Part shown: positions 1 to 64,000 of the stretch, in pieces
How the letters are laid out: the number at the start of each line of letters is the position of its first letter
Numbering within the stretch: the stretch's first letter is position 1
Source: Ponticaulis koreensis DSM 19734
Lineage (GTDB): Bacteria > Pseudomonadota > Alphaproteobacteria > Caulobacterales > Hyphomonadaceae
Assembly: GCF_000420665.1 (NCBI RefSeq)
Contig: NZ_ATVJ01000001.1
Coordinates: 1,550,001 to 1,614,000, forward strand
DNA: 64,000 nucleotides
Direction of reading: 5' to 3'
The notes under the pieces: model-generated
Told to the model about the DNA's origin: nothing
Database searches by the model: none
The model's input: only the letters and a program-made list of their open reading frames with translations
Translations under genes and position numbers: made by a program

Positions 1-21
1 GCGAGCATCTGGGAAGGTAAA

Positions 22-258
22 ATGATCCTGTCGAACAAGATCAGCGCTGGCATAACCGATCTTGCAGATGCTGACATTCAGTCAGCCACCAATGTGCGCT
101 GCGACTGGTCAGAAGCGGAACTGACTTATGATGACGCGGTCCAGTTGGCAGCCTTCTGGGGGCAGACGGTAGAGGGCGCGAAGGCAAAGGTCGGTGATCT
201 GATGTCAGATCTGGGCCACAAGCGCTTTGTTGAAGCGCTGGGTTCCGTTCTACAATAG
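22..258 (+). CDS. hypothetical protein, possibly 5'-truncated by the window edge
   Basis: A 78-residue reading frame from an ATG preceded by GGGAAGG. The frame stays open to base 1, so the true start may lie outside the window and the protein may be longer. It is mildly acidic and looks helical, with no signal peptide, membrane segment or recognisable motif. A good terminator follows directly, which supports this as the real 3' end of a transcription unit. Family not recognised; coding status likely, function unknown. Confidence 0.5.
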   Translation: MILSNKISAGITDLADADIQSATNVRCDWSEAELTYDDAVQLAAFWGQTVEGAKAKVGDLMSDLGHKRFVEALGSVLQ

Positions 259-281
259 TCTGAGCGGCCAGCGCGTTTTGA

Positions 282-309
282 AGGGCTCCTGAGAAGGGGC
301 CCTTTTTTA
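282..309 (+). terminator. rho-independent terminator
   Basis: Stem GGGCTCC / GGGGCCC with a TGAGAA loop (one T-G pair), followed by TTTTTT. It ends the gene that stops at 258 and lies just upstream of the gene starting at 338. Confidence 0.8.
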
Positions 310-337
310 CTGCGCGTTTGACGCTTAGGCTGAGGAG

Positions 338-730
338 ATGAGCGACTTTATTCTGGATGCGATCAATGAAGCGGAGCTAACGCTGGACTGCGTAGAGGCA
401 GGCGAAGACGTCTATGCCTGCACGCTTGCCAGTCCCCGGGGCCGTATGAAACGGCGCATGACGATGAAGGCTGGCCATGGCGCGCCTTCAATTGGCGAGT
501 TTCTCTTTTATTTTGCGGTGATTGCCCAGCTTGCCGATGAGGCCGAAGACATTACCGACTGGGCTGAAATCCACGGAAAGGATCTCTCAGCCCCGAATGT
601 CGTGAACGAATTTACGCAATTAGTGACCGACCAGCGCGATCTGGAGATCGTCATGGGCACGCACGCATATGACGGCATGATGGCCGGACTGGGGATCAGT
701 CAGGCCATCGGGAATGCCATGCCGCGCTAG
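338..730 (+). CDS. conserved hypothetical protein (130 aa)
   Basis: ATG preceded by GAGGAG at close spacing. The protein is soluble, acidic and about 130 residues, with no signal sequence. Residues 1-45 look like a small beta-rich segment and the rest is helical. It converges with ychF, ending 9 bp from the ychF stop. I do not recognise the family. Confidence 0.6.
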   Translation: MSDFILDAINEAELTLDCVEAGEDVYACTLASPRGRMKRRMTMKAGHGAPSIGEFLFYFAVIAQLADEAEDITDWAEIHGKDLSAPNVVNEFTQLVTDQRDLEIVMGTHAYDGMMAGLGISQAIGNAMPR

Positions 731-738
731 CGACCGGC

Positions 739-1839
739 TTAGACGTTGAAACGGAAGTGCAGAACGTCACCGTCTTTGACGATGTATTCCTTGCCCTCGG
801 CGCGCATTTTACCGGCTTCTTTTGCGCCAGCTTCGCCCTTGTTCGCGACATAGTCTTCATAGGCGATGGTTTCTGCGCGGATGAAGCCTTTTTCAAAGTC
901 GCCATGAATAACGCCAGCGGCCTGAGGGGCTGTCGAGCCCTCTGGAATGGTCCAGGCGCGCGCCTCTTTCGGGCCAACTGTGAAATAGGTTTGCAGGCCG
1001 AGCAGGTCATAGCCCGCGCGGATGACGCGGTTGAGGCCAGGCTCTTCAAGGCCGAGCGTTTCGAGGAATTCTGCCTGATCTTCATCGTCCAGCATGGCGA
1101 TTTCAGATTCGATCTTCGCAGAAATCACGACGACAGGCGAACCTTCAGCGGCCGCGTGCTTCTCAACGACAGCGGAGAACTCGTTGCCGGATTCAGCAGA
1201 GTCTTCATCCACGTTACAAATGTAGAAAACAGGCTTGGCGGTCAGAAGCTGCATCATGCGCCATGCCTTGCGGCTGTCCTTTGGAACATCTGCGTGGCGG
1301 GCAGGCTTGCCAGCGTTCAGTTGCTCCAGCGCAAGGTCGATAAGTTCCAGCGTTTCCTTGGCGTCTTTATCGCCGCCGCTTTTCGCTTTCTTCTCAAGAG
1401 CAGGGCGGCGCTTCTCAAGGCTTTCAAGGTCAGCCAGCATCAGCTCTGTCTCGACGACTTCATAGTCTGCGAGAGGGTCGATTTTGCCGGATACGTGCGT
1501 AATATCTTCGTCTTCAAAACAACGCAGAACGTAAGCAACGGCGTCGGTCTCACGAATGTTTGCGAGGAACTGGTTGCCAAGGCCCTCGCCTTGCGATGCA
1601 CCTTTAACGAGGCCTGCAATGTCCACGAAGTTCATGCGTGTCGGGATGATCTCTTTCGAGCCTGCAATTTCCGCCAGCACTTTAAGGCGTGGCTCTGGCA
1701 TTGCAACGTCACCGACATTCGGCTCGATCGTGCAGAAAGGATAGTTCTCTGCCTGTGCCGCAGCTGTTTTGGTCAGCGCGTTGAACAGGGTGGATTTGCC
1801 AACGTTAGGAAGGCCGACGATCCCGCATTTAAAGCCCAT
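739..1839 (-). CDS. ychF: ribosome-binding ATPase YchF (Obg-like)
   Basis: 366 residues, the usual YchF length. The P-loop GLPNVGKST is at residues 9-17 and the switch motif DIAGL follows near residue 70. The usual NKxD specificity motif is replaced by a CNVDED-type sequence, as is characteristic of YchF, which prefers ATP. The C-terminal TGS domain ends in [12 protein letters not shown]. YchF is a universally conserved translation-associated P-loop ATPase of the cytoplasm. It is transcribed alone here and converges with the gene at 338-730. Confidence 0.97.
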
Positions 1840-1986
1840 GAGCAGATATCCTTTTAATCAAGGCGCTCACATAGCAAAATCTGGTCGTCTGACCAGCCCT
1901 CACAGCACTATGGGCGCTAAAAAGCTGGCGCATAAAAGAAGAGCGCGACCCTGGTCACGCTCTTTGTCTTACCTTGTGGGGGAAGA

Positions 1987-2382
1987 TTACGCTGCGGTCT
2001 GGCCGCGAATAGCTGTCGGATAAAGAAGATATTCTTCCTTGGAAAAGCGTGCTTGCAACAGACCAAGTAGCTGGCCAAGGTCGCTTGAACCCGTTTCGCC
2101 TGTACCGTCTTCAATATGCGTCTTGAAGAAGTCAGCGAGCGTCGGCGCCAGCATCTGCATGTCGCCATGAAAGCGTTTTGCAATGTCGCGCGTTGCCGGA
2201 TTGGCGCGAAGTTCTGCGTAAATTTGCTCTTCTTCATGGTGCAGGTGTGCACGGAACAATTCTTTGGCTTCAAGAAGCTTCTGACGTCCGCTTTCTGTGC
2301 CCAACCCGATACGACGGGCTTCTTTAAGGGCGTCCAGAATAGCAACATGCTCCTGTTTGAGGAGGTCTATTTTATTTTCCAT
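1987..2382 (-). CDS. hemerythrin HHE domain-containing protein
   Basis: 131 residues with the hemerythrin-like pattern of histidines and acids: an N-terminal EHVAILD, a central HLHHEEEQIY, a FHGD motif, FFKTHIED, and a C-terminal FSKEEYLLYP. These fit a four-helix bundle binding a di-iron centre. Proteins of this type bind oxygen or NO, or take part in iron and redox stress responses. It is a single gene; the start ATG is the first in frame, near a promoter-like AT-rich stretch at 2400-2460. Confidence 0.85.
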   Translation of the reverse strand: MENKIDLLKQEHVAILDALKEARRIGLGTESGRQKLLEAKELFRAHLHHEEEQIYAELRANPATRDIAKRFHGDMQMLAPTLADFFKTHIEDGTGETGSSDLGQLLGLLQARFSKEEYLLYPTAIRGQTAA

Positions 2383-2555
2383 GCCGTCACTCCGTATGGG
2401 GGGTTACATGTATATACTGCGTACAGGTGACGGGGAGATTAACACTGGTAAATGAAATTACCGGAAAACTTAGGACAATACTTGCCTTCTCGCCGCATTG
2501 CGCGGTTTCCGAGGCCGCGTCATAAGGCCATTTGTTAATTGCAGGATTTTCCCAG

Positions 2556-3179
2556 ATGACCAAAGCCGTCACCCGCAGCTATTTCGCGACACAGATTCAT
2601 GAGTGCCCGATTGTCGATCCGGCTAAGGATGCCGAGTTTATCGATGACCTGATTGATGGCGTCGTCATGCTGGCTGAAGGCGATGAGGCCGGCCAGCAAT
2701 GGTGTGAAGAGCAGGGCTATCTCGGCTACACATCCTATGCGTCGCTGAATGATCTGCCACAGCGGATTTCGGCATTCGGAAAGCTTGAAAAGCGCCTTGT
2801 GAAAGCGGCCAACGCCTACGCCAAAGAGCTGGGCTTCGAGCTCGGCTCTCACAAGCTCAGCATGAATAGTTTCTGGGTGAATGTGCTTGATCCGGGCGCG
2901 GGCCATTCCGGGCATATCCACCCGAACTCGGTCCTGTCAGGCACGTTTTATCTGGACCTGCCAGAAGGCGCCAGCGCGATCCGGTTTGAAGACCCGCGCC
3001 TGCCTTTCATGATGAATTCACCGCCGCAGAAAGCTGATATCGCGGCCGATCTGAAGCGTTTCATCTATTTCCAGCCACAGGTCGGGCAGGCGCTCTTCTG
3101 GGAGAGCTGGCTACGTCATGAAGTGCTGGTGAATATGGCCGATGAGCCACGCCTGTCGATAAGCTTTAATCTGAGCTGA
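2556..3179 (+). CDS. TIGR02466-type putative 2-oxoglutarate/Fe(II) oxygenase
   Basis: The protein from the ATG at 2556 is 207 residues. An in-frame TTG at 2532 lacks a ribosome site, so the ATG is preferred. The region SMNSFWVNVLDPGAGHSGHIHPNS, then GTFYLDLPEGAS, then a late WLRHEV and LSISFNL match the double-stranded beta-helix of the TIGR02466 family, with an HxH...H metal triad. The substrate is unknown. It converges with the MFS gene, with 3 bp between the stops. Confidence 0.75.
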   Translation: MTKAVTRSYFATQIHECPIVDPAKDAEFIDDLIDGVVMLAEGDEAGQQWCEEQGYLGYTSYASLNDLPQRISAFGKLEKRLVKAANAYAKELGFELGSHKLSMNSFWVNVLDPGAGHSGHIHPNSVLSGTFYLDLPEGASAIRFEDPRLPFMMNSPPQKADIAADLKRFIYFQPQVGQALFWESWLRHEVLVNMADEPRLSISFNLS

Positions 3180-3182
3180 TAG

Positions 3183-4589
3183 CTACGAGGTCTCTTCCGA
3201 TTTCATGTTCCAGATCGGTGAGCCCAGAACCATCCAGATGACGATAATGGCCATGCCGAGGGCGGGTACGAATGCAATCTTGTGCGGGCCGAAGTTATCA
3301 ACCGCAAAGCCCATGATAAACGCGCCAATTGGCGCACCCGCCATAAAGCCGAGCTGATAGATAGACAGCACACGAGCAAGCTGGTCTTTCGGCGCCGCGG
3401 CCTGAACGATTGAGCGGCTCATCGCGATAGAGACGCCGCCCGCCAGACCCCAGATAAAGACAATGGCGAGGAAGATCTCGTGATAGTCTTTAATGCCTTC
3501 CCACAACATTACCAGAATGACCATTGAGCCGAGGAATTGTGAGGTGAGGAGCAGGCGTCCCGGGCGTTTCAAATTGCCCACGGTCGACAGAATGGCTGAT
3601 GACACAAACGCGCCAAACCAAAAGGTCACATACATATCGCGAATGCCATCCGGGCCGAGGCCGAACACTTCGCGGTTGATCATTGGCAGAACAACAAGAA
3701 ACGAGCCGATTACGAAAATGCCGACGCCAAACATGGAAAGCGTCATCGCCAGAAGCTGCTTATTACTCGTTACTGTGCGGAAGCCGTCCGACATATCGCC
3801 AAAGGCCGCGCCCAGACCGCTGCGGCCTGTCGTGACCTGACGTCCGCGTGCGAGCCAGAGCGCCGCGAACGCGCCGCAGGCAACGATGAAGCCCTGAAAA
3901 TAGAGAAGATGTTCTGAAGAAACGGGGCCAATTGTGAAACCACCAAGGAAAGGCGGCATTTTGGTCGCCTTATCGGCATACCCGCCGAGGACAATACCCA
4001 TCACCTGAGCTGCAAACTGGGCGAGGGTCGCAAAGGCAACGCCGCGCTGGAGGGTGACGTTAGAGCCGGTGCGCGCGCGCCGGTCGACCACTTCATTCAG
4101 AATGGAATCGCGGGCGGGCATCATGAAGGCACCAAGCGTGCCCATCGAAATGCCATAACCGACCATAAGCGAGTATGCGAGCCAGCTTTCATGCACGGCC
4201 AGTGCCAGCATAATGGCCGGAAAGGCCGCAAGCCCGTGTAAGAGCATAAGCATGCGCTTGCCATCTGCGCGCTCTGCCACCACGCCGCCAATCAGAAGGA
4301 AGACGACGGACGGCGCAGCCAGCGCCATATTGGCAATGCCAAGCTCTGTGCCATCAAGGCCGAGCTTGATGGTGATGAGGTAAGGAAACAGCACCATTTG
4401 CAGGCCAAAGGCCATGAACCAGGTGGATTGCACGATGAGATAAGCTGGCAGCTCGCGCGATACGTGACGCTTGATCCGCGGACGTGATCTGAACGCTGCT
4501 CCCGCAGCCAATGCAGAATCAACGCCGGCTATCGGAGAGCGGGCGCCCTCCATCACTTCGCGATCCAGCTTGTCGAACTCTTCACTCAT
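3183..4589 (-). CDS. MFS transporter
   Basis: 468 residues with about 12 hydrophobic segments after a 45-residue charged cytoplasmic N-terminus. The loop 2-3 signature appears in degenerate form as GGVVAERADGKRML, and a central hydrophilic linker separates the two six-helix halves. This is a major facilitator superfamily permease of the inner membrane, in the MFS_3/enterobactin-exporter-like group by appearance. The substrate cannot be told from sequence. The gene is monocistronic. Confidence 0.88.
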   Translation of the reverse strand: MSEEFDKLDREVMEGARSPIAGVDSALAAGAAFRSRPRIKRHVSRELPAYLIVQSTWFMAFGLQMVLFPYLITIKLGLDGTELGIANMALAAPSVVFLLIGGVVAERADGKRMLMLLHGLAAFPAIMLALAVHESWLAYSLMVGYGISMGTLGAFMMPARDSILNEVVDRRARTGSNVTLQRGVAFATLAQFAAQVMGIVLGGYADKATKMPPFLGGFTIGPVSSEHLLYFQGFIVACGAFAALWLARGRQVTTGRSGLGAAFGDMSDGFRTVTSNKQLLAMTLSMFGVGIFVIGSFLVVLPMINREVFGLGPDGIRDMYVTFWFGAFVSSAILSTVGNLKRPGRLLLTSQFLGSMVILVMLWEGIKDYHEIFLAIVFIWGLAGGVSIAMSRSIVQAAAPKDQLARVLSIYQLGFMAGAPIGAFIMGFAVDNFGPHKIAFVPALGMAIIVIWMVLGSPIWNMKSEETS

Positions 4590-4733
4590 CTGAGCGCCTG
4601 TCTGTTATTCCGGCGGACATCGTTGCCACGTATCGTCCGGAATGTCAGTAGTCTAGCCATGTGGCAATCTTGACCTTGCGACAGACTGGTCATCACAATG
4701 CGTGCAGGGAACAGACAGGACAGGACCTGAAAC

Positions 4734-5177
4734 ATGCGTGCAATTCGCAACAGCCTAAGCTGGTTACTTGCCCTTTTCCTGATCGCTGTTTTTCTTCACT
4801 GGACAGTGCATCCATGGCCGGAACCGGTCGTCGGGCAGGTGATTTTTTATGACCTGCCGGGCGAGAGTATCGTCTTTTCGTCACTGGCTGAAGGCACGGG
4901 CATTGCCCTGTTCGAGCCGACAGGGCGGGTAATTATGGGCGTTCTGGAGCTGCTTGCTGCGTTTCTGCTGTTTATCCCGCCGTTTCGCAAAACAGGGGCG
5001 CGGTTTGCAAGCCTTCTGTTTCTGGTGCTGGCGGGCATTCATCTCTCGCCATGGGTCGGGATGGATCTGAACATCCCAGCCACAGGTGAGAGCGATGCAG
5101 GGGCGGCTTTCTACCTGACCGTCGCCGCGCTTACCGCTTCACTTCTGCTGTTATACATTCACCCTGAAAAACGATAA
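4734..5177 (+). CDS. DoxX-like small integral membrane protein
   Basis: 147 residues with four predicted membrane helices. The segment GRVIMGVLELLAAFLLFIP followed by a short basic loop and a HLSPWVGM motif resembles the DoxX-like family. That family is loosely linked to respiration or redox stress; the function here is unknown. The ATG lies a few bases after an ACAGGACCTGAAAC leader with a modest ribosome site. It stands alone between the divergent MFS gene and a DUF2336 gene. Confidence 0.7.
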   Translation: MRAIRNSLSWLLALFLIAVFLHWTVHPWPEPVVGQVIFYDLPGESIVFSSLAEGTGIALFEPTGRVIMGVLELLAAFLLFIPPFRKTGARFASLLFLVLAGIHLSPWVGMDLNIPATGESDAGAAFYLTVAALTASLLLLYIHPEKR

Positions 5178-5318
5178 ATTTGGGGGACGTGGTTTTTCGC
5201 TTTTACGGCGAATAAAAACTCGGGATCAGGCCATTATGGCGGTGTATTTATGTAGTCTGGTGAGACCCCGTTAAGTCTTTTGCGGCATAATTCTCGATTA
5301 GTACTTTTGGGAACTCAC

Positions 5319-6536
5319 ATGGCTACTGATCCAGCACTTCTTCTTTCAGAGGCCGCTGCCGAAACGCCGCGCCGCGCAAGAAATACACTTCTTCGTCGTC
5401 TGATTGATGTCGTGGCCATGCCCAGTTCCCGCATTCCGCCGCAAGACAGGTCCATGGCAGGCGATGTTCTGCTCGAAATGCTGTTCGATGCGGAAGAGGA
5501 AGAACGTATTTTCTGCGCACGCCGTCTGGTGCCGACACAGGAAGCGCCGCGCCGCGTCCTGCGCTATCTCGGTATGTGTTCGATTGAGGTGGCTCGCGAG
5601 CTGCTTGAACAGAATGAATCTCTGGACGATTCAGATCTGAATTTCATTCTGAAACGTTCGACACCGTTGCATGCGGAAGCGATTGCTCGACGCAAGACGT
5701 TGCCACCGTCAGTTTGCGATACATTGGTTGATATTGGTCACGTGCCGGCCATTGAGACCATGCTTAAATCGCGCCGCTCTTTCATTTCGGAAACATCCAT
5801 GGATGATCTGATGGAGTTGTCGCGCGCAAACGAGCATCTGTGCTCAATGCTTATCGACCGCGATGAGATGACGCCGAACCACGCCATGACAATGTTCTGG
5901 TGGTCAAATGAGGACGACCGTCGGAAAATCCTGATGAAGTTTTCGGCTGATCGGGCTGAGCTTATTGATGTTTGTGGTGATATTTTCGGACTCGCGGCCT
6001 CCGAAGGCTGGTCTGATCCGGTTACGCGTAAAACACTTCAACTGATCGAACGTCGCCAGCGCAACCGTGCTGCCATCGAGCGTAGCCCGTATGACTCGTT
6101 GGAAGAGGCGATTGAAGCGGCTGAAAAGCAGGGGCTGACACGCGATTCAGCGCAGGAAATTGGCCACCTGGCTGGTATCAAGCCGGTAACAGCTGCGAAA
6201 ATTCTGACGGATCCGGGCGGCGAGGCGATCGCCGTTCTGTGTAAGGCAACAGGCCTGAAGCGTCATTACCTGATGCGCCTCTGGGTGGCGATGAAACGAC
6301 CGGCCGAAATTGGTCCGGGCGTGCTTCATCCGCATTATGAGCGGATCAAGGAAATCTACGAAATGATGAGCGTTGCTAAGGCACAAACGACGCTTCGCTA
6401 TTGGAACTGGTCGCTCTCCTCATCCTTCAATCTGAAGCCGGTGAATATGGATGATGAAGACGCGAACAGGTCACATCAGTTTTCATCGTCTATGCGAACA
6501 GCCCGTCTCGTATTTGGCGGTGTCAGCAAGGATTAG
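5319..6536 (+). CDS. DUF2336 domain-containing protein
   Basis: 405 residues from the ATG at 5319. A TTG at 5280 also keeps the frame but has no ribosome site and would add residues unlike the family. The protein is built of repeated helical pairs, HEAT-like, with the repeated pattern of acid-rich helices and a C-terminal block (VTAAKILTDPGGEAIAVLCKATGL) typical of alphaproteobacterial DUF2336 proteins. Members are cytoplasmic, and some sit near cell-cycle or motility genes; no activity is established. A second DUF2336-like gene runs off the right end of this window. Confidence 0.85.
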   Translation: MATDPALLLSEAAAETPRRARNTLLRRLIDVVAMPSSRIPPQDRSMAGDVLLEMLFDAEEEERIFCARRLVPTQEAPRRVLRYLGMCSIEVARELLEQNESLDDSDLNFILKRSTPLHAEAIARRKTLPPSVCDTLVDIGHVPAIETMLKSRRSFISETSMDDLMELSRANEHLCSMLIDRDEMTPNHAMTMFWWSNEDDRRKILMKFSADRAELIDVCGDIFGLAASEGWSDPVTRKTLQLIERRQRNRAAIERSPYDSLEEAIEAAEKQGLTRDSAQEIGHLAGIKPVTAAKILTDPGGEAIAVLCKATGLKRHYLMRLWVAMKRPAEIGPGVLHPHYERIKEIYEMMSVAKAQTTLRYWNWSLSSSFNLKPVNMDDEDANRSHQFSSSMRTARLVFGGVSKD

Positions 6537-6625
6537 GGCTGAGGGCCCATCATTGCTGTGCATGCGGATTGCAGTTCAGAAAAATTCGCAAGAAATTCTC
6601 ACTCCACGCTGGTCAAGTCCGATCT

Positions 6626-6660
6626 GCTAGACTAGGTCTAGCCCCAATTATATGAATTGG
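6626..6660. promoter_or_regulatory. two adjacent palindromes ahead of the mrp operon
   Basis: GCTAGAC-TAG-GTCTAGC (6626-6642) is a palindrome with 7-bp arms. It is followed at 6644-6660 by CCAATT-ATATG-AATTGG with 6-bp arms. They lie immediately before the first mrp start codon. Such dyads could be a repressor or activator operator, or a leader hairpin. The binding protein is unknown; the palindromes themselves are read directly. Confidence 0.5.
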
Positions 6661-6662
6661 GC

Positions 6663-7181
6663 ATGAGGTCTGGACACGTGCTTTACGTGATGGGTTTGGC
6701 AACTGCTTTAACGCTGTTGTGGTTGGGAATGTCGGGCATATACGAGCCTGTGGTTCTCTCGCTGGGTGTGATTTCGATAGCAATCACGGTCATTCTGGCA
6801 ACACGACTTGGGCTGAAAGACCGTGAAACGTCTCCGTATCACCGGATCATTCCGTTTCTTCTGTATACGCCTTATCTGATCAAAGAGATCCTGAAGGCGA
6901 ACCTGACGGTTATTAAGGCCGTTCTGAAGCCGGATATGGATATCCAGCCGACTATGGTGAAAGTGAAAACGACCTGCCGGTCTGACCTCGCCAAAGTGAT
7001 TTTTGCAAACTCCATCACATTGACACCGGGCACGGTCACGCTGCGCGTTGATGATGACTCCATGCTGGTGCATGGCCTGTATGAGGCGGATGCCCAGCCT
7101 GAAGCGTTTGAGGAAATGGATCGCCGTTCTTCACTTGCCGGTGATGGTCGCCCGTCCAAAGAAAAGGGGACAAGCAAATGA
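6663..7181 (+). CDS. mrpE: Na+/H+ antiporter subunit E (MrpE/MnhE)
   Basis: About 172 residues: two N-terminal membrane helices, a FLLYTPYLIKEI motif and the MrpE core FANSITLTPGTVTLRV near residues 115-135, which is diagnostic of this subunit. MrpE is a small membrane subunit of the Mrp antiporter complex. It heads a ten-gene operon and overlaps mrpF by 4 bp (ATGA). The start is uncertain: ATG at 6663 is taken, but GTG at 6678 has a better GAGG ribosome site. Confidence 0.93.
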   Translation: MRSGHVLYVMGLATALTLLWLGMSGIYEPVVLSLGVISIAITVILATRLGLKDRETSPYHRIIPFLLYTPYLIKEILKANLTVIKAVLKPDMDIQPTMVKVKTTCRSDLAKVIFANSITLTPGTVTLRVDDDSMLVHGLYEADAQPEAFEEMDRRSSLAGDGRPSKEKGTSK

Positions 7182-7483
7182 CCCTTCTGTCTGTAGCGGC
7201 AGTCGGCATTTTTGTGTCGATTGCGTTATTGCTTATCCGGTTGTTCGTAGGGCCATCGCTGTACGACCGCGTACTGGCTGTGAACTCCGTCGGTACGAAA
7301 ATCGTTGTTCTGCTGGCGCTTGTCGGCTTCATGATGGGGCGTCCGGACTTTCTGGACATCGCGCTTCTCTATGCGCTGATCAACTTCGTTACGACGATCG
7401 CTATCCTGAAATTCTTCCGCTATCGCTCCTTCCAGATTTCGCTCATCAAGCCGGAAGTCGAGCCGAAAGGGGAGGCTGAATAA
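7178..7483 (+). CDS. mrpF: Na+/H+ antiporter subunit F (MrpF/MnhF)
   Basis: 101 residues with three membrane helices and the MrpF pattern RLFVGPSLYDRVLAVN in the first half, followed by FLDIALLYALINFV. It is a small membrane subunit of the Mrp complex, equivalent to MbhB of archaeal membrane-bound hydrogenases. It is translationally coupled to both neighbours by overlapping stop/start codons. Confidence 0.95.
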   Translation: MTLLSVAAVGIFVSIALLLIRLFVGPSLYDRVLAVNSVGTKIVVLLALVGFMMGRPDFLDIALLYALINFVTTIAILKFFRYRSFQISLIKPEVEPKGEAE

Positions 7484-7860
7484 TGGAGTTCTTTAACGAC
7501 GTTATCGGCGTGATCACAGCGCCGGGCTGGCGCCATTTTGTGGGCGCGCTTCTGTGTGCGATTGGCGGTGTATCTACCGTTATCGCTGCGGCCGGCGTTC
7601 TACGCTTTCCTGACTTTTATACCCGCCTTCACGCGGCCAGTGTGACCGATACGCTCGGCGCGCTGACGCTTATTCTGGGTATGGCGTTTCTGGCGCCGGG
7701 GCTTCTGATTGTTTTCAAACTCATTCTGATCGGTCTCTTCCTCGTGCTGACTGGCCCGACAAGCGCACACGCGATTGCCAACGCGGCCTATACAGCCGGG
7801 CTTGAGCCAATCATCGGTAAAATCGGCCTGCAAAAGGCTAAAGAGGAGGACGAGGCATGA
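7483..7860 (+). CDS. mrpG: Na+/H+ antiporter subunit G (MrpG/MnhG)
   Basis: 125 residues with three membrane helices and the MrpG signature LRFPDFYTRLHAASVTDTLG near residues 40-60, then GPTSAHAIANAAY. It is a small structural subunit of the Mrp antiporter, equivalent to MbhC. The TAATG overlap with mrpF and a 4-bp overlap with the next gene show operon membership. Confidence 0.95.
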   Translation: MEFFNDVIGVITAPGWRHFVGALLCAIGGVSTVIAAAGVLRFPDFYTRLHAASVTDTLGALTLILGMAFLAPGLLIVFKLILIGLFLVLTGPTSAHAIANAAYTAGLEPIIGKIGLQKAKEEDEA

Positions 7861-8474
7861 GCGATGTAGCTAATACTGCGGCTCAGGTCGCGGGGCCGGA
7901 CCTCTCGGTTATTCTTATTGATATCAGCGTTCTGACAATGATGGCGATCACCGCGATCGCGATTGCGCGTCTGCGCAGCCTGTTCGCGCTGGTCATGCTG
8001 TCTGGTGTGTACTCACTTCTGTCTGCGACATGGTTTGTGATTGCCGATGCCGTCGACGTTGCCTTTACCGAGGCTGCGGTTGGCGCGGGCATTTCATCAG
8101 CGCTCATTCTCGGCGCCATGCTGCTGACCGTGCGGGTGGCCAAGGAAGACAAGCCGCTGAAGCGCATCGCGCCTATGCTGGTTGTCGTGATTACTGGTGC
8201 AATCCTGTTCTATGCGACGATTGACCTTCCAGGCTTTGGTGATCCGGATTCTCCGGCCAACTCCTATCTCGCGCAGGAATTCCTGCAGCGTAACTATGGA
8301 GATATCGGCATTCCGAACGTCGTAACCTCTGTTCTCGCCAGCTATCGTGGCTTCGATACATTCGGCGAGGTTGGCGTTGTCTTCATTGCAGGTGTGGCGG
8401 TTGCGCTGCTGCTCGGTTTTGGCGAGCGCTCCCTGTCTGCATCCCTGAAAAAGAAAAAGGGAGGCGAGAAGTGA
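7857..8474 (+). CDS. MrpA C-terminal-type subunit (DUF4040/MbhD plus MbhE-like)
   Basis: 205 residues with six or so membrane helices. Residues 15-105 match the MbhD/DUF4040 domain (FALVMLSGVYSLLSATWFV, then FTEAAVGAGISSALILGAML). Residues 110-200 resemble MbhE/MrpB_C with a FDTFGEVGVVFIAGVAV ending. In canonical Mrp systems these domains are the C-terminal end of the giant MrpA; here they form a separate protein, as in archaeal Mbh modules. The FTEAAVGAG glutamate is the conserved acid of this domain. Confidence 0.85.
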   Translation: MSDVANTAAQVAGPDLSVILIDISVLTMMAITAIAIARLRSLFALVMLSGVYSLLSATWFVIADAVDVAFTEAAVGAGISSALILGAMLLTVRVAKEDKPLKRIAPMLVVVITGAILFYATIDLPGFGDPDSPANSYLAQEFLQRNYGDIGIPNVVTSVLASYRGFDTFGEVGVVFIAGVAVALLLGFGERSLSASLKKKKGGEK

Positions 8475-8923
8475 AAACCGACCACCACGTAATCCTGCGG
8501 GTGACGGCTAAGTTCCTCATCCCGATTATCACGCTCTACGCCTTCTATGTTCAGTTCCACGGTGACTATTCGCCGGGCGGCGGCTTCCAGGCGGGTGTGA
8601 TCTTTGCCGTTGGTATTATTCTTTATGCGCTGATCTTCGGTGTGGTTGAGGCGCTGCGTCTCGTGCCAGCAACATTCGCACGCACACTCGCGCTCTTCGG
8701 CTTCCTGCTTTACGGATCCGTCGGCGTCTGGGCGATGCTGAATGGCGGCCTGTTCCTCGATTATGACTTCGTGATTCCGGAAGGCCCGGATGGTCACTGG
8801 GGCCAGCATATCGGCATTATCGTGATTGAACTTGGCGTTCTCTTCGCGGTCGCAGGCAGCATGCTTACAATCTTCTATGCGTTCGCTGGTCGTGCGCCTG
8901 AAATTGATGATGAGGACTGGTAG
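8471..8923 (+). CDS. mrpB: Na+/H+ antiporter subunit B (MrpB/MnhB)
   Basis: 150 residues with four membrane helices and the MrpB signature HGDYSPGGGFQAGVIFAV near residues 29-46. It is a membrane subunit of the Mrp antiporter, equivalent to MbhF. It overlaps the preceding gene by 4 bp and is 3 bp from mrpC. Confidence 0.95.
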   Translation: MKTDHHVILRVTAKFLIPIITLYAFYVQFHGDYSPGGGFQAGVIFAVGIILYALIFGVVEALRLVPATFARTLALFGFLLYGSVGVWAMLNGGLFLDYDFVIPEGPDGHWGQHIGIIVIELGVLFAVAGSMLTIFYAFAGRAPEIDDEDW

Positions 8924-8926
8924 AAC

Positions 8927-9472
8927 ATGGCCGAATTCATCTTTGAACGATACAATTACTGGGCAATCATCATCCTGATGATGGTTGGTCTGTATGTGAC
9001 CTTCCAGGCTGGAAACATGATCAAGCGCCTGATTGGCCTGTCCGTGTTCCAGACATCCGTTTTCCTGTTTTACATCACGCTGGGTAAGATCAATGGCGGT
9101 TCTGCGCCGATCCTGTTCGGCCGTGATTACCCGAAAGATTATGGCGATGATCACGGCGGTGGTCATGGCGCTGATGCGGCTCATGGTGCAGGCTATGGAG
9201 CAGCCTCAGGTGTGGACGAACTTGGACGCCCGTTTATCGACGGCATTATTGATCCGAACCATATCGGCGGCCAGCCTTTGCAGGAAGTGTACTCAAATCC
9301 GCTTCCTCACGTTCTGATCCTGACCGCGATTGTTGTGGGTGTTGCGACGCTGGCTGTTGGCCTCGCGATCGTTGTCCGCATCCGCGAATCTTACGGCACG
9401 ATTGAAATGGACGAAGTTCGTGAAGCGGACATCCAACATGCTGAAACTGAATCTTCTGCGGAGACTGCCTAA
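8927..9472 (+). CDS. mrpC: Na+/H+ antiporter subunit C (MrpC/NuoK-like) with histidine-rich insert
   Basis: 181 residues; most MrpC proteins are about 110-130. Three NuoK-like helices are present: GLYVTFQAGNMIKRLIGLSV, then a VFLFYITLGKINGG helix, then HVLILTAIVVGVATLAVGLA. Between the second and third lies an insert of about 55 residues (roughly 65-120) rich in His, Gly and Asp. The final 25 residues are acidic. MrpC corresponds to NuoK/MbhG and lines the ion-translocation path. The insert is discussed under findings. Confidence 0.92.
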   Translation: MAEFIFERYNYWAIIILMMVGLYVTFQAGNMIKRLIGLSVFQTSVFLFYITLGKINGGSAPILFGRDYPKDYGDDHGGGHGADAAHGAGYGAASGVDELGRPFIDGIIDPNHIGGQPLQEVYSNPLPHVLILTAIVVGVATLAVGLAIVVRIRESYGTIEMDEVREADIQHAETESSAETA

Positions 9473-9475
9473 GCC

Positions 9476-10999
9476 ATGCTTATAGATGTTCTTTCTCTGC
9501 TGCCTGAAAGCTGGGTCCGACATTTGCCGGTGCTGGTCGTGCTGGGGCCTATGCTCCTGTCACCGATCTGCGCAGCGATGCCGAAATGGCGTATTGCCTG
9601 GGCGCTCGCTCTGTTTGGCATCATTACGTCTTCAGTCTTCGCGTTCGCGCTTCTGCAGGATGTAATGGCGCATGGCCGTGTCTCGTATGCGCTGGGTGGC
9701 TGGGCGCCGCCTCTGGGTATTGAGTTTGCGGCAGACATGCTGAATGCGCCGGTTCTGGTTCTGGTTTCTGTGATCGGTGTTCTGGCGACAATCTTCGCGA
9801 TGCCGACCATTGTTCAGGATATTAACGAGGAAAAGCGTTCGCTCTTCCTGTCTGCGTATCTTCTCTGCTTTGCGGGCCTTATGGGCGTTGCAATCACAGG
9901 CGATGCGTTCAACCTGTTCGTCTTCCTCGAGATTTCTTCCATCTCGACTTATGTTCTGGTGGCAATCGGTGGGTCTCGTGACCGCCGCGCCTTCACAGCG
10001 GCGTACAACTATCTGATCATGGGCTCGCTCGGCGCGACCTTCTACGTGATCGGTATTGGGTTCCTCTATGCTGCGACCGGTACGCTGAACATGGCGGACA
10101 TGGCGTCCCGTATTCCGGAAGTTGCCGACAGCAAGACAATCCATGCAGGCTTTGCCTTCATCGTGGCCGGTCTTGCGCTGAAAGCGGCGATGTTCCCGCT
10201 GCACCAATGGCTGCCAAACGCTTACACTTACTCTCCGAGCTTCGTGACGGTGTTCCTGTCAGCGACGGCAACCAAGGTCGCGTTCTACGCACTTGTGCGT
10301 CTGCTCTTCTCTGTCTTCTCGCCAGAGCTTGAGTTCCAGCAGGTCGTCTTCACCTGGGTGCTTGCGCCTATGGCGGCTGTCGCGGCGATTGCGTGTTCCT
10401 TCCAGGCAGTGTTCCAGACGAATATCAAGCGCATGCTGGCATATTCTTCTGTTGCTCAGGTCGGCTATATGCTGATGGGCTTGTCGCTCGCCAGCGCTGC
10501 AGGCCTTTCGGCCAGCATGTTCCACATGATCAACCACGCACTCATGAAGGGCGCGCTCTTCATGGCGGTTGCGGGTGTGGTCATGAGCCTTGGCTCTTCG
10601 CAGTTGAAGGACTTTGCAGGCGTTGCCCGTAAAGCACCGTGGACAGCGACTGCGCTCGGCATTTCCGCGCTCAGCCTTGTCGGTGTTCCGCTGACGGCAG
10701 GTTTCCTCTCCAAGGTTGCTCTGTTCCAGGCGGCCCTGATGCAGGACTGGTGGTGGGCGGTTGTCGTTCTGGCGATCAGCTCCGTTCTCGCGGTTCTTTA
10801 TGTCGGTCGCATGCTTGAGACGGTCTTCTTCAAAACACCTGGTCCAGCACAGCTGCAGGTGAAGGAAGCTCCGCTTATGCTGCTTATTCCGCTCTGGGTG
10901 CTTGCGCTCGGAAGTATCTATTTCGGCCTTGATGCGTCCTTTATTACGTCACTGACGGATGGCGCGGCCAATGTTGCATTCTCCGGAGGTCAGCCATGA
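9476..10999 (+). CDS. mrpD: antiporter-like subunit D, first copy (MrpD/NuoN/MbhH family)
   Basis: 507 residues, about 14 membrane helices. Key ion-path residues of this family are visible: Glu152 in LFVFLEISSI (TM5), Lys236 in LALKAAMFPLHQWLP (TM7), His243, and Lys267 in SATATKVAFY (TM8). It is a proton/ion-translocating subunit of an Mrp-type complex in the inner membrane. It overlaps the following D-type gene by 4 bp. The MIKRMLAYSSVAQVG-like motif (NIKRMLAYSSVAQVGYML) confirms the family. Confidence 0.95.
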   Translation: MLIDVLSLLPESWVRHLPVLVVLGPMLLSPICAAMPKWRIAWALALFGIITSSVFAFALLQDVMAHGRVSYALGGWAPPLGIEFAADMLNAPVLVLVSVIGVLATIFAMPTIVQDINEEKRSLFLSAYLLCFAGLMGVAITGDAFNLFVFLEISSISTYVLVAIGGSRDRRAFTAAYNYLIMGSLGATFYVIGIGFLYAATGTLNMADMASRIPEVADSKTIHAGFAFIVAGLALKAAMFPLHQWLPNAYTYSPSFVTVFLSATATKVAFYALVRLLFSVFSPELEFQQVVFTWVLAPMAAVAAIACSFQAVFQTNIKRMLAYSSVAQVGYMLMGLSLASAAGLSASMFHMINHALMKGALFMAVAGVVMSLGSSQLKDFAGVARKAPWTATALGISALSLVGVPLTAGFLSKVALFQAALMQDWWWAVVVLAISSVLAVLYVGRMLETVFFKTPGPAQLQVKEAPLMLLIPLWVLALGSIYFGLDASFITSLTDGAANVAFSGGQP

Positions 11000-12474
11000 G
11001 CAATGAGCTTCTGATTTCCCTTATCCTGCTTATTCCGCTGCTGGTTGCCGGCGCGGTTCTGGCGCTTAACAGCATTCCGGATGTTCGCGAAGCCGCGACT
11101 TTGGTTGGTGCGGGCGCGCTCTTCATCCTGTGTACGGTTCTCGCGATCCGGACAGGTTCGGGGCAGGAAATCGCTCTGGAATCGCCGGACATTGCGCTCG
11201 GCCTGACCTTTGCGTTCAAGCTGGAACCGCTGGGAGCCATGTTCGCCATGATTGCGAGTGGCCTCTGGATCCTGAACTCGCTCTATTCCATCGGCTATAT
11301 GCGTGGAAGCCGCGAACGTAACCAGACGCGCTTCTATGTCTGCTTCGGTCTCGCACTCTTTGGCGCGATGGGCGTTGCGATGGCGGGTAACCTCTTCACA
11401 CTGTTTGTGTTCTATGAGGTCCTGACGCTTTCGACCTATCCGCTCGTTGCCCATAAAGGCGATGAGAATGCCCGCCGCGGCGCGCGTATCTATCTTCTGA
11501 CACTTCTCGGAACGTCCATCGGCTTCCTGCTCATGGCGGTTGTCTGGACGTTTGCGATTGCCGGTAACCTCGACTTTGTCGAAGGCGGCCTGCTCGCTGG
11601 TAAGGTTGGTCCGGCGCTTGGTAGCGTTCTGCTTCTGCTCTTCGCATTCGGTGTTGGTAAAGCCGCGCTCATGCCATTCCACTTCTGGCTTCCAAACGCG
11701 ATGGTCGCGCCGACGCCTGTGTCTGCGCTGCTCCACGCGGTGGCTGTTGTGAAGGCGGGTGTGTTCACCATCCTCAAAGTCTCGGTCTATATCTTCGGCC
11801 TTGATCTTCTCTCCGCTCTTCCGGGCACAGAGATTGTCATGTGGGTTGGCTGTTTCACGATTGTCGTCGCATCGCTCATCGCGCTGACGAAAGACAATCT
11901 GAAGGCACGACTGGCTTATTCCACCGTCTCACAGCTCTCCTATGTGACCGTCGGTGCGATGCTGGCGAACACAGCCGGTGCGTCAGGTGCTGCGCTCCAG
12001 ATTGCAATGCACGCTATGGCAAAGATCACGCTCTTCATGTGTGCGGGTGCGATTTACGTCGCCACCGGCAAAACAGAGATCAGCCAGATGCGCGGTCTTG
12101 GCCGTCGTATGCCGATTGTCTTTACCTGCTTCCTGATCGCATCGCTCTCCATCATTGGCGTTCCGCCGCTTGGTGGTAGCTGGGCGAAGTATGAGCTGAT
12201 GCAGGGCGCAGTCGATGCCGACCATATCTATGTGGTTTACGTGCTGATTGCCTCAACGCTTCTGAATGTTGCCTATCTTCTGCCGATTGCTCTGCTTGGC
12301 CTTATGCCGCCAAACGCAGACACGCTGGAAGTTGCCGGCTTCAAACGTCCGGGCGGTGCGCCATTCCTGACGGTTCTGCCGCTGGCGATTACCGCAACCG
12401 GCTGTTTCGTTCTCTTCTTCGGAGTTGATGTGATCTCCGACTTCATTTCACCAGTGTTTGGAGCGCGCCCATGA
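10996..12474 (+). CDS. antiporter-like subunit D, second copy (MrpD/NuoM-like)
   Basis: 492 residues, about 14 membrane helices. Glu141 in LFVFYEVLTL, Lys222 in GVGKAALMPFHFWLP, His229, His247 and Lys253 in HAVAVVKAG are the conserved ion-path residues, and KDNLKARLAYSTVSQLSY follows. The SALLHAVAVVKAGVF motif is closer to the NuoM/MrpD type than the first copy. It is the second of three large antiporter-like subunits in the operon and overlaps the small membrane gene downstream by 4 bp. Confidence 0.95.
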   Translation: MSNELLISLILLIPLLVAGAVLALNSIPDVREAATLVGAGALFILCTVLAIRTGSGQEIALESPDIALGLTFAFKLEPLGAMFAMIASGLWILNSLYSIGYMRGSRERNQTRFYVCFGLALFGAMGVAMAGNLFTLFVFYEVLTLSTYPLVAHKGDENARRGARIYLLTLLGTSIGFLLMAVVWTFAIAGNLDFVEGGLLAGKVGPALGSVLLLLFAFGVGKAALMPFHFWLPNAMVAPTPVSALLHAVAVVKAGVFTILKVSVYIFGLDLLSALPGTEIVMWVGCFTIVVASLIALTKDNLKARLAYSTVSQLSYVTVGAMLANTAGASGAALQIAMHAMAKITLFMCAGAIYVATGKTEISQMRGLGRRMPIVFTCFLIASLSIIGVPPLGGSWAKYELMQGAVDADHIYVVYVLIASTLLNVAYLLPIALLGLMPPNADTLEVAGFKRPGGAPFLTVLPLAITATGCFVLFFGVDVISDFISPVFGARP

Positions 12475-12794
12475 GCGAGATAACGCCTGAAGAACACACG
12501 CAGGACACGCGTCCTGCAAAGCATTCGGGGGAGCGCTATTTCGGATGGACGAGCCATCCGAAAGCGGGTCTCTACACATTCATTTTCGTGGGTGTTCTGG
12601 CCGCAGGGCTGGCGCTGGCAGACTTCTTTGTCCACCGCCATGAATACATCCACCTGGCCGAGTTCAAAATGTTCTACGCGCTGTTCGGCTTTGCAGCCTT
12701 TGGCGGCGTGGTTCTGAGCGGCTGGCCGCTGCGCAAGCTGCTGGGACGTCCGGAAAACTATTACGAGCCGGAAGAGGAGACCGACAATGGGTGA
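12471..12794 (+). CDS. small two-helix membrane protein of the mrp operon
   Basis: 107 residues: a 30-residue hydrophilic N-terminus, two membrane helices (about 33-52 and 65-85), and an acidic C-terminus ending in EPEEETDNG. It overlaps the D-type genes on both sides, by 4 bp and 8 bp. Its place between two large antiporter subunits suggests an accessory or assembly subunit of the complex; that is inference from position. No family recognised. Confidence 0.75.
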   Translation: MSEITPEEHTQDTRPAKHSGERYFGWTSHPKAGLYTFIFVGVLAAGLALADFFVHRHEYIHLAEFKMFYALFGFAAFGGVVLSGWPLRKLLGRPENYYEPEEETDNG

Positions 12795-14574
12795 TACATT
12801 GATGTCTCTGCTGTCTCATACAAATCCGGGGTTCATCGTAATCCTGGCTGGTATGCTGGCTTACGTTATCCGCGGTGAGATCCCGCGTGCTGTTGTTACC
12901 ATTGGTGGTCCGCTTCTCGGCCTTGCTGCTCTTGTGCTTCACAGCGCGCTGAGCGAGCCGCTGGCGACGCTGAACATGATGGATATGACCTTCGTCCTGT
13001 ATCAGGTCGAACGGGTCTCTATCGTCTTTGGTCTGGCTTTCCTGATCGCGGCGACGGTGAACTCCATCTTTGCGCTCCATAATAAGGATCCTTTGCAGGA
13101 TTCTATGGCGCTGATTTACGCCGGTGCTGCGATTGCCGCTACGTTTGCTGGCGACCTGATCACCGTGTTTGTGTTCTGGGAGCTCACGGCCGTTTCGTCC
13201 GTCTTCCTGATCCTCAAATCCGGTACGCCTGAAGCCTATAAGGCGAGCATGCGCTATCTGGGTATTCAGATCCTGTCAGGTGTTCTTCTGCTCATGGGCG
13301 CGACCTTCATCATGGGTGAGTTCGGCACGCTCGAATTCGATGCATTTATCTCTGAAGGTGAAGGCCTCAGCCTGCAGGATGATCCGGGTGCGATCTTCCT
13401 CTTTGTTGCGCTGGGTATCAAAGCGGCATTCCCGCTTCTGCATAACTGGTTGCAGGACAGCTATTCCAAAGCGACCCATACGGGCTCTGTGGTCTTGTCT
13501 GCCTTCACGACCAAGCTTGCAGTTTATGCGCTCTGGCGTTTCTTCCCGGGCGAAGACTCACTGATCTGGATCGGTGCGATCATGACCGTCTTCCCGGTCT
13601 TCTTTGCCGTGATCGAGAATGATCTGCGTAAGGTTCTGGCTTACTCATTGAACAACCAGGTCGGTTTCATGGTCTGTGCGATCGGTATTGGTACGCCGCT
13701 CGCGCTGAACGGCGCAGCTGCGCACGCCTTCGCGCACATCATCTATAAGGGCCTTCTCTTCATGAGCATGGGCGCTGTGATGTATCGCGTGGGCACGACC
13801 AAGGCGACCGAGCTTGGCGGGCTTTACCGCACAATGCCGTTTACAGCGATCTTCTGTATCATTGGTGCGGCGTCGATCTCTGCCTTCCCGCTCTTCTCAG
13901 GCTTTGTTGCAAAGTCTCTGACCATGAGCGCCGTTGGCTATGAGCATATGACGATCATCTGGATGATGCTGCTGTTCGCGTCTGCGGGCGTTCTGGAGCA
14001 CTCCGGCATCAAGATCCCGTTCTTTGCCTTCTTCGCGCACGATAGTGGCAAGCGACCGAAAGAGGCGCCGTTCAACATGCTGCTCGCTATGGGCATCGCA
14101 TCCTTCTTCTGTATCTGGATCGGCTTCCCGTTCCTTGGCGGTACAGAGTTCCTTTACGGCCTGCTGCCGTATCGGGATGAGGCGATGGTGTATCTGGAGC
14201 AAAGCCTCTGGACCACGGACCACGTTCTCACACAGATGCAGCTGCTAGTGTTCGCGGCGCTTGCCTTCATCGTACTGAACCGTGTGAAGCTTTACCCGCC
14301 AGAGAAGCGCGGCGTCGTACTCGATTTCGATTGGGTTTATCGCCGTCCGCTCTATCACGCGCTCGTCTGGACAGGTGCGGTATGGAGCAAAGCTGGTCCG
14401 GCAATGACAGGCGCTGCGCTGCGTCTCTCCCGCCGCGTTTACAACCGTATCGAAGCGACCTTCAGCCCGCAGGGTGAGCTGAGCCGCGGCCCGCTATCTG
14501 CTGGCATGGCGATCTGGACAAGTATTGTCCTTGCCATTGTCATGGTTCTGGCGCTCATCGTCGGTCCGCACTGA
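12787..14574 (+). CDS. antiporter-like subunit D, third copy (NuoL/MrpA N-terminal-like)
   Basis: 595 residues, the longest of the three. Glu132 in VFVFWELTAVSS, Lys212 in LGIKAAFPLLHNWLQ, His219 and Lys243 in AFTTKLAVY are the conserved ion-path residues, and the motif NDLRKVLAYSLNNQVGFM is present. The long C-terminus with extra helices resembles the NuoL/MrpA-type antiporter module. With the separate DUF4040 gene upstream it may replace the missing full-length MrpA; that is inference. It ends the operon just before a terminator. Confidence 0.93.
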   Translation: MGDTLMSLLSHTNPGFIVILAGMLAYVIRGEIPRAVVTIGGPLLGLAALVLHSALSEPLATLNMMDMTFVLYQVERVSIVFGLAFLIAATVNSIFALHNKDPLQDSMALIYAGAAIAATFAGDLITVFVFWELTAVSSVFLILKSGTPEAYKASMRYLGIQILSGVLLLMGATFIMGEFGTLEFDAFISEGEGLSLQDDPGAIFLFVALGIKAAFPLLHNWLQDSYSKATHTGSVVLSAFTTKLAVYALWRFFPGEDSLIWIGAIMTVFPVFFAVIENDLRKVLAYSLNNQVGFMVCAIGIGTPLALNGAAAHAFAHIIYKGLLFMSMGAVMYRVGTTKATELGGLYRTMPFTAIFCIIGAASISAFPLFSGFVAKSLTMSAVGYEHMTIIWMMLLFASAGVLEHSGIKIPFFAFFAHDSGKRPKEAPFNMLLAMGIASFFCIWIGFPFLGGTEFLYGLLPYRDEAMVYLEQSLWTTDHVLTQMQLLVFAALAFIVLNRVKLYPPEKRGVVLDFDWVYRRPLYHALVWTGAVWSKAGPAMTGAALRLSRRVYNRIEATFSPQGELSRGPLSAGMAIWTSIVLAIVMVLALIVGPH

Positions 14575-14600
14575 TCGCTGAATAATCGTTGTATTTTGCG

Positions 14601-14628
14601 AAAGGCCGCCTTTGGGCGGCCTTTTTGC
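14601..14628 (+). terminator. terminator of the mrp operon
   Basis: Stem AAAGGCCGCC / GGGCGGCCTTT with a TTT loop, continuing into TTTTT. It lies 27 bp after the last mrp stop codon. Confidence 0.9.
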
Positions 14629-15024
14629 TGCAATGCCAGATAAACCTCCGGCTAAAGCGGGTCTTACGCCCATTGTGCGCGCGCGACCATGTTGTAAATG
14701 CTGAGAAATGCAGGAGCCGCCTGCGTTTTGCCGCGTGTTGCATAGCAAAAATAGGTCATGCCAAATGGATAGCGGTTATATCGTTTTGGAATATCAAGTT
14801 GTGAAAAACGATATATATTGCATACTATAAGTATTCATTCACCTTCCGCGGTTGTGCGGTGCAATGAAGCGCTAAATGTTCCTTGAATAGAGGCCTTATG
14901 TATAATAATTGGGCCTATCGTAATGTTTAATCTTGATTTCAAATCTGTTTCGACAATTATACTCTGCTACAAACAAAGCTAAAAAGCATAAAACAGACCC
15001 CATAAGGGGCTCGGGGAGGCTACA
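14629..15024. promoter_or_regulatory. AT-rich control region upstream of mucR with an 11-bp inverted repeat
   Basis: A 396-bp gap without a convincing gene. The second half is clearly AT-rich compared with its neighbours. A perfect inverted repeat, TATATCGTTTT (14777-14787) and AAAACGATATA (14805-14815), has a 17-nt spacer. MucR/Ros proteins bind AT-rich DNA and commonly repress their own genes, so autoregulation here is plausible inference. A short leader with GGGGAGG lies directly before the mucR ATG. Confidence 0.5.
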
Positions 15025-15453
15025 ATGACGTCAACTCTAAGCCATGACTTAGATTCTGACATGCATGCGCAGATTATTCAGATGACCTCTGATGTCGTCG
15101 CTGCATATGTGAGTAACAATCCAGTACAAGCCAATGATCTGCCGAATGTAATCGAGCGGGTTCATGCGACTATTCGCGATCTGTCTTCAGTGACACCTAG
15201 CGAGGCGCCGAAAGAAGTCACGCCGGCTGTGTCGGTGCGAAAATCCATCACGCCGGACTATCTGGTTTGTCTGGAAGATGGTAAGCGCTTCAAATCACTG
15301 AAACGCCACCTGCGTTCCAAATACAACCTGTCTCCGGAAGAGTATCGTGAGAAGTGGGGCCTGCCTGCAGATTACCCGATGGTTGCGCCAAACTACGCAA
15401 AGCAGCGCTCGGAACTCGCAAAGAAAATGGGTCTTGGGCAAACTAAAGGCTAA
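15025..15453 (+). CDS. MucR/Ros family transcriptional regulator
   Basis: 142 residues. The C-terminal half is a clear MucR domain: DYLVCLEDGKRFKSLKRHL, then SPEEYREKWGLPADYPMVAP. MucR proteins are H-NS-like AT-rich DNA binders that control cell cycle, surface and virulence genes in alphaproteobacteria. Of the four Ros zinc ligands only Cys82 and His95 are clearly kept; the second Cys is Asp85 and the last His position holds Lys99/Tyr100. Loss of ligands is known in some MucR members that fold without zinc. Monocistronic, behind a long AT-rich region. Confidence 0.93.
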   Translation: MTSTLSHDLDSDMHAQIIQMTSDVVAAYVSNNPVQANDLPNVIERVHATIRDLSSVTPSEAPKEVTPAVSVRKSITPDYLVCLEDGKRFKSLKRHLRSKYNLSPEEYREKWGLPADYPMVAPNYAKQRSELAKKMGLGQTKG

Positions 15454-15592
15454 TATAGAGACAATAGTTGCTTATCGTTTCGCTTTCGAAACAAGAAAAC
15501 ACAAGAAAAAGTGAATAAAGGTTGAATTAAGGCTTGGCGGGTGATTCGAATTAACCGATGTTAACTATATCGGTAAAACACACGAGCAAGTT

Positions 15593-16108
15593 ATGGATCA
15601 GAGACTTAAGCAGGTTCTATCTTCAGACCAGGCAAAGCTTCTTAAGTACTGGTCGACGTATTGCCGACCAGACCGGCTGCCAACACGTGCAGAACTCGGC
15701 CCTGCTGGCATGCGGAACTATCTGAAGCATGTATCTATTCTGGAATATCAGTTAGATGACGACTTCAAGTTCAGACTGACCGGCGAAGGACTTAAAGAAG
15801 TACTTGGATACGAAGTGCGTGGTCGCATGGTGTCCGACGAATGTGGAGGCGATCTTCCGTGGGATGGCGCATTGAGACGCTGCCGCGCGACCCGTTCGCC
15901 TGTATTCGGTGTGACGCCAGTTGGCCACCGCCGCGCGCACCACTGGATGCGACTTCCTCTGGAGCCTGTCGCAGATGGGCGTCAGCAGATCCTGTGTTTT
16001 GACCGAATTCAGTTCGATGAAAAAGGTGAAGGTGTGCTTCGCGAAGTTATGGTGGTGACAGCCGATATGGTGCGTTCCCCCATGGCCGTCCACGAAAGCG
16101 TCCTCTGA
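15593..16108 (+). CDS. PAS domain-containing protein (PAS_5 type)
   Basis: 171 residues. The order YWSTYCRPDRLPTRAELGPAG, then HVSILEYQ, then FRLTGEGLKEVLGYEVRGR fits the alphaproteobacterial PAS_5 family, single-domain PAS proteins without an output domain. The ligand and partner are unknown. It lies between the regulator mucR and the DnaA-like gene and is followed by its own terminator. Confidence 0.8.
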   Translation: MDQRLKQVLSSDQAKLLKYWSTYCRPDRLPTRAELGPAGMRNYLKHVSILEYQLDDDFKFRLTGEGLKEVLGYEVRGRMVSDECGGDLPWDGALRRCRATRSPVFGVTPVGHRRAHHWMRLPLEPVADGRQQILCFDRIQFDEKGEGVLREVMVVTADMVRSPMAVHESVL

Positions 16109-16138
16109 CAACGACCCGACGGATCATGATTTATTCTG

Positions 16139-16168
16139 ACACCCTTTCCTGTTGAGGAGAGGGTGTTT
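16139..16168 (+). terminator. rho-independent terminator
   Basis: Stem ACACCCT ... AGGGTGT with an inner CC/GG pair and a short loop, followed by TTTTC. It ends the PAS gene transcript. Confidence 0.65.
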
Positions 16169-16267
16169 TCATATGGACTCATGATACAGAAAAGGAATAT
16201 AATCCTACTTTAGAGAATGGGGCTTAGAGTGTGGTCATCACTCTGAACCTATAAAAAATGGTGGGAT

Positions 16268-16669
16268 ATGACTTCTGAACTATCGAACACAGCGCGGATG
16301 ATAACTGGCCTTGTCGCCAGCGTAACGGGGCTGACCCCTGATGAGCTTTTATTGGAAACACGCGGGGTGACGTCTGTTGCGCGCGCAAGGCAGGTGGCCA
16401 TGTATCTGGCGCATACATGCTGCTCGCTATCGCTCGCTCAGGTGGGAGAGATATTTGGCCGTGATAAATCGACCGTCGCCCACGCCGTCCACCAGATAGA
16501 AGACTTACGCGACGAGCTTGAGTTTGATGACTGGCTCAGCGATCTGGAGGGCGCATTGCGCGCTGTAACCGGCCTGTCCCCGCGGACGGGGCGTGTTCTG
16601 CGCGGTATGTGGCAGTCGAGCGCTATTCAGTCTGCGCGCGGGCAAGGTTCTGGATACGCCCAAGCATAG
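16268..16669 (+). CDS. DnaA domain IV-like helix-turn-helix protein
   Basis: 133 residues with no AAA+ domain. Residues 36-80 match the DNA-binding domain IV of DnaA: R..RQVAMYLAH near 39-49, then VGEIFGRDKSTVAHAVHQIE at 59-78, including the DnaA signature residues Arg65, Asp66, Ser68, Thr69, Val70 and His72. It should therefore bind DnaA-box-like DNA but cannot act as an initiator by itself. The 3' end overlaps the opposite-strand sufE gene by 47 bp. Confidence 0.85.
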   Translation: MTSELSNTARMITGLVASVTGLTPDELLLETRGVTSVARARQVAMYLAHTCCSLSLAQVGEIFGRDKSTVAHAVHQIEDLRDELEFDDWLSDLEGALRAVTGLSPRTGRVLRGMWQSSAIQSARGQGSGYAQA

Positions 16670-17042
16670 ACCGTAGACCATTGGCGCGCTGCGCACTTAG
16701 CGCTTCATCGAGGCCGATTTCGGAAAAGAAGGCTGGCGCGTCGAACTCAAGAATTTCAGAGCCCGGTTGATTGTTGAACAGCTCAGCCAGAAGCGCGATC
16801 AGGCCGGACACCAGAATGGCGTCGGATCCTGCGCGGAAGCTTACAAGGCTGCCTGAACCCTCTTCAGGGACAATCCAGACCTGACTGGCACAGCCTGGAA
16901 CCTTATAGACATCCTGCATATCGTCTGCGGACATAGCCGGCAGGGATTTGCCAAGATCGATAATATGTTCATAGCGCGCTTCCCAATCGTCGAGGAAGGC
17001 GAAGGTGTCACGGATTTCGTCTGCTTGTGTCTGTACGCTCAT
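16623..17042 (-). CDS. sufE: SufE family sulfur acceptor protein
   Basis: 139 residues, the normal SufE size. The acceptor cysteine is Cys51 in KVPGCASQVW, followed by the SufE core SDAILVSGLIALLAELFN. SufE takes persulfide sulfur from SufS for Fe-S cluster assembly in the cytoplasm. No suf operon is next to it. The C-terminus overlaps the converging DnaA-like gene by 47 bp. Confidence 0.93.
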   Translation of the reverse strand: MSVQTQADEIRDTFAFLDDWEARYEHIIDLGKSLPAMSADDMQDVYKVPGCASQVWIVPEEGSGSLVSFRAGSDAILVSGLIALLAELFNNQPGSEILEFDAPAFFSEIGLDEALSAQRANGLRSMLGRIQNLARAQTE

Positions 17043-17101
17043 AGCTCGCCAGATGGGCTATTCCGCCGCAAAAGGAAAGGGGGCGGCGGAGAAAAACCGT
17101 C

Positions 17102-18280
17102 TTATTCGGCGAGGCTGCCGACGCAGGAGCCAACGTCTTTCAGCGCGTGGACGCCGATGCAGAACGGACGTTCGAACACGTTGCGGGATGCTGACACACA
17201 CTGAAGCAGGTTCAGCTGTGCTTCTTCAAAACAGCCCTGTGTCTGCGGATCGTTCAGCGCTGAGGCCACAAACTCGTTCTGTGTCTCGGTCTCGTCCATA
17301 TAGCGAAGCGCCGCGAGTGTTGCGATATTGCCGCCTGTACGACGGTGATCGCTGGCCACGCGGTACTGTCCGCGCGTGACGTTCGCCGGCCGCGCGCCAA
17401 AGCCTGGAAGGCGGATATCTGTACCGCTGGCCGTCATGGCATCCCAGATGGAGGATGAGCCGCCAAGGAAGCTTGCATTGGCCAGAGCCGCTTCAGCGTT
17501 CGGGCCAAGCAGAAGGGATTGTACAGCAACAGATTGCGGACGACCGATCGCAGCGGCCTCGCGCAGCGCGCGGGCATCATCTGCCGGAAGACCCGGAAGA
17601 CGGGCACGTGCCCAGCCGAGCTGCTGCAGGGAATAAGCCTGCTCGCGCATATTCTCGCCGACTTCGTCGATACGGCGGGCGTCAGAGTCGCTCGCGCCAA
17701 GTACATAGGACATGGCATGGTCTGCGCCGCGAATGGAGAGCGCATAGGACGGGTCATTGCGCATACCCATCAGGAACCGTTCACGACCGAACGCGTCACG
17801 CGCCTGCAGAACGCCTTCTTCGAAGACCTCTGACTGTGACGCCAGCATAGCCGAATAGGCCAGCCAGCCGGATGCAAGGCTTTGAGGATTATGGGAGCCG
17901 AGCGCATCAAGCGCGGTCTGGACTTCATCGCTGGAATTGAAGTCTCGATTGTAAGTAGAGACGTCCGTATGGAAGCTGCCATAGGCAATAGCCGCCTGAG
18001 ACAGAAGATCCGGCTGTGGAGGTGGCGGCGCTATAGGAGTGGCCTCTGTGACAACAGTTTCGACAGCAGGCGCATCTGCTGATGGTTCGCCTTCTTCTTT
18101 GTCGTTTTCGATGTCATTCGTGCGACCGAGGAAAGGCAGGCGAATTCCGGATTCAGAATTACCACTCTCAGGGGAAACCTGCTGCTCAGAAGGCGAATCT
18201 GTGTCATCTGCATAAGAAGTCTGACACGCAAGCAGGAGAATGCCTGAAGCGAGACCTGACATAAGGTATCTTAAACTCAT
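17102..18280 (-). CDS. hypothetical lipoprotein (392 aa)
   Basis: The N-terminus has a signal peptide ending in the lipobox LLAC (Cys19), so it is predicted to be lipidated. Then comes a Ser/Glu/Pro-rich linker to about residue 90, followed by a mainly helical domain. The last 50 residues hold a cluster of four or five cysteines, suggesting disulfides in the periplasm. I do not recognise a family. It is oriented away from the histidine kinase gene at 18382. Confidence 0.75.
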   Translation of the reverse strand: MSLRYLMSGLASGILLLACQTSYADDTDSPSEQQVSPESGNSESGIRLPFLGRTNDIENDKEEGEPSADAPAVETVVTEATPIAPPPPQPDLLSQAAIAYGSFHTDVSTYNRDFNSSDEVQTALDALGSHNPQSLASGWLAYSAMLASQSEVFEEGVLQARDAFGRERFLMGMRNDPSYALSIRGADHAMSYVLGASDSDARRIDEVGENMREQAYSLQQLGWARARLPGLPADDARALREAAAIGRPQSVAVQSLLLGPNAEAALANASFLGGSSSIWDAMTASGTDIRLPGFGARPANVTRGQYRVASDHRRTGGNIATLAALRYMDETETQNEFVASALNDPQTQGCFEEAQLNLLQCVSASRNVFERPFCIGVHALKDVGSCVGSLAE

Positions 18281-18374
18281 GGGCGACTCCCCCGATAATC
18301 AACGCGGCCTGGGTGCTTACAACCAGCGAAGCACGATATGGCCTCAATTGTCGTTTAGATACGTGTAACAGAGG

Positions 18375-18389
18375 TTAACCCGTGTTTAC
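18375..18389 (+). promoter_or_regulatory. possible CtrA-like site
   Basis: TTAA-CCCGTGT-TTAC matches the CtrA consensus TTAA-N7-TTAA with one mismatch. It overlaps the first possible start codon of the histidine kinase gene. Functional status is unproven; the motif is short and may occur by chance. Confidence 0.3.
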
Positions 18390-20052
18390 AGATCAGATAC
18401 TGTCAATAAATGATAAAACCGGGGGACAGGAGTTACGGGTGTCGCCAATGCTGGCCAGCGTCCTATGGCTCGGTCTCAGCCTTGCTGTAGCTATTGCAGG
18501 ATTGTTCACCGGCGTGCCCGCGACTGTCGTTGGCGCGACACTGGCGCTTGTGTCGCTTCCATCTGTCGTTCATCTGATCATCGGGACACGCGCCGCGCGC
18601 GAAGCGCACGACATCTGGATTGTGTTCGCGTGGATCATGGTCGGGCTCATTTGCGTCCTGATGACGGGCGGCGCGAGCTCCCCGCTGGTGGTGATGCTGG
18701 CGCTTGGCCCGCTGCACGCTTTGTCTCTGGGCCGTTTCCGTCTGGGTATTGAGGCCAGTATCTTCGCGGGTATCGGCTATCTTTCGATTGCCGCAATTTC
18801 ATTTTCGGGCGCCGCGCTTCCGTCTCTGGAGAATGCTGGCGCGCTGATCGGACTTGGCGCGCTGGTAAGCGTTCTGCAGGTTGGTGTCTTCGCGGCCTCT
18901 GCTGGCGGCGTGATTAACGAACGCCGTGGGAAAAATCAGGAAATCGACCGCTGGGTCGCAACGCTGACTGACACACCTGTGCTTGTGGTCAGCCTCGACC
19001 CGCGTCGCAAGGTTCGCTCCTGGGTGGGCGATCTCCGCCTGCTGCCGGGTATGAGCGCCAATGACATCGGTCATGCGAGCATGGCAGACTTCTTCGAGGC
19101 GCCGTATGACGCTATTCGCGGCATTGAAGAAAATGATGTGCCTGAGCTGAAAATAGAGACGCAGGAAAACGTTCACGTGGACCTTCGCGCGACGCGAGAC
19201 GGATACCGTCTGGTCCTGACCCAATACAAGCCGCGTGCCGTCAAGCCTGCTGAACCTGTCGCAGCTATTGAAGCTACGCCCGAGCCGGAGGTTCTGCCTG
19301 CAGAGCCTGACGCTCCGCGCCTCAGCGATGAAGCGGTCTGGATTGCCAGCCTCGGCCATGAGCTGCGCAACATGCTGAACCCCGTCAGTGGCTATTCCGA
19401 TCTTATCCTGTCCGAACGCGCCGGTCCTGTGACCGAGCCGTACAAAGGGTTTGCGCGCAGCATCAAACAGGGCGCTGAACATCTGGGGCTGCTCGTCGAT
19501 GACCTGATGACCGCCGCCAAAGGGCGTTCTGGTCGTCTACGTCTGGAACCTGAAGACCTTGATGTCGTCATGGAAGCCGAAGATGCGCTGGACCTGATCC
19601 GCTGGCAGGCCGAAGAGTCTGGCATGACTTTGAAGCTCGACGCGCCTCAGGAGAGCGTGCCTGTGTATGCAGACCGCAAGGCGATGCGTCAGATCTTCCT
19701 GAACCTTCTGTCCAACGCGGTGAAATACTCGCCGCCTCAAGGTCAGGTCTCTCTGACCGTCACGACCGATGATGCCTTTGCGACAGTTGCTGTCAGCGAT
19801 GAAGGCGACGGTATTTCAGAAGCGGAGCTGGCCCGCCTTGGCGAGCCGTTTTTCCAGGGGGAAAATGCCCGTCATCGTCCAGGAACAGGGCTTGGTCTGT
19901 CCATCGTCATGATGCTGTCTGAAGCGCTGGGCGGGGATGTCCACTTTGAAAGCGCTGAAGGCGAGGGCACCACGGCGCGCGTGCGTCTGCCGCTCAAGGT
20001 CGAAGACGCCGAAGCCGATGAAGGTGAGGGTGAAGCCGAGGCCGAGGCCTAA
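18382..20052 (+). CDS. membrane sensor histidine kinase
   Basis: 556 residues. Four to six membrane helices occupy about 25-175, then a PAS-like region (about 190-285), an acidic/Pro linker, and a HisKA domain with phospho-acceptor His326 in GHELRNMLNPVSG. The HATPase follows: N box NLLSNAVKYS at 441-450, G1 DEGDG at 473-477, G2 GTGLGLS at 501-507. The tail is very acidic. The layout recalls DivJ/PleC-type kinases, but identity is not shown and no response regulator is adjacent. The start is GTG; an alternative GTG at 18439 has a stronger AGGAG site. Confidence 0.9.
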   Translation: MFTDQILSINDKTGGQELRVSPMLASVLWLGLSLAVAIAGLFTGVPATVVGATLALVSLPSVVHLIIGTRAAREAHDIWIVFAWIMVGLICVLMTGGASSPLVVMLALGPLHALSLGRFRLGIEASIFAGIGYLSIAAISFSGAALPSLENAGALIGLGALVSVLQVGVFAASAGGVINERRGKNQEIDRWVATLTDTPVLVVSLDPRRKVRSWVGDLRLLPGMSANDIGHASMADFFEAPYDAIRGIEENDVPELKIETQENVHVDLRATRDGYRLVLTQYKPRAVKPAEPVAAIEATPEPEVLPAEPDAPRLSDEAVWIASLGHELRNMLNPVSGYSDLILSERAGPVTEPYKGFARSIKQGAEHLGLLVDDLMTAAKGRSGRLRLEPEDLDVVMEAEDALDLIRWQAEESGMTLKLDAPQESVPVYADRKAMRQIFLNLLSNAVKYSPPQGQVSLTVTTDDAFATVAVSDEGDGISEAELARLGEPFFQGENARHRPGTGLGLSIVMMLSEALGGDVHFESAEGEGTTARVRLPLKVEDAEADEGEGEAEAEA

Positions 20053-20996
20053 AGCGCCGGAAGGCGTGCGAAGAACCAGGCGGCGGCAAAGTCACCCACC
20101 TCGACAACCAGCACTTTCGGCTCTGTTTCGCCGCTGCGCGGATTTGGCTGAATGACAATCTCGACCTGTTCGCGCGGATCGAGCTGCATCATGGCTTCCG
20201 CCGCAGCCTCATCAAAAACGAAACGGGCACGGCGATCATCTTCGTCGTCTTCATCGGTAATGACTGTGCGTTCGCGCGGCCAGTAGGCGCTCGTAATACC
20301 GCGTGGCGGCGGGCCCGGCTCGCCCGAGAACACGGCACCAAGCCATGGCTCTGATGATTTCTCCGGATCGCGGATCAGAATGCGCGCGGTAGATGGCGCA
20401 ATGTCGTCTTCCTGAAGAAACAGGTCTACCGCCAGATCGAACGGCTCTTCAATGAGCGGGTTATCCAGCGGGCGGGCAAAGCTGGCAGGAAAGTCTTCCG
20501 GATTGGTATCGCGCGGCGCCAGCAGACCGAACTGGAACATATAGTCCGGTGTCGACCCGTCCTGCACGATGCGCCATGTATCCCAGCGGCTGCGCGAGGC
20601 GTTCCAGTCCGCATCGCGGCCCGGAAAATTCATAACCATCGTACCGATAAAGGCAGAGAAGGCGTCTTTCAGATGAAAGACCGCCTGCATAAATTCGGCA
20701 TCGCCGCAGTCCTGCGAGTTTGCAAATCGGGCAACTTCCGTCGCGGCCAGCTCGATATCATAGACGGTAAAGCCTGCACGCAACAATGAACCGCGGGCCT
20801 GTAACTGACCGGATGTCAGAGCGGCGCGTTCAAGGTCTGTGAAATAGCCGCATTTCTCATCGGCAGCGCGTAGCGAGGTGCGCTCCAGAAAGGCTTGTTC
20901 GGCTTCGCGGAAGACGCGTGGTGCAACCTGTGCGAAAGCAGGCGCACCAAGAATCACGCATGCAGAGAGCCCAAAAAGAAATTGCCGGTTAATCAT
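20049..20996 (-). CDS. hypothetical secreted protein (315 aa)
   Basis: A signal peptide ends after GAPAFAQ near residue 23. The mature part has two cysteines (KCGYFT and QDCGD) and a C-terminal domain with acid-rich EDDEDDR and a PREQVEIVIQ strand. No family recognised. Its last 4 bp overlap the end of the histidine kinase gene on the other strand. Confidence 0.75.
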   Translation of the reverse strand: MINRQFLFGLSACVILGAPAFAQVAPRVFREAEQAFLERTSLRAADEKCGYFTDLERAALTSGQLQARGSLLRAGFTVYDIELAATEVARFANSQDCGDAEFMQAVFHLKDAFSAFIGTMVMNFPGRDADWNASRSRWDTWRIVQDGSTPDYMFQFGLLAPRDTNPEDFPASFARPLDNPLIEEPFDLAVDLFLQEDDIAPSTARILIRDPEKSSEPWLGAVFSGEPGPPPRGITSAYWPRERTVITDEDDEDDRRARFVFDEAAAEAMMQLDPREQVEIVIQPNPRSGETEPKVLVVEVGDFAAAWFFARLPAL

Positions 20997-21077
20997 GCCG
21001 GCAATTTATGAAAACAGCCTTTCCGCTTCGTAAATCAACTGTGTTGCAGATGCGGCAGCAGCGAGGTTTTACGCAGG

Positions 21078-21683
21078 TCAGGCAAAGACAAGGCGGCGAC
21101 GCACGGTCGGGTCTCTGCGCGGACGCTCTTTGGCGAACACACGGATAAGCGCTTCGAGCCTGCGCCAGAACCGCACCCGTTCCAATGGTGCGTTCATCCA
21201 GCCGGTGACTGCACAGAAATGAGAATTCTTGCCGTTGCGGTGATGGCGGGCATGCTCAAGCGGCGCGATGATCAGGCCCTTATCCTGAAACCATGTGATG
21301 ACGGGGCCGTTCTCGGACGGTTTTCTGTGAGACCAGTTGTGAAACTCATTGGCGAATGCGCCAACAATCACGCCGGTCAGCGTCATGACATTGATCCACC
21401 CGAGCGCCGCGAACGCCGCCAGAAACAGGGCTGATATGAAGAAGGTCGGGGCGTTTCGCTGCATGAAACTGCGGGTGATCATGCGGCGCGGCTTTTTATG
21501 ATGCCTGATCGTGGCGCGAACGAGGGGGCCGACAATCGGCCATTTCGGGCCGCCATATCTGTCCTGCATCCAGTGCAGAACGCCTGAGACAAAGTCAGCG
21601 ATTAACAGCCCCGCTACGACCTGTAGCGATACCCAGAGCGCATACAGCGCAAGGTGATAGTCCGGTGAGATAAGATCAGTCAT
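21078..21683 (-). CDS. CarF/PEDS1-like plasmanylethanolamine desaturase family protein
   Basis: 201 residues with three or four membrane helices. The metal-ligand histidine pattern of the TMEM189/PEDS1 (Kua) family is complete: His37 in FVSGVLHW, His61-His62 followed by KKPRRM, His115 and His119 in NEFHNWSH, and His144, His147-148, His155 in LEHARHHR...HFC, then TGWMN. This family makes the vinyl-ether bond of plasmalogens (CarF in Myxococcus, PEDS1 in animals). Activity here is inferred from the motif. The gene is alone on its strand. Confidence 0.85.
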   Translation of the reverse strand: MTDLISPDYHLALYALWVSLQVVAGLLIADFVSGVLHWMQDRYGGPKWPIVGPLVRATIRHHKKPRRMITRSFMQRNAPTFFISALFLAAFAALGWINVMTLTGVIVGAFANEFHNWSHRKPSENGPVITWFQDKGLIIAPLEHARHHRNGKNSHFCAVTGWMNAPLERVRFWRRLEALIRVFAKERPRRDPTVRRRLVFA

Positions 21684-21795
21684 GTATACCCTCCATTACT
21701 GATCGTGTGAACGATCACTAACAATGAGGCGGGATTGTGACTGTTCGCTCACTCATTGCGTGATTGTAAGGAAAACCTTTGGCGCTGGATAAAGA

Positions 21796-21983
21796 CGCTC
21801 ATCCCTGCGCAGGCAGGGATCTGATGAGGTTTGGCAGGTCTAGTTTCCTGCCTTCGCGTGAATGAGCGCACAATTCAGATTTCCGCAGATGCCCGCGAAG
21901 GCGGGTATCCATGCTTAGATGGTCTTTTATAGCGGGTTGCCGGATTTAAGCACGGATTCCCGTCTTCACGGGAACCTGCGGGC
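21796..21983. repeat. composite dispersed repeat, copy 1
   Basis: About 188 bp made of several small palindromes, among them ATCCCTGCGCAGGCAGGGAT, GCCCGCGAAGGCGGGTATCC and CCCGTCTTCACGGG. It matches copy 2 (22479-22665) over its whole length with scattered substitutions. A weaker similarity continues to about 22023. Both copies flank the small lipoprotein gene at 22079. The remainder of the 21684-22078 gap shows no gene. Confidence 0.85.
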
Positions 21984-22078
21984 CAAATTGCACACTGGTG
22001 TATTCGCTGCGCTTAATGCACCCTACGGCGGAACGGGGGTCCGTTTGCTGAACCAAACTGGAGAGAGGCAATTACACG

Positions 22079-22432
22079 ATGATGAAGCGCATACTGATAT
22101 TGCTCGCCTCGTTTGCGATCCTCTCTGCGTGTAGCCCTCGCTTTATGAGTGAGGATCAACGCGCAGAAAGAGGCATGCGGGTTTTGGCGTCCGCGCTTAC
22201 GCAGAGCGAAGTGGTTTCGTTGCATTCCGCCAGAGATGCTTCCACCGCGTTTGTGATAGGCAATGTCGACATGCAAGAGGACACCTTCTGTTTTGGTATG
22301 CTTGCATCTCGAAGCGCTATGACTGGAAATTGGGTTCATTCGGACCGGACTGACTCGGTAAGGCGGTCCTGCTGGAAATATAGAATAATTTACTACATCA
22401 CGCCGGGGGATCTGAGGGTATTGGAAGGCTAG
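22079..22432 (+). CDS. small hypothetical lipoprotein (117 aa)
   Basis: Begins MMKRILILLASFAIL followed by the lipobox ILSAC (Cys18), so it is probably lipidated. The remaining 100 residues contain two further cysteines and no recognised domain. A GAGAGAGG ribosome site lies close to the ATG. It is bracketed by two copies of a composite repeat (21796-21983 and 22479-22665), which suggests it may be part of a duplicated or mobile segment. Confidence 0.65.
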   Translation: MMKRILILLASFAILSACSPRFMSEDQRAERGMRVLASALTQSEVVSLHSARDASTAFVIGNVDMQEDTFCFGMLASRSAMTGNWVHSDRTDSVRRSCWKYRIIYYITPGDLRVLEG

Positions 22433-22478
22433 GATTCATAGGCTTGTAGAGTTCGCAATGCTTTGTTCGGATTGTGGT

Positions 22479-22665
22479 CGCTCATCCCTGCGCAGGCAGG
22501 GATCTGGCGAGGTTGGCAGGCCCAGTTTCCCGCCGTCGCGAGAATGAGCGCACAATTCTGAATTCCGCAGATGCCCGCGAAGGCGGGTATCCATGCTTAG
22601 ACATTCGCTTGCTGCAGGGCGTCAGATTTAAGCATGGGTTCCCGTCTTCACGGGAACCTGCGGGC
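22479..22665. repeat. composite dispersed repeat, copy 2
   Basis: Same orientation as copy 1, offset 682-683 bp. It starts CGCTCATCCCTGCGCAGG and ends at GGAACCTGCGGGC. Differences are scattered substitutions, such as CTGATGAGG against CTGGCGAGG. Similar tails containing GGTG(C/T)ATTC and AATGCACC continue to about 22711. The rest of the 22433-22758 gap contains no gene. Confidence 0.85.
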
Positions 22666-22758
22666 TGCTGACATTGAAGTGTGCTGGTGCATTCCGCGAA
22701 GCAATGCACCAGAAAAAAACTAATCCAACCCCACCGCACGCCACCCTAAACTTTGGGC

Positions 22759-23400
22759 ATGACCCCCGCGCCATCATCTGCCTCTGATTACACCTCGCTG
22801 ACGATCGGTCAGCTGATCGGGCTGAACCTTGCGCGGCTTTACGCCTGGTGCATGCGGCTTCAGGCGTCCGGTGAAATGCGCGCGCCGCCTGACCTCGCTC
22901 GGATGGTGATCTCAACCGATGCGATGGTGCATTCCTATGTGCGCATGCTGGCCTCGAACCAGCTGGAGAGGGTCGGTTTCGTCTTTGCGGCAAATGCGAT
23001 GCGTACGCCCGTCTGGCAACGGGCGGATAGTTTTGTTTGCTCTCGCGCACCTTCGGAACGCATAGAGCGCGCTCAGGGCTGTCGTGTCGCCTCTCGTGCA
23101 TCAAATGCTCACATAGAGCCAACTCAAAGCGGTGAGCTCATCTCATCGGCTGAGCTGTCTGACCGGCTTCAGACGACAATAGAAAACTTTGAACGCGCAG
23201 AAATACTGGCGAGCCATTTGGCCCGTGTGATCATCTGCGCGCTGGCTTATATCGAACCTGAAGTACGCACGCGCTGCACCTACGAGATAGCGGCCAACGA
23301 ACTGGACGACGCGAATTCCAATCCCGTCGCAATCGATAAAGAGCCTTGGCCGCCGCCGATCAGGGGACCGGAGCGCAAGTGCGCATACGGGAGCCCGTAA
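22759..23400 (+). CDS. hypothetical protein carrying an in-frame dispersed repeat
   Basis: About 213 residues from ATG 22759; a TTG six bases earlier is less likely. The two flanks (residues 1-83 and 125-213) read as a soluble helical protein (LTIGQLIGLNLARLYAWCMRL; then SSAELSDRLQTTIENFERAE). The middle, about 85-125, is low-quality arginine/serine-rich sequence. It coincides with a DNA repeat also present downstream of prfC. It looks as if a palindromic element inserted into the gene without breaking the frame. Family not recognised. Confidence 0.6.
   Translation: MTPAPSSASDYTSLTIGQLIGLNLARLYAWCMRLQASGEMRAPPDLARMVISTDAMVHSYVRMLASNQLERVGFVFAANAMRTPVWQRADSFVCSRAPSERIERAQGCRVASRASNAHIEPTQSGELISSAELSDRLQTTIENFERAEILASHLARVIICALAYIEPEVRTRCTYEIAANELDDANSNPVAIDKEPWPPPIRGPERKCAYGSP
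23036..23088. repeat. dispersed repeat inside a coding region
   Basis: Contains CTCTCGCGCAC, CGCATAGAGCGCGCTCAGG and GCTGTC. It aligns with 40619-40669 (CTCGCGAAC, CGCATAGAACGTGCTCAAGG, CTGTC) with about three quarters of bases identical and a 2-base gap. It lies in frame inside the gene at 22759-23400. Confidence 0.6.
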
Positions 23401-23535
23401 AATAGCAACGCCATTTATTTGTAGGAATCACAAGCGACCGCGCAGCCGCGGCACCAATCAATCAAAAGAAGTAAATACGCGGCAGGGCGATGCTCTGCGG
23501 CGATACAGGTGCACCGGCTTTCGCCGATTGAAAGA

Positions 23536-23748
23536 TCAGACCTGTTCTTCTTCCTCGATGAGGATTTCGCGGATAACTGCAACAGCGCCGGAGAGGATCA
23601 GCACGCCAAGGCCGATCAGCCCCAGCCACGGATTGATAAGTTGCTCTGAAGCATTCGTGGCGGTCGCTGTGAGCACCAAAGCATCCAGAGGCCCCGCATG
23701 TGCTTGCGGTGCGGATAAGGAAAGCGATAGAAGTGCAGACTGTGCCAT
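23536..23748 (-). CDS. small hypothetical membrane protein (70 aa)
   Basis: Begins with a signal-like stretch (MAQSALLSLSLSAPQAHA) that could be cleaved after AHA, then a single membrane helix LGLIGLGVLILSGAVAVI and an acidic tail EEEEQV. Composition and hydrophobic layout support a real gene, but no family is recognised and the ribosome site is weak. It is divergent from the DUF1491 gene. Confidence 0.5.
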   Translation of the reverse strand: MAQSALLSLSLSAPQAHAGPLDALVLTATATNASEQLINPWLGLIGLGVLILSGAVAVIREILIEEEEQV

Positions 23749-23821
23749 GATTGGACCTGTGATTAATTCTGATCGTTTCTCCGCAAGTCTGATGCCAATC
23801 TGAAAGCGAGGCCCGAGCCTT

Positions 23822-24166
23822 ATGAATGAACGTCTGCCGACATGGCTCTGGGTCGATGCTCTGATGCGCCGCGCGTCTCTTGGCGGTGCATTCGGTTATG
23901 TGGCGGCTAAAGGGGATAAAGAACGCGGCGATGCGATCGTGAAAGTTGCGCGCCTGGACGGCCGCGCCGCTTTATTTGTGCGGTCTCCACTCTCCATGGA
24001 TAGCCCGAGTTTCGACTGGCTGCCGAATGCGGGCGAGTGGGCCGAAGAGCGCGAGATAGATGAATTAATTCAACGTCGTCGCTCTTATGATCCGGACCTC
24101 TGGGTGGTCGAGATTGAAGACCGTGAGGGGCGTCATTTCCTCACTGAAGCCGTGAATGGTGAATGA
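23822..24166 (+). CDS. DUF1491 family protein
   Basis: 114 residues. The start LPTWLWVDALMRRASLGGAFGYVAAKGD and the later DPDLWVVEIEDREGRHFL fit DUF1491, a small cytoplasmic family restricted mainly to alphaproteobacteria. No activity is established. It lies in the same direction as the hypothetical gene at 24284. Confidence 0.85.
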   Translation: MNERLPTWLWVDALMRRASLGGAFGYVAAKGDKERGDAIVKVARLDGRAALFVRSPLSMDSPSFDWLPNAGEWAEEREIDELIQRRRSYDPDLWVVEIEDREGRHFLTEAVNGE

Positions 24167-24283
24167 GCGGGTAATCAGGGTAGGCGAAGTCTTAATTCAT
24201 CCAGCCGGATTTGAACGTGCGGTAAAGCGCTGCATTAAAAGCCATGCGCTAATGTCCATTTCAGAAGATGGAGTGGGTAGCAC

Positions 24284-24664
24284 ATGCTGTTCTTATTTAA
24301 CGATCGTGTTCTTGAAATCGGAGACCCGGAAGTCCGGCTTCTCGCCAACTGGCAGGAGCTTGGATGTGGTCGTCCTGATCTTTTGTTCGCGCGTGATGCC
24401 GTCGACTTTGCCAAAGCCGTGGTCATTGATAGTGACCAGTTCGGCGTTGATGAAGCCGTCTATGCTGACTGCGCAGCGCTGCTGGCTGTGAAAACACATG
24501 CCAATACAGCTTTCTTTATTCGTCAGGCAGGGGAAGAAGATGCGTCCCGCGTTCAGGCACGCCTCAACCTGATTGACGAAGAACATTTAAAGCGCGTGAG
24601 AAATCAGCGCCGCCCGGTTGGCGGTCACGCCTCGCTTGAACCGCTTTGGGTTCGCGCAGCCTGA
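24284..24664 (+). CDS. hypothetical protein (126 aa)
   Basis: A soluble protein beginning MLFLFNDRVLEIGDPE, mixed alpha/beta, without signal peptide or known motif. The ATG follows GGAGTGGGTAG. It follows the DUF1491 gene at 117 bp and its last 40 bp overlap the opposite-strand sterol-desaturase gene. Family not recognised. Confidence 0.65.
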   Translation: MLFLFNDRVLEIGDPEVRLLANWQELGCGRPDLLFARDAVDFAKAVVIDSDQFGVDEAVYADCAALLAVKTHANTAFFIRQAGEEDASRVQARLNLIDEEHLKRVRNQRRPVGGHASLEPLWVRAA

Positions 24665-25461
24665 TTTGTACGGAAGGGTGCAGAAAGCGCCCACCACAGG
24701 CCCGCGGCATTGCCCGGTGGCCTTCTGTCCAGACCTAATTCCATAGCTTTATGACCTTCGCGCGGTTCGGCGCAATAGGTGCGGAATATCCGGTCCCAGA
24801 TGGACAGGCAAAACCCGAAATTCGAATTTGTTTCCTGCATGTGTACCGAGTGGTGAACACGGTGCATATCCGGCGTGACGATGACTTTCCGAAGCGCGCG
24901 GTCTGCTTTCTGCGGAATGCGGATGCTGGCGTGTTCGAAAATGGACGCCGCATTCAGGATGACTTCGAACAGGAAGATGCCGAGCGCAGGTACGCCCAGC
25001 AGGGCAATCACGGACAGTTTGAAGCCGAAGGAAAACACCATTTCCAGCGGGTGAAACCGCAGCCCGGATGAAGCGTCCAGATCTTCATCGGCGTGATGAA
25101 CCTTATGAAACGCCCAGAGCGGCGGTATATAATGCATCATCATGTGCTGAAACCAGATTGCGAAATCCAGCAGTACGATAGCCAGAACTACCTCAAGCCA
25201 TACGGGCAGGTCGGTCAGATTGAACAGACCAATGCCGCGCTCGCTCATGTCCATGGCGAAGCTGATGGTCGCAACTGGCAGGACGATGCGGAGGAACACT
25301 GTAGATACCGTAAGCAGGGCAACATTCGTCGTCCAGCGCGACAGGCGCGTATGTCGACGGTCTTTGCGGGGAATGATGAATTCGAGAGCGCTGAACAGAA
25401 TCAGCACGCCGGCAAAGACAGACAGGCGGATCATGCCTTCGAATTCGGTCCAGTTTTCCAT
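24625..25461 (-). CDS. sterol desaturase/fatty acid hydroxylase family protein
   Basis: 278 residues from the ATG at 25461; an upstream in-frame ATG at 25503 has no ribosome site. Three histidine clusters typical of the family are present: H106MMMH110, H119KVHH123 and H200RVHH204, between four or more membrane helices. Such enzymes are membrane-bound di-iron hydroxylases or desaturases acting on lipids. The substrate is unknown. With the CarF-like gene at 21078 it gives two lipid-oxidising enzymes within 5 kb. Confidence 0.92.
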   Translation of the reverse strand: MENWTEFEGMIRLSVFAGVLILFSALEFIIPRKDRRHTRLSRWTTNVALLTVSTVFLRIVLPVATISFAMDMSERGIGLFNLTDLPVWLEVVLAIVLLDFAIWFQHMMMHYIPPLWAFHKVHHADEDLDASSGLRFHPLEMVFSFGFKLSVIALLGVPALGIFLFEVILNAASIFEHASIRIPQKADRALRKVIVTPDMHRVHHSVHMQETNSNFGFCLSIWDRIFRTYCAEPREGHKAMELGLDRRPPGNAAGLWWALSAPFRTNQAARTQSGSSEA

Positions 25462-25687
25462 GGAGATAATGTTGTGACTTTGTCTGAAAGCGGCAAGTGG
25501 CAATCGGGTCGCATCACGAGTGTGTTATAAATGTTAGCTGACTACATTTTTGCGCTATTTCACTGCTATTGGCCATTGCATCGGCAAGCGTGCTGTAGAC
25601 AATGGTCGCTGAGACAATTTGAACCGTTATAGAATAACCTGTTTTCCGATAGGACAGCAGGACCATGTAAACAGGGGTAGAATCCAG

Positions 25688-26071
25688 ATGAAAAGCATTC
25701 TCGCTACGCTTCTCGGTGCGTCCGCGCTGTTCGTTTCCGCACCAGCCTTCGCTGACGGCCCGGAAATGCCATCGCAGGCTCGCATGTGCGGCACGTGCCA
25801 CAACTATGAGCCAGGCGGTCGCCCGAAAATGGGCCCGGAGCTTACAGGTGTTTTCGGCCGTACGGCTGGCACAATGGAGGGCTTCAACTATTCACCAGCT
25901 ATGGCGAATTCCGGCATTGTCTGGGACGCTGAAACTCTGGACGCGTATCTTGCAAACCCACGTACGAACATTCCGGGCAACCGTATGAGCTTTGCTGGCA
26001 TTCGTGACGAAGCGCAGCGCGCCGCCGTTATTGAATGGCTGGAATATGTGACGACACCTGCGGCTGAGTAA
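25688..26071 (+). CDS. small c-type cytochrome
   Basis: 127 residues from the ATG at 25688, which follows GGGGTAGAATCCAG; an earlier in-frame start would place residues before the signal peptide. The signal peptide is MKSILATLLGASALFVSAPAFA. Haem-binding CGTCH is at residues 34-38, and the distal methionine is likely in GNRMSFAGI. This is a class I cytochrome c of the periplasm (cytochrome c2/c550-like), carrying electrons in respiration. Confidence 0.92.
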   Translation: MKSILATLLGASALFVSAPAFADGPEMPSQARMCGTCHNYEPGGRPKMGPELTGVFGRTAGTMEGFNYSPAMANSGIVWDAETLDAYLANPRTNIPGNRMSFAGIRDEAQRAAVIEWLEYVTTPAAE

Positions 26072-26091
26072 GCGCTGAACGGCATTTAGTT

Positions 26092-26122
26092 AAAAAGGCG
26101 AGCCAATGGCTCGCCTTTTTTG
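26092..26122. terminator. bidirectional terminator
   Basis: AAAAAGGCGAGCC-AAT-GGCTCGCCTTTTTT, a strong symmetrical stem. It lies between the converging cytochrome c and flavodoxin-like genes and can serve both. Confidence 0.92.
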
Positions 26123-26125
26123 TCT

Positions 26126-26611
26126 TCAGAACATGCCCATTGAAAGACCAGCTGCGAGCGCTGCCCCGATATCAGCGCAGGTTTTCAGCTCGTCTTCCGG
26201 AATGGTTTTGGGGGCTAGGATCTGTTCTTCAGTCTGGGCATGTGTGCAGATCATGGTCGCAGGCTGAACCTCTTTCAGGCGCCAGCCCTTGGCAATCCGC
26301 GCCAGCTGGCGCACGGCGTTTTCCCCGTCAGAGCCTGCGCAAATCAGCTGGGCATAGGGGCGGGCCTCTATGTTTCCGAGCAGGGGATAATAACAGCGGT
26401 CAAAGAATTCCTTCATCTCGCCAGATAAAGAGGCGAGATTTTCCGGCGCGACAAACAGATATCCGTCTGCCGAGAGCATATCTTCCGGGCTGGTCTCAGA
26501 AGCTGTCTGGAGCTGTGTCTCGCATTCTGCTTTGGCGGCGTTGAAGGCAGCTTCGGCCATTTGCCGACTGCCGCCAGTGCGCGTGTGATAGACGATCAGT
26601 AAGCGTGTCAT
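26126..26611 (-). CDS. flavodoxin-fold NAD(P)H-dependent oxidoreductase
   Basis: 161 residues. The FMN phosphate-binding loop is YHTRTGGSRQMA near residues 8-19, followed by GYLFVAPENLASLSGEMKEFFDR and AGSDGENAVRQL, as in flavodoxin/NADPH-dependent FMN reductase proteins. It is cytoplasmic. Partner unknown; it converges with the cytochrome c gene and shares its terminator. Confidence 0.83.
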   Translation of the reverse strand: MTRLLIVYHTRTGGSRQMAEAAFNAAKAECETQLQTASETSPEDMLSADGYLFVAPENLASLSGEMKEFFDRCYYPLLGNIEARPYAQLICAGSDGENAVRQLARIAKGWRLKEVQPATMICTHAQTEEQILAPKTIPEDELKTCADIGAALAAGLSMGMF

Positions 26612-26655
26612 GCACTTAAGCTAGCCAGTCTCACCGCGCGCACCAAGCGCGAAAC

Positions 26656-27906
26656 TTACTCCACGCCCATAAAGACGAGCTTCTGGATACGGCGGCCAGT
26701 ATTCACCTCTGAGGTGTAGAGATTGCCTTCGGAGTCCGCGACAACAGAATGAAGCCATGTGAACTCACCCGGATACCGGCCCACGCGGCCAATACGGGCG
26801 AGAATGTCATAGCTCTCACTGTCCAGAATCCAAATGGACGAGTTCATCATGTCGGCGATGTAGATGAACTCACCGTCCGGGGAGAATGTGATGTCTGAGA
26901 CGGTACGGGTGCCGCCGGTTTCCTCAGCGATGACGATATCGCGGACGAATTCGAGATCGCCATTTTCAGCGCGCTGGAAAACCTGCGCACGGTTATTGCG
27001 GCGGTCACAGATATAGACGAGGCCTTCCTCTGTGCTGACAACACAATGGACGATATCACCGAAACTCGGGGCTTCAGGGTTTGCGCCGCCATCTGAATTG
27101 CTTGAGGCCTGGCTCTGATCGAAGCTGCCTTCGCGCGTGCCGCCGGATGGATCAGAAGCATAGGCGCCCCATGCGCCTTCATAATCCAACTCCATGCCGT
27201 CGAAGCTGATAATGCGTTTGTTGATATAGCCGTCTGCAATAATCACATGGCCGTCCACGAAGGAGATGTCAGCCGGGTTGCCGAGATATTCAGGGTGGGA
27301 ATTGCCAGCTGTCTGGCCGTGCACACCGATCTGGCGGATGAATTCGCCATCGGAGGTGAGGTTCAGAACGACATGGTCACCATCGCCATTGCCGCCTACC
27401 CAGACTGTGTTGTCGTCATCGATGTAGAGGCCGTGAATGTTGCGCGGCCATTGGTTCACGCCATCAATCTCAGGGGCGTAATCCGGTCCGCCCCAGCCCT
27501 GAAGATACTCACCTTCGGCGGAGAATTGCATAATGGTCGGACCCGGTTCGCAGCAAAGCGCTGTTGGCGGATCAGCGGCGAGGCCAATATCAGAGAAGCT
27601 CAGCGTATGCGGGCGGTGGGCGAGCCAGACATTATCGTCACCATCGACGGCGAGGCCCGGCGTCTGGCCGATAATCATGGTTGGCGGCATTTGCGGCCAG
27701 GCTGCGTCGACCATAAAGCGCGGAAGCGGGGTGCCTTCCGGCGCATAGACTTCCATTTCGAGAGGGACGAGTGCCTGCGCGGGTGATGTTGGCGATACAG
27801 GCGTTTCTGCAGGTTGAGCGACCTGCGCCGAACTTGCCGACACAAGCAGTGTCATACTCATCGCAATGCTAGCTCCGCCGAGCGCAATTTTTGAGACTTC
27901 AATCAT
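26656..27906 (-). CDS. NHL-repeat beta-propeller secreted protein
   Basis: 416 residues from the ATG at 27906, which has GGAGGG 12 bases upstream; earlier in-frame ATGs overlap that site. A signal peptide ends near ASSAQ. The mature protein has repeated NHL-type blades, such as GLAVDGDDNVWLAH, NIHGLYIDDDNTVWVGG, HCVVSTEEGLVYICDR, ITFSPDGEFIYIAD and HSVVADSEGNLYTSE. It resembles peptidyl-alpha-hydroxyglycine lyase-like propellers; the enzyme activity is not assured. Expected in the periplasm or outside the cell. Confidence 0.85.
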   Translation of the reverse strand: MIEVSKIALGGASIAMSMTLLVSASSAQVAQPAETPVSPTSPAQALVPLEMEVYAPEGTPLPRFMVDAAWPQMPPTMIIGQTPGLAVDGDDNVWLAHRPHTLSFSDIGLAADPPTALCCEPGPTIMQFSAEGEYLQGWGGPDYAPEIDGVNQWPRNIHGLYIDDDNTVWVGGNGDGDHVVLNLTSDGEFIRQIGVHGQTAGNSHPEYLGNPADISFVDGHVIIADGYINKRIISFDGMELDYEGAWGAYASDPSGGTREGSFDQSQASSNSDGGANPEAPSFGDIVHCVVSTEEGLVYICDRRNNRAQVFQRAENGDLEFVRDIVIAEETGGTRTVSDITFSPDGEFIYIADMMNSSIWILDSESYDILARIGRVGRYPGEFTWLHSVVADSEGNLYTSEVNTGRRIQKLVFMGVE

Positions 27907-27994
27907 GCTTGTTTTGCCCTCCATCACTGAAATTCTGATTAAACTAGTCTGGTTCAGAACAGGGGCGATACACCTCACGAAAGGTTTATCGGAT

Positions 27995-28624
27995 TCAGCG
28001 ACGGGTCTCCCAGGCGAGCCATATAGCTATGATCGCTATGAGAATAGCCATGGCGCGTCGGAATGCAATTTTCAGCGGGGAGTTTTCCATCAATGCGCCC
28101 GCGCGGGCTGTGCCCAGAACGATCGCAGAGTGGATCAGAACGCTGACCAGTATGTGAATGGTGCCAAGAATGAGCGCCTGAACCCAGAAGGCGCTGCGCT
28201 CCATATTCATGAAACCGGGAAGCAGAGAGACGTAAAATACGGCGGCTTTCGGGTTAAGTACATTGGCCATGAAGCCGCGCCAGAACGGGGAGGCAAAACC
28301 GTCTTCGGATTTTGAGGGCGAAGTTTCAGCCGCGTCCTGCCAGGCTTCCCACGCCAGATAGAGGAGGAACAGAACACCGGCCCAGCGCAGCGCTGCATAG
28401 AGAGGCGGGATACGCGCTACGATCTCAGCTATGCCTATAACGGATGCCAGCATGTAGACTGACAGGCCAAGCGTGACGCCAAGGACTGCACGAAAACCCG
28501 CAGCGCGCCCTTCGGATGCGGACAGCGCAGCCAGATATCCCATATTCGGACCGGGGGTCGCTTCGACCAGCAGGATCGCGATCAGAAACGGAAAAAGGGC
28601 AGAGAGCTCAACGGGCAGGATCAT
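27995..28624 (-). CDS. LysE/RhtB family exporter
   Basis: 209 residues from the ATG at 28624. The start FPFLIAILLVEATPGPNMGYLAALSASEG and the later FMANVLNPKAAVFYVSLLPGFM are hallmarks of the LysE family (helix 1 and helix 4 motifs). It is an inner-membrane exporter of amino acids or their derivatives. The substrate is not predictable. The longer open frame to 28765 runs into a non-coding region next to a tRNA-like gene. Confidence 0.9.
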   Translation of the reverse strand: MILPVELSALFPFLIAILLVEATPGPNMGYLAALSASEGRAAGFRAVLGVTLGLSVYMLASVIGIAEIVARIPPLYAALRWAGVLFLLYLAWEAWQDAAETSPSKSEDGFASPFWRGFMANVLNPKAAVFYVSLLPGFMNMERSAFWVQALILGTIHILVSVLIHSAIVLGTARAGALMENSPLKIAFRRAMAILIAIIAIWLAWETRR

Positions 28625-28778
28625 TCTGGAAAGCCTAATTGGATTACAAATGACCGGAAAGAGAAATTGTGACGCAGATTTAAATACCCCTTTGAGGTTT
28701 GTGGGTTTAAAGCTGATCACGCGTGAGTTGAACCTACTTGCAGCACACTTGTTCTGCGAGGACACTCAGCTCCGGTAT

Positions 28779-28854
28779 AGCCCTGTGGCGAAAGATTAAC
28801 GCGGCAGACCTGCAAGTCTGCTATTTTCAGGTTCAAGTCCTGACGGGGCTTCCA
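28779..28854 (+). tRNA. tRNA-Cys-like gene (anticodon GCA) with an atypical D loop and anticodon arm
   Basis: A cloverleaf can be folded. The acceptor AGCCCTG pairs with CGGGGCT in all 7 positions (one T-G), discriminator T and encoded CCA. The D stem is GCG/CGC. The T arm has 5 perfect pairs with a TTCAAGT loop. The anticodon GCA (28812-28814) has U33 and A37, and U73 fits tRNA-Cys. Oddities: the anticodon arm is 18 nt (5 bp plus 8-nt loop, or 6 bp plus 6-nt loop), and the D loop AAAGATTAA lacks the GG pair. It may be a specialised or decaying tRNA. Confidence 0.75.
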
Positions 28855-28941
28855 GCTTTTCTGGACGCTAAATCGCCAGAACGCCCTCAGCATAACCAAT
28901 AGCTTGTGAAGCGGCGCATTCCACTATAATTTTTTGTCCTT

Positions 28942-29943
28942 ATGGGGGAAGTGTCTACACTATTCGTGCGCAAAATGCTGGATAACAATCCGGTAGCGGA
29001 CGCGCGTGCGCAGCTTCTCGAGCGGGCAGGGGTGTCGGAGGCCGAGCTGGCAGATCCCAAGGTTATGGTGCCTGTCCGGAAATATTTCGCGCTTCTCGAA
29101 GACATTGCGGATCTGGAGGGCCCGCGGATCACGTTTCACATCAATGCGGCCCGCACCATGACTTGCGAAGATTATGGGGCGGTCGGTCTGGCTTGGAAAA
29201 CAGCCCCCCAGCTGTTGAATGCCTTCGAACGCATAGCCCGTCACTCACGGCTGTTTGTTCAGAATGTTTCCGGTTTCAGACTGGAACAGGACGGAGACTA
29301 TACGCGCTGGATACATCTGCGCGAGTTTCCACCGGTCCGGGGGCTGTTGCTCTCGAATGAAGGGTCTCTGGTGACGTATATGTCGCTTTGCCGCGAAGCC
29401 TGCGGGCTGGATTTTAAGCCGGTGGCCGTTCATTTCAGCCACAAAGCCGTGGGGTGTTCGCTGGCATTGGAAGAGTATTTCCAGAGCCCGGTCCATTTTG
29501 AGTCCGACTATTACGGGTATGTCTTCAGGACCGAGGATTTGCTGGCCAAGACGCGGCTGGGTGATCGTGATGTCTGGTCCTTTTTTGACGAGCATATCGA
29601 AAGAGAGCTGTCAGACCGAGAAAGCGAGGTCGGGCTGGAAAGTCAGGTCCGCAAGGAAATCAGTCTCGCGCTGAGTGACGGGCCGCCGCCGATTTCGGCT
29701 GTCTCTGAAAAACTGGGGCTGAGCGCAAGAACGCTCCAACGGCGTCTGTCCGAGGTAGATGTTACCTATCAGACGCTTGTGGATCAGGCCCGTCACATCA
29801 TGGCGCGCAAGCTTTTGAATGACACCGGCTACTCACTTGCCGAGATCGCGTTTCTGACCGGCTTTTCCGAGCAGAGCGCCTTTAATCGCGCGTTCCGCCG
29901 GTGGGAAGGTCGATCACCGGGAAGCTTCCGCACCAGCGCCTGA
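28942..29943 (+). CDS. AraC family transcriptional regulator (OruR-like)
   Basis: 333 residues. The N-terminal domain resembles the arabinose-binding-like domain of the AraC/OruR group. The C-terminal HTH_18 domain is clear: ISAVSEKLGLSARTLQRRLSE, then YSLAEIAFLTGFSEQSAFNRAFRRWEG, the second AraC helix-turn-helix. Such proteins often control catabolic or stress genes next to them; the NmrA-like gene 110 bp downstream is a candidate target. Several codons upstream could also start it. Confidence 0.92.
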   Translation: MGEVSTLFVRKMLDNNPVADARAQLLERAGVSEAELADPKVMVPVRKYFALLEDIADLEGPRITFHINAARTMTCEDYGAVGLAWKTAPQLLNAFERIARHSRLFVQNVSGFRLEQDGDYTRWIHLREFPPVRGLLLSNEGSLVTYMSLCREACGLDFKPVAVHFSHKAVGCSLALEEYFQSPVHFESDYYGYVFRTEDLLAKTRLGDRDVWSFFDEHIERELSDRESEVGLESQVRKEISLALSDGPPPISAVSEKLGLSARTLQRRLSEVDVTYQTLVDQARHIMARKLLNDTGYSLAEIAFLTGFSEQSAFNRAFRRWEGRSPGSFRTSA

Positions 29944-30052
29944 AGGAGTGATGATTTGTGACGCGTCCGGCCAAAACTCTGTCGCGCGGCGTCAAGATGC
30001 AAGATTAGAGTGCCGGTAAACATGGACTTGTTCTGACGAGGAGGAGCAAGTC

Positions 30053-30949
30053 ATGAAGTCAATTTTCCAGCCTGCGAAACTGTTTGAAATCCGCCGCCCT
30101 AAAGTTCCGTCTACACTTGTGCTGGGTGGCACAGGCCGCACCGGTCACCGTGTTGTGCGTTCGCTCTGGGATAGCGGGCATAAGGTTCGTATCGGGTCGC
30201 GACAGGCCGAGCCTGCTTTCGACTGGGATAAGCCGGAGACGTGGCGGCGCTGCCTTGAGGGCATGACGCAGGTTTATGTGAACTTTGCGCCGGATCTGGC
30301 GATGCCGAAAGCGCGTCAGTCGATCACCGAGTTCACTGACCTGGCTTACCGGATGGGCATTCAGAAGCTTGTTCTCCTGTCTGGGCGCGGTGAGGAAGAG
30401 GCGCTGGCCTGCGAACAGATTATCCGGTTCTCCGGCATGGACTGGACGATTGTCCGCTCGGCCTGGTTTAACCAGAATTTCTCTGAAGGGGCTTTCCGCA
30501 ACATGGTTCAGGAAGGCGAAATTGCTCTGCCAACCGGCGGTACGCGCGAACCTTTTGTTTATGTGCATGATGTTGTTGATGTCATCATCGCGGCGCTCAC
30601 CGAGGAAGGCCATGAGGGCAAAACCTATGAAACGACGGGCCCGCGTCTTCTGGGGCTGGAGGATATCGCCGAAGAGCTTTCATCCGCACTTGGGCGCACG
30701 ATCAACTTTGCCGACATTCCGCATGACGTGTTTCTGGAAGGCATTGAAGATATGGGCATGCCCGCGGAGCTTGTCTGGCTGATGGATTATCTCTTCGCGA
30801 CGGTGATGGATGGCCGGAATGAGAAGATCGGTTATGGCGTGCAGGAAGCTCTGGGTCGTCCGCCGCGTGATTTCCGCGACTATGCCAGCATGACGTCGCT
30901 GACAGGTGTCTGGACGCCGAAACGCGCGCTTAATCTGGTTACCGCCTGA
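30053..30949 (+). CDS. NmrA-like/atypical SDR NAD(P)-binding protein
   Basis: 298 residues. The dinucleotide motif is LVLGGTGRTGHRVVRSL near residues 22-38. The later VLLSGRGEEEA, IVRSAWFNQNFSEG and FVYVHDVVDVIIAAL are usual for the NmrA/atypical SDR group, and the classical YxxxK pair is absent. This group includes redox sensors and isoflavone-reductase-like enzymes. Substrate unknown. It follows the AraC gene in the same direction and may be controlled by it. GAGGAGGAG precedes the ATG. Confidence 0.85.
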   Translation: MKSIFQPAKLFEIRRPKVPSTLVLGGTGRTGHRVVRSLWDSGHKVRIGSRQAEPAFDWDKPETWRRCLEGMTQVYVNFAPDLAMPKARQSITEFTDLAYRMGIQKLVLLSGRGEEEALACEQIIRFSGMDWTIVRSAWFNQNFSEGAFRNMVQEGEIALPTGGTREPFVYVHDVVDVIIAALTEEGHEGKTYETTGPRLLGLEDIAEELSSALGRTINFADIPHDVFLEGIEDMGMPAELVWLMDYLFATVMDGRNEKIGYGVQEALGRPPRDFRDYASMTSLTGVWTPKRALNLVTA

Positions 30950-30970
30950 TGCCGGAAATCGGCGTCAGTG

Positions 30971-31555
30971 TTATTTGACGCCAAGCGAGCAGAGAAAGCG
31001 GAGCGCTTCGGTGAGGCGCTCTTCGCGGCTGCCACGGACTTCAATCCATGGCACGCGGCTTTTGATGATCTCTTCGCGGAAGCGGGTCGTCATGGTGTGG
31101 CGCTCTTCGCCGCCCTCGCGAATGGCATCGGCCTCGAAGGCAATGTCGTCAGAGGTGAGGACATAGGCAAACGGGCGAACCTGTTTCGCTGCAACGGCAT
31201 CAACAGCTGGTGAGCGAGACCCGAAATAGCGCTCATGCCAGAGCGCGGTAGTGAGGGCATCTGTGTCAGCAATGATGAAGCCATTGTCAGAGCGGCGCGC
31301 GGCGGCATCTTCCAGCGCGTTCTGCTCTTCGGCAATCTCAACAAGCTCTTCGGTGCGCCATGGCTCATCTGTCACTTTGGCGCGGCGTTCGGTGTATTCG
31401 CGACCATATTCGGCGACGTAAGGCGAGTTCAAAGCCTCGGCCATCATGAGCGCAAGCGTGGTTGTGCCGGTGCTCTCTGCACCTGTCACCACAATGCGAC
31501 GACAGAATTTGGCGCGCAGCGAAGCGGGCAGTAAAGGCCAGAAGATATTCGCCAT
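30971..31555 (-). CDS. nicotinamide riboside kinase (NadR kinase domain-like)
   Basis: 194 residues from the ATG at 31555, whose first base overlaps the pnuC stop (TAATG). Its P-loop reads GAESTGTTT at residues 25-33, with Thr in place of the usual Lys. FVAEYGREY-type sequence (YVAEYGREYTERR), FIIADTDALTTALW and YVLTSDD match the NR kinase domain of NadR. It would phosphorylate nicotinamide riboside to NMN. Coupling to PnuC gives a two-gene NAD-salvage operon. Confidence 0.88.
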   Translation of the reverse strand: MANIFWPLLPASLRAKFCRRIVVTGAESTGTTTLALMMAEALNSPYVAEYGREYTERRAKVTDEPWRTEELVEIAEEQNALEDAAARRSDNGFIIADTDALTTALWHERYFGSRSPAVDAVAAKQVRPFAYVLTSDDIAFEADAIREGGEERHTMTTRFREEIIKSRVPWIEVRGSREERLTEALRFLCSLGVK

Positions 31556-32157
31556 TAAGTGAGACTGTTCGCAGCTTTCGGTTTGTCGGTTCGCGCTTTC
31601 TGCCACTCAATCAGACCGGCAATACACATCGCCAGGAAGACCGCATAGAGCCCGGCTGTCAGCCAGAGACCCTTATGGATGTAGAGCGGGATGTAGATCA
31701 GATCGACCGCGATCCAGAGCCACCAGTTGGCAATCCATTTGCGCGACAGCATGAACTGGGCAACGAGGCTCATCGCGGTGGTGAGCGCATCCCAGCCTGC
31801 AACTGTGGAGTCAGTGTATTCGTGCAGCACCCATTGGATGAGGGCGGCAATGACAATAACGGCAACTCCGCAGGCGATGAGGACCTTCGGGGAGGCTTCG
31901 TGAACTTCTACGCCCTTATGGTCATCGCCGCCGCGCAGCCACCAATACCAGCCCAGCGAGGCCAGAATGAAGTAGACGCCCTGAAGGCCGGCATCCGCGT
32001 AAAGTCCTGACTGGACGAACAGCACCGCGAAGAAGACATAGTTCACCATGCCGACCGGGAAGGTCCAGATATTACGGATAACGAGCAGCCAGACGCAGGC
32101 CGCGCCCGTTACAAAGCCCGCCAACTCAATCCAGTTTGCGATCAACCAGTCGATCAT
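31555..32157 (-). CDS. pnuC: PnuC nicotinamide riboside transporter
   Basis: About 200 residues with seven membrane helices. The PnuC signature VRNIWTFPVGMVNYVFFAVLF-type (RNIWTFPVGMVNYVFF) is in helix 2-3, and the late NWWLWIAVDLIYIPLYI motif is also typical. It moves nicotinamide riboside by facilitated diffusion, trapped by the coupled kinase. The start is taken at M8 of the longer frame (32157), which is followed directly by the family core; ATG at 32178 is possible. Confidence 0.94.
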   Translation of the reverse strand: MIDWLIANWIELAGFVTGAACVWLLVIRNIWTFPVGMVNYVFFAVLFVQSGLYADAGLQGVYFILASLGWYWWLRGGDDHKGVEVHEASPKVLIACGVAVIVIAALIQWVLHEYTDSTVAGWDALTTAMSLVAQFMLSRKWIANWWLWIAVDLIYIPLYIHKGLWLTAGLYAVFLAMCIAGLIEWQKARTDKPKAANSLT

Positions 32158-32221
32158 TAGTCCCGTCGCCCATGTCACCTGATTAAAATCTGTATCTGCG
32201 TCGCTGCGCTATGGGAAGCGA

Positions 32222-33154
32222 TTAAGCCGCGCCAATGCTGGCTGCGCCCTCTTCCAGTATGCTCTTAGCCGTTTTGGAAAGTTCGTCGGCAAGCATGCGA
32301 TACCGGTTGGTCAGGGGTGAGGAGGCCCGCCAGCAGAGGGCAATCTCCCGCTCGGCTGAAGGGTAGTTGATGCGCCTGATGATCTGGTCGGGGTCTCGGC
32401 GGGCTTCAGAGAGCGCATAGAGGCTCGGTAGAACGGCAACACCAGCGCCCATGATCGCCATTTGTCGGACGGCATCGAGACTGGAGCCTTCGTATTCGGT
32501 ACTCACCTGCGTGCCGATATCATCTGCCAGCCTGTGCACCAGCTCGCTCAGGCGGTGGCCATATCCGATCGTCAGGAGCGGGTGGCCGCGTAGTTCCTCA
32601 GGCTCTACCGGCCCTGTCGTGCTGCTCAGCGGGTCATCGGATGCAGCGCAAATCCAGAGCTGTTCGGTGAAGAGCGTTTCGCTCCGGCATTCAGGATGGC
32701 TTTCGGGTGTAGAGATGATCAGGTCGAACCGGCCATCGCTCAGATGCTCGGCCAGATCGATTGTGCGTTCTTCGCGCACAATCAGTCTGAGTTCTGGGAA
32801 ACGCTGATGGAGCTGGCGTGTTGCAGGCGGCAGAAGATAGGGGCCAACGGAAGGGAGGACGCCCAGATTGATGCGGCCTTTGAAGTCTTCCTCGCTTTGG
32901 CGCGAGAGCGTGTGCAGTTCTTCGACCTGGCGGAGAATATAGCGCGCACGGACAACAATATCCCTGCCTGTCGGGGTGAGCACAGCGCCATGGCGCCCGC
33001 GTTCCAGAAGACGTGTGCCCAGCTCTTCTTCCATGTCTGCAATCTGCGTTGATAGACTGGACTGGCTGACACTCACCCGTTTTGCGGCCTCGCCGTATTT
33101 TCCCGTTTCGGCAATCGCGACGAGATATTCAAGTTGTTTTAGCGTAGGCCTCAT
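32222..33154 (-). CDS. LysR-type regulator, OxyR-like
   Basis: 310 residues. The N-terminal winged helix is TLKQLEYLVAIAETGKYGEAA, and the substrate domain (95-300) resembles OxyR/CynR-type proteins. The region that aligns with the OxyR redox loop reads HPLLTIGYGHRLSELV and has no cysteine pair, so peroxide sensing by disulfide is unlikely. It is divergent from the SnoaL-like gene at 33252, a usual LysR-target arrangement. A 97-bp AT-rich region between them should hold both promoters. Confidence 0.93.
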   Translation of the reverse strand: MRPTLKQLEYLVAIAETGKYGEAAKRVSVSQSSLSTQIADMEEELGTRLLERGRHGAVLTPTGRDIVVRARYILRQVEELHTLSRQSEEDFKGRINLGVLPSVGPYLLPPATRQLHQRFPELRLIVREERTIDLAEHLSDGRFDLIISTPESHPECRSETLFTEQLWICAASDDPLSSTTGPVEPEELRGHPLLTIGYGHRLSELVHRLADDIGTQVSTEYEGSSLDAVRQMAIMGAGVAVLPSLYALSEARRDPDQIIRRINYPSAEREIALCWRASSPLTNRYRMLADELSKTAKSILEEGAASIGAA

Positions 33155-33251
33155 CTATCTATTTTTCCGATTGAAATTCATTTTTTATTATATTGGAAGA
33201 ATGGAAGGGGGCAATCCATTTCATTTCTGTAAGCGAAAACAGGAGTGAAAC
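33155..33251. promoter_or_regulatory. divergent promoter region between the LysR gene and the SnoaL-like gene
   Basis: 97 bp, AT-rich in the first half (ATTTTTCCGATTGAAATTC, then a TTTATTATATTGG). Divergent LysR/target layouts usually hold a LysR binding site here, but I could not fix a T-N11-A box with confidence. The SnoaL-like gene has an AGGAGTG ribosome site at its end. Confidence 0.4.
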
Positions 33252-33869
33252 ATGAGACGTACAAGAGACATTATCCGCCGTAAGAAAGTCCGCCAGAAGA
33301 GCGCCGCATCAGGTCGCTGGTTCAAGGCTGGAGCCGCTGCTGCCATCATGGCGCCGCTCTCCGTAGCCGCGCCGGCTTATGCGACGACGGCGGCTGAGCA
33401 GTCGGCGAGCATTACCGAGCAGGACGTACTGGACGCCCAGGGTGTCTGGGGTGAAGGGATTGTGCGCATCGGCGCGGCTTTTCAGAATGGTGAAGATTAT
33501 GACGCCGTCGCGTCGAACATGATCCGCTCGCTTTATGCCTATGATCAGCTGGAAGTTCTCTTCAAGCCGACACTGGCTGCCGAAGAGCAGTTCCGCCCTG
33601 AGTTTGATGGCGCGCTCTCGTATTTTGTCGGCGGTGACATCGACGAGGATTCAGGCTTTGCCATCCGCCCCTGGTCCAATGTCCGCTTCGGCGAACAGCA
33701 GATCATAACGCTGGGCGACAGCGCCCTCGCCATGGGCAATTACTATTTCACCCCGGTTGGTGAAACGGAGGAAACAAAGGTCGAATTCTCATTCGGCTAT
33801 GTGCGCGACAGCGAAGGTCTGATGCGCATCGTCCTCCACCATTCTTCTCTGCCGTATGCGGGCAGCTGA
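33252..33869 (+). CDS. exported SnoaL/CaMKII-like domain protein
   Basis: 205 residues with a Tat-like or long basic signal region (MRRTRDIIRRKKVRQKSAASG, then hydrophobic AAAAIMAPLSVAAPAYA). The mature domain reads QDVLDAQGVWGEGIVRIGAA, then ALSYFVGGDIDEDSGFAIRPW, then YYFTPVG, then LHHSSLPY. This is the family often labelled phosphoribosyl-AMP cyclohydrolase-like, with a nuclear-transport-factor-2 fold. Role unknown. It is divergent from the OxyR-like gene. Confidence 0.75.
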   Translation: MRRTRDIIRRKKVRQKSAASGRWFKAGAAAAIMAPLSVAAPAYATTAAEQSASITEQDVLDAQGVWGEGIVRIGAAFQNGEDYDAVASNMIRSLYAYDQLEVLFKPTLAAEEQFRPEFDGALSYFVGGDIDEDSGFAIRPWSNVRFGEQQIITLGDSALAMGNYYFTPVGETEETKVEFSFGYVRDSEGLMRIVLHHSSLPYAGS

Positions 33870-33921
33870 AGCAGCTGAGGCGGACGCCCATCCGCCCTCA
33901 TAGCTAACCTCCACCCCAACT

Positions 33922-33956
33922 CTGCGAGACTGAGTCCCCGGTCTCGCAGTTCTTTT
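33922..33956 (+). terminator. rho-independent terminator upstream of nhaA
   Basis: CTGCGAGAC (33922-33930) and GTCTCGCAG (33941-33949) are perfect arms with a 10-nt loop, followed by TTCTTTTT. It ends the SnoaL-like gene. It lies only 17 bp before the nhaA start, so a leader attenuator role is possible. Confidence 0.85.
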
Positions 33957-33973
33957 TCCAAGGAAGGACCCTT

Positions 33974-35173
33974 ATGACACGCATATTCAGACGTGCTGTT
34001 GAATTCTTCGAGTGGGCGCCCTCAGCCGGCTTGCTCCTCATTCTCGCGACAGTCTTCGCCGTTCTCATCAATAACAGCGCGATTGCCAGCCTGTATTCCG
34101 CATTTCTGGATGTACCCGTTGCCATAACTGTGGGGGCTCTTGAAATCGACAAGCCGCTCATCCTCTGGATCAATGACGGCCTGATGGCGGTATTCTTTTT
34201 CCTCGTTGGTCTGGAGATCAAGCGCGAGGTTTTACAGGGACAGCTTTCTTCACGAGACAAGATTGTATTGCCGCTGTTCGCAGCGGTGGGCGGCATGCTC
34301 GTGCCAGCGCTTGTGTTTCTTGGCATCAATGCAGGCAGCCCTGAAAACCTGAATGGCTGGGCCATTCCGGCGGCAACTGACATTGCCTTCGCGCTTGGCA
34401 TTCTTGCCCTGATGGGAAGCCGTGTGCCGGTTGCGCTGAAGGTTCTGCTTCTGGCGGTGGCGATCATTGATGACCTTGGCGCCATTATCATCATCGCGCT
34501 CTTCTATACGAGCAATCTGTCGGTTGAGGCGCTCATGCTGGCAGGCGTTGGTCTGGCGGGCCTGATTACGCTGAACCGGCTCGGCGTGAAACGCATCGCG
34601 CCATATGTGCTGATCGGTGTTTTCATGTGGGTGTGCGTGCTTAAATCAGGTGTCCACGCGACGCTTGCCGGTGTGATCACGGCTCTGGCTGTTCCGATTT
34701 ACGGCCGCAATGAGAGCGAACCATCGCCGCTGAAACGTCTGGAGCATGGTCTCCACCCATGGGTCGCCTTTGCGATTGTACCTCTGTTTGCCTTCGCAAA
34801 TGCCGGTGTCTCGCTCTCAGGCCTGACGATGGAAACACTCATGGCACCGCTGACACTTGGTGTGGCCGCAGGCCTCTTCATCGGTAAGCAGGTGGGCGTG
34901 TTTGGCCTTAGCTTTATCGCGGTGAAGACAGGCATTGCGCGCCTGCCAGATGGGGTGAACTGGGCGCATCTTTACGGCCTTGCCTGCCTCACCGGTGTTG
35001 GCTTCACCATGTCGCTCTTCATCGGCACGCTCGCCTTTTCGGATGCAGCCGCAATGAACGAGATCAGGCTGGGTGTACTGATGGGCTCGACCCTGTCTGC
35101 TCTGGCCGGTGTGGCTATCCTGCTGGCAAGTACGCGCTCCCCTGCGCGAGACCGTGAGGCCGTGCCAGCTTAA
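33974..35173 (+). CDS. nhaA: Na+/H+ antiporter NhaA
   Basis: 399 residues with 12 membrane helices. The ion-binding acids are Asp166 and Asp167 in AIIDDLGAI, and Asp136 in ATDIAFALG is the other conserved acid. LWINDGLMAVFFFLVGLEIKRE in helix 3 is typical. It exchanges Na+ for 2 H+ in the inner membrane and serves pH and salt tolerance. The same window has an Mrp operon, so Na+/H+ exchange is served twice. AAGGAAGGAC gives the ribosome site. Confidence 0.96.
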   Translation: MTRIFRRAVEFFEWAPSAGLLLILATVFAVLINNSAIASLYSAFLDVPVAITVGALEIDKPLILWINDGLMAVFFFLVGLEIKREVLQGQLSSRDKIVLPLFAAVGGMLVPALVFLGINAGSPENLNGWAIPAATDIAFALGILALMGSRVPVALKVLLLAVAIIDDLGAIIIIALFYTSNLSVEALMLAGVGLAGLITLNRLGVKRIAPYVLIGVFMWVCVLKSGVHATLAGVITALAVPIYGRNESEPSPLKRLEHGLHPWVAFAIVPLFAFANAGVSLSGLTMETLMAPLTLGVAAGLFIGKQVGVFGLSFIAVKTGIARLPDGVNWAHLYGLACLTGVGFTMSLFIGTLAFSDAAAMNEIRLGVLMGSTLSALAGVAILLASTRSPARDREAVPA

Positions 35174-35177
35174 CCGC

Positions 35178-35212
35178 AAAGGAGGCGTGGGCTCTGGCTC
35201 ACGCCTCTTTGC
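35178..35212. terminator. bidirectional terminator between nhaA and the DUF4105 gene
   Basis: AAAGGAGGCGTG ... CACGCCTCTTT forms a stem of about 10 bp with the loop GGCTCTGGCT. It partly overlaps the stop codon of the opposite-strand DUF4105 gene. Confidence 0.6.
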
Positions 35213-36230
35213 CTAATTGCTCACGCAGATAGAGGCTGAAATCCCTGTCTGTTTTGAAGCTGAACGGATGCGGGACATCATTTGGAAGATGGGCCCGCAT
35301 TTGTTGCTCTTCCAGCGGCAATTCATCACTGATCAGCCCGTGATCGCGCATAAGCGGCAGGGCGTAGCCTGGTATCCAGCGGCGGATATCCCATGACGGA
35401 ATGCGTGATTTCAGCTCGCGGGACTGGTTCACAAGACCGGTAAAGCAGCTCTCTTCCAGCGTGTCGTAAAAATCCGGGCTTTCGGACAAGTCGGTGGAAA
35501 AGCGCAGCAGGTCTTCCAGTACCGAGCGGACTTCGTCCGGTGTCAGCTGCAGCGGATAGAAATACATCTCCTCTGGCGGCACATGCGCGAGACGCTTGCC
35601 GATGAGGTCACGCTCCGTGCCGAAAACGGGATAGGTCTCGAAGTTTCGGAAAAAGCCGCCAAGAGGCTGGAAGCGGTCCCAGCTGACGCGCCGTGCTTCA
35701 ACCGACACGGCCAGTTGCTCGCCGTTTTCAAATCCGAAGGTGATGAAGATGTGGGTGAGGAACGGACCGTCTCCGAAAGGCTGAATGATCAGCTCGGCGG
35801 TTTCGACCTCTGACAAGTCAAAGCTCCGGTCGCGCCAGTGAACTTCAACAGGCGCATCGGAATGATGTTCGGCATCACGGAAGTTGTGGATGGTGACGCT
35901 ATCGCCTTCAAATACGGCAGAGGCGCGGCGCTCATGCAGCGGCACCCAGTCCTGCGGAGCTGGAGGCTTGGTGTAGTAAACAGCAAAGAAGGCGACCATG
36001 ATCAGGCACAGCCCAATGCGCCGGATGAGTTTAGACTTACCCGGCCAGAACCAGAGCAGGAGCGCGGCGGGGAAGACAGCAATGCCCGCAAATTCGCGTG
36101 CAGGCACCGGCCAGCCAATCCAGAAATAAATGCCACCAGCCATGATGAAGGCGGCTATGACGAATACGATGTGCAGAAGCACTTTGGCGATAATGCGCAG
36201 GACGGATGCCGGTTGGTGACGTGTACTCAT
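35199..36230 (-). CDS. DUF4105 domain-containing membrane protein
   Basis: 343 residues. Two or three membrane helices (20-90) are followed by a periplasmic domain from residue 100. DWVPLHERRASAVFEGDSVTIHNFRD, then EVHWRDRSFDLSEVET, then FITFGFENGEQLAVSVEAR match the DUF4105/Lnb-type N-terminal domain. A single cysteine (CFTGLVNQ) lies in the expected active-site loop. The family is related to Lnb apolipoprotein transacylases, but activity here is unknown. It is monocistronic. Confidence 0.82.
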   Translation of the reverse strand: MSTRHQPASVLRIIAKVLLHIVFVIAAFIMAGGIYFWIGWPVPAREFAGIAVFPAALLLWFWPGKSKLIRRIGLCLIMVAFFAVYYTKPPAPQDWVPLHERRASAVFEGDSVTIHNFRDAEHHSDAPVEVHWRDRSFDLSEVETAELIIQPFGDGPFLTHIFITFGFENGEQLAVSVEARRVSWDRFQPLGGFFRNFETYPVFGTERDLIGKRLAHVPPEEMYFYPLQLTPDEVRSVLEDLLRFSTDLSESPDFYDTLEESCFTGLVNQSRELKSRIPSWDIRRWIPGYALPLMRDHGLISDELPLEEQQMRAHLPNDVPHPFSFKTDRDFSLYLREQLGKEA

Positions 36231-36349
36231 TTCTTCCCCCGGCTATCGCAGCCCTGATCCATGCCATAAGAATTCAAGCTGAATAACGTCGCAACCTTGA
36301 ACCGGTTTCCAGCGTTAGAATGCCATAATCACTGGATAGAGTCCCAAAC

Positions 36350-36727
36350 ATGGAAATTCTTGGCCCCGAAGAGACGCTGACACCCGAGCAGGAACAGGCG
36401 CTGCAACAGGCGCGCGCACTGTCGCGGCTGCTGGATGACCAGTTCCAGATTGCCGGTTTTGGCGTAGGGCTGGATGGTATTATCGGCCTTATTCCGGGCG
36501 TGGGTGATGCTTTTACCACGGCGATGGGTGCCTATCATGTCAGCCTGGCCAACAAGCTTGGCATGGGCTGGAGCACGCGCATGCAGATGATCGGCAATCT
36601 GGGGCTCGACTTTGTGATTGGCCTTGTGCCGCTGCTCGGTGACTTTCTCGACTTCGGCTTTAAAAGCCATCGCCGGAATATGCGCCTCATTGAGAAGAAG
36701 CTGGAAAAGCGCGGCATCAGGATTTGA
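36350..36727 (+). CDS. DUF4112 domain-containing protein
   Basis: 125 residues. The core is ARALSRLLDDQFQIAGFGVGLDGIIGLIPGVGDA, then YHVSLANKLGMGW, then LDFVIGLVPLLGDFLDFGFKSHRRN, all typical of DUF4112. Two hydrophobic hairpins suggest membrane association. Function unknown. It shares a terminator with the opposite-strand synthase gene. Confidence 0.85.
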   Translation: MEILGPEETLTPEQEQALQQARALSRLLDDQFQIAGFGVGLDGIIGLIPGVGDAFTTAMGAYHVSLANKLGMGWSTRMQMIGNLGLDFVIGLVPLLGDFLDFGFKSHRRNMRLIEKKLEKRGIRI

Positions 36728-36732
36728 AAAGA

Positions 36733-36764
36733 AACCCCCTGACCATCCGGCAGGGGGCTTCTTG
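36733..36764. terminator. bidirectional terminator
   Basis: CCCCCTG and CAGGGGG arms around GACCATCCGG-type loop sequence, with TTCTTG on the plus side and a TTTCTTTTC run on the minus side. It sits between two converging genes. Confidence 0.75.
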
Positions 36765-36768
36765 ATTT

Positions 36769-37821
36769 CTATTTCTGGAAAAGGTCTGCCCAGCGACGCT
36801 TCTGGCGGGTTTTCCAGTGGCCACGATGGTAAGCGTCAGAGACGATAACCGGCGCAACTGTGCCAGCTTCTGCGAACACCATCTGCTCCAGCGCGACGTC
36901 GACCTTGCCCCATGAGCAGGCTTCTTTCAGCGTAGAGGATGAGCACGCGCCGTCACGCACGTCGGCGACTGTGATCTGCACGGCGTATGCGTGCATTTCA
37001 GCGTCTTCGCCAAGGATTTCCGCGCACACAACAGTGTCCTGCGCGAAGTTCTTCGGCACGCCGCCGCCAATCATGAAGAGACCTGTGCGGCCTGCTTTGA
37101 TCTTCACTTCGGTCAGCTCACGGAAGTCAGCGACAGAGTCGATCGTCATGTAAGGCTTGCCTTCTTTCATGCGATCAACCTGGTGCTTTACGAGGCCAAA
37201 GCCTGCAGAGCAGTCCGAGAAAGCCGGCACGAAGATCGGCACGCCTTCTTCGTAGCAGGTCTGGATAAGAGAGCCTTCTTTCTTGGCATTGCCAGCCGCC
37301 AGCCATTTGCCGATCTCGTAGATGAACTCACGGGAGGAATACGGGCGCGGCTCGAGGCTGTCTGCGATGTCCTTGATGATGTGGTCGCAGGCCTGAAGCT
37401 CTTCTTCGTCGATATAAGTGTCATAAATGCGGTCGATATAGAGATCGCGCAGAATACGGTCGTCCGGAATTTCCGGCGCGCGATAGTGTTTGAAGCCGAG
37501 TGCTTCAAAGAAATCCATGTCGATGATGGACGCGCCTGTAGAGACAATTGAGTCGATCATATTGTTGGCGACCATATCGCGCCAGACATGCATGCAGCCG
37601 CCCGCAGATGTAGAGCCTGCGAGGGTGAGCATGGTCGAGCAGGATTTGTCTTCCAGCATCATATTGAGAATTTTCGCCGCGCGCGCTGCATCGCGGGAAG
37701 AAAAGCTCATCTTGCTCCAGGCTTCAATAAGCTGGCGGCCATCAAATTCAGTGATGTCGATATGCTCGACAGGATTGTCGAGAAGTTCAGCTTTGCGCTG
37801 ACGGTCAATGGTATCAGACAT
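36769..37821 (-). CDS. deoxyhypusine synthase family protein
   Basis: 350 residues from the ATG at 37821; an earlier in-frame start at 37893 lacks a ribosome site. It has the DHS fold motifs LAGSTSAGGCMHVWRDMV near 67-84, PIFVPAFSDCSAGFGLV near 195-211, GGGVPKNF at 252-259 and the catalytic-lysine motif SWGKV with Lys306. Bacteria lack eIF5A, and bacterial members of this family are thought to make homospermidine or other polyamines from spermidine. The product here is inference. It is monocistronic. Confidence 0.9.
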   Translation of the reverse strand: MSDTIDRQRKAELLDNPVEHIDITEFDGRQLIEAWSKMSFSSRDAARAAKILNMMLEDKSCSTMLTLAGSTSAGGCMHVWRDMVANNMIDSIVSTGASIIDMDFFEALGFKHYRAPEIPDDRILRDLYIDRIYDTYIDEEELQACDHIIKDIADSLEPRPYSSREFIYEIGKWLAAGNAKKEGSLIQTCYEEGVPIFVPAFSDCSAGFGLVKHQVDRMKEGKPYMTIDSVADFRELTEVKIKAGRTGLFMIGGGVPKNFAQDTVVCAEILGEDAEMHAYAVQITVADVRDGACSSSTLKEACSWGKVDVALEQMVFAEAGTVAPVIVSDAYHRGHWKTRQKRRWADLFQK

Positions 37822-37990
37822 TGCGGGATTCCTTATTGTCAGGTGGGCCGGAAGGGAGGCATTGTCTGACCATCTGAAATCCGGTGCGCTCACATACTCG
37901 AGTTTTGATTTTCATCAAGTGGAAATATCACACGCGCTCGACATTTTGGCTAAACATGCTCTTTGCGATAAAGGTGATGAATGCCGAATT

Positions 37991-38029
37991 CAAAAAAGCA
38001 CCGGCCGTCGTGACATGAAGGCCGGTGCT
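37991..38029 (-). terminator. rho-independent terminator of the microgene
   Basis: Read on the minus strand, AGCACCGGCC and GGCCGGTGCT form a perfect 10-bp stem with a 13-nt loop, followed by TTTTTT. It lies 10 bp after the microgene's stop codon and ends its transcript. Confidence 0.85.
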
Positions 38030-38039
38030 AGGAGTGGTG

Positions 38040-38198
38040 CTATCTGCGGCCCTTATGTTCATCTTGAGAAAGAACTGACGCCGCTAGTTTCTTGGCCTCT
38101 GCGGCCGTTGGTTTTTTTCGTCCCGCAAGAACATCAGATGCCAGCGAAGACATCTTATTTGAGCTTTTCTTCAAAGGCGGTTTCGTTGACCTGCCCAT
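38040..38198 (-). CDS. 52-residue basic microprotein
   Basis: A short gene with an AGGAG ribosome site 11 nt before ATG and a perfect terminator right after the stop. The protein begins MGRSTKPPLKKSSNKMSSLA and continues with SDVLAGRKKPTAAEAKKLAA, ending DEHKGRR. It is very basic, with a short amphipathic helix from about 31 to 44. I recall similar small alphaproteobacterial proteins with a KKLAASVLSQ segment, but the family has no assigned role. It could bind nucleic acid; that is a guess from charge. Confidence 0.75.
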   Translation of the reverse strand: MGRSTKPPLKKSSNKMSSLASDVLAGRKKPTAAEAKKLAASVLSQDEHKGRR

Positions 38199-38239
38199 GG
38201 CTAGATTCTCCTGATTTACAATTAAACGAAATCGAGGTA

Positions 38240-38271
38240 GCCAAATGGGCGGGTTTTCCCGCCCATTTGGC
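38240..38271. other. perfect 14-bp hairpin
   Basis: GCCAAATGGGCGGG, a TTTT loop and CCCGCCCATTTGGC, without a mismatch. It has no T-run on either side, so it is not a plain intrinsic terminator. It lies between the gene at 38309 and the microgene and could be an RNA end structure or a protein site. Confidence 0.7.
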
Positions 38272-38308
38272 GTTAATCACTTAATGCGGTTTGCCACATG
38301 GGATGCTC

Positions 38309-38809
38309 CTAATTCTCCCGAGCCCGGGGTTGGGGGTTGTGATTAGGAGGCAGATTAGAGCTGCTATCTCTTTCTGCCTCCGCGTTGTCTCTAAGTTTGT
38401 CTACGATCCACGGCGGCACGCGCTTGGTTAGAGCGACCTTCAGTCCGTCACGTACAATCAATTCCTCGCCTTTCAATTGCGTCAGAGTTGGCGAAATTGT
38501 GGACATTGGAACTTCTCGATTCAGAAATTTGAGCAACATCTGCTGTATATCATTCGCAGACAACCATGGGTCCTCAGTGCGAGAGAGCAGCCAAATAATC
38601 GCATCCTTGTTTGTAGCGTCTTTGGACGGAGGCTTTGCCGGAACGGGGCGCTGCGATTGTGGCGACTTAGATTGCCGAGCGGCCAGCTGGCTGATGACCC
38701 GCCTTGCCGTCGCTATGTCTTTAAGCTCTGCATCGATAGCGGACCTTTGAGCGATTAGCTCTTCTTCCCGCTTGAACAGTTCTCTCAAGGTTTCGTTCGA
38801 TGATTCCAT
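38309..38809 (-). CDS. hypothetical protein with coiled-coil and winged-helix-like domain
   Basis: 166 residues. Residues 1-48 are a strong charged coiled coil (LFKREEELIAQRSAIDAELKDI), then a Pro/Ser linker. Residues 66-130 read like a small winged helix: KDAIIWLLSRTEDPWLSAND, then STISPTLTQLKGEELIVRDG. The tail is disordered. It may be a DNA-binding protein; no family recognised. It is oriented away from prfC and may share a transcript with the microgene. Confidence 0.65.
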   Translation of the reverse strand: MESSNETLRELFKREEELIAQRSAIDAELKDIATARRVISQLAARQSKSPQSQRPVPAKPPSKDATNKDAIIWLLSRTEDPWLSANDIQQMLLKFLNREVPMSTISPTLTQLKGEELIVRDGLKVALTKRVPPWIVDKLRDNAEAERDSSSNLPPNHNPQPRAREN

Positions 38810-38939
38810 TTCAACATGGTGAAGGAAGTTAACGATTCGGTCAAGCGGATTGATTGATGGATTTATAAAGGCGGTTTATTGAGGATTGATTTTGCGTGCT
38901 CCGCTCGACAATTCGTCCAATCCCAACTAAATCGCGCGC

Positions 38940-40547
38940 ATGAGTTTATCCCTTTCGCAAGAAGCCGAACGCCGGCGCACCTTCGCTATCATTTCCCACC
39001 CGGACGCTGGTAAGACCACGCTGACGGAGAACCTGCTGCTGGCAGGCGGTGCTATCCGTCTGGCGGGGCAGGTGGCTGCGCGTGGTGAACGTCGCCGGAC
39101 AAGCTCTGACTGGATGAAGATCGAGCGCGACCGCGGTATCTCGGTTTCGGCGTCTGTCATGACGTTCGAGCATGATGACAAAGTGTTCAACCTGCTCGAT
39201 ACGCCGGGCCACGAAGACTTCTCTGAGGATACATACCGTACGCTGACGGCGGCGGATTCCGCCATCATGGTGCTCGACGCCGCGAAGGGCATTGAGCCGC
39301 AGACGCTGAAGCTGTTCGAAGTCTGCCGTATGCGCGACATTCCGATCATCACTTTCGTGAACAAGATGGACCGTGAGGCGCAGGACCCGTTCGACATTCT
39401 GGAAGAGGTTCATGAGAAGCTGGCGCTCGACGTGTCGCCGCTTTACTGGCCTGCCGCGTCCGGTAACCGCTTTGCGGGCATGAAAGATCTGCGCACGGGC
39501 GAGTTCTGCCTGTTCAAAAAGCTCGCAGCGGACGCGAAAGAGCATCCCGAACGCGCCGAGCGCATTAAAATGGACGGCTCCAACTCACTGGCGGACCGTG
39601 TGGATGAAAGCGTTCTGGAAGAGCTGGAACTGACAGCCGAGCTTGCACAGGACGGCCTGCCTGAGTTCGACTACCAGTCTTACCTTGAAGGCCATATGAC
39701 GCCTGTCGTGTTTGGTTCGGCGCTCCGCCATTTCGGCGTTCACGAGCTACTCTCCACCATTGGCGAGTTTGCGCCGCCGCCGCGTCCGCAAAAGGCCGAG
39801 GTGAAGGGGCAGGAAAAAATCATCGTGCGCGATGATAAACAGGTCACCGGCTTCATCTTCAAAATTCAGGCGAATATGGACCCGAACCACCGCGACCGTG
39901 TGGGCTTTTTCCGTATCTCGTCCGGCGAGTTCAAGCGCGGCATGAAGCTGAAAACCTCATCCGGCAAGCTGCTCAATGTGCACAATCCGATGATGTTCCT
40001 CGCGCAGGACCGTGAGATCGCTGACGAAGCCTTTCCGGGCGATGTGATCGGTATTCCGAACCATGGCGCGCTGCGCGTGGGCGATGCGCTCTCTGAAAGC
40101 GGCGATGTGAAATTCGCAGGCATTCCGAACTTTGCGCCGGAGCTTCTGCGTCGTGCACGGGTGAAAGACCCGATGAAGCAGAAGCACCTGAAAAAGGCGC
40201 TTGAGTCTCTGGCCGAGGAAGGCGTGACACAGCTTTTCCGCCCGCAAATCGGCTCGGACATGATTGTCGGCGCCGTTGGTGCGCTCCAGTTCGAAGTCAT
40301 GAAAGAGCGTGTGCAGGCAGAGTACGGCCTCGAAGTTGAGTTCGAGACCGCGCCCTACAATGTCGCCCGCTGGATTTCCGGCCCGCAGGACAAGCTCGAC
40401 GCCTTCATGGACAAGAACAAATCCCAGTCGGGCACCGACCTCGATGGCGACCCTGTCTATCTCGGCAAGGATGCCTGGGATGCGAACTATACGATGGACA
40501 GAAACCCTGACCTGAAGTTCACGACCACGAAGGAGCGTCTGGCTTAG
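38940..40547 (+). CDS. prfC: peptide chain release factor 3
   Basis: 535 residues, normal for RF3. GTPase motifs are SHPDAGKTTL (G1), DTPGHEDF (G3) and NKMDRE (G4). Residues 75-120 hold the switch region. RF3 removes RF1/RF2 from the ribosome after termination. The ATG follows a weak ribosome site. The last 230 bp of this gene occur again at 42676-42905 with about 92% identity (see findings). The 3' end is followed by an 80-bp repeat pair. Confidence 0.98.
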   Translation: MSLSLSQEAERRRTFAIISHPDAGKTTLTENLLLAGGAIRLAGQVAARGERRRTSSDWMKIERDRGISVSASVMTFEHDDKVFNLLDTPGHEDFSEDTYRTLTAADSAIMVLDAAKGIEPQTLKLFEVCRMRDIPIITFVNKMDREAQDPFDILEEVHEKLALDVSPLYWPAASGNRFAGMKDLRTGEFCLFKKLAADAKEHPERAERIKMDGSNSLADRVDESVLEELELTAELAQDGLPEFDYQSYLEGHMTPVVFGSALRHFGVHELLSTIGEFAPPPRPQKAEVKGQEKIIVRDDKQVTGFIFKIQANMDPNHRDRVGFFRISSGEFKRGMKLKTSSGKLLNVHNPMMFLAQDREIADEAFPGDVIGIPNHGALRVGDALSESGDVKFAGIPNFAPELLRRARVKDPMKQKHLKKALESLAEEGVTQLFRPQIGSDMIVGAVGALQFEVMKERVQAEYGLEVEFETAPYNVARWISGPQDKLDAFMDKNKSQSGTDLDGDPVYLGKDAWDANYTMDRNPDLKFTTTKERLA

Positions 40548-40553
40548 TCATTT

Positions 40554-40744
40554 TTATTTGACCACCCGCTTCGCGGCCAGAGCCGCTTTCGCGATGGGTC
40601 GCGCTCAGGGCTGTGTTTTTTGTTCTCGCGAACGGTGTTCGCATAGAACGTGCTCAAGGCTGTCATTATTTGACCACCCGCTTCGCGGCCAGAGCCGCTT
40701 TCGCGATGGGGCGCGCTCAGGGCTGTGTTTTTGTTCTCGCGAAC
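40554..40744. repeat. 80-bp direct repeat pair downstream of prfC
   Basis: Copies at 40554-40633 and 40666-40744, with a T/G difference and a one-T length difference. Each holds TTATTTGACCACCCGC, a GCTTTCGCGATGGG segment, CGCGCTCAGGGCTGTG and a terminal GTTCTCGCGAAC. A shorter related unit (GCATAGAACGTGCTCAAGG) lies between them. Related bases occur inside the gene at 22759-23400. Confidence 0.9.
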
Positions 40745-40749
40745 TGAGG

Positions 40750-41457
40750 TTAGCTAAAGAACACAGCCAGTGCGTCGGCATACCAGACGGCATTCAGGCC
40801 GAGGATTTCGTCATGTTCCGGGTCGCGGGAAAAGGCTTCGAGCCGAGCTGAATGGACGCCCAGCAGCTGCCACGGGAACGGGTCGTCCGGCCTGGCATGC
40901 GGCTTTCGCATGACGACAGGTGCGCCGCTAATGCCGCGATGGGTGCGGGCATCCGCGAGGAAGTACCCCATACCCTTGAATCTGAGGCCGAAAGACGACG
41001 CAAGTCCCGCCTGCCGGGCAACCGGCAAATGGTGAAGCGTGTCCTCAAAGCCAAGTGGATAGCCAATTACCAGCAGTGTGGACCCCAGCTCGACGCGTGC
41101 ATTTGCGGGAGCCAGATGGTCGAATGAAAAGGCTTGATACACAACCGTGCGAGGCAATGCGTTTTTCTCGATATCGATGGCGACGAGATCAACCAGCCCG
41201 TTCTCGTCTTTTGCTTCTCGCCAGATGTTATGACCGTTCTGATAGAGCGGTATAGAAAATCCGGTGGATTGCCCAAGATCCTTACGAGAGACATGTAGCT
41301 CGATCTCCAGCCTGTCGGGCCGGTGATCTGTATCTTCATCCAGCACTACATGGCGGGAAGTTATAAGCTTCAGTGCGCCATCATGCTCGAAGAAAAAGCC
41401 GGTCGCGTTGGTCAGGCCCGCTGTGCCATTGAAGGTGCTGATGCGGACAGTCGTCAT
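40750..41457 (-). CDS. trypsin-like serine protease (S1-fold, cytoplasmic)
   Basis: 235 residues from the ATG at 41457; an earlier ATG at 41475 is possible. A chymotrypsin-fold order is visible: His36 in LITSRHVVLD, Asp90 or Asp95 in VDLVAIDIEK, and Ser177 in HRGISGAPVV. No signal peptide or membrane segment is seen. The order GATLLVIGYPLGFED-like (STLLVIGYPLGFED) supports an HtrA-like trypsin_2 domain. The substrate is unknown. It lies between two copies of the prfC 3' end. Confidence 0.8.
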   Translation of the reverse strand: MTTVRISTFNGTAGLTNATGFFFEHDGALKLITSRHVVLDEDTDHRPDRLEIELHVSRKDLGQSTGFSIPLYQNGHNIWREAKDENGLVDLVAIDIEKNALPRTVVYQAFSFDHLAPANARVELGSTLLVIGYPLGFEDTLHHLPVARQAGLASSFGLRFKGMGYFLADARTHRGISGAPVVMRKPHARPDDPFPWQLLGVHSARLEAFSRDPEHDEILGLNAVWYADALAVFFS

Positions 41458-41517
41458 GAGTATGGGTTCAATCACGTAGCGTTCGCCATTTTAAAATCAT
41501 TACCTTGGTGCATGTGT

Positions 41518-42186
41518 TCATGGCATTTCGCAGCGATCATCGGCGTTGGAATAAGGGCGATTGCATTCCCAGCCGTTGCCGGAATAGTTGAGGTGCGCAT
41601 TCTCCGGAATTACTACCGCAACGCAACTTTGGGCCGTCTGAAGGTATCCGCGCTCGCATGCCCAGCCCTCACCATAGCGATTGCTGGTCAGATACCCGTT
41701 TTCAGGAACCTCAATGGCAATGCACGCCAGATCATCTTCGACAAAACCACGTTCGCATTCCCAACCGGTATTGTAACCGGAATCGGTCAGATATGCGTTG
41801 TCGGGCAGATCAATCAGCGTACAGGTGTCGCGATTTCGCGTATAGCCGCGATAACATGTCCATCTTGTGCCGGAATAGTCCAGATAGGCGTTGTCGGGTA
41901 CGGTGATGGCTACGCAGGTATTCTCTTCGCGCGAGTAACCGTAGTGGCATTCCCATCCTCGACCATAGCTGAGGCCTGTCAGATAGGAGTGATCTGGCGC
42001 GGAGACCGGCGTACAGTTCCCGTTTACCTGCTGAAATCCGGCATCGCATGTCCAGTTAAGCCGCTCGTCCTGAGGAGATGCATTCGCCGTGAGGGGTAAG
42101 CAAAGCGAAATCAAAAGGGTGAGCGCTGAAATCAGGATTAGCAGCCCGCCTCTTGTGAAGCCGTGTGGTGTGGAATGAAGCGTCAT
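41518..42186 (-). CDS. secreted protein with tandem cysteine repeats
   Basis: 222 residues with a signal peptide (hydrophobic GLLILISALTLLISLCLPL, then ANA). The mature part is about 5.5 tandem repeats of 31-35 residues. Each has W(E/T/A)C..GY, about six residues, C, then I.VP(D/E)NAYL and a glycine. Each unit carries two cysteines, so disulfide pairing is likely. It should be exported; a short extracellular adhesive or binding role is a guess. It lies in the prfC-flanked segment. Confidence 0.8.
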   Translation of the reverse strand: MTLHSTPHGFTRGGLLILISALTLLISLCLPLTANASPQDERLNWTCDAGFQQVNGNCTPVSAPDHSYLTGLSYGRGWECHYGYSREENTCVAITVPDNAYLDYSGTRWTCYRGYTRNRDTCTLIDLPDNAYLTDSGYNTGWECERGFVEDDLACIAIEVPENGYLTSNRYGEGWACERGYLQTAQSCVAVVIPENAHLNYSGNGWECNRPYSNADDRCEMP

Positions 42187-42527
42187 TCGTAATGCCTTTT
42201 CTATGAAAGGCCGTGCTTTTCAGTGCTATTTTGAATAAAAGCGCTGTGTTTCCAGATAAAATGCCCTGAATGGAAATAATTATAGGAGAACTGAAGACCT
42301 GTTGGGTGATATTGTATAATATAAATAGGACTTTTTATTGAAAATGTAAGGTGTTATACAAATATAATTATTTGAAGTCTTAAATATTTCATATTGTTTT
42401 TTGGTTCATGCATGATGACCGGAATTTTCCGGCATTGCGGCGCGCATTCTGAAGACTCTGGCTAAAAACCGTGCATACTCCACTTGGGCTGAAATGGGGC
42501 GGGGCGCTTATGTGATTTTTCAGGCGA
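42187..42527. other. AT-rich gap with no gene
   Basis: 341 bp, much richer in A+T than the rest of the window, especially 42280-42400 (TATAATATAAATAGG, ATTATTTGAAGTC). No convincing open frame, RNA gene or terminator was found. It should carry the promoter of the secreted repeat protein and possibly of the chimeric ORF. A GC-poor gap beside a recombination junction fits acquired DNA. Confidence 0.6.
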
Positions 42528-42905
42528 ATGGCCGGTATAGCAGCTGGTTGGAAAACCTTCTTTTTCGAAGTGACAATCGTTGTGGTTGGTGTGATCATCG
42601 CGCTGCTGGCCAATCATTTCGTCACCCAACTTAATCGCCGGGCTGAGATGCTTGAAATGATGAGGGGTGTGGAGTCAGAGTACGGCCTCGAAGTCGAATT
42701 CGAGACAGCGCCGTACAACGTGGCGCGCTGGATTTCGGGCGATCAGGACAAGCTCGACGCCTTCATGGACAAGAACAAATCCCAGTCTGGCACCGACCTT
42801 GATGGCGACCCTGTCTATCTCGGCAAGGATGCCTGGGATGCGAACTATACGATGGACAAAAACCCTGACCTGAAGTTCACGACCACGAAAAAGCGATTGG
42901 CTTAG
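42528..42905 (+). pseudogene. chimeric ORF: DUF6090-like start fused to a duplicate of the prfC 3' end
   Basis: 125 residues. Residues 1-49 (GWKTFFFEVTIVVVGVIIAL, then NHFVTQLNRRAEM) resemble the start of the DUF6090-like protein at 45164. Residues 50-125 are the last 76 residues of RF3, in the same frame and with the same stop. The DNA match (42676-42905 with 40318-40547) is ungapped, with about 18 differences in 230 bp. The first half has mostly synonymous changes. It is probably a non-functional fusion, though the frame is intact. Confidence 0.85.
42676..42905 (+). repeat. second copy of the prfC 3' end
   Basis: Direct repeat of 40318-40547, offset 2358 bp, no indels, about 92% identical. 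Similarity ends exactly at the stop codon. Confidence 0.95.
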
Positions 42906-43624
42906 TAAGCGTTGGGTCGCGACCTGAAGCTTAATAGCTCGAAATAATCATTCGACGCGCATGGGACTCCAAAGAAACCCTCCGTGGGTGGACCAAAATC
43001 GGCTACTCCGAGTGGGGTCACCAATTCGATGTCTCCCGAAATGCCAGGGAACCGACTAAGCGCTGTTGCAATGTATTCGGGTAACAGAGTTTCAATGGTT
43101 CTTACGGCGGCGGGGTTTCTGTTGCCGCCACGCATGGCTAAAGACGGCAAGGCATCCAAAATGTTAATTGTGCCGGGAGCGACTCTGAAAACGGGAGAAT
43201 TGTCCGCTAGGCATCGGAACTCGTGCACTCCGCCCCAGTGGGCTGTGACAGCGTAGTCACCTGCCTCCACGAGCTGGATTCCATACAACCCAATAAAATT
43301 TCCGTCTGCGCCATGAAATGCGACCAAATCCTTATCAAGTTCTTGCGGATCAATTCTCAGTAACCTAGAGCCGTGCTGAGGCAAATCGCCAAGTGTGTAT
43401 GACCGGTTAGTTTGTTGAGCTCGGGAGATGTCTACGGAATCCAGACCGTAGAATGTCGCGTGCTGGGGTGGGAGAACGAAAATAAGCAGAGCTTGATTCT
43501 CCTGCAGCTGCGCATCAGTAGGGTAAGTGAAGTCTTGATTCAGTGGTGGAGAAACACATCCACTGATTGCCAGAACGAACAGCGTTACCAGACTAAATTG
43601 CCTAATTTTAGCTAATCCATTCAT
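42902..43624 (-). CDS. hypothetical lipoprotein (240 aa)
   Basis: The signal ends in the lipobox AISGC (Cys23). The mature part has a beta-rich run (LLIFVLPPQHATFYGLDSVD, then RLLRIDPQELDKDLVAFHG, then GDYAVTAHWGG) and two more cysteines. No known family. It converges with the chimeric ORF; the stop codons overlap by 4 bp. Upstream DNA is AT-rich. Confidence 0.7.
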   Translation of the reverse strand: MNGLAKIRQFSLVTLFVLAISGCVSPPLNQDFTYPTDAQLQENQALLIFVLPPQHATFYGLDSVDISRAQQTNRSYTLGDLPQHGSRLLRIDPQELDKDLVAFHGADGNFIGLYGIQLVEAGDYAVTAHWGGVHEFRCLADNSPVFRVAPGTINILDALPSLAMRGGNRNPAAVRTIETLLPEYIATALSRFPGISGDIELVTPLGVADFGPPTEGFFGVPCASNDYFELLSFRSRPNAY

Positions 43625-43819
43625 GACGATCTTTGCCCTTTAAACTCATTAATTTCAATTCACGCTTTGCCAGAATTTATACGTTAAATAGCAAATCGAT
43701 ACGGATGTATACTCGCTTCTTGCAATCAGGCAGACGGGAAACATAAACGGGCGCGACATTGAATCCTGTTGGCGTTAGTGAGGTATCGTCATAGTCTGGC
43801 CAAAAGGGGAGAAAGCATC

Positions 43820-44365
43820 ATGAGACATGCTCTGAAACTTACGGGTCTTGCGGTGGCGACCGCTGCGATTGTCGGCGCGTGTACGCACGCTGGCGCGCCA
43901 GATGAGGCTGCGCCTTCGATGACGGTCAACGAGGCTATGCTCAACGTTTTCCAGCCTGATTTCCAGAACTACGGCGACACGGCTTTCTGGGCGTATGACG
44001 ACAATGGCGAGCTGGATGGCTCTCTGCTCACCGAAGAACAATGGACGCTGATGGGCGAGGGTGCAGTGGCTCTGCGCGATACTGCGCTTCTTCTGGCGGC
44101 ATCGGAGCATTTCGTGGTGGCTGCGCCGGGCGTGGACCTTGGCTTTGAAGGCAATGGCTTTGTGCCGCCAGAGCAGGTGCAGGCGAATATCGACGACAAT
44201 CCGGATGGCTTCCGCGCCATGATGGAGGCCTTCGCTGCAGAGGCTGATCTGGCGGTGACGGCGATTGAAACCCGCGATGCGGCGCTGCTCGTCGCCCAGT
44301 CAGACAATCTCTATAATACCTGCAAGGGCTGTCATATGGCGTTCTGGTATCCGGGGCAGAGATAA
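43820..44365 (+). CDS. lipoprotein c-type cytochrome, c'-like
   Basis: 181 residues from ATG 43820; a longer frame to 43769 lacks a ribosome site. The lipobox is VGAC at the end of a hydrophobic signal, so the protein is probably lipid-anchored. Its haem site CKGCH (Cys168, Cys171, His172) is 10 residues from the C-terminus, as in cytochrome c' four-helix bundles. Its role may be NO or electron handling in the periplasm; that is inferred. Confidence 0.8.
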   Translation: MRHALKLTGLAVATAAIVGACTHAGAPDEAAPSMTVNEAMLNVFQPDFQNYGDTAFWAYDDNGELDGSLLTEEQWTLMGEGAVALRDTALLLAASEHFVVAAPGVDLGFEGNGFVPPEQVQANIDDNPDGFRAMMEAFAAEADLAVTAIETRDAALLVAQSDNLYNTCKGCHMAFWYPGQR

Positions 44366-44368
44366 CCT

Positions 44369-44803
44369 CTATTCAGCAGCCTGATAGAAAGGGTTGCGCT
44401 TATAGGCCGGCCCTTCTTTCACGTAGCGAATGAAGGATTTGATATAGCAGGTGAGGCCAAAGGCCTGCAGGATGATTGCGCCAACGCAGAAGACGACAAC
44501 GCTGCGGAATATTGGGAAGCTCTCGGCTTCTGAAAGGCCAAGCATCGGCCCGCGAATATAAAGTGCCATGGCTGCCATAGCAGGCAACGTCATCAGAGAC
44601 AGGAAAGCAGCTGCGACGAGCGTGCCTTTGAACGTTTTTTCCATTGTGCTGAGCAGGATGATGATCAACCCAGCCACAACGCCCGACCCGAGCGCGATCA
44701 GGTCACCGGCTTCACGAGAAAAATCATAGCCCCGGTAAATCGGCACGAGGCTTAAGCTCGTCAGGCCGATTGCGATAAGCAAAAAGCGAATAAAAGCAGT
44801 CAT
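44369..44803 (-). CDS. hypothetical four-helix membrane protein
   Basis: 144 residues from ATG 44803, which has GGGGA before it. The longer frame to 44983 is basic and without membrane segments. Four membrane helices, and no known motif. It converges with the cytochrome gene. Confidence 0.65.
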   Translation of the reverse strand: MTAFIRFLLIAIGLTSLSLVPIYRGYDFSREAGDLIALGSGVVAGLIIILLSTMEKTFKGTLVAAAFLSLMTLPAMAAMALYIRGPMLGLSEAESFPIFRSVVVFCVGAIILQAFGLTCYIKSFIRYVKEGPAYKRNPFYQAAE

Positions 44804-45017
44804 TTGTATCCCCAGAATGTCTCGCAGTCTGGAGAATCGGCGGCGGATTTCAAGCAGATACGCCCAGCGCGCGAACCGGTCTGGACGGGTTCGCGAGATA
44901 GGTGGGTCCTGTCTCCGGACGGCGAAGCATGGGGAAGTCGTCTTGCGCTGTAACCAGATGTGGAGACATGCGCGGAAATACATGCATACTTTTGGTTCGG
45001 GTGTGGGGAGGCTGATT

Positions 45018-45167
45018 ATGGATGTGAAATCGAAGCTGCTGTTCGGACTTTGCGGACTGTCCGCGCTGGCTCTGGCCGGTTGCGCGACAAGCCGGCCAGA
45101 TCTTTATCGCCAGCTCATTCGAGACTTCATCACAGAGGTCGAGGCTGAGGAGGGCGCGCAGCGATGA
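45018..45167 (+). CDS. very small lipoprotein (49 aa)
   Basis: Starts MDVKSKLLFGLCGLSALALA, followed by the lipobox LAGC (Cys22), and has only 28 residues after the cysteine, ending EEGAQR. GGGGAGG lies upstream of the ATG. Its stop overlaps the start of the DUF6090 gene by 4 bp, so they are translationally coupled. Short entericidin-like or accessory lipoprotein; function unknown. Confidence 0.7.
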   Translation: MDVKSKLLFGLCGLSALALAGCATSRPDLYRQLIRDFITEVEAEEGAQR

Positions 45168-45886
45168 TTATGCGCCGGCTGTCTACGTCGATCCGGAAAC
45201 AGGATTGGTTCACCGTTCTGATCGAGATGCTGATCGTTGTTCTCGGTGTGTATCTGGGTATCCAGCTTGGTAACTGGAATGAGGCGAACCGGAATAATGC
45301 GCGGCTGATTGGGGCTCTGGAACGCCTTGAGGGTGAGGTCAGAACCAACATCGATATTGCAAACGACCTTGTTGCGATCATAGAAGAGGAGCAGGACGAG
45401 CGCGTGGTTGCGCTGGAAGTCCTGCAATTCTGCACAGCTGACGAAGCGCAGATGGACGCGCTGAACATCGCCATTACCAGCACCATTCGTGATTACGCAC
45501 CGTCATTCATAGACAACAGCTTCAGTGAGCTATTAGGGCGTGACGAGCTGCTTGATCTTCTGTCCTCTGAATTCCGGCAGGTGATGGGCGGCTATCGTGG
45601 CCAGCTGACCGAAGATCAGGACCAGTTCAACACCAATTTCAATCTCATGTGGATGGACCATCTGATCCGTAGTCCGATGGTTGGCGTTGATTTTGAAGGC
45701 GAAGAGGGAAGTCCCCGGCTTGTTCTGGCGACAGGTATTGAGGAAGCCTGCGCCGACCCGCGCTTTCAGGTTCAGCTTTTGACGACGGTCAGCTTCATTA
45801 TGGGGCTGCGCCTGCGTGCTGAGCGTTTCGTGGAAGAGAGTGAGGCCTTTCTCGCGTCAATACAGTCAGAGCGCGGCGCGCTGTAA
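45164..45886 (+). CDS. DUF6090-like membrane protein
   Basis: 240 residues. A single N-terminal membrane helix (FTVLIEMLIVVLGVYLGIQLG) follows a short basic segment. The rest is a long helical, acidic, probably coiled soluble domain. It resembles DUF6090 proteins, with NWNEANRNNARLIGALERLEGE after the helix. Function unknown. The first 50 residues resemble the start of the prfC-fusion ORF at 42528. It is coupled to the small lipoprotein upstream. Confidence 0.75.
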   Translation: MIMRRLSTSIRKQDWFTVLIEMLIVVLGVYLGIQLGNWNEANRNNARLIGALERLEGEVRTNIDIANDLVAIIEEEQDERVVALEVLQFCTADEAQMDALNIAITSTIRDYAPSFIDNSFSELLGRDELLDLLSSEFRQVMGGYRGQLTEDQDQFNTNFNLMWMDHLIRSPMVGVDFEGEEGSPRLVLATGIEEACADPRFQVQLLTTVSFIMGLRLRAERFVEESEAFLASIQSERGAL

Positions 45887-45952
45887 GCACAGCTTGCCAG
45901 TCCGCCCGATTTTGATCAGTCTCTCAGCAGGAGACATCTCGGGGAGCCCATA

Positions 45953-46813
45953 ATGCGTCGTTTTCTTATTCCATCACTGGTCGCGCTGATTGCCGCCACT
46001 TCGCCGGTCGCGGTTGCGCAGCAGGATGAAGCCGCCAGCTATCGCGAGGTCTATCCGGAAAACCTGCTCATTATGACGCTGGAAAGCGGCGAGGTTGTGA
46101 TCGAGCTGAATGAGGATTTTGCGCCCGGCCATGTCGAGCAAATGCGTGAGCTGATTTCGAGCCGTATTTATGACGGCGAGCGCTTCTATCGCGTGATTGA
46201 TGGCTTCGTAGCGCAGGGCGGGCTCGAAGTCGAAGAGCGGATCGAAGTCTATCCAACGCTTGCGAACGAGAATGAGCGCATGGCGTCCGATGAAGACTTT
46301 GTACCGCTTGGCAATGAAGACCTGTTTGCGCCGTTGGTTGGCCATCTCGACGGGTTTGCTGTGGGGCGTAACCCTGAAGCGGGCACTGAATGGCTGCTGC
46401 ACTGTCCGGGCGCTATGGCGATGGCGCGCGATGTGGACCCTGATAGCGGCAGCACTGAATTCTACATCGTGCTGGATGCGCAACGCTATTTGGACCGGAA
46501 TTTGACAGTGTTTGGTCGTGTGCTGTTCGGTATGGAGCATATTCAGGCGCTGAAACGCGGTGACCGCGCTATCGAGAGCGGTGTCATCCAGCGCCCTGAA
46601 CGCGGCGATGAAATCCTGACAGCACGCCTTGCGGTCAACATCCCTGAAGAGGAGCGTCCGCGCTGGGAAGTGCTGGAAACAACGAGCGAAGACTTCGAGG
46701 CTTACAAGACGCGTCTGCGCGTTCGTACAGATGAGTTCTTCTACAACACACCGCCGGAAATTCTGGATGTCTGCGCTTTCTCAACGCCGGCGCGGGAAAT
46801 ATCCGACGAGTAA
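45953..46813 (+). CDS. exported peptidyl-prolyl cis-trans isomerase, cyclophilin type
   Basis: 286 residues with a signal peptide ending AVAQ. The cyclophilin core begins LIMTLESGEVVIELNEDFAP and continues RFYRVIDGFVAQGG, then MARDVDPDSGSTEFYIVL and LTVFGRVLFGMEHIQAL. It should fold proteins in the periplasm. A C-terminal 80-residue extension is not part of the cyclophilin fold. It is followed by a strong terminator. Confidence 0.92.
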   Translation: MRRFLIPSLVALIAATSPVAVAQQDEAASYREVYPENLLIMTLESGEVVIELNEDFAPGHVEQMRELISSRIYDGERFYRVIDGFVAQGGLEVEERIEVYPTLANENERMASDEDFVPLGNEDLFAPLVGHLDGFAVGRNPEAGTEWLLHCPGAMAMARDVDPDSGSTEFYIVLDAQRYLDRNLTVFGRVLFGMEHIQALKRGDRAIESGVIQRPERGDEILTARLAVNIPEEERPRWEVLETTSEDFEAYKTRLRVRTDEFFYNTPPEILDVCAFSTPAREISDE

Positions 46814-46821
46814 AGCTCAAC

Positions 46822-46855
46822 AAAAAAGCCCGCTGAAACCAGCGGGCTTTTCTTT
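46822..46855. terminator. bidirectional terminator
   Basis: AAAAAAGCCCGCTG-AAAC-CAGCGGGCTTTTCTTT, a 10-bp stem, between the cyclophilin gene and the opposite-strand M2 peptidase gene. Confidence 0.93.
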
Positions 46856-46872
46856 ATCTGAGAGGGTGAGGC

Positions 46873-48792
46873 TTACTGCCAGCCGCAAGAGCGACCTTCG
46901 TTCTCTTCACGCATCCATTCGATCAGCGGATCAAAGTAAGCGGTGATGGCAGAGCCGTCCATTTCTCGTGTGCCTGTGAACGCTTCAAGCGCATCGCGCC
47001 ATGGTTGGGACGCGCCCATTTCAAGCATTGCATTCAGACGCTCACCGACTTCCTCGTTTCCGTAGATAGAGCAACGGTGCAGCGGGCCTTCCCAGCCAGC
47101 CATTTCGCACGCAGCCTGGTGGAACTGGAACTGCAGGATATAGCTGAGGAAGTAGCGCAGGTAAGGCGTGTTGCCCGGAATGTGGTATTTCGCACCCGGA
47201 TCGAATGCATCTGCCGGACGCGGGCCCGGAGGTGTGATGCCCTGATTGGCTGTACGCAGTGCCCACCACGCTTCGTTATAGTTGGCAGGCTCGGTAGAGC
47301 CGTCCAGAACGCCCCAGCGCCACTGGTCAACCGTGATCGCGAACGGCAGAAATGCGATCTTGTCGAGCGCGGTATCAAGCAGAAGCGCGAGGTCTGCATC
47401 TGCGCCCGGAACCTGGTCTTCAGAGATCAGGCCGATCTGTTGCAGATAGTATGGCGTGATCGACAGGGCGACGAAGTCACCAATCGCTTCGTGGAAGCCG
47501 TCATGCGCGCCTTCTTTGAACAGGTGGTCCTGAATGCGATAGGCACGCTGGTAATAGTTGTGACCCAACTCGTGGTGAACGGTCTGGAAGTCTTCGGCGT
47601 TCACTTCGGTACACATCTTGATGCGGATGTCTTCCTCATCATCGAGGTCCCATGCAGACGCGTGGCAGACAACGTCGCGATCCGGCGGGCGAACAATCAT
47701 AGAGCGCTCCCAGAATGTATCTGGCAGTGGTTCGAAACCAAGAGATGAGAAGAAAGCTTCGCCTGTTTCGACCATCTGGATCGGGGTGTAGTCGTTTTCG
47801 CGCAGCTGTGTGGTGAGGTCATAGCTCGGGCCAGCAAGATCGTCAGGCGCGACAACGCTATAGATGTTCTGCCATGACTGAGCCCACATATTGCCGAGCA
47901 GGTCAGCGCGGATCGGGCCATCGAGCGGTTGTACGGCGTCTCCGTATTCAGCGTTCAGCTCGCCGCGAACATAGCAGTGAAGTTCGTCATAAAGCGGAGA
48001 GACCTGCTGCCAGAGGCGCTGGACTTCAGCTTCCATCTCTGCCGGTGGCATATCGTACTGGGAAAGCCACATGTCAGCGACGTTGTCATAACCGAGTTCG
48101 TTTGCGCCTTCGGTCGCGATTTCGACCATGCGAGCGTATTCTGACGCCATTACAGGTGAAACCGTGCGCCAGCCTTCCCAGGCTTCCTGAAGAACTTCAG
48201 GGTTGCGAGAGGTTTCGATGACGGTAGACAGCTCGTCCAGCGTCAGGGCGGACATGTCGAAGGTGTAGTCTGTACCTTCATAGGCTTCCGTCAGAATGGC
48301 AGCGACTTCGTCGGTGTTGTTCTGGAACGCGTAAGTGCCGGTAGAATAGGTCGCGTCGAGGCCGGCGGTGATGGTGTTGAGCTCTGCCGCCGCGCCTTCG
48401 GTTGTTGGTGCAGGAAGAACCATGCCTGACTGCAGCATCTGAAGCTTGCGTCGCAGGTCTTCTGGCAGGTCGAGGTCAACATAGTCGCGTGTCGCGTTTG
48501 CAAAATCGACCCGGGCAACTGTTGAACGCGCGCCGGCTTCGGCAGCTGCAGCGTTTGTTTCCGGTGTGATGTTTGTTGCCTGCTCCCAGTAGATTGGGCT
48601 CGTTTCACGGCTTAGCTGGGCAAGTGTGCTCTCAGCGTTATCGATGAAGGCGCGGGCGTCTTCAACTGTCGGGCCAGTGGTGTCCGTTGCCGGTGCTGGT
48701 GCAGGCGTTGCCTCTTCGGCTTCCGGTGTGCAGGCACCGACGAGCGCGAGGGTCATGATGCTGGCGCTCGCCAGAATCAGATGTTTTTTCAT
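46873..48792 (-). CDS. M2 family dipeptidyl carboxypeptidase (ACE-like lipoprotein)
   Basis: 639 residues from ATG 48792; the longer frame to 48831 lacks a ribosome site. A lipobox GAC at Cys21 follows a hydrophobic signal. The zinc site is HHELGHNYYQRAY, with His407, Glu408, His411, and the third ligand Glu435 in GFHEAIGD. That spacing matches angiotensin-converting-enzyme-type peptidases. It is expected to be lipid-anchored in the periplasm and to cut dipeptides from peptide ends. Confidence 0.95.
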   Translation of the reverse strand: MKKHLILASASIMTLALVGACTPEAEEATPAPAPATDTTGPTVEDARAFIDNAESTLAQLSRETSPIYWEQATNITPETNAAAAEAGARSTVARVDFANATRDYVDLDLPEDLRRKLQMLQSGMVLPAPTTEGAAAELNTITAGLDATYSTGTYAFQNNTDEVAAILTEAYEGTDYTFDMSALTLDELSTVIETSRNPEVLQEAWEGWRTVSPVMASEYARMVEIATEGANELGYDNVADMWLSQYDMPPAEMEAEVQRLWQQVSPLYDELHCYVRGELNAEYGDAVQPLDGPIRADLLGNMWAQSWQNIYSVVAPDDLAGPSYDLTTQLRENDYTPIQMVETGEAFFSSLGFEPLPDTFWERSMIVRPPDRDVVCHASAWDLDDEEDIRIKMCTEVNAEDFQTVHHELGHNYYQRAYRIQDHLFKEGAHDGFHEAIGDFVALSITPYYLQQIGLISEDQVPGADADLALLLDTALDKIAFLPFAITVDQWRWGVLDGSTEPANYNEAWWALRTANQGITPPGPRPADAFDPGAKYHIPGNTPYLRYFLSYILQFQFHQAACEMAGWEGPLHRCSIYGNEEVGERLNAMLEMGASQPWRDALEAFTGTREMDGSAITAYFDPLIEWMREENEGRSCGWQ

Positions 48793-49422
48793 GGTAATCC
48801 TCCAATGTGCGGAGAAAGAAGCGTCACTCACGCCATCTGGTCAAGAGATTGACTGAGAAACTTTGCCCCGTCTGCAAAGAAAGATGGCAGTTGATTGCGC
48901 TCATCGCCTAACAGGCAGCACAGATTATTTGATCTGGAAAATAAAAACGCTGATCGGTTTTTCCCGGACCGGGGACCAATCAGCGTGTAAAAGTTCAGCG
49001 TTGGGGAAACGCGTTCTATCCAATGACTATATCAGGACACAATTAATGGTCAATTGACGCTGTAGTACAAATATTTACCTGAAATACGGATTTGCTTGGA
49101 TGATTGTCCTTATTTTGTCCGAATGCGTTGTTTTATTGTGCGGTCGGTGCGGTCGGTGCGGTCCCGCGTCCGGACATGAAGTCTCCGTAATATTCGAGGA
49201 GGCAGCAATTCTGTCATTCTGTGTCGACACTGTGACGGGTGGAAATTATATAAATATTTCAGCGTGTTATAGGCGTTTTGCGCGCCTGAAAATTTGATGG
49301 AACCGTTGCTTATTTACGACGGCAAAACATGGATAAAATGTCATTGGAACGGCCTTTATCCGGCGCTCGTTGTCCCTGTCATCTCGCCGCTATTGGCGAC
49401 AAGCAACTGACAGGAGTTTATT
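48793..49422. other. 630-bp non-coding region
   Basis: No convincing gene on either strand. It holds a stem-loop at 48948-48985 (CGCTGAT ... ATCAGCG) preceded by AAAAA. Three direct copies of GTGCGGTC(G/C) lie at 49138-49164. The right part should contain the promoter and leader of the beta-barrel gene, the left part that of the M2 peptidase. Confidence 0.5.
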
Positions 49423-50040
49423 ATGATCAAGGCATTGCTTGCAGCGACTGCGATTTCCGGTCTGGCATTTGGCGCACAGACAGCCGCAGCTCAGGACACC
49501 GGCTTCTATGCAGAAGGTGGTTACCAGTATCTCGATATTAAGCCGGACGGTGCTGAACAGGGCGTCGACACAAACGGCATCACCGCCCGCACCGGTTACC
49601 AGTTCAATGACTGGTTCTCTGTTGAGGGTGAGCTCTCTTCAGGCGTCGATGATGGCGAGTTCGACTATAATGTCGACGAAGACGAGTTTAACCTCGACGA
49701 CAACAATGATGGCGACTTTGAAGACACGATTGCCGCCGCTGGCGACGTTCAGATGAACTATCTGATCGGTATTTATGGCCGCGCCGACGTGCCGGTTACA
49801 GAGCGCCTGAGCGCATATGCCCGTGCAGGTTACGCCTATATCGACATTGATGCAGAAGTGGAGACACCAGGTGGCACAACACTGGCGAGCATTGAAGATT
49901 CTAGTGAAGGCCCGGCCATTGGTGCAGGTCTCCAGTATGACCTGACGGATAGCTGGTATCTGAAGGGTGACTACACCTATTACTCGTTCGAAGAGACAGA
50001 CACAGATGGTGTTATGCTTGGTGTCGGGTACCAGTTCTAA
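49423..50040 (+). CDS. outer membrane beta-barrel protein (OmpA-like/Omp_b-brl)
   Basis: 205 residues with a signal peptide ending AQ near residue 24. Repeated amphipathic strands (GFYAEGGYQYLDIKPDG, ARTGYQFNDWFSVEGELSSG, AYARAGYAYIDIDAE, GAGLQYDLTDSWYLKGDYTY) end in a terminal GYQF. The C-terminal Phe is the usual outer-membrane signal. A long acidic loop (DEDEFNLDDNNDGDFED) should face outside. It is an eight-strand barrel by length. Confidence 0.9.
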   Translation: MIKALLAATAISGLAFGAQTAAAQDTGFYAEGGYQYLDIKPDGAEQGVDTNGITARTGYQFNDWFSVEGELSSGVDDGEFDYNVDEDEFNLDDNNDGDFEDTIAAAGDVQMNYLIGIYGRADVPVTERLSAYARAGYAYIDIDAEVETPGGTTLASIEDSSEGPAIGAGLQYDLTDSWYLKGDYTYYSFEETDTDGVMLGVGYQF

Positions 50041-50063
50041 CCGACCCGAAGCATCGGGAAGAG

Positions 50064-50096
50064 CCCCTGACGTCGCCGCGTCAGGGGTTTTTCTTT
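50064..50096 (+). terminator. rho-independent terminator
   Basis: CCCCTGACG and CGTCAGGGG arms with a TCGCCG-type loop, followed by TTTTTCTTTTT. It ends the beta-barrel gene. Confidence 0.92.
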
Positions 50097-50160
50097 TTAG
50101 GGCTAACAAAAGCTGCACACATGGCTAGTGTGCCCGAATATGGAATTCGAGGGACGCCAG

Positions 50161-50931
50161 ATGCCAGTAAATTATGTTGAAACAGACGCAGCTATTAAGG
50201 CGTCCGGCCTGCGGATGACCGTCGTGTCCGAAGTGCCAAGCCCGTGGGGTGAGGCGGCGAAAGGTCTTCTGTATTTCAAGGGTATAGACTGGCTGGCTGT
50301 GCGCCTGACACCGGCTGATGAGGCGCAGACTGGCTGGACGGGCAGCCAGAGCGCACCGGTGGTCATGTATAATGATGAGCCGCCCCGCCATGGCTGGGTT
50401 GACCTTCTGATGCTGGTCGAAAAGCTGGCGCCAGAACCATCCGTGCTGCCGCTGGCAACGCGTGACCGCGCGCTGGCGATCGGCCTCTCGCATGAGCTGA
50501 TGGGGCAGGGCGGCCTTGCTGATATGCGCCGGCTTCAAATGGTGCATATGGGGCTGACGGGACAAGGCGGATTTGTCGGACCCGCTGCCGACTATCTGGC
50601 CGCTAAATACGGCTACTCAGAAGCCGAAGGCGAGACTGCGTCTCAGCGTGTGACGGACCTGCTTCTCATGTTTGCCAATCAGCTGCGTGTGCAGGAAGAG
50701 GCGGGCTCGGATTATTATCTTGGTAATGCGCCAAGCTGTGTCGATTTCTACAGCGCCGCTGTCATGGCCATGTTCAAGCCGTTGCCGGAAGAGGTTTGCG
50801 CGATGCGGGAGCGGACACGTCTCGCTTTCAGTTCATCCGACTCCTCAACGGATGCCGCGCTTGACCCGATCCTCTTAAAGCACCGCGACATGATGTATGC
50901 GCGCCATATGGAAACGCCGCTTTCGCTATAG
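50161..50931 (+). CDS. glutathione S-transferase-like protein
   Basis: 256 residues from the ATG at 50161, with GAGGGA ahead of it; the frame reaches back to 50128. The N-terminal part has a thioredoxin-like fold (RMTVVSEVPSPWGEAAKGLLYFKGIDWLAVRL), then a Pro-rich link and a helical GST C-terminal domain (VTDLLLMFANQLRVQEEAG, then YLGNAPSCVDFYSAAVMAMF). It may be catalytic or a binding protein. A cis-Pro appears in QSAPVVMY. Substrate unknown. Confidence 0.75.
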   Translation: MPVNYVETDAAIKASGLRMTVVSEVPSPWGEAAKGLLYFKGIDWLAVRLTPADEAQTGWTGSQSAPVVMYNDEPPRHGWVDLLMLVEKLAPEPSVLPLATRDRALAIGLSHELMGQGGLADMRRLQMVHMGLTGQGGFVGPAADYLAAKYGYSEAEGETASQRVTDLLLMFANQLRVQEEAGSDYYLGNAPSCVDFYSAAVMAMFKPLPEEVCAMRERTRLAFSSSDSSTDAALDPILLKHRDMMYARHMETPLSL

Positions 50932-50941
50932 ATCGAAACGA

Positions 50942-50967
50942 AAAAGCCCCGCCGAAGCGGGGCTTTT
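50942..50967. terminator. bidirectional terminator
   Basis: AAAAGCCCCGC-CGAA-GCGGGGCTTTT, a symmetrical stem between the GST-like gene and the sugar dehydrogenase gene. Confidence 0.93.
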
Positions 50968-50970
50968 GTT

Positions 50971-52152
50971 TTATCCGGCCGGTGTCAGGCGAATGAGGCG
51001 TCCGCCTTCTTCATCTTCCAGAACGTAGATTGCGCCATCAGGGCCTTCTTCGACCTCACGAATGCGCTCTTCCCATTCATATCGGCCTGCTTCTTCGCCG
51101 GTCGTGCTGGAGCGGCCGCGCTCGTTCGTTTCGTCCGTAATCTCTACGCGGACCAACGCCTGAGATGAGAGGCCGCCGATAAAGATGTCACCGGTCCAGT
51201 CAGCGAACAGGTCGCCATCATAGACAATCAGGCCGGCCGGACTGATCGCTGGCACCCAGGATACAATCGGGGCTGAATAGATTGGAATGTCAGCATGATC
51301 TGGAATCTCGGTGCCGTTATAGTGGTCACCTTCGGAAACGACCGGATAGCCATAGTTTTCTGCGCGATGCACAAGGTTCAGCTCGTCACCATGGCGCGGG
51401 CCCATTTCCTGCACCCACATCCGGCCCTGAGCGTCAAAATCTATGCCCAGCATATTGCGGTGACCGAGTGACCATATGGTATCAGCGACGCCGCCTTCAC
51501 CATAGAACGGGTTGTCTTCAAGCGGTTCGCCATCGGTGGTGATGCGGATCGTTTTGCCCAGATTCATCGACATGTTCTGCGCAGGCGTGAAGTGCTGTCT
51601 GTCGCCGGAGGTTATGATCAGATTGCCGTCCGGTGCAATTGCAAGGCGGTGGGAATAGTGTCCATTGCCGCGCATCATCGGTGATTGCTCCCAGATGATT
51701 GTGCGTTCGGTCAGTTCAAAACCGTCACCGGTCTCAACGAGTTCTGCGCGCTCTACGACAGCGCCGCTCAGCTCGTCATTTTGTGGATCGCGCGCGACAT
51801 AGGACAGAAAGACCTGGCTGTTCTCTGCAAAGTCCGGGTGGATGATGATGTCACCCAGACCGCCCTGATTGCGCATCACGACGTCTGGCACATTGCCGAC
51901 TTCAGAATGCTTGGTGCCATCGGCGTTGAGGAGCCAGAGCGCGCCGCCCTGTTCCGTCACCAGCGCGTGGCCATCTGGCAGGAATGTCATGGCCCACGGG
52001 TTTTCGAAGCTTTCCAGCGGCTCTGCGTTCAGCGTGACGCCGTCACTGCCTGTCACCTCAAAGGCTTCGGTGTGATCATCTGCAAAAGCGGTTGCGGAGA
52101 GCGCTGCGCCAAGAGCTGTTGTGAGGGCGAGGGTTCGAAAACTGGAGGTCAT
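50971..52152 (-). CDS. PQQ-dependent aldose sugar dehydrogenase-like protein
   Basis: 393 residues with a signal peptide ending AFAD. The six-bladed propeller motifs of the soluble aldose dehydrogenase (YliI) family are present: NPWAMTFLPDGHALVTEQGGALWLL, GGLGDIIIHPDF, GHYSHRLAIAPDGNLIITSGDR, WSLGHRNMLGIDFDAQGRMWVQEMGPRHGDELN. His in GHYSHR and Arg in GHRN are typical PQQ-site residues. Works in the periplasm, oxidising sugars; the substrate is not known. Confidence 0.9.
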   Translation of the reverse strand: MTSSFRTLALTTALGAALSATAFADDHTEAFEVTGSDGVTLNAEPLESFENPWAMTFLPDGHALVTEQGGALWLLNADGTKHSEVGNVPDVVMRNQGGLGDIIIHPDFAENSQVFLSYVARDPQNDELSGAVVERAELVETGDGFELTERTIIWEQSPMMRGNGHYSHRLAIAPDGNLIITSGDRQHFTPAQNMSMNLGKTIRITTDGEPLEDNPFYGEGGVADTIWSLGHRNMLGIDFDAQGRMWVQEMGPRHGDELNLVHRAENYGYPVVSEGDHYNGTEIPDHADIPIYSAPIVSWVPAISPAGLIVYDGDLFADWTGDIFIGGLSSQALVRVEITDETNERGRSSTTGEEAGRYEWEERIREVEEGPDGAIYVLEDEEGGRLIRLTPAG

Positions 52153-52260
52153 TCGGGGCCTTTCCGTGTGAGATCAGTGAAACTCTACAGAAAGATAGTC
52201 TGGTGAGCGGCGCGGTTCCAATTTCTAACAAAACTGTGATCCGCGCCGTTGCCAGAGATT

Positions 52261-53565
52261 TTACTCTTCCAGCGCCTCATAGACGGCTTCAACGGCCATT
52301 TCGCGCAGAGGCGGAGTGCCGCGATACGGATTGGAGCCGTTATTGTTCTGGATCATCGCCACGAAGACGAGATCTTCAACCGGGTCGATCCAGAAGCTCG
52401 TGCCGAAGAAGCCGCCCCAGTAATATGAGCCGGTGCTTTGGGATCCGTCAGCAATGTCTTCATCCATCACCACAGCGAAATCCATGCCGAAGCCAATGCC
52501 CGGCATATCCGGCCCGTAAAGGTCGACTGGCACACCGTCATCCAGCACGTTCTGACGCATCAGCTCGACGGTTTCCGGCTGCAGCAGGCGTGCGCCATTA
52601 TATTCGCCTTCGCCCTGCAGCATTTGTGTGAAGGCCCAATAGTCGAGCGGAGTAGAGAACAGGCCGCCACTGCCGGACAGGAATTTTGGGCTTTCATTCT
52701 GCGCGCGCTCATCCATCATGAAGAGCGAGCCATCGTCTGCGTAATCAAAGATACGTGTCACGCGTTCCTGCTGGTCAGCTGGAACCCAGAAGCCTGTGTC
52801 GTCCATGCCAAGCGGTTCGAAAATGCGCGTTTCAAAGAACTGTTCCAGCGTCATGCCGGAAAGTTGCTCGACGATATAACCCTGGACGTTCACGCTCGGG
52901 CCGTAATCCCAGGCCGTACCCGGCTGTGAAACAAGCGGCAGCTCTGCCAGCGTATCGATCATGCCCTGCAGATCGGTTGCCTGAAGATTGTTGTCCGCAT
53001 AAACGGCTGAAACGCCAAAGCCTGCCGAGTGAGACATGAGCTGTGCCATGGTCATCGGGCTCGCCATTGGTTCTGTACCGCCATCTTCAGTAGCGACGAC
53101 GAGGTCTGCAAATTCCGGGATATAATCGGATACAGGATCGTCCATCTGCCAGAGGCCGTCTTCATACAGCATCATCATGGCAACACCGGTGATCGGCTTG
53201 GTCATGGAGGCGATACGGAAAATCGTATCGTGCCGCATCGGCGCCTGCGTGTCGTAATTCGTGACGCCATAGGTGTTGAAATCCGCAATCTGGCCGTGAC
53301 GCGACACCAGCCAGACATAGCCTGCCAGCTTTCCTTCATCGACGAGGGCCTGATAGTCAGCGTCCAGTGCAGCAAGGCGGTCAGATGCAAAGCCGACGCT
53401 TTCCGGCACGACCGTGTCTACGCCATGCACACGACCGGAGGGCGGCGCGGCAGTTTCTGTTTCTGCATGAGTTTCTGGTTCTGGCGCAGTCGGCTCTGAT
53501 TGGGAACAGGCCGTGATAGCAAGCATAGCGGCGAGCGCGACGCCGCCGAGCAATCTGGTATTCAT
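52261..53565 (-). CDS. serine hydrolase, class C beta-lactamase family lipoprotein
   Basis: 434 residues from the ATG at 53565, with GGGAGGA upstream. A lipobox ITAC (Cys20) ends the signal peptide. The catalytic Ser120-x-x-Lys123 is in FRIASMTKPITG. The second motif YGPSVN near residue 210 and a late HxG-like GSYYWGGFFGTSFW region are esterase/beta-lactamase-like. Members are esterases or peptidases of the periplasm. Substrate unknown. Confidence 0.9.
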   Translation of the reverse strand: MNTRLLGGVALAAMLAITACSQSEPTAPEPETHAETETAAPPSGRVHGVDTVVPESVGFASDRLAALDADYQALVDEGKLAGYVWLVSRHGQIADFNTYGVTNYDTQAPMRHDTIFRIASMTKPITGVAMMMLYEDGLWQMDDPVSDYIPEFADLVVATEDGGTEPMASPMTMAQLMSHSAGFGVSAVYADNNLQATDLQGMIDTLAELPLVSQPGTAWDYGPSVNVQGYIVEQLSGMTLEQFFETRIFEPLGMDDTGFWVPADQQERVTRIFDYADDGSLFMMDERAQNESPKFLSGSGGLFSTPLDYWAFTQMLQGEGEYNGARLLQPETVELMRQNVLDDGVPVDLYGPDMPGIGFGMDFAVVMDEDIADGSQSTGSYYWGGFFGTSFWIDPVEDLVFVAMIQNNNGSNPYRGTPPLREMAVEAVYEALEE

Positions 53566-53710
53566 AATGTCCTCCCTTGGGGTGTTCCCCCTCATTTATG
53601 TAGTTGAGTATGAGCGGGAGCATGGATGCGTGCAAGAGTTGAGTGACGCTAGGAGAGTGTTGCGACGGGGCGCTTTCCGTGGCCCCATGGGCGAAAACGG
53701 GAGGAACAAT

Positions 53711-54343
53711 ATGATCAGGCTTTATCACTGCCGCGATGCACGCTCATTCCGGGCGCTCTGGATGCTGGAAGAATGCGGGCTGGACTATGAGCTGGAGCTG
53801 CTTCCGTTTCCGCCCCGTTGGAAGAAGCCTGAGTATCTGGAAGAGAACCCGCTCGGCACAATTCCGCTCCTGATCGATGGCGATACGCGCATGACCGAGT
53901 CCGCAGCGATTTGCGAATATCTGGCGGCAAAGTATGGGCCGAAAGAGCTGCATGTGGGGCCCGATGAACCAGAAATCGGCGCTTATCTCAACGCGCTTCA
54001 TTACGGTGAGGCGACGTTGACATTCCCGCAAACGCTGGTGCTGAGATACACCCGCCTTGAGCCGGAAGAGCGGCGCCAACCCGTCGTCGCAGAAGCCTAT
54101 GCGAAATGGTTTCTGGGGCGTCTGACAGCGCTCGAGACGCGTCTTGCCAGTCATGACTATGTCGCGGCGGACCGGTTCACGGCGGCGGATGTGTCTGTGA
54201 CTTATGCGCTGTTGCTGGCGCAGGCGCTGGATATCCTGAAGCCGCTACCTGACACGCTGCAGACCTATTGGGACAGGATGAGCGCACGACCGGCTTTCAA
54301 GCGCGCTAAAGACGCGCAAAAGCCGGCTGCAGAAGTACTCTAG
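53711..54343 (+). CDS. glutathione S-transferase
   Basis: 210 residues. The frame extends to 53513, but the ATG at 53711 with GGGAGGA before it starts the true GST domain (MIRLYHCRDARSFRALWMLE). N-terminal thioredoxin fold with the cis-Pro motif GTIPLLIDGDTRMTESAAICEYLA. The C-terminal helical domain is normal (VAADRFTAADVSVTYALLLAQ). It conjugates glutathione to electrophiles. Monocistronic. Confidence 0.93.
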   Translation: MIRLYHCRDARSFRALWMLEECGLDYELELLPFPPRWKKPEYLEENPLGTIPLLIDGDTRMTESAAICEYLAAKYGPKELHVGPDEPEIGAYLNALHYGEATLTFPQTLVLRYTRLEPEERRQPVVAEAYAKWFLGRLTALETRLASHDYVAADRFTAADVSVTYALLLAQALDILKPLPDTLQTYWDRMSARPAFKRAKDAQKPAAEVL

Positions 54344-54376
54344 CTGGCGAGGTTTACTCTCCCGCCGTGAGGCGTG

Positions 54377-55006
54377 TCATCCAGCATTGATGGCCTCGCG
54401 CAGGGACGAGAGGGTCAGGTTCCAACCATGATCGAGAGCACCATGTGTATCGAACGAAATTTCGTCCCCTCCAAAGTAGGTCATCAAGTCTTCAGCATGG
54501 ATATTCTGCTGTCTTGATAGATCGATAATATGATCAGTGCGTTTTCTTTTGACAGCCAGCAGGAACACGCCATTGATTTCCTCAAATGCCCTCCATGGCT
54601 CGTCAATGCAGTAGTCAAAAGCGACGCCAATCCCACTCGCCAACGCCATTTCAGCAACAGCACAAGCAATGCCGCCATCCCTGATATCAAGAACGGCGTT
54701 CACGAAGCCCTGTTCGATAAGCGAGTGAACGAAGTCAGCATTTTTCTTCTCAACCGCCAGATCCACCGGCGGTGGAGGACCTAACTCATCGTCTTTCAGG
54801 CCCAGCCATTCACGCGAATAAAGTGATGCGCCCAAATGACCTTTGGTTTCACCGATCTGGATCAGCACATCGCCAGGCTGTGCGTCCGGCAGGCTTTCTA
54901 CTCCCGGAAAGACCGGGGCGGGGCGACGATGCGGGGAGGCCATCAGGCGGAGGAGAACCTCGCCATAGTCTTCCGGCTCAGGATATTTGGAGATGTCGAA
55001 GGTCAT
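54377..55006 (-). pseudogene. truncated, internally deleted PurL paralog
   Basis: 209 residues from ATG 55006. Residues 1-24 match the PurL linker [12 protein letters not shown]...LLKLMS (as FDISKYPEPEDYGEVLLRLM). The rest matches the PurL C-terminal domain from [19 protein letters not shown] onward (as GDVLIQIGETKGHLGASLY). The region between is missing, removing the ATP-binding half. It has no internal stop, so it may be a diverged functional protein or an old remnant. It lies 123 bp downstream of purL, same strand. Confidence 0.8.
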
Positions 55007-55088
55007 ACCGGAGTGACACTGGGGCAGGCGGGCGAAATTGTCATCCTCTAAAGGGCAAAGCTGGTGTCCGCTTTCTGATCCCCTCCAG

Positions 55089-55109
55089 CTCCCCCTTTTC
55101 AAGGGGGAG
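55089..55109. repeat. CTCCCCCTT hairpin
   Basis: CTCCCCCTT-TTC-AAGGGGGAG, a perfect 9-bp hairpin between purL and its paralog. This is a common dispersed hairpin in alphaproteobacterial genomes. It could end the purL transcript, but no T-run follows. Confidence 0.55.
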
Positions 55110-55129
55110 AGCGCACCATTCCCGTTGGA

Positions 55130-57412
55130 CTACGCCCCAGCCATATAGCGTGGCATCCAGCCTTCATGCGCATCGCGAAGCGCTTCGAGCGTGATGGTGT
55201 GGTCTACAATGTTCGGGCTGACGCCGGTTTTGAGGGTGATGCTGTCACCTTCAAACTTGCCCAGAACTGTCGGCAGGAAGCCTTTGGAATCCCACTTAAC
55301 CCACTGGTCGTCATTGACGGCAATCAGATAGCTTGCAGGGCGCTCGCCAAAGAGTTGGGTCAGCTCTGAGCCTTCGCCCGGTTCTGTGCCGCAGAAGGAT
55401 ACACCTACGCCGCCAGCGAGTGCCATTTCAGCCGCAGCACACGCAATGCCGCCATCAGACACGTCATGCACGGCATTGACGACGCCCTGGCTGATCAGCT
55501 TGCGGATGAACTCGCCATTGTCGATCTCAGTGTCCAGCATAGCGGAAGGTGGTGGGCCGAGCTCTTCGCCTTTCAGGCCAAGCCATTCGCGCGCATAGAG
55601 AGACGCGCCAAGGTGAGGCTGGGTCTCGCTGAGAAGGACCAGCTTGTCACCGGCTTGTGCGCCTTTAAGCGTTGCAACTTTGGTTACGTCTTCAATAAGG
55701 CCAACGCCGCCAACAACAGGGGTAGGCGGGATCGCAACGCCGTCAGTCTCGTTGTAGAGAGAGACGTTACCGGACACGACAGGGAAGTTCAGCTCGCCAC
55801 AGGCAGCCGCCATGCCCTCAATCGCTTTCACGATATAGCCCATTGTGTTCGGCTTTTCAGGGTTGCCGAAATTGAGATTGTCGGTGATCGCAATCGGCTT
55901 TGCGCCAACCGCTGAAAGATTGCGATACGCTTCCGCGACAACGCCTTTACCGCCTTCAAACGGGTCTGCCGCGACATAGTGCGGGTTACAGTCTGAACAG
56001 ATGGCGAGGGCTTTGTTTGTGCCGTGAATACGGACGATAGCCGCGTCGCCGCCAGATGTAGAGCTGTCGACCGTATCGCCCATAACGTGGCGGTCATACT
56101 GTTCCCAGACCCAGCGCTTGGACGCCATATCCGGGCAGGACATGAGCTTCAGAAGCACGTCTGCAAAGTCAGCTGGTTCTGCGTATTTTGACAGATCGAA
56201 CGGCGCACGCTTTGGCGGCTCGTTCCAAGGACGGTCATAGTTTGGTGCGTCGTCAGCCAGTGGCGCAACAGGGATGTCGCAGACGACTTCGCCATGTTGC
56301 TTCAGCACGAGACGGCCTGTGTCAGTCGTCATGCCGATGACTTCAGCGTCGAGGTCCCATTTGTCGAAGATCGCTTTGGCGACAGCTTCCTTGCCCGGCT
56401 TGAGGACCATGAGCATACGCTCCTGGCTTTCAGACAGCATGATTTCATAGGCTGTCATGCCTTCTTCGCGCTGAGGCACTTTGTCGAGATCCATCTCAAC
56501 GCCAATGCCTTCGCCATTCTCGCCGCCGCTGTCTGCCATCTCGACAGAAGAGGAGGTGAGGCCAGCCGCGCCCATATCCTGAATGGCCTGAATAGCGTCG
56601 GTTTCCATCAGCTCAAGGCAGGCTTCGATGAGAAGCTTCTCTGTGAACGGGTCGCCAACCTGAACGGTTGGGCGTTTCTCTTCGTCACCTTCAGAGAATT
56701 CTGCAGACGCCATTGTCGCGCCGTGAATACCGTCGCGGCCGGTTTTAGAGCCAACATAGAAGATCGGGTTGCCCGGTGTTGCGCCGCGTGCGTAGAAAAT
56801 CTTGTCCTGATCAGCGAGGCCAACAGCCATGGCGTTGACGAGGATGTTGCCGTTATAGCCAGCGTCAAACTGGGTTTCACCCGCAACAGTCGGGACGCCG
56901 ACGCAGTTACCATAGCCGCCAATACCGTGAACGACGCCGGCCACCAGAGAGCGTGTTTTCGGGTGATCCGGCTCACCAAAACGCAGCGCGTTGACCAGTG
57001 CGATCGGCCGCGCACCCATTGTGAATACGTCGCGCAGGATACCGCCAACACCTGTCGCCGCGCCCTGATAAGGCTCGATGTAAGACGGGTGGTTGTGGCT
57101 CTCCATTTTGAAGATGGCCGCCTGACCGTCGCCAATATCGATGACACCAGCGTTCTCGCCCGGACCCTGAATGACGAACTCATTCTTTGTCGGGAATTTG
57201 GAGAGGTGCCGGCGTGAAGATTTGTAAGAGCAATGCTCCGACCACATCACCGAATAGATGCCCAGTTCCACCAGATTAGGGTGTCTGCCGAGACGTGTGA
57301 TCAGGCGATCCCATTCTTCGGTATTGATGCCATGTTCGGCAGCATCCGACTGGTTCTGGACGGTCTGCATGGCAGTGACGATTTTGGCGGAGAGGTCGGT
57401 GGTATCAGTCAT
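55130..57412 (-). CDS. purL: phosphoribosylformylglycinamidine synthase subunit PurL
   Basis: 760 residues, the usual size of the small-type PurL. The N-terminal catalytic region has His60 in [17 protein letters not shown], followed by [28 protein letters not shown]. Two AIRS-type halves are present, the second from about residue 430. It makes FGAM from FGAR with PurS and PurQ, which are not seen in this window. It is transcribed toward the truncated paralog. Confidence 0.97.
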
Positions 57413-57570
57413 ACGCGCTCTTTAACGGGGAACGGCCGGATTCGGAAGTAAGAAATGTGCCCGAATTCCTCCTGTTTAACGCTTAAATTCGGTGATCGTG
57501 TCGAAAAAGCGGTATTGCTGGCAAGGCTCGCTTAAGGCGTGCGTGTTAAACCGGCTTATGAACGTCGTTT

Positions 57571-58692
57571 GTGTGGGTTATCAGGCTGTTGCCGTCTAAG
57601 GTCGAAATTTTACCCGTCAGTCCATCGCACCTGCCCGATCTGGTGGAGCTGAACGAGATTTGCGGTTTTCCGGCCCGGTCGCTGGAAGGCTGGCGATGGG
57701 TCTTGTTCGATAGCCCCGAACAGGGCAATGAGCCGGCAGGCTATGTCGCAATGAAAGAGGGGCGCGCAGAAGCGTTTCTGTGCACGCAGCGCAGGGCCTA
57801 TAAGAGTGGCGCGACAGAGCGGAGCATGGTGTCAGCGCACACGTTCATTTCCCGCCAGGCTAAACCCGGTCTTGGTCTGAAATTGCTGCGTCACATGCTG
57901 ATATTTCATGGCGCGGATGCAGCGAACACACTCAACAACAATGCGCTCTCTGCCCCTATGTACCCGCATGTAAATGCTTTTCCATGGCGGGGTGAGTTGG
58001 GCCGTCTTTTCCTTGAAAAGCCCGTCCGCTGGAGCGCGCTTCTGCGCTCGCGAATTTACAATGCGTTCAAAAACAGTCCATTCCAGATGATCGCATCGGG
58101 TTGGCAACATCTCGAACGCGGGGTGAAAGCGCTACCGAAAGCCGGTGAGTTCGCCAGCTTTACCATGATTGATCCGGCAGACCCGTCTATGTCCGATCTG
58201 CTCGATGCCTTTAATGCGGCGCTTCAGTCCGGAGCAACGCTTCAGCCCAATCGGTCTTCTGAGATCTGGCGCTATCGCCTTGCTGACCCGGATTATCATG
58301 ACGCTATGCGTCTGCTTGGTGTGATCCGTGAGGGCACTCTGGTTGCGCTGCTCGCGGTGTCGCTTGCCAAGGATGATATGTTCTCGGCCTCCGCGCTGGA
58401 GATTGAGGACATGGTCAGCCTCGATGAAAGCGCCGTCAGTGATGCGGATATGCTCGACGCAGCCGTTCAACTTGCCAAAGTGTCAGGCGCGGCGCGCGTG
58501 CGCCGCCGAGTGATCACACAGTCGCTGGCAGATAATGTTCCTGCAGGATGGATGCTGCGCGAGCGCGACTATCACAGTGCGCACATGCAATCGCGAGTCG
58601 ATGATCTGCCGGGCAATTGGTCGGAAGGCCCGTTCGATAGCGACTTTTTCTTCGCGCTGCGACGCCCCGAAGTACTTCGGGTACGCCGCTAG
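57571..58692 (+). CDS. GNAT-fold-like hypothetical protein
   Basis: 373 residues, GTG start by frame. Residues 14-140 hold a GNAT-like order (VSPSHLPDLVELNEICGFPARSLEGWRWVLFDSP, then AGYVAMKEGRAEAFLCTQRR, then VSAHTFISRQAKPGLGLKLL). A second similar half may follow around 190-360. It could be a double acetyltransferase domain with an unknown acceptor. Ribosome site is weak, so the start is uncertain. It is divergent from purL. Confidence 0.6.
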   Translation: MWVIRLLPSKVEILPVSPSHLPDLVELNEICGFPARSLEGWRWVLFDSPEQGNEPAGYVAMKEGRAEAFLCTQRRAYKSGATERSMVSAHTFISRQAKPGLGLKLLRHMLIFHGADAANTLNNNALSAPMYPHVNAFPWRGELGRLFLEKPVRWSALLRSRIYNAFKNSPFQMIASGWQHLERGVKALPKAGEFASFTMIDPADPSMSDLLDAFNAALQSGATLQPNRSSEIWRYRLADPDYHDAMRLLGVIREGTLVALLAVSLAKDDMFSASALEIEDMVSLDESAVSDADMLDAAVQLAKVSGAARVRRRVITQSLADNVPAGWMLRERDYHSAHMQSRVDDLPGNWSEGPFDSDFFFALRRPEVLRVRR

Positions 58693-58697
58693 CTTGA

Positions 58698-59756
58698 TTA
58701 TTCAGCTTCTTCGGTTGCTGGTGTGAAGACCAGCTGGATCGCGCGGTTCTGGGCATTGTCTGTCGGCGGTGTCGCTTCAGCTGGGAAGATGAAGCAGAAG
58801 TCTGTCGGGCAGTCTGCTTCCGGCAGAGGTTCGGCGTCAAAGCTGCGAAGAGACGGAGCTATACCAGCCTGGGCGGGCTGCTGAACGAGCATGCCAGCAT
58901 TCAGCTCGTTTGGCTGAGCTGATGAATCATATTTCTGCAGGAAGACAACGACGCGGTCGTCATCGCTTTTGCCGGTTGCTGACAGAAGCGCGTGTGGTTG
59001 GCCGTCCTCTCCGCTTACGGCAATCTCCGTCGGCGCAGTGATGGAGTAGGGCAGGTCTTCCTCGGTTTCGTTACGGGTGAAGACATAGTTGAACTGGCCA
59101 CCCGCCTGACGCTGCGGATAGACGGAAAAGCCGTCTTCAGCGACAGAAAGCTGCCAGTGCGTTGCGAACAGGATCGGGCGAAGCTGTGACCAGAGTTCTT
59201 CGCGGTCGAGGTCTGCGCCTTCCACTTCAGCCTCGAAAATACTGCGTAGCCGGTTGAATTCCTCACCGCCGAAAAAGCCACCGATTTCGTTCACAAGCGC
59301 TTGCCATGAGGCTTTGATGGCGTCCGGCTCGCTATCCCAGCTTTCATTACCAGCGGCGCTGACGATCTGCGCGAGCAGGGAGCGGAAATATTCGCGGCGC
59401 GCCTGAAACAGATAGTTCATGGCGTCGTCGCAATTGATCTCTTCAGCGCGCTCAACAGCTGTTTCGGTCAGGCCGGTCAGATTAGCGAGCAATGCATCCG
59501 GCGTCGCCGCGCCCTGACTTGCCCGCCAGACGCGCGTGTAAGCACCGATCTCACGGGTGAGCGCGACACGGTCTGTCAGGCCGAAAATGCGGCAGTTTCG
59601 ATCCAGAACATCGATCATCAGCCAGTTTGTCAGCATTTCGCTGGTGTTCGCCTGTTGCTGTTCTTCTGGCGGTGGCGGCGCTTCTTGTGCGCTGGCTGGC
59701 AGAATAGCGCTGAAAGCGAGTGCAGACATCAGGCATGAGCGAAAGTTGAAAAGCAT
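58698..59756 (-). CDS. hypothetical secreted protein (352 aa)
   Basis: A signal peptide ends in ASAQ at about residue 24, followed by a Pro/Glu-rich linker. The mature protein has three cysteines in the first half (RNCRIF, INCDD), and two in the last 40 residues (CPTDFC). No known family. It may be periplasmic. It converges with the GNAT-like gene. Confidence 0.75.
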   Translation of the reverse strand: MLFNFRSCLMSALAFSAILPASAQEAPPPPEEQQQANTSEMLTNWLMIDVLDRNCRIFGLTDRVALTREIGAYTRVWRASQGAATPDALLANLTGLTETAVERAEEINCDDAMNYLFQARREYFRSLLAQIVSAAGNESWDSEPDAIKASWQALVNEIGGFFGGEEFNRLRSIFEAEVEGADLDREELWSQLRPILFATHWQLSVAEDGFSVYPQRQAGGQFNYVFTRNETEEDLPYSITAPTEIAVSGEDGQPHALLSATGKSDDDRVVVFLQKYDSSAQPNELNAGMLVQQPAQAGIAPSLRSFDAEPLPEADCPTDFCFIFPAEATPPTDNAQNRAIQLVFTPATEEAE

Positions 59757-59864
59757 ATAGGTCTCCGGCTGGTCGCGCGCACGCTAACAACGCCGTCGCT
59801 CTGCCTGCAAGGGGAGAATACAGAGAAGCGCCTTCTATGACTGCATTGTCACGATATGAGCCAG

Positions 59865-60077
59865 TTAAGTGCCTTTCTCCGGAGGCGCAGGGCGCTCGAA
59901 CACCTCTTCGATGGTGAGCCCGAATGCATCGGCGATGTGGAACGCTAGCGGCAAGGACGGATCAAAGCGGCCGTTCTCGATGGAATTAATGGAGTTTCTG
60001 GAGACGCCGACGCGGTCTGCAAGCTCTGCCTGACTCCAGCTGTGTTCTGCGCGGAGCACCCGGATACGGTTTTTCAT
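59865..60077 (-). CDS. XRE family transcriptional regulator (short)
   Basis: 70 residues. The helix-turn-helix is clear: RIRVLRAEHSWSQAELADRVG, then VSRNSINSIENGRFDPSLPLA. It is the YozG-like short type. The upstream gene on the same strand is a membrane protein (60088-60552), an arrangement common for this regulator type. It probably controls that gene. The two are 10 bp apart. Confidence 0.92.
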   Translation of the reverse strand: MKNRIRVLRAEHSWSQAELADRVGVSRNSINSIENGRFDPSLPLAFHIADAFGLTIEEVFERPAPPEKGT

Positions 60078-60087
60078 CGTCCTGACC

Positions 60088-60552
60088 TCACGCTTCTCTG
60101 GACATCCAGTTGCGCCATGCTGCGTTCAGAATAGCTGTCGCGATTCCCTGAAAGAGGACGACTGTTACGAAGCCGAGAAGGAATGTCATGAGCACGGTTT
60201 TTGTCGTCAGCTCATCTCCCTCATCGACCCATTGGGCAAACGAGAAGATCACGTCCTGTACCGGTGGGATGAGGAGCATGATCGGTACAAGGCCGCTGCC
60301 GATCAGGCCGCCCCAGTGAGAGCTGAAACGATTGGCGCCGAGCTGCCATTCATCTGCTTTGCGTTCCTGGCGCGCAACCAGCAGCCATGAGCCTGAAATC
60401 TCGATCGCGGTCGCAATCCCGCCCAATGTGAGCGCAACCCAGTCTGGTTGGTCTTTCAGCCATGGCATGGATGACAGAAAGACGATCGGGACGATGACGA
60501 GAATGGCGATCAGGACTTTCTGCGGGATGATCCGCTGAAGCGTATTCAACAT
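60088..60552 (-). CDS. four-helix membrane protein paired with the XRE regulator
   Basis: 154 residues with four membrane helices (KVLIAILVIVPIVFL, WVALTLGGIATAIEI, GLIGSGLVPIMLLIPP, TVLMTFLLGFVTVVL). Such proteins frequently precede YozG-like regulators in one operon. No activity is known. It is transcribed ahead of the regulator. Confidence 0.75.
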   Translation of the reverse strand: MLNTLQRIIPQKVLIAILVIVPIVFLSSMPWLKDQPDWVALTLGGIATAIEISGSWLLVARQERKADEWQLGANRFSSHWGGLIGSGLVPIMLLIPPVQDVIFSFAQWVDEGDELTTKTVLMTFLLGFVTVVLFQGIATAILNAAWRNWMSREA

Positions 60553-60645
60553 TTTTGCCTCCAGAATGAAAAGCTAGTTATTCAATATGAAAAGTATACT
60601 TGTCACGAATTTATCCGCTTGACAAGTGTGCTTGGCATTTTGGGG

Positions 60646-60682
60646 CAAAAGAAAACCGCCGATATGTGAACACACCGGCGGC
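60646..60682 (-). terminator. terminator of the DUF3089 gene
   Basis: On the minus strand, GCCGCCGGTGTG and CATATCGGCGGT arms form a stem with few mismatches, followed by TTTCTTTTG. Confidence 0.7.
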
Positions 60683-60706
60683 TTCTGGTTTCAGATTATT
60701 GGTCGC

Positions 60707-61945
60707 TTACTCGCTGTGAGCGGCAACCCATGCATCAGACTGGGCCTGCGCAATGCGCAGAAGGTTACCCATCGGCGCGTGCATATCGAGAAGGTGGAGG
60801 CCCCATCCTTCGTTGATTGTGCCGTCTGCATTGAAGATGTCGCCCCAGAACTCGTCTGTGCGGTCATCATTCGGGTCAGCGTTGATGCTGATCGCGAGGT
60901 AGTTATGCGAGTCAGTTGATACGCATTCAGCTGTCAGAAGACCCGGCAGTTTCACGAACGGTGTTTCAACTTCAACGCCTTCAGCGAAGACAGGCTCTAC
61001 GCCCGCGCGGTCAGGACCAGTGCCGAGATATGCATCAAGGACGCCGTTATCGCCGGAGACAGCTGCAGGGTTCACACACATTGCGTCGCCGCGTGGTGTG
61101 TTGACGCCGAAGAAGCTGGAAGGCGCAGGTGGCACATCTTCACGGAATGCAGAATATGCGATCACGCAGCCAAGCTGGTCGGCTGTTTCACATGGCGGCA
61201 TGCCCATGAACGAGCCGTCTTCCTGCGTCGGATAGGTGATGCCAGTTGGCATTGCAGACACGATCAGGTCTTGAGTTGGCGTACCAATGATAGACGCTGC
61301 GAGCAGGCCTTGAATAACGCTTGAGCCCTGAGAGTGACCTACGAGGATGACGCCGCGGCCATCATTGTAATTTTCAAGGTAGTAGTTCCACGCGTCTGTT
61401 ACGTCCTGAAGCGGCAGTTCTCGGTCCTGCTCCATTGGCTGGCCAGCCATGTTGGCACGAAGCGCGCGAAGCGTGACCTGACGGTACATTGGCGCGAACT
61501 GGCGGCAGACAGAGCCAAAGCGTGCGAACTGGCCTGCCGTCGTGAACATCTCGGCCGGGTCTGCAACGAGGTCGGAGTTTCCGCCCTGATCGGTGGATGC
61601 TGTCGGGTAGACGTAGAAGCAGTCGACCGCTGGATCGGCTGCTGGCGTGTAGCCTTCTGTGGAAACAACGACTTCGCCATCCACAACGTCGACGACTGTT
61701 GTGCTCAAGTCAGGTGAGCACGCGTCATTGCCGGCTGTTTCAGGCAGGCAGAGCCAGTTATCTGTGTTTGCATAATTAGCGTGGCCGTCTTCAGTGATGC
61801 GGGCTTGTTCGACCGGCGCTTCAGCTTCTGGTGCCGGTGCTTCGGCTGCAGGTGGTTCAGCTGGCGTTTCCGGTGCTGGTGCGTCGCCGCCGCATGCCGC
61901 AAGCGATGCCATCAGCAGGGCAAGGCCTGTTGTTCGTAGAATCAT
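60707..61945 (-). CDS. DUF3089 alpha/beta hydrolase lipoprotein
   Basis: 412 residues from the ATG at 61945, with GGAGGAGAG upstream. The much longer frame to 62299 has no ribosome site. The lipobox is LAAC with Cys18, followed by a Pro/Ala/Glu-rich linker. The nucleophile elbow is GHSQG with Ser205, and the NWLCLPE and CFYVYPTAS starts are typical of DUF3089. A lipid-anchored esterase of the periplasm or outer membrane; substrate unknown. Confidence 0.9.
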   Translation of the reverse strand: MILRTTGLALLMASLAACGGDAPAPETPAEPPAAEAPAPEAEAPVEQARITEDGHANYANTDNWLCLPETAGNDACSPDLSTTVVDVVDGEVVVSTEGYTPAADPAVDCFYVYPTASTDQGGNSDLVADPAEMFTTAGQFARFGSVCRQFAPMYRQVTLRALRANMAGQPMEQDRELPLQDVTDAWNYYLENYNDGRGVILVGHSQGSSVIQGLLAASIIGTPTQDLIVSAMPTGITYPTQEDGSFMGMPPCETADQLGCVIAYSAFREDVPPAPSSFFGVNTPRGDAMCVNPAAVSGDNGVLDAYLGTGPDRAGVEPVFAEGVEVETPFVKLPGLLTAECVSTDSHNYLAISINADPNDDRTDEFWGDIFNADGTINEGWGLHLLDMHAPMGNLLRIAQAQSDAWVAAHSE

Positions 61946-62169
61946 TTTTCTCTCTCCTCCCACACAAGTGTGTTCACCTGTGATTGTGACATGCTTATCG
62001 GCTGCGTAAAGGAAAATATAGTCTACACGCATGAAGTTGTTTTGTTTGAAACCGATGCGCGGGGGTGAGGGGCTTTCATCCCCATTTTGCGGGATTGAGG
62101 TCAATCGCCATATTGACCATAGAACGCCCCTGTTAAAGAACGTGACCTGTTGATTCACGGAGGTTGGGG

Positions 62170-63414
62170 ATGACAACAGCTTCGGCGCCCGAATGGGTTT
62201 CCACGTTGCCGCAATGGGCGCAGGACGGATACGCTTACATTGAAGGGCTTTGGTATGAGGGCGTGTTCGGCCTGTCATACGGGGAAGTACTGACGGCAAT
62301 TGGCGTTATCTTGCTCTCCGTGATGATCCGCGGTTTGTTTGCGCGAACTATTGTGCGGGCGATCACACGCGCCGCTGCCGGAACAAAGACCAATCTTGAT
62401 GATGCGCTGGTCACAACGATTTCTGCGCCGCTGAAACTCGTTCCGATCATTGTGGGTGTTTATATCGCGACACAGGTCGTTGATCTGCCTTCGACTGCGC
62501 AAGCCATTGCGGACAACATCCTCCGTTCCATGGTGGCACTGTCTATCTTCTGGACGCTTAATCGCGCAGTCGGGGCGTTCTCATTTCTGTTTACAGGGCT
62601 TCGCGAAACGCTTTCCGGGGCGATTGTCGACTGGCTCGTCAAGACGCTTCAGGTCCTGTTCCTGATCGTCGGCGCGGCGGCCGTTCTGGACATCTGGGGC
62701 ATTCCGATTGGGCCGATCATTGCAGGCCTTGGCGTATTCGGCATTGCTGTCGGCCTTGGCGCTCAGGATTTGTTCCAGAACCTCATCGCGGGTATTCTGA
62801 TCCTGACCGAGAAACGCTTCCAGCCAGGCGAATGGATCGCTGTCGATGGTGTGTGTGAGGGGACAGTCGAGAAGATCAACTTCCGCTCCACGCTGATCCG
62901 CCGTTTCGACAAAAGCCCGATGTATGTGCCGAACTCGAAGCTATCCGATAATGCGGTGACCAACTTCTCACGCATGACCCACCGCCGTATCAAATGGATC
63001 GTTGGCGTCGAATACCGCACTACAGTGGAGCAATTGAAGTTCATCCGCGATGAAATCGAAGCCTTCCTCTGGGATAGTCCGGAGTTTGCCAAACCGCCTG
63101 CAACAGCGCTTTTCGTGCGTGTGGATACGTTTAATGCCAGCTCGATCGATTTCCTGATCTACACCTTCACGAACACGACCAACTGGGGTGAGTGGCTGGC
63201 GCTGAAAGAAAAGCTGGCGCTTGAGATTATGGACATCATCGAACGTGCGGGAACCGGCTTCGCCTTCCCAAGCCGCACTGTCTATATGCAACAGCAGGAC
63301 CCGCCGGAAATCATGTCGCCGCCAGAACTGTCAGAACGCGTCGAACGTGCGCGCGTTCAGAAAATCGCGCAGGGCAAAGCGCTGGGCATGGATATGGATG
63401 ACGATGGTGGTTAA
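62170..63414 (+). CDS. mechanosensitive ion channel, MscS family
   Basis: 414 residues from the ATG at 62170, with ACGGAGG upstream. Four or five membrane helices are followed by the pore helix GLGVFGIAVGLGAQDLFQNL, then the MscS beta domain (GILILTEKRFQPGEWIAVDG, then NFRSTLIRRFDKSPMYVPNS). It releases osmolytes during hypo-osmotic shock. The C-terminal tail (residues about 370-414) is charged. It converges with the DUF2336-like gene. Confidence 0.95.
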   Translation: MTTASAPEWVSTLPQWAQDGYAYIEGLWYEGVFGLSYGEVLTAIGVILLSVMIRGLFARTIVRAITRAAAGTKTNLDDALVTTISAPLKLVPIIVGVYIATQVVDLPSTAQAIADNILRSMVALSIFWTLNRAVGAFSFLFTGLRETLSGAIVDWLVKTLQVLFLIVGAAAVLDIWGIPIGPIIAGLGVFGIAVGLGAQDLFQNLIAGILILTEKRFQPGEWIAVDGVCEGTVEKINFRSTLIRRFDKSPMYVPNSKLSDNAVTNFSRMTHRRIKWIVGVEYRTTVEQLKFIRDEIEAFLWDSPEFAKPPATALFVRVDTFNASSIDFLIYTFTNTTNWGEWLALKEKLALEIMDIIERAGTGFAFPSRTVYMQQQDPPEIMSPPELSERVERARVQKIAQGKALGMDMDDDGG

Positions 63415-63441
63415 TAACGCACGAGCGTCAGGAGGCAGCGA

Positions 63442-64000
63442 TCAGGCTGCCTCTTCTTGCGAAGATGCGCCGCGGACTTTCCAGAAGCGGAGCGCGCGGG
63501 CAGCGGCTTGCGGGGAGACGTCGCGGTAAACAGCGGCATACTCTGTCACCATGTTCACGGCGTCTTTTTTGCCGGCCACATAAGCGGCAATCGTAGCAAA
63601 GCTTTGCAGCGGTGCATCCAGTGCTTTCATGACAAACGCGAGGCCATCAATGTCGCGCTTCATATAAATGCCGTGCGCGGCGGCATAGCTGATGCCTGAA
63701 ATCCGGTGCAGGGTTTCGCAGAAATTCGAAATCTCATTGGCCTGAATGAAGCGGTGCAGGTGACCGATGCCGAGGGCTTCACGTTTCTGGATGTTGTCCA
63801 GTTCGGCTTCGGCAAGCTTTTGTTCGCGGGACTGTTTGCCGAAATTCTTGCGAACGAGGCGGCGACTGCGAGCCAGTGCCGCGTCGAGTTCCTGTTCGGA
63901 AACGCCTTCAAAACGCTTCATAATTTCGCTGCGCAGATCGTTCTCAACCAGCATGACCAGCTCGTTGAGCAGGTCGAGTGGGACGTCATCACGGCCTACA
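63442..64000 (-). CDS. DUF2336-like protein, partial (runs past the window edge)
   Basis: The reading frame is open to base 64000, so its start is outside the window. The visible 3' part is helical, basic in the first half (RSRRLVRKNFGKQSREQKLAEAEL), then FIQANEISNFCETLHRISGISYAAAHGIYMKRDIDG, which resembles the C-terminal repeats of DUF2336 proteins. The family call is by resemblance to the 5319-6536 protein and moderate at best. It shares no operon with MscS. Confidence 0.5.
   Translation of the reverse strand, partial: VGRDDVPLDLLNELVMLVENDLRSEIMKRFEGVSEQELDAALARSRRLVRKNFGKQSREQKLAEAELDNIQKREALGIGHLHRFIQANEISNFCETLHRISGISYAAAHGIYMKRDIDGLAFVMKALDAPLQSFATIAAYVAGKKDAVNMVTEYAAVYRDVSPQAAARALRFWKVRGASSQEEAA

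What the first reader, a model, noticed from the sequence alone, without database searches (positions are those of the whole stretch)
28779..28854. tRNA-Cys-like gene with an 18-nt anticodon arm and no GG in the D loop
The acceptor and T arm are perfect, CCA is encoded, U73 and anticodon GCA fit tRNA-Cys, yet the anticodon arm has one extra base (8-nt loop, or 6-bp stem with a 6-nt loop) and the D loop has G then A where G18-G19 is expected, losing the G19-C56 contact. Non-canonical tRNA-Cys isoacceptors have been described in bacteria, and an enlarged anticodon loop is a known route to frameshift decoding. It could also be a decaying copy.
Basis: partly seen in the sequence, partly recalled or inferred. 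Interest (0 to 1): 0.7.

Follow-up and report, generated by a model that had tools for sequence, protein, structure and literature searches.

The report
Second tRNA-Cys with altered anticodon arm
Some bacteria keep, beside their normal cysteine transfer RNA, a second one whose decoding end is built differently and is kept that way by natural selection, which suggests it carries cysteine for a job other than ordinary protein making.

Summary
At 28779-28854 (+) lies a tRNA with encoded CCA, U73, anticodon GCA, an 18-nt anticodon arm and G-A where G18-G19 is expected. It is not a decaying copy. The same gene sits in 6 of 7 genomes of its genus (Ponticaulis by contig names). Relatives were found in 89 of 131 Brevundimonas-genus genomes, in Aliihoeflea aestuarii and in one phage-like contig. 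Alignment of 96 loci resolves the arm: a 6-bp anticodon stem and a 6-nt loop N-Y-GCA-A in 93. The extra pair covaries (C-G, G-C, U-A), pairing in 90% of distinct sequences against 48% when shuffled; one Brevundimonas group lacks it. All 16 other genomes checked keep a standard tRNA-Cys. CysRS determinants are kept (U73 96/96, GCA 95/96); features typical of decoders (7-nt loop, U33, purine 37) are relaxed.

Most likely reading (inferred): the cell's single CysRS charges it, but it is not a normal elongator, so it donates cysteine outside ordinary translation. Rivals: frameshifting or otherwise special decoder, decoy or regulatory RNA, tolerated redundant decoder. No consumer enzyme was found. 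Separate origins are favoured, not proven. Expression and charging are untested.

The parts
28779..28854 (+). non-canonical tRNA-Cys-like gene, 76 nt with encoded CCA
   Evidence: Rfam RF00005 46.1 bits; ARAGORN, no isotype; covariance model R1 90.3 bits, of which it is a seed
28779..28785 (+). acceptor stem 5' strand AGCCCUG (pairs with 28844-28850)
   Evidence: read directly; all 7 pairs standard, U6-G67 wobble; no non-standard pair in the cloverleaf
28788..28802 (+). D arm GCG-AAAGAUUAA-CGC, G-A in place of G18-G19
   Evidence: aligned
28804..28809 (+). anticodon stem 5' strand, 6 nt GCAGAC
   Evidence: 6-bp stem supported by covariation in relatives
28810..28815 (+). 6-nt anticodon loop CUGCAA, anticodon GCA at 28812-28814
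   Evidence: GCA in 95 of 96 aligned loci
28816..28821 (+). anticodon stem 3' strand GUCUGC
28822..28826 (+). variable loop UAUUU (5 nt)
28827..28843 (+). T arm UCAGG-UUCAAGU-CCUGA (5 bp; U49-A65, A51-U63)
28844..28854 (+). acceptor 3' strand CGGGGCU, discriminator U73 (28851), encoded CCA (28852-28854)
   Evidence: U73 and CCA in 96 of 96 aligned loci

Best explanation
It is a functional second tRNA-Cys, derived from ordinary tRNA-Cys, whose anticodon arm has been rebuilt as a 6-bp stem with a 6-nt loop (structure and selection on it: supported by comparison, about 0.95). The single CysRS of the cell charges it with cysteine, because the major CysRS determinants U73 and GCA are kept (inferred). 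It is kept out of, or is poor in, ordinary elongation, because the 7-nt loop, in part U33 and purine 37, and in some lineages G18-G19 or the 12-bp acceptor/T stack are given up (inferred). It therefore supplies Cys-tRNA, or acts as a cysteinylated RNA, outside standard codon reading, in the way that non-proteinogenic tRNA-Gly is thought to work in Staphylococcus (inferred; consumer unknown). The confidence given is for the whole chain.
For: Conserved in 6 of 7 genus genomes and widespread in Brevundimonas (89 of 131 at E<=1e-15; nine more genomes of that genus just above that limit). The extra pair 32:40 is standard in 62 of 69 distinct sequences (CG 32, GC 21, UA 6, UG 3), 89.9% against 48.1% shuffled, 0 of 500 shuffles as high. 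A normal tRNA-Cys is present in 16 of 16 relatives checked, 12 of them carriers, and in the own genome, so the second one is free to specialise. CysRS-type determinants: U73 96/96, GCA 95/96, G2-C71 and C3-G70 96/96; decoding features: position 33 U 79, C 13, A 2, gap 2; position 37 A 82, U 14 of 96. U73 and GCA as the major cysteine determinants in E. coli and yeast: PMC9976931, passages. One CysRS match in 25 of 26 genomes, none in incomplete G001; the own one and a Brevundimonas one are cysS by NCBIfam. The focal copy lacks GG in the D loop and has A51-U63, two of the traits reported for S. aureus non-proteinogenic tRNA-Gly (PMC4052509, passage). Brevundimonas and Aliihoeflea copies have a sixth T-stem pair (C-G at columns 50:68 in all 64 distinct Brevundimonas rows; Aliihoeflea read), giving 13 bp of acceptor plus T stem; for tRNA-Sec, acceptor length is tied to escape from EF-Tu (title in the reference list of PMC7609411).
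Against: No consumer: Lant_dehydr_N (PEARL-type) 0 of 26 genomes, in a search whose control genomes were silent too; weak FemAB matches in 6 of 26, only in Ponticaulis, including G005, where the tRNA was not found, and in none of the 19 Brevundimonas genomes. No conserved gene neighbour across lineages. The sixth pair is lost (C-C) in one Brevundimonas group: 7 of the 96 rows, plus all five further copies read; two more rows lack it otherwise. Three of 96 arms are not 18 nt. U33 is still U in 79 of 96. Yeast mitochondrial tRNA-Thr1 decodes with an 8-nt loop, so an odd loop does not exclude ribosomal use. The GG loss is confined to three identical copies; 13-bp stacking is absent in Ponticaulis. 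The 96 rows were collected with a model seeded on GCA/U73 sequences, so their conservation is partly selected. Expression and charging not shown.
Confidence: 0.42

Rival explanations
1. Specialised decoder: it reads Cys codons through the ribosome with an altered frame or rate, for example +1 shifting at UGY-N like SufJ-type suppressors with an extra base 5' of the anticodon, or helps read UGA.
For: Extra base lies 5' of the anticodon; tRNAs with an extra nucleotide on either side of the anticodon are the well-characterised +1 frameshifters (PMC7803779, passages). U33 kept in 79 of 96. One phage-like contig carries the same architecture beside a normal tRNA-Cys. One copy has anticodon UCA (L201).
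Against: C33 or A33 in 15 of 96 and U37 in 14 of 96 are unusual for a decoder (general knowledge). A chronic frameshifter at cysteine codons would be costly unless weak. No frameshifted gene was sought.
Confidence: 0.25
2. Decoy or regulatory RNA: a tRNA-Cys mimic that binds CysRS, an anticodon nuclease or another tRNA-binding protein, or yields fragments, without delivering cysteine.
For: GCA loop and acceptor/T domain conserved while stem sequence drifts (mean column entropy in 64 distinct Brevundimonas rows: acceptor 0.07, T arm 0.12, GCA 0.04, anticodon stem 0.85 bits). Dispensable: no match at E<=1e-15 in 42 of 131 Brevundimonas genomes, of which at least five match at a slightly laxer limit; decayed in G259.
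Against: U73 and encoded CCA in 96 of 96 are needed for charging, not for a loop decoy. No linked toxin or nuclease gene was seen, though only ten window proteins and four others were named by family search.
Confidence: 0.15
3. Redundant ordinary tRNA-Cys that decodes UGC/UGU normally and merely tolerates the odd arm.
For: Yeast mitochondrial tRNA-Thr1 works with an 8-nt loop. One Brevundimonas group has lost the sixth pair.
Against: Compensatory changes of the sixth stem pair over most of a genus and its recurrence in several lineages argue for use, not tolerance.
Confidence: 0.12
4. Pseudogene or decaying copy.
For: Lowest Rfam score of the genome's tRNAs; G19 lost; no promoter or terminator match on its strand. 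A true decayed copy exists in Brevundimonas genome G259.
Against: 76 of 76 identical in three genomes, each held as its own species, and 84-90% identical with intact stems in three more; 13 of 21 pairs with double-sided changes in 69 distinct relatives.
Confidence: 0.03

Closest known systems
Canonical alphaproteobacterial tRNA-Cys(GCA)
   Same: GCA, U73, U8-G9, GCG/CGC D stem; over 46 columns outside the anticodon arm the Ponticaulis copies are 74% identical to their own tRNA-Cys
   Different: 18-nt instead of 17-nt anticodon arm, 6-nt loop, A1-U72, T stem, D loop
Non-proteinogenic tRNA-Gly of Staphylococcus aureus
   Same: extra isoacceptor beside the normal ones; GG lost in the D loop of the focal copy; A51-U63
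   Different: no altered anticodon loop is mentioned in the passage read; amino acid and consumer (FemXAB) differ; no consumer found here
SufJ-type +1 frameshift suppressor tRNAs
   Same: one extra base on the 5' side of the anticodon (detail of SufJ recalled; only titles seen)
   Different: those are laboratory mutants (recalled); here natural, with a covarying sixth stem pair
Yeast mitochondrial tRNA-Thr1 (UAG), 8-nt loop
   Same: natural tRNA with an extra anticodon-loop base
   Different: organellar, extra U between U33 and the anticodon, carries out the reassignment of CUN codons to threonine
[quoted passage not shown]
   Same: non-canonical extra tRNA-Cys-like genes in bacteria (selC* with U73 and GCA)
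   Different: selC* tRNA-Cys has an 8/4 acceptor/T structure, both have a long variable arm; here 7/5, 5-nt variable loop
Chloroplast tRNAs with putative quadruplet anticodons
   Same: natural tRNAs reported with an unusual anticodon region (PMC9840617, start of abstract only)
   Different: organellar; [quoted passage not shown] structures not compared

Membership tests
tRNA (Rfam RF00005) | covariance model score above gathering cut-off, cloverleaf | tested here: met
   46.1 bits against 29; all cloverleaf pairs standard
tRNA (Rfam RF00005) | 7-nt anticodon loop on a 5-bp stem | tested here: not met
   6-bp stem, 6-nt loop; tRNA-like by all else, so filed as a structural variant
tRNA-Cys | anticodon GCA and discriminator U73 | tested here: met
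   95/96 and 96/96 in aligned loci
tRNA-Cys | charged with cysteine by CysRS | not testable with these tools
   one CysRS match in the genome, cysS by NCBIfam
Non-proteinogenic tRNA | coexists with a normal isoacceptor | tested here: met
   own genome and 16 of 16 relatives checked, 12 of them carriers
Non-proteinogenic tRNA | loss of G18-G19 and weak EF-Tu pairs in the T stem | tested here: inconclusive
   focal copy: GA and A51-U63, but 49-65 is U-A, not A-U; most relatives keep GG (94 of 96 rows show GG in the aligned columns)
Non-proteinogenic tRNA | dedicated non-ribosomal aminoacyl-tRNA user | tested here: inconclusive
   two families only: PF04738 0/26, control silent; PF02388 6/26, not correlated with the tRNA
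+1 frameshift suppressor tRNA (SufJ type) | extra nucleotide 5' of the anticodon | tested here: met
+1 frameshift suppressor tRNA (SufJ type) | +1 shift at its codon | not testable with these tools
   needs a reporter assay
selC* tRNA-Cys / allo-tRNA | 8/4 (selC*) or 9/3 (an allo-tRNA abstract in the listing) acceptor/T stems and long variable arm | tested here: not met
   7/5 stems, 5-nt variable loop
tRNA pseudogene | stems eroding, not conserved between species | tested here: not met
   contrast with G259 copy

The most novel reading that the evidence does not exclude
A class of bacterial tRNA-Cys with a hexanucleotide anticodon loop arose several times independently (Ponticaulis, Brevundimonas, Aliihoeflea, a phage) from ordinary tRNA-Cys, each time rebuilding the anticodon arm the same way, to split off a cysteine-carrying tRNA that CysRS accepts and the ribosome does not, feeding an unknown cysteine transfer reaction.
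Probability: 0.25. Interest if true: 0.88.

Novelty: new variant of a known kind. Interest (0 to 1): 0.68.

Why it matters
Anticodon loops of other than 7 nt are reported as rare exceptions: a yeast mitochondrial tRNA, tRNAs of a phage with many relatives and a sponge mitochondrial tRNA (PMC5009743, passage). A chromosomal bacterial tRNA with a covarying 6-bp stem and 6-nt loop, kept by roughly a hundred species, would extend what counts as a working tRNA. It also gives a direct test of whether synthetase recognition and ribosomal decoding can be separated mainly by changing the anticodon arm. If it feeds a non-ribosomal reaction, it points to an unknown cysteine-transfer enzyme. Six full-text searches aimed at such a tRNA listed no title or abstract start that describes it. 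Of the 13 papers found ten were listed, of the 17 fifteen; most were seen only as listings, and most subscription papers are not in that library.

Tried and rejected
Neighbour genes as a clue: in Ponticaulis parts of one chromosomal block (LysE, AraC, NmrA, PnuC, AAA_28-domain protein, and an aldo/keto reductase named from recall). In Brevundimonas a lytic transglycosylase (MltB_2) lies within two predicted genes of the tRNA in 15 of 20 regions and gapR lies nearby in 12 of 20 (genes predicted with my own simple script). Only five window proteins have any match in those 20 regions, in one to three regions each. cysS lies about 1.5-4.5 kb upstream in 10 of 20 Brevundimonas regions, but not near it in others (G206, G238, G391, G741, G358) and about 293 kb away in the window's genome, so the link was dropped.

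Mobile origin: no match in plasmids for either query; no match of the Brevundimonas copy in phages; the Ponticaulis copy was not put to phages.

Viral contigs: the first pattern scan gave 1 real case, L270, of 8 stretches. Four further arm patterns gave L270 again and no new real case: six of their hits were 7-nt-loop tRNA-Cys and one (L295) was no tRNA.

One origin or several: the AU test rejects Ponticaulis plus Brevundimonas copies as one clade (p 0.0026), but not all variants (p 0.135) nor the two plus Aliihoeflea (p 0.118); 46 columns only. Rows dropped: Brevundimonas rows that were not 77 nt or lacked TGGCGGAG; every fifth of the rest used in the tree; 12 normal alphaproteobacterial rows used of the 16 fetched besides the own genome's.

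Consumer families: no correlation. Promoter scan: nothing on the tRNA's strand. Pattern search of six genus genomes: only chance hits.

Full report
WHAT IS THERE. At window 28779-28854 (+) the sequence AGCCCUG-UG-GCG-AAAGAUUAA-CGC-G-GCAGAC-CUGCAA-GUCUGC-UAUUU-UCAGG-UUCAAGU-CCUGA-CGGGGCU-U-CCA is a tRNA with encoded CCA, U73 and anticodon GCA. Rfam's tRNA model accepts it (46.1 bits, cut-off 29). ARAGORN finds it but gives no amino acid. The genome (3.4 Mb, 6 contigs) has 40 tRNA matches; this is the lowest scorer. The other 39 cover all 20 amino acids by ARAGORN and include a normal tRNA-Cys(GCA) on contig C2 near 72500-72573. The tRNA is thus an extra one.

CONSERVATION IN THE GENUS. A DNA search of 61 genomes found it in 6 of 61, all in the own genus (6 of 7 genus genomes): identical in G000, G003, G006, 84-90% in G001, G002, G004; not in G005, which is 91% complete. 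All six carry the 18-nt arm. The G-A in the D loop is in the three identical copies; the other three have GG. The five named loci share parts of one chromosomal block with the window or with each other, which points to vertical inheritance.

RELATIVES ELSEWHERE. A pattern for the arm and T loop over the species genomes of genome contigs gave 15 stretches. At 7 of them ARAGORN finds a tRNA: five Ponticaulis/Hyphomonadaceae, Brevundimonas sp. ACE_PRO1 and Aliihoeflea aestuarii. The other eight matches are not in tRNAs. A covariance model R1 from eight copies gives 87.6-95 bits to those copies, 73.5 to the normal tRNA-Cys and under 49 to other tRNAs of the genome. With R1, 89 of 131 genomes of the genus that holds ACE_PRO1 have a match at E<=1e-15. 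Nine other genomes of that genus match just above that limit; five of them stand as misses, the other four are not listed there. In the order, 35 of 398 genomes match, in 2 of 59 genera only. In the class sample 17 of 289 match; outside the own genome all at 69-73 bits, and the 14 of 16 that I could read are 7-nt-loop tRNA-Cys. In the phylum sample 2 of 398 match, both from the same two genera. Sparse cases such as Aliihoeflea can be missed by sampling. One viral contig, IMGVR_UViG_2593339199_000002, has a tRNA of the same build (GCUGGC-UCGCAA-GCCGGC) three bases from a normal tRNA-Cys.

THE ARM. In 96 aligned loci (69 distinct; one row, L062, is the same gene as L120) the arm is 18 nt in 93, 17 nt in L188 and L191 (7-nt loop UCGCAAA) and 19 nt in L199. 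In the 18-nt arms it reads as a 6-bp stem and a 6-nt loop N-Y-G-C-A-A/U (two have A for Y; L201 has anticodon UCA). The sixth pair is C-G 32, G-C 21, U-A 6, U-G 3, other 7 of 69; 89.9% paired against 48.1% when shuffled, and 27.5-33.3% when the partner is slid 1-3 columns downstream. Nine of the 96 rows lack a standard sixth pair, seven of them with C-C; five more Brevundimonas copies that I read outside the alignment (L218, L263-L266) have C-C too. So one Brevundimonas group has lost the pair, and the score limit under-samples it. All helices together are 99% paired, with 13 of 21 pairs changed on both sides. Aliihoeflea has A-G at the outer pair of the stem. The model's seeds all had C-G at the sixth pair, so the G-C and U-A versions were not put in by the model.

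WHAT IS KEPT AND WHAT IS LET GO. Kept in all 96: U73, CCA, G2-C71, C3-G70; GCA in 95. U73 and GCA are the major cysteine determinants in E. coli and yeast (PMC9976931, passages). Relaxed: position 33 is U in 79, C in 13, A in 2 (2 gaps); position 37 is A in 82, U in 14. From general knowledge, U33 and a purine at 37 are near-universal in decoders, and A36-A37-A38, wanted by the i6A37 enzyme MiaA, is broken in most copies because 38 is now in the stem. In 64 distinct Brevundimonas rows the mean column entropy is 0.07 bits in the acceptor stem, 0.12 in the T arm, 0.04 in GCA and 0.85 in the anticodon stem. These rows were gathered with a model seeded on such sequences, so part of the conservation is by selection of rows.

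ELBOW AND T STEM. Brevundimonas and Aliihoeflea copies have a sixth T-stem pair, hence 13 bp of acceptor plus T stem. Ponticaulis and the phage have the usual 12. In tRNA-Sec acceptor length decides between SelB and EF-Tu (title of a 1991 paper in the reference list of PMC7609411). The focal copy has A51-U63 and lost GG, as in S. aureus non-proteinogenic tRNA-Gly (PMC4052509, passage).

ORIGIN. Over 46 columns outside the anticodon arm, Ponticaulis copies are on average 74% identical to their own normal tRNA-Cys and 57% to Brevundimonas copies; Brevundimonas copies are 79% identical to their own normal tRNA-Cys. The tree makes the four Ponticaulis copies one clade and the 12 Brevundimonas copies used another. 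One clade for both is rejected (p 0.0026); one clade for all variants (p 0.135) or for both plus Aliihoeflea (p 0.118) is not. Separate origins are favoured, not shown.

LOSS. In G259, a genome counted as negative at the search threshold, the place beside the transglycosylase gene holds a decayed copy (57 bits, C-A mismatch in the acceptor, broken T stem, CCG end); in G338 no match lies between that gene and gapR. The gene is dispensable, and decay looks unlike the window's copy.

MECHANISM. Supported by comparison: a real, structured, conserved extra tRNA. Inferred: charging by the single CysRS (one match in 25 of 26 genomes; cysS by NCBIfam for two of them), poor use in elongation, use of the cysteine elsewhere. 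Against: no consumer found in the two families tried, U33 still common, a group without the sixth pair, and yeast mitochondrial tRNA-Thr1 decodes with an enlarged loop. Frameshifting remains a serious rival: tRNAs with an extra base on either side of the anticodon are the well-characterised +1 shifters (PMC7803779, passages).

KNOWN OR NOT. The closest described kinds differ in defining features (see Membership tests). [quoted passage not shown] A 2026 survey of bacterial tRNAs deals with 4-bp anticodon stems; the terms I searched in its main text for longer stems or 8-nt loops gave nothing. A paper on putative quadruplet anticodons in chloroplast tRNAs was seen only as the start of its abstract (PMC9840617). 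The full-text searches aimed at such a tRNA listed no description of it.

Noticed in passing
L270 158-313 (IMGVR_UViG_2593339199_000002): Phage-like contig with an 18-nt-arm tRNA-Cys-like gene three bases from a normal tRNA-Cys, and a tRNA-Asn; 80 bases at the tRNA-Asn are 96% identical to a Paenibacillus plasmid.
   Followed up: partly
L201 1861-1937 (G766): A Brevundimonas copy with anticodon UCA instead of GCA, which would read UGA.
   Followed up: no
L188 1259-1334 (G687) and L191 2501-2576 (G721): Copies with a 7-nt loop UCGCAAA (C33) but the T arm of the family; possible ancestral or reverted forms.
   Followed up: no
L218, L263-L266 and seven rows of A3: A Brevundimonas group with C-C in place of the sixth stem pair, in G238 as a second copy (L218).
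   Followed up: partly
G696, G238, G311: Brevundimonas genomes with two copies of the variant tRNA; the second copy of G311 was not read.
   Followed up: no
Upstream of Brevundimonas copies, mostly 61-74 bases before the tRNA: TTAACC in 48 of 90 upstream stretches of 80 bases against 1.4 expected by shuffling; it resembles a CtrA half-site (recalled) and may belong to the divergent neighbour gene.
   Followed up: partly
L120 (G741) tRNA: The predicted best fold pairs the D loop with the T-stem 5' strand and is 2.9 kcal/mol more stable than the cloverleaf; the normal Ponticaulis tRNA-Cys also has a better non-cloverleaf fold there, so this may mean little.
   Followed up: no
window 30971-32178 (-): AAA_28-domain protein next to a PnuC-type NMN transporter, probably NAD salvage.
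   Followed up: no
window 22565-22663: Inverted repeat with 35-nt arms, 83% complementary, 29 nt apart; looks like a REP-type element.
   Followed up: no
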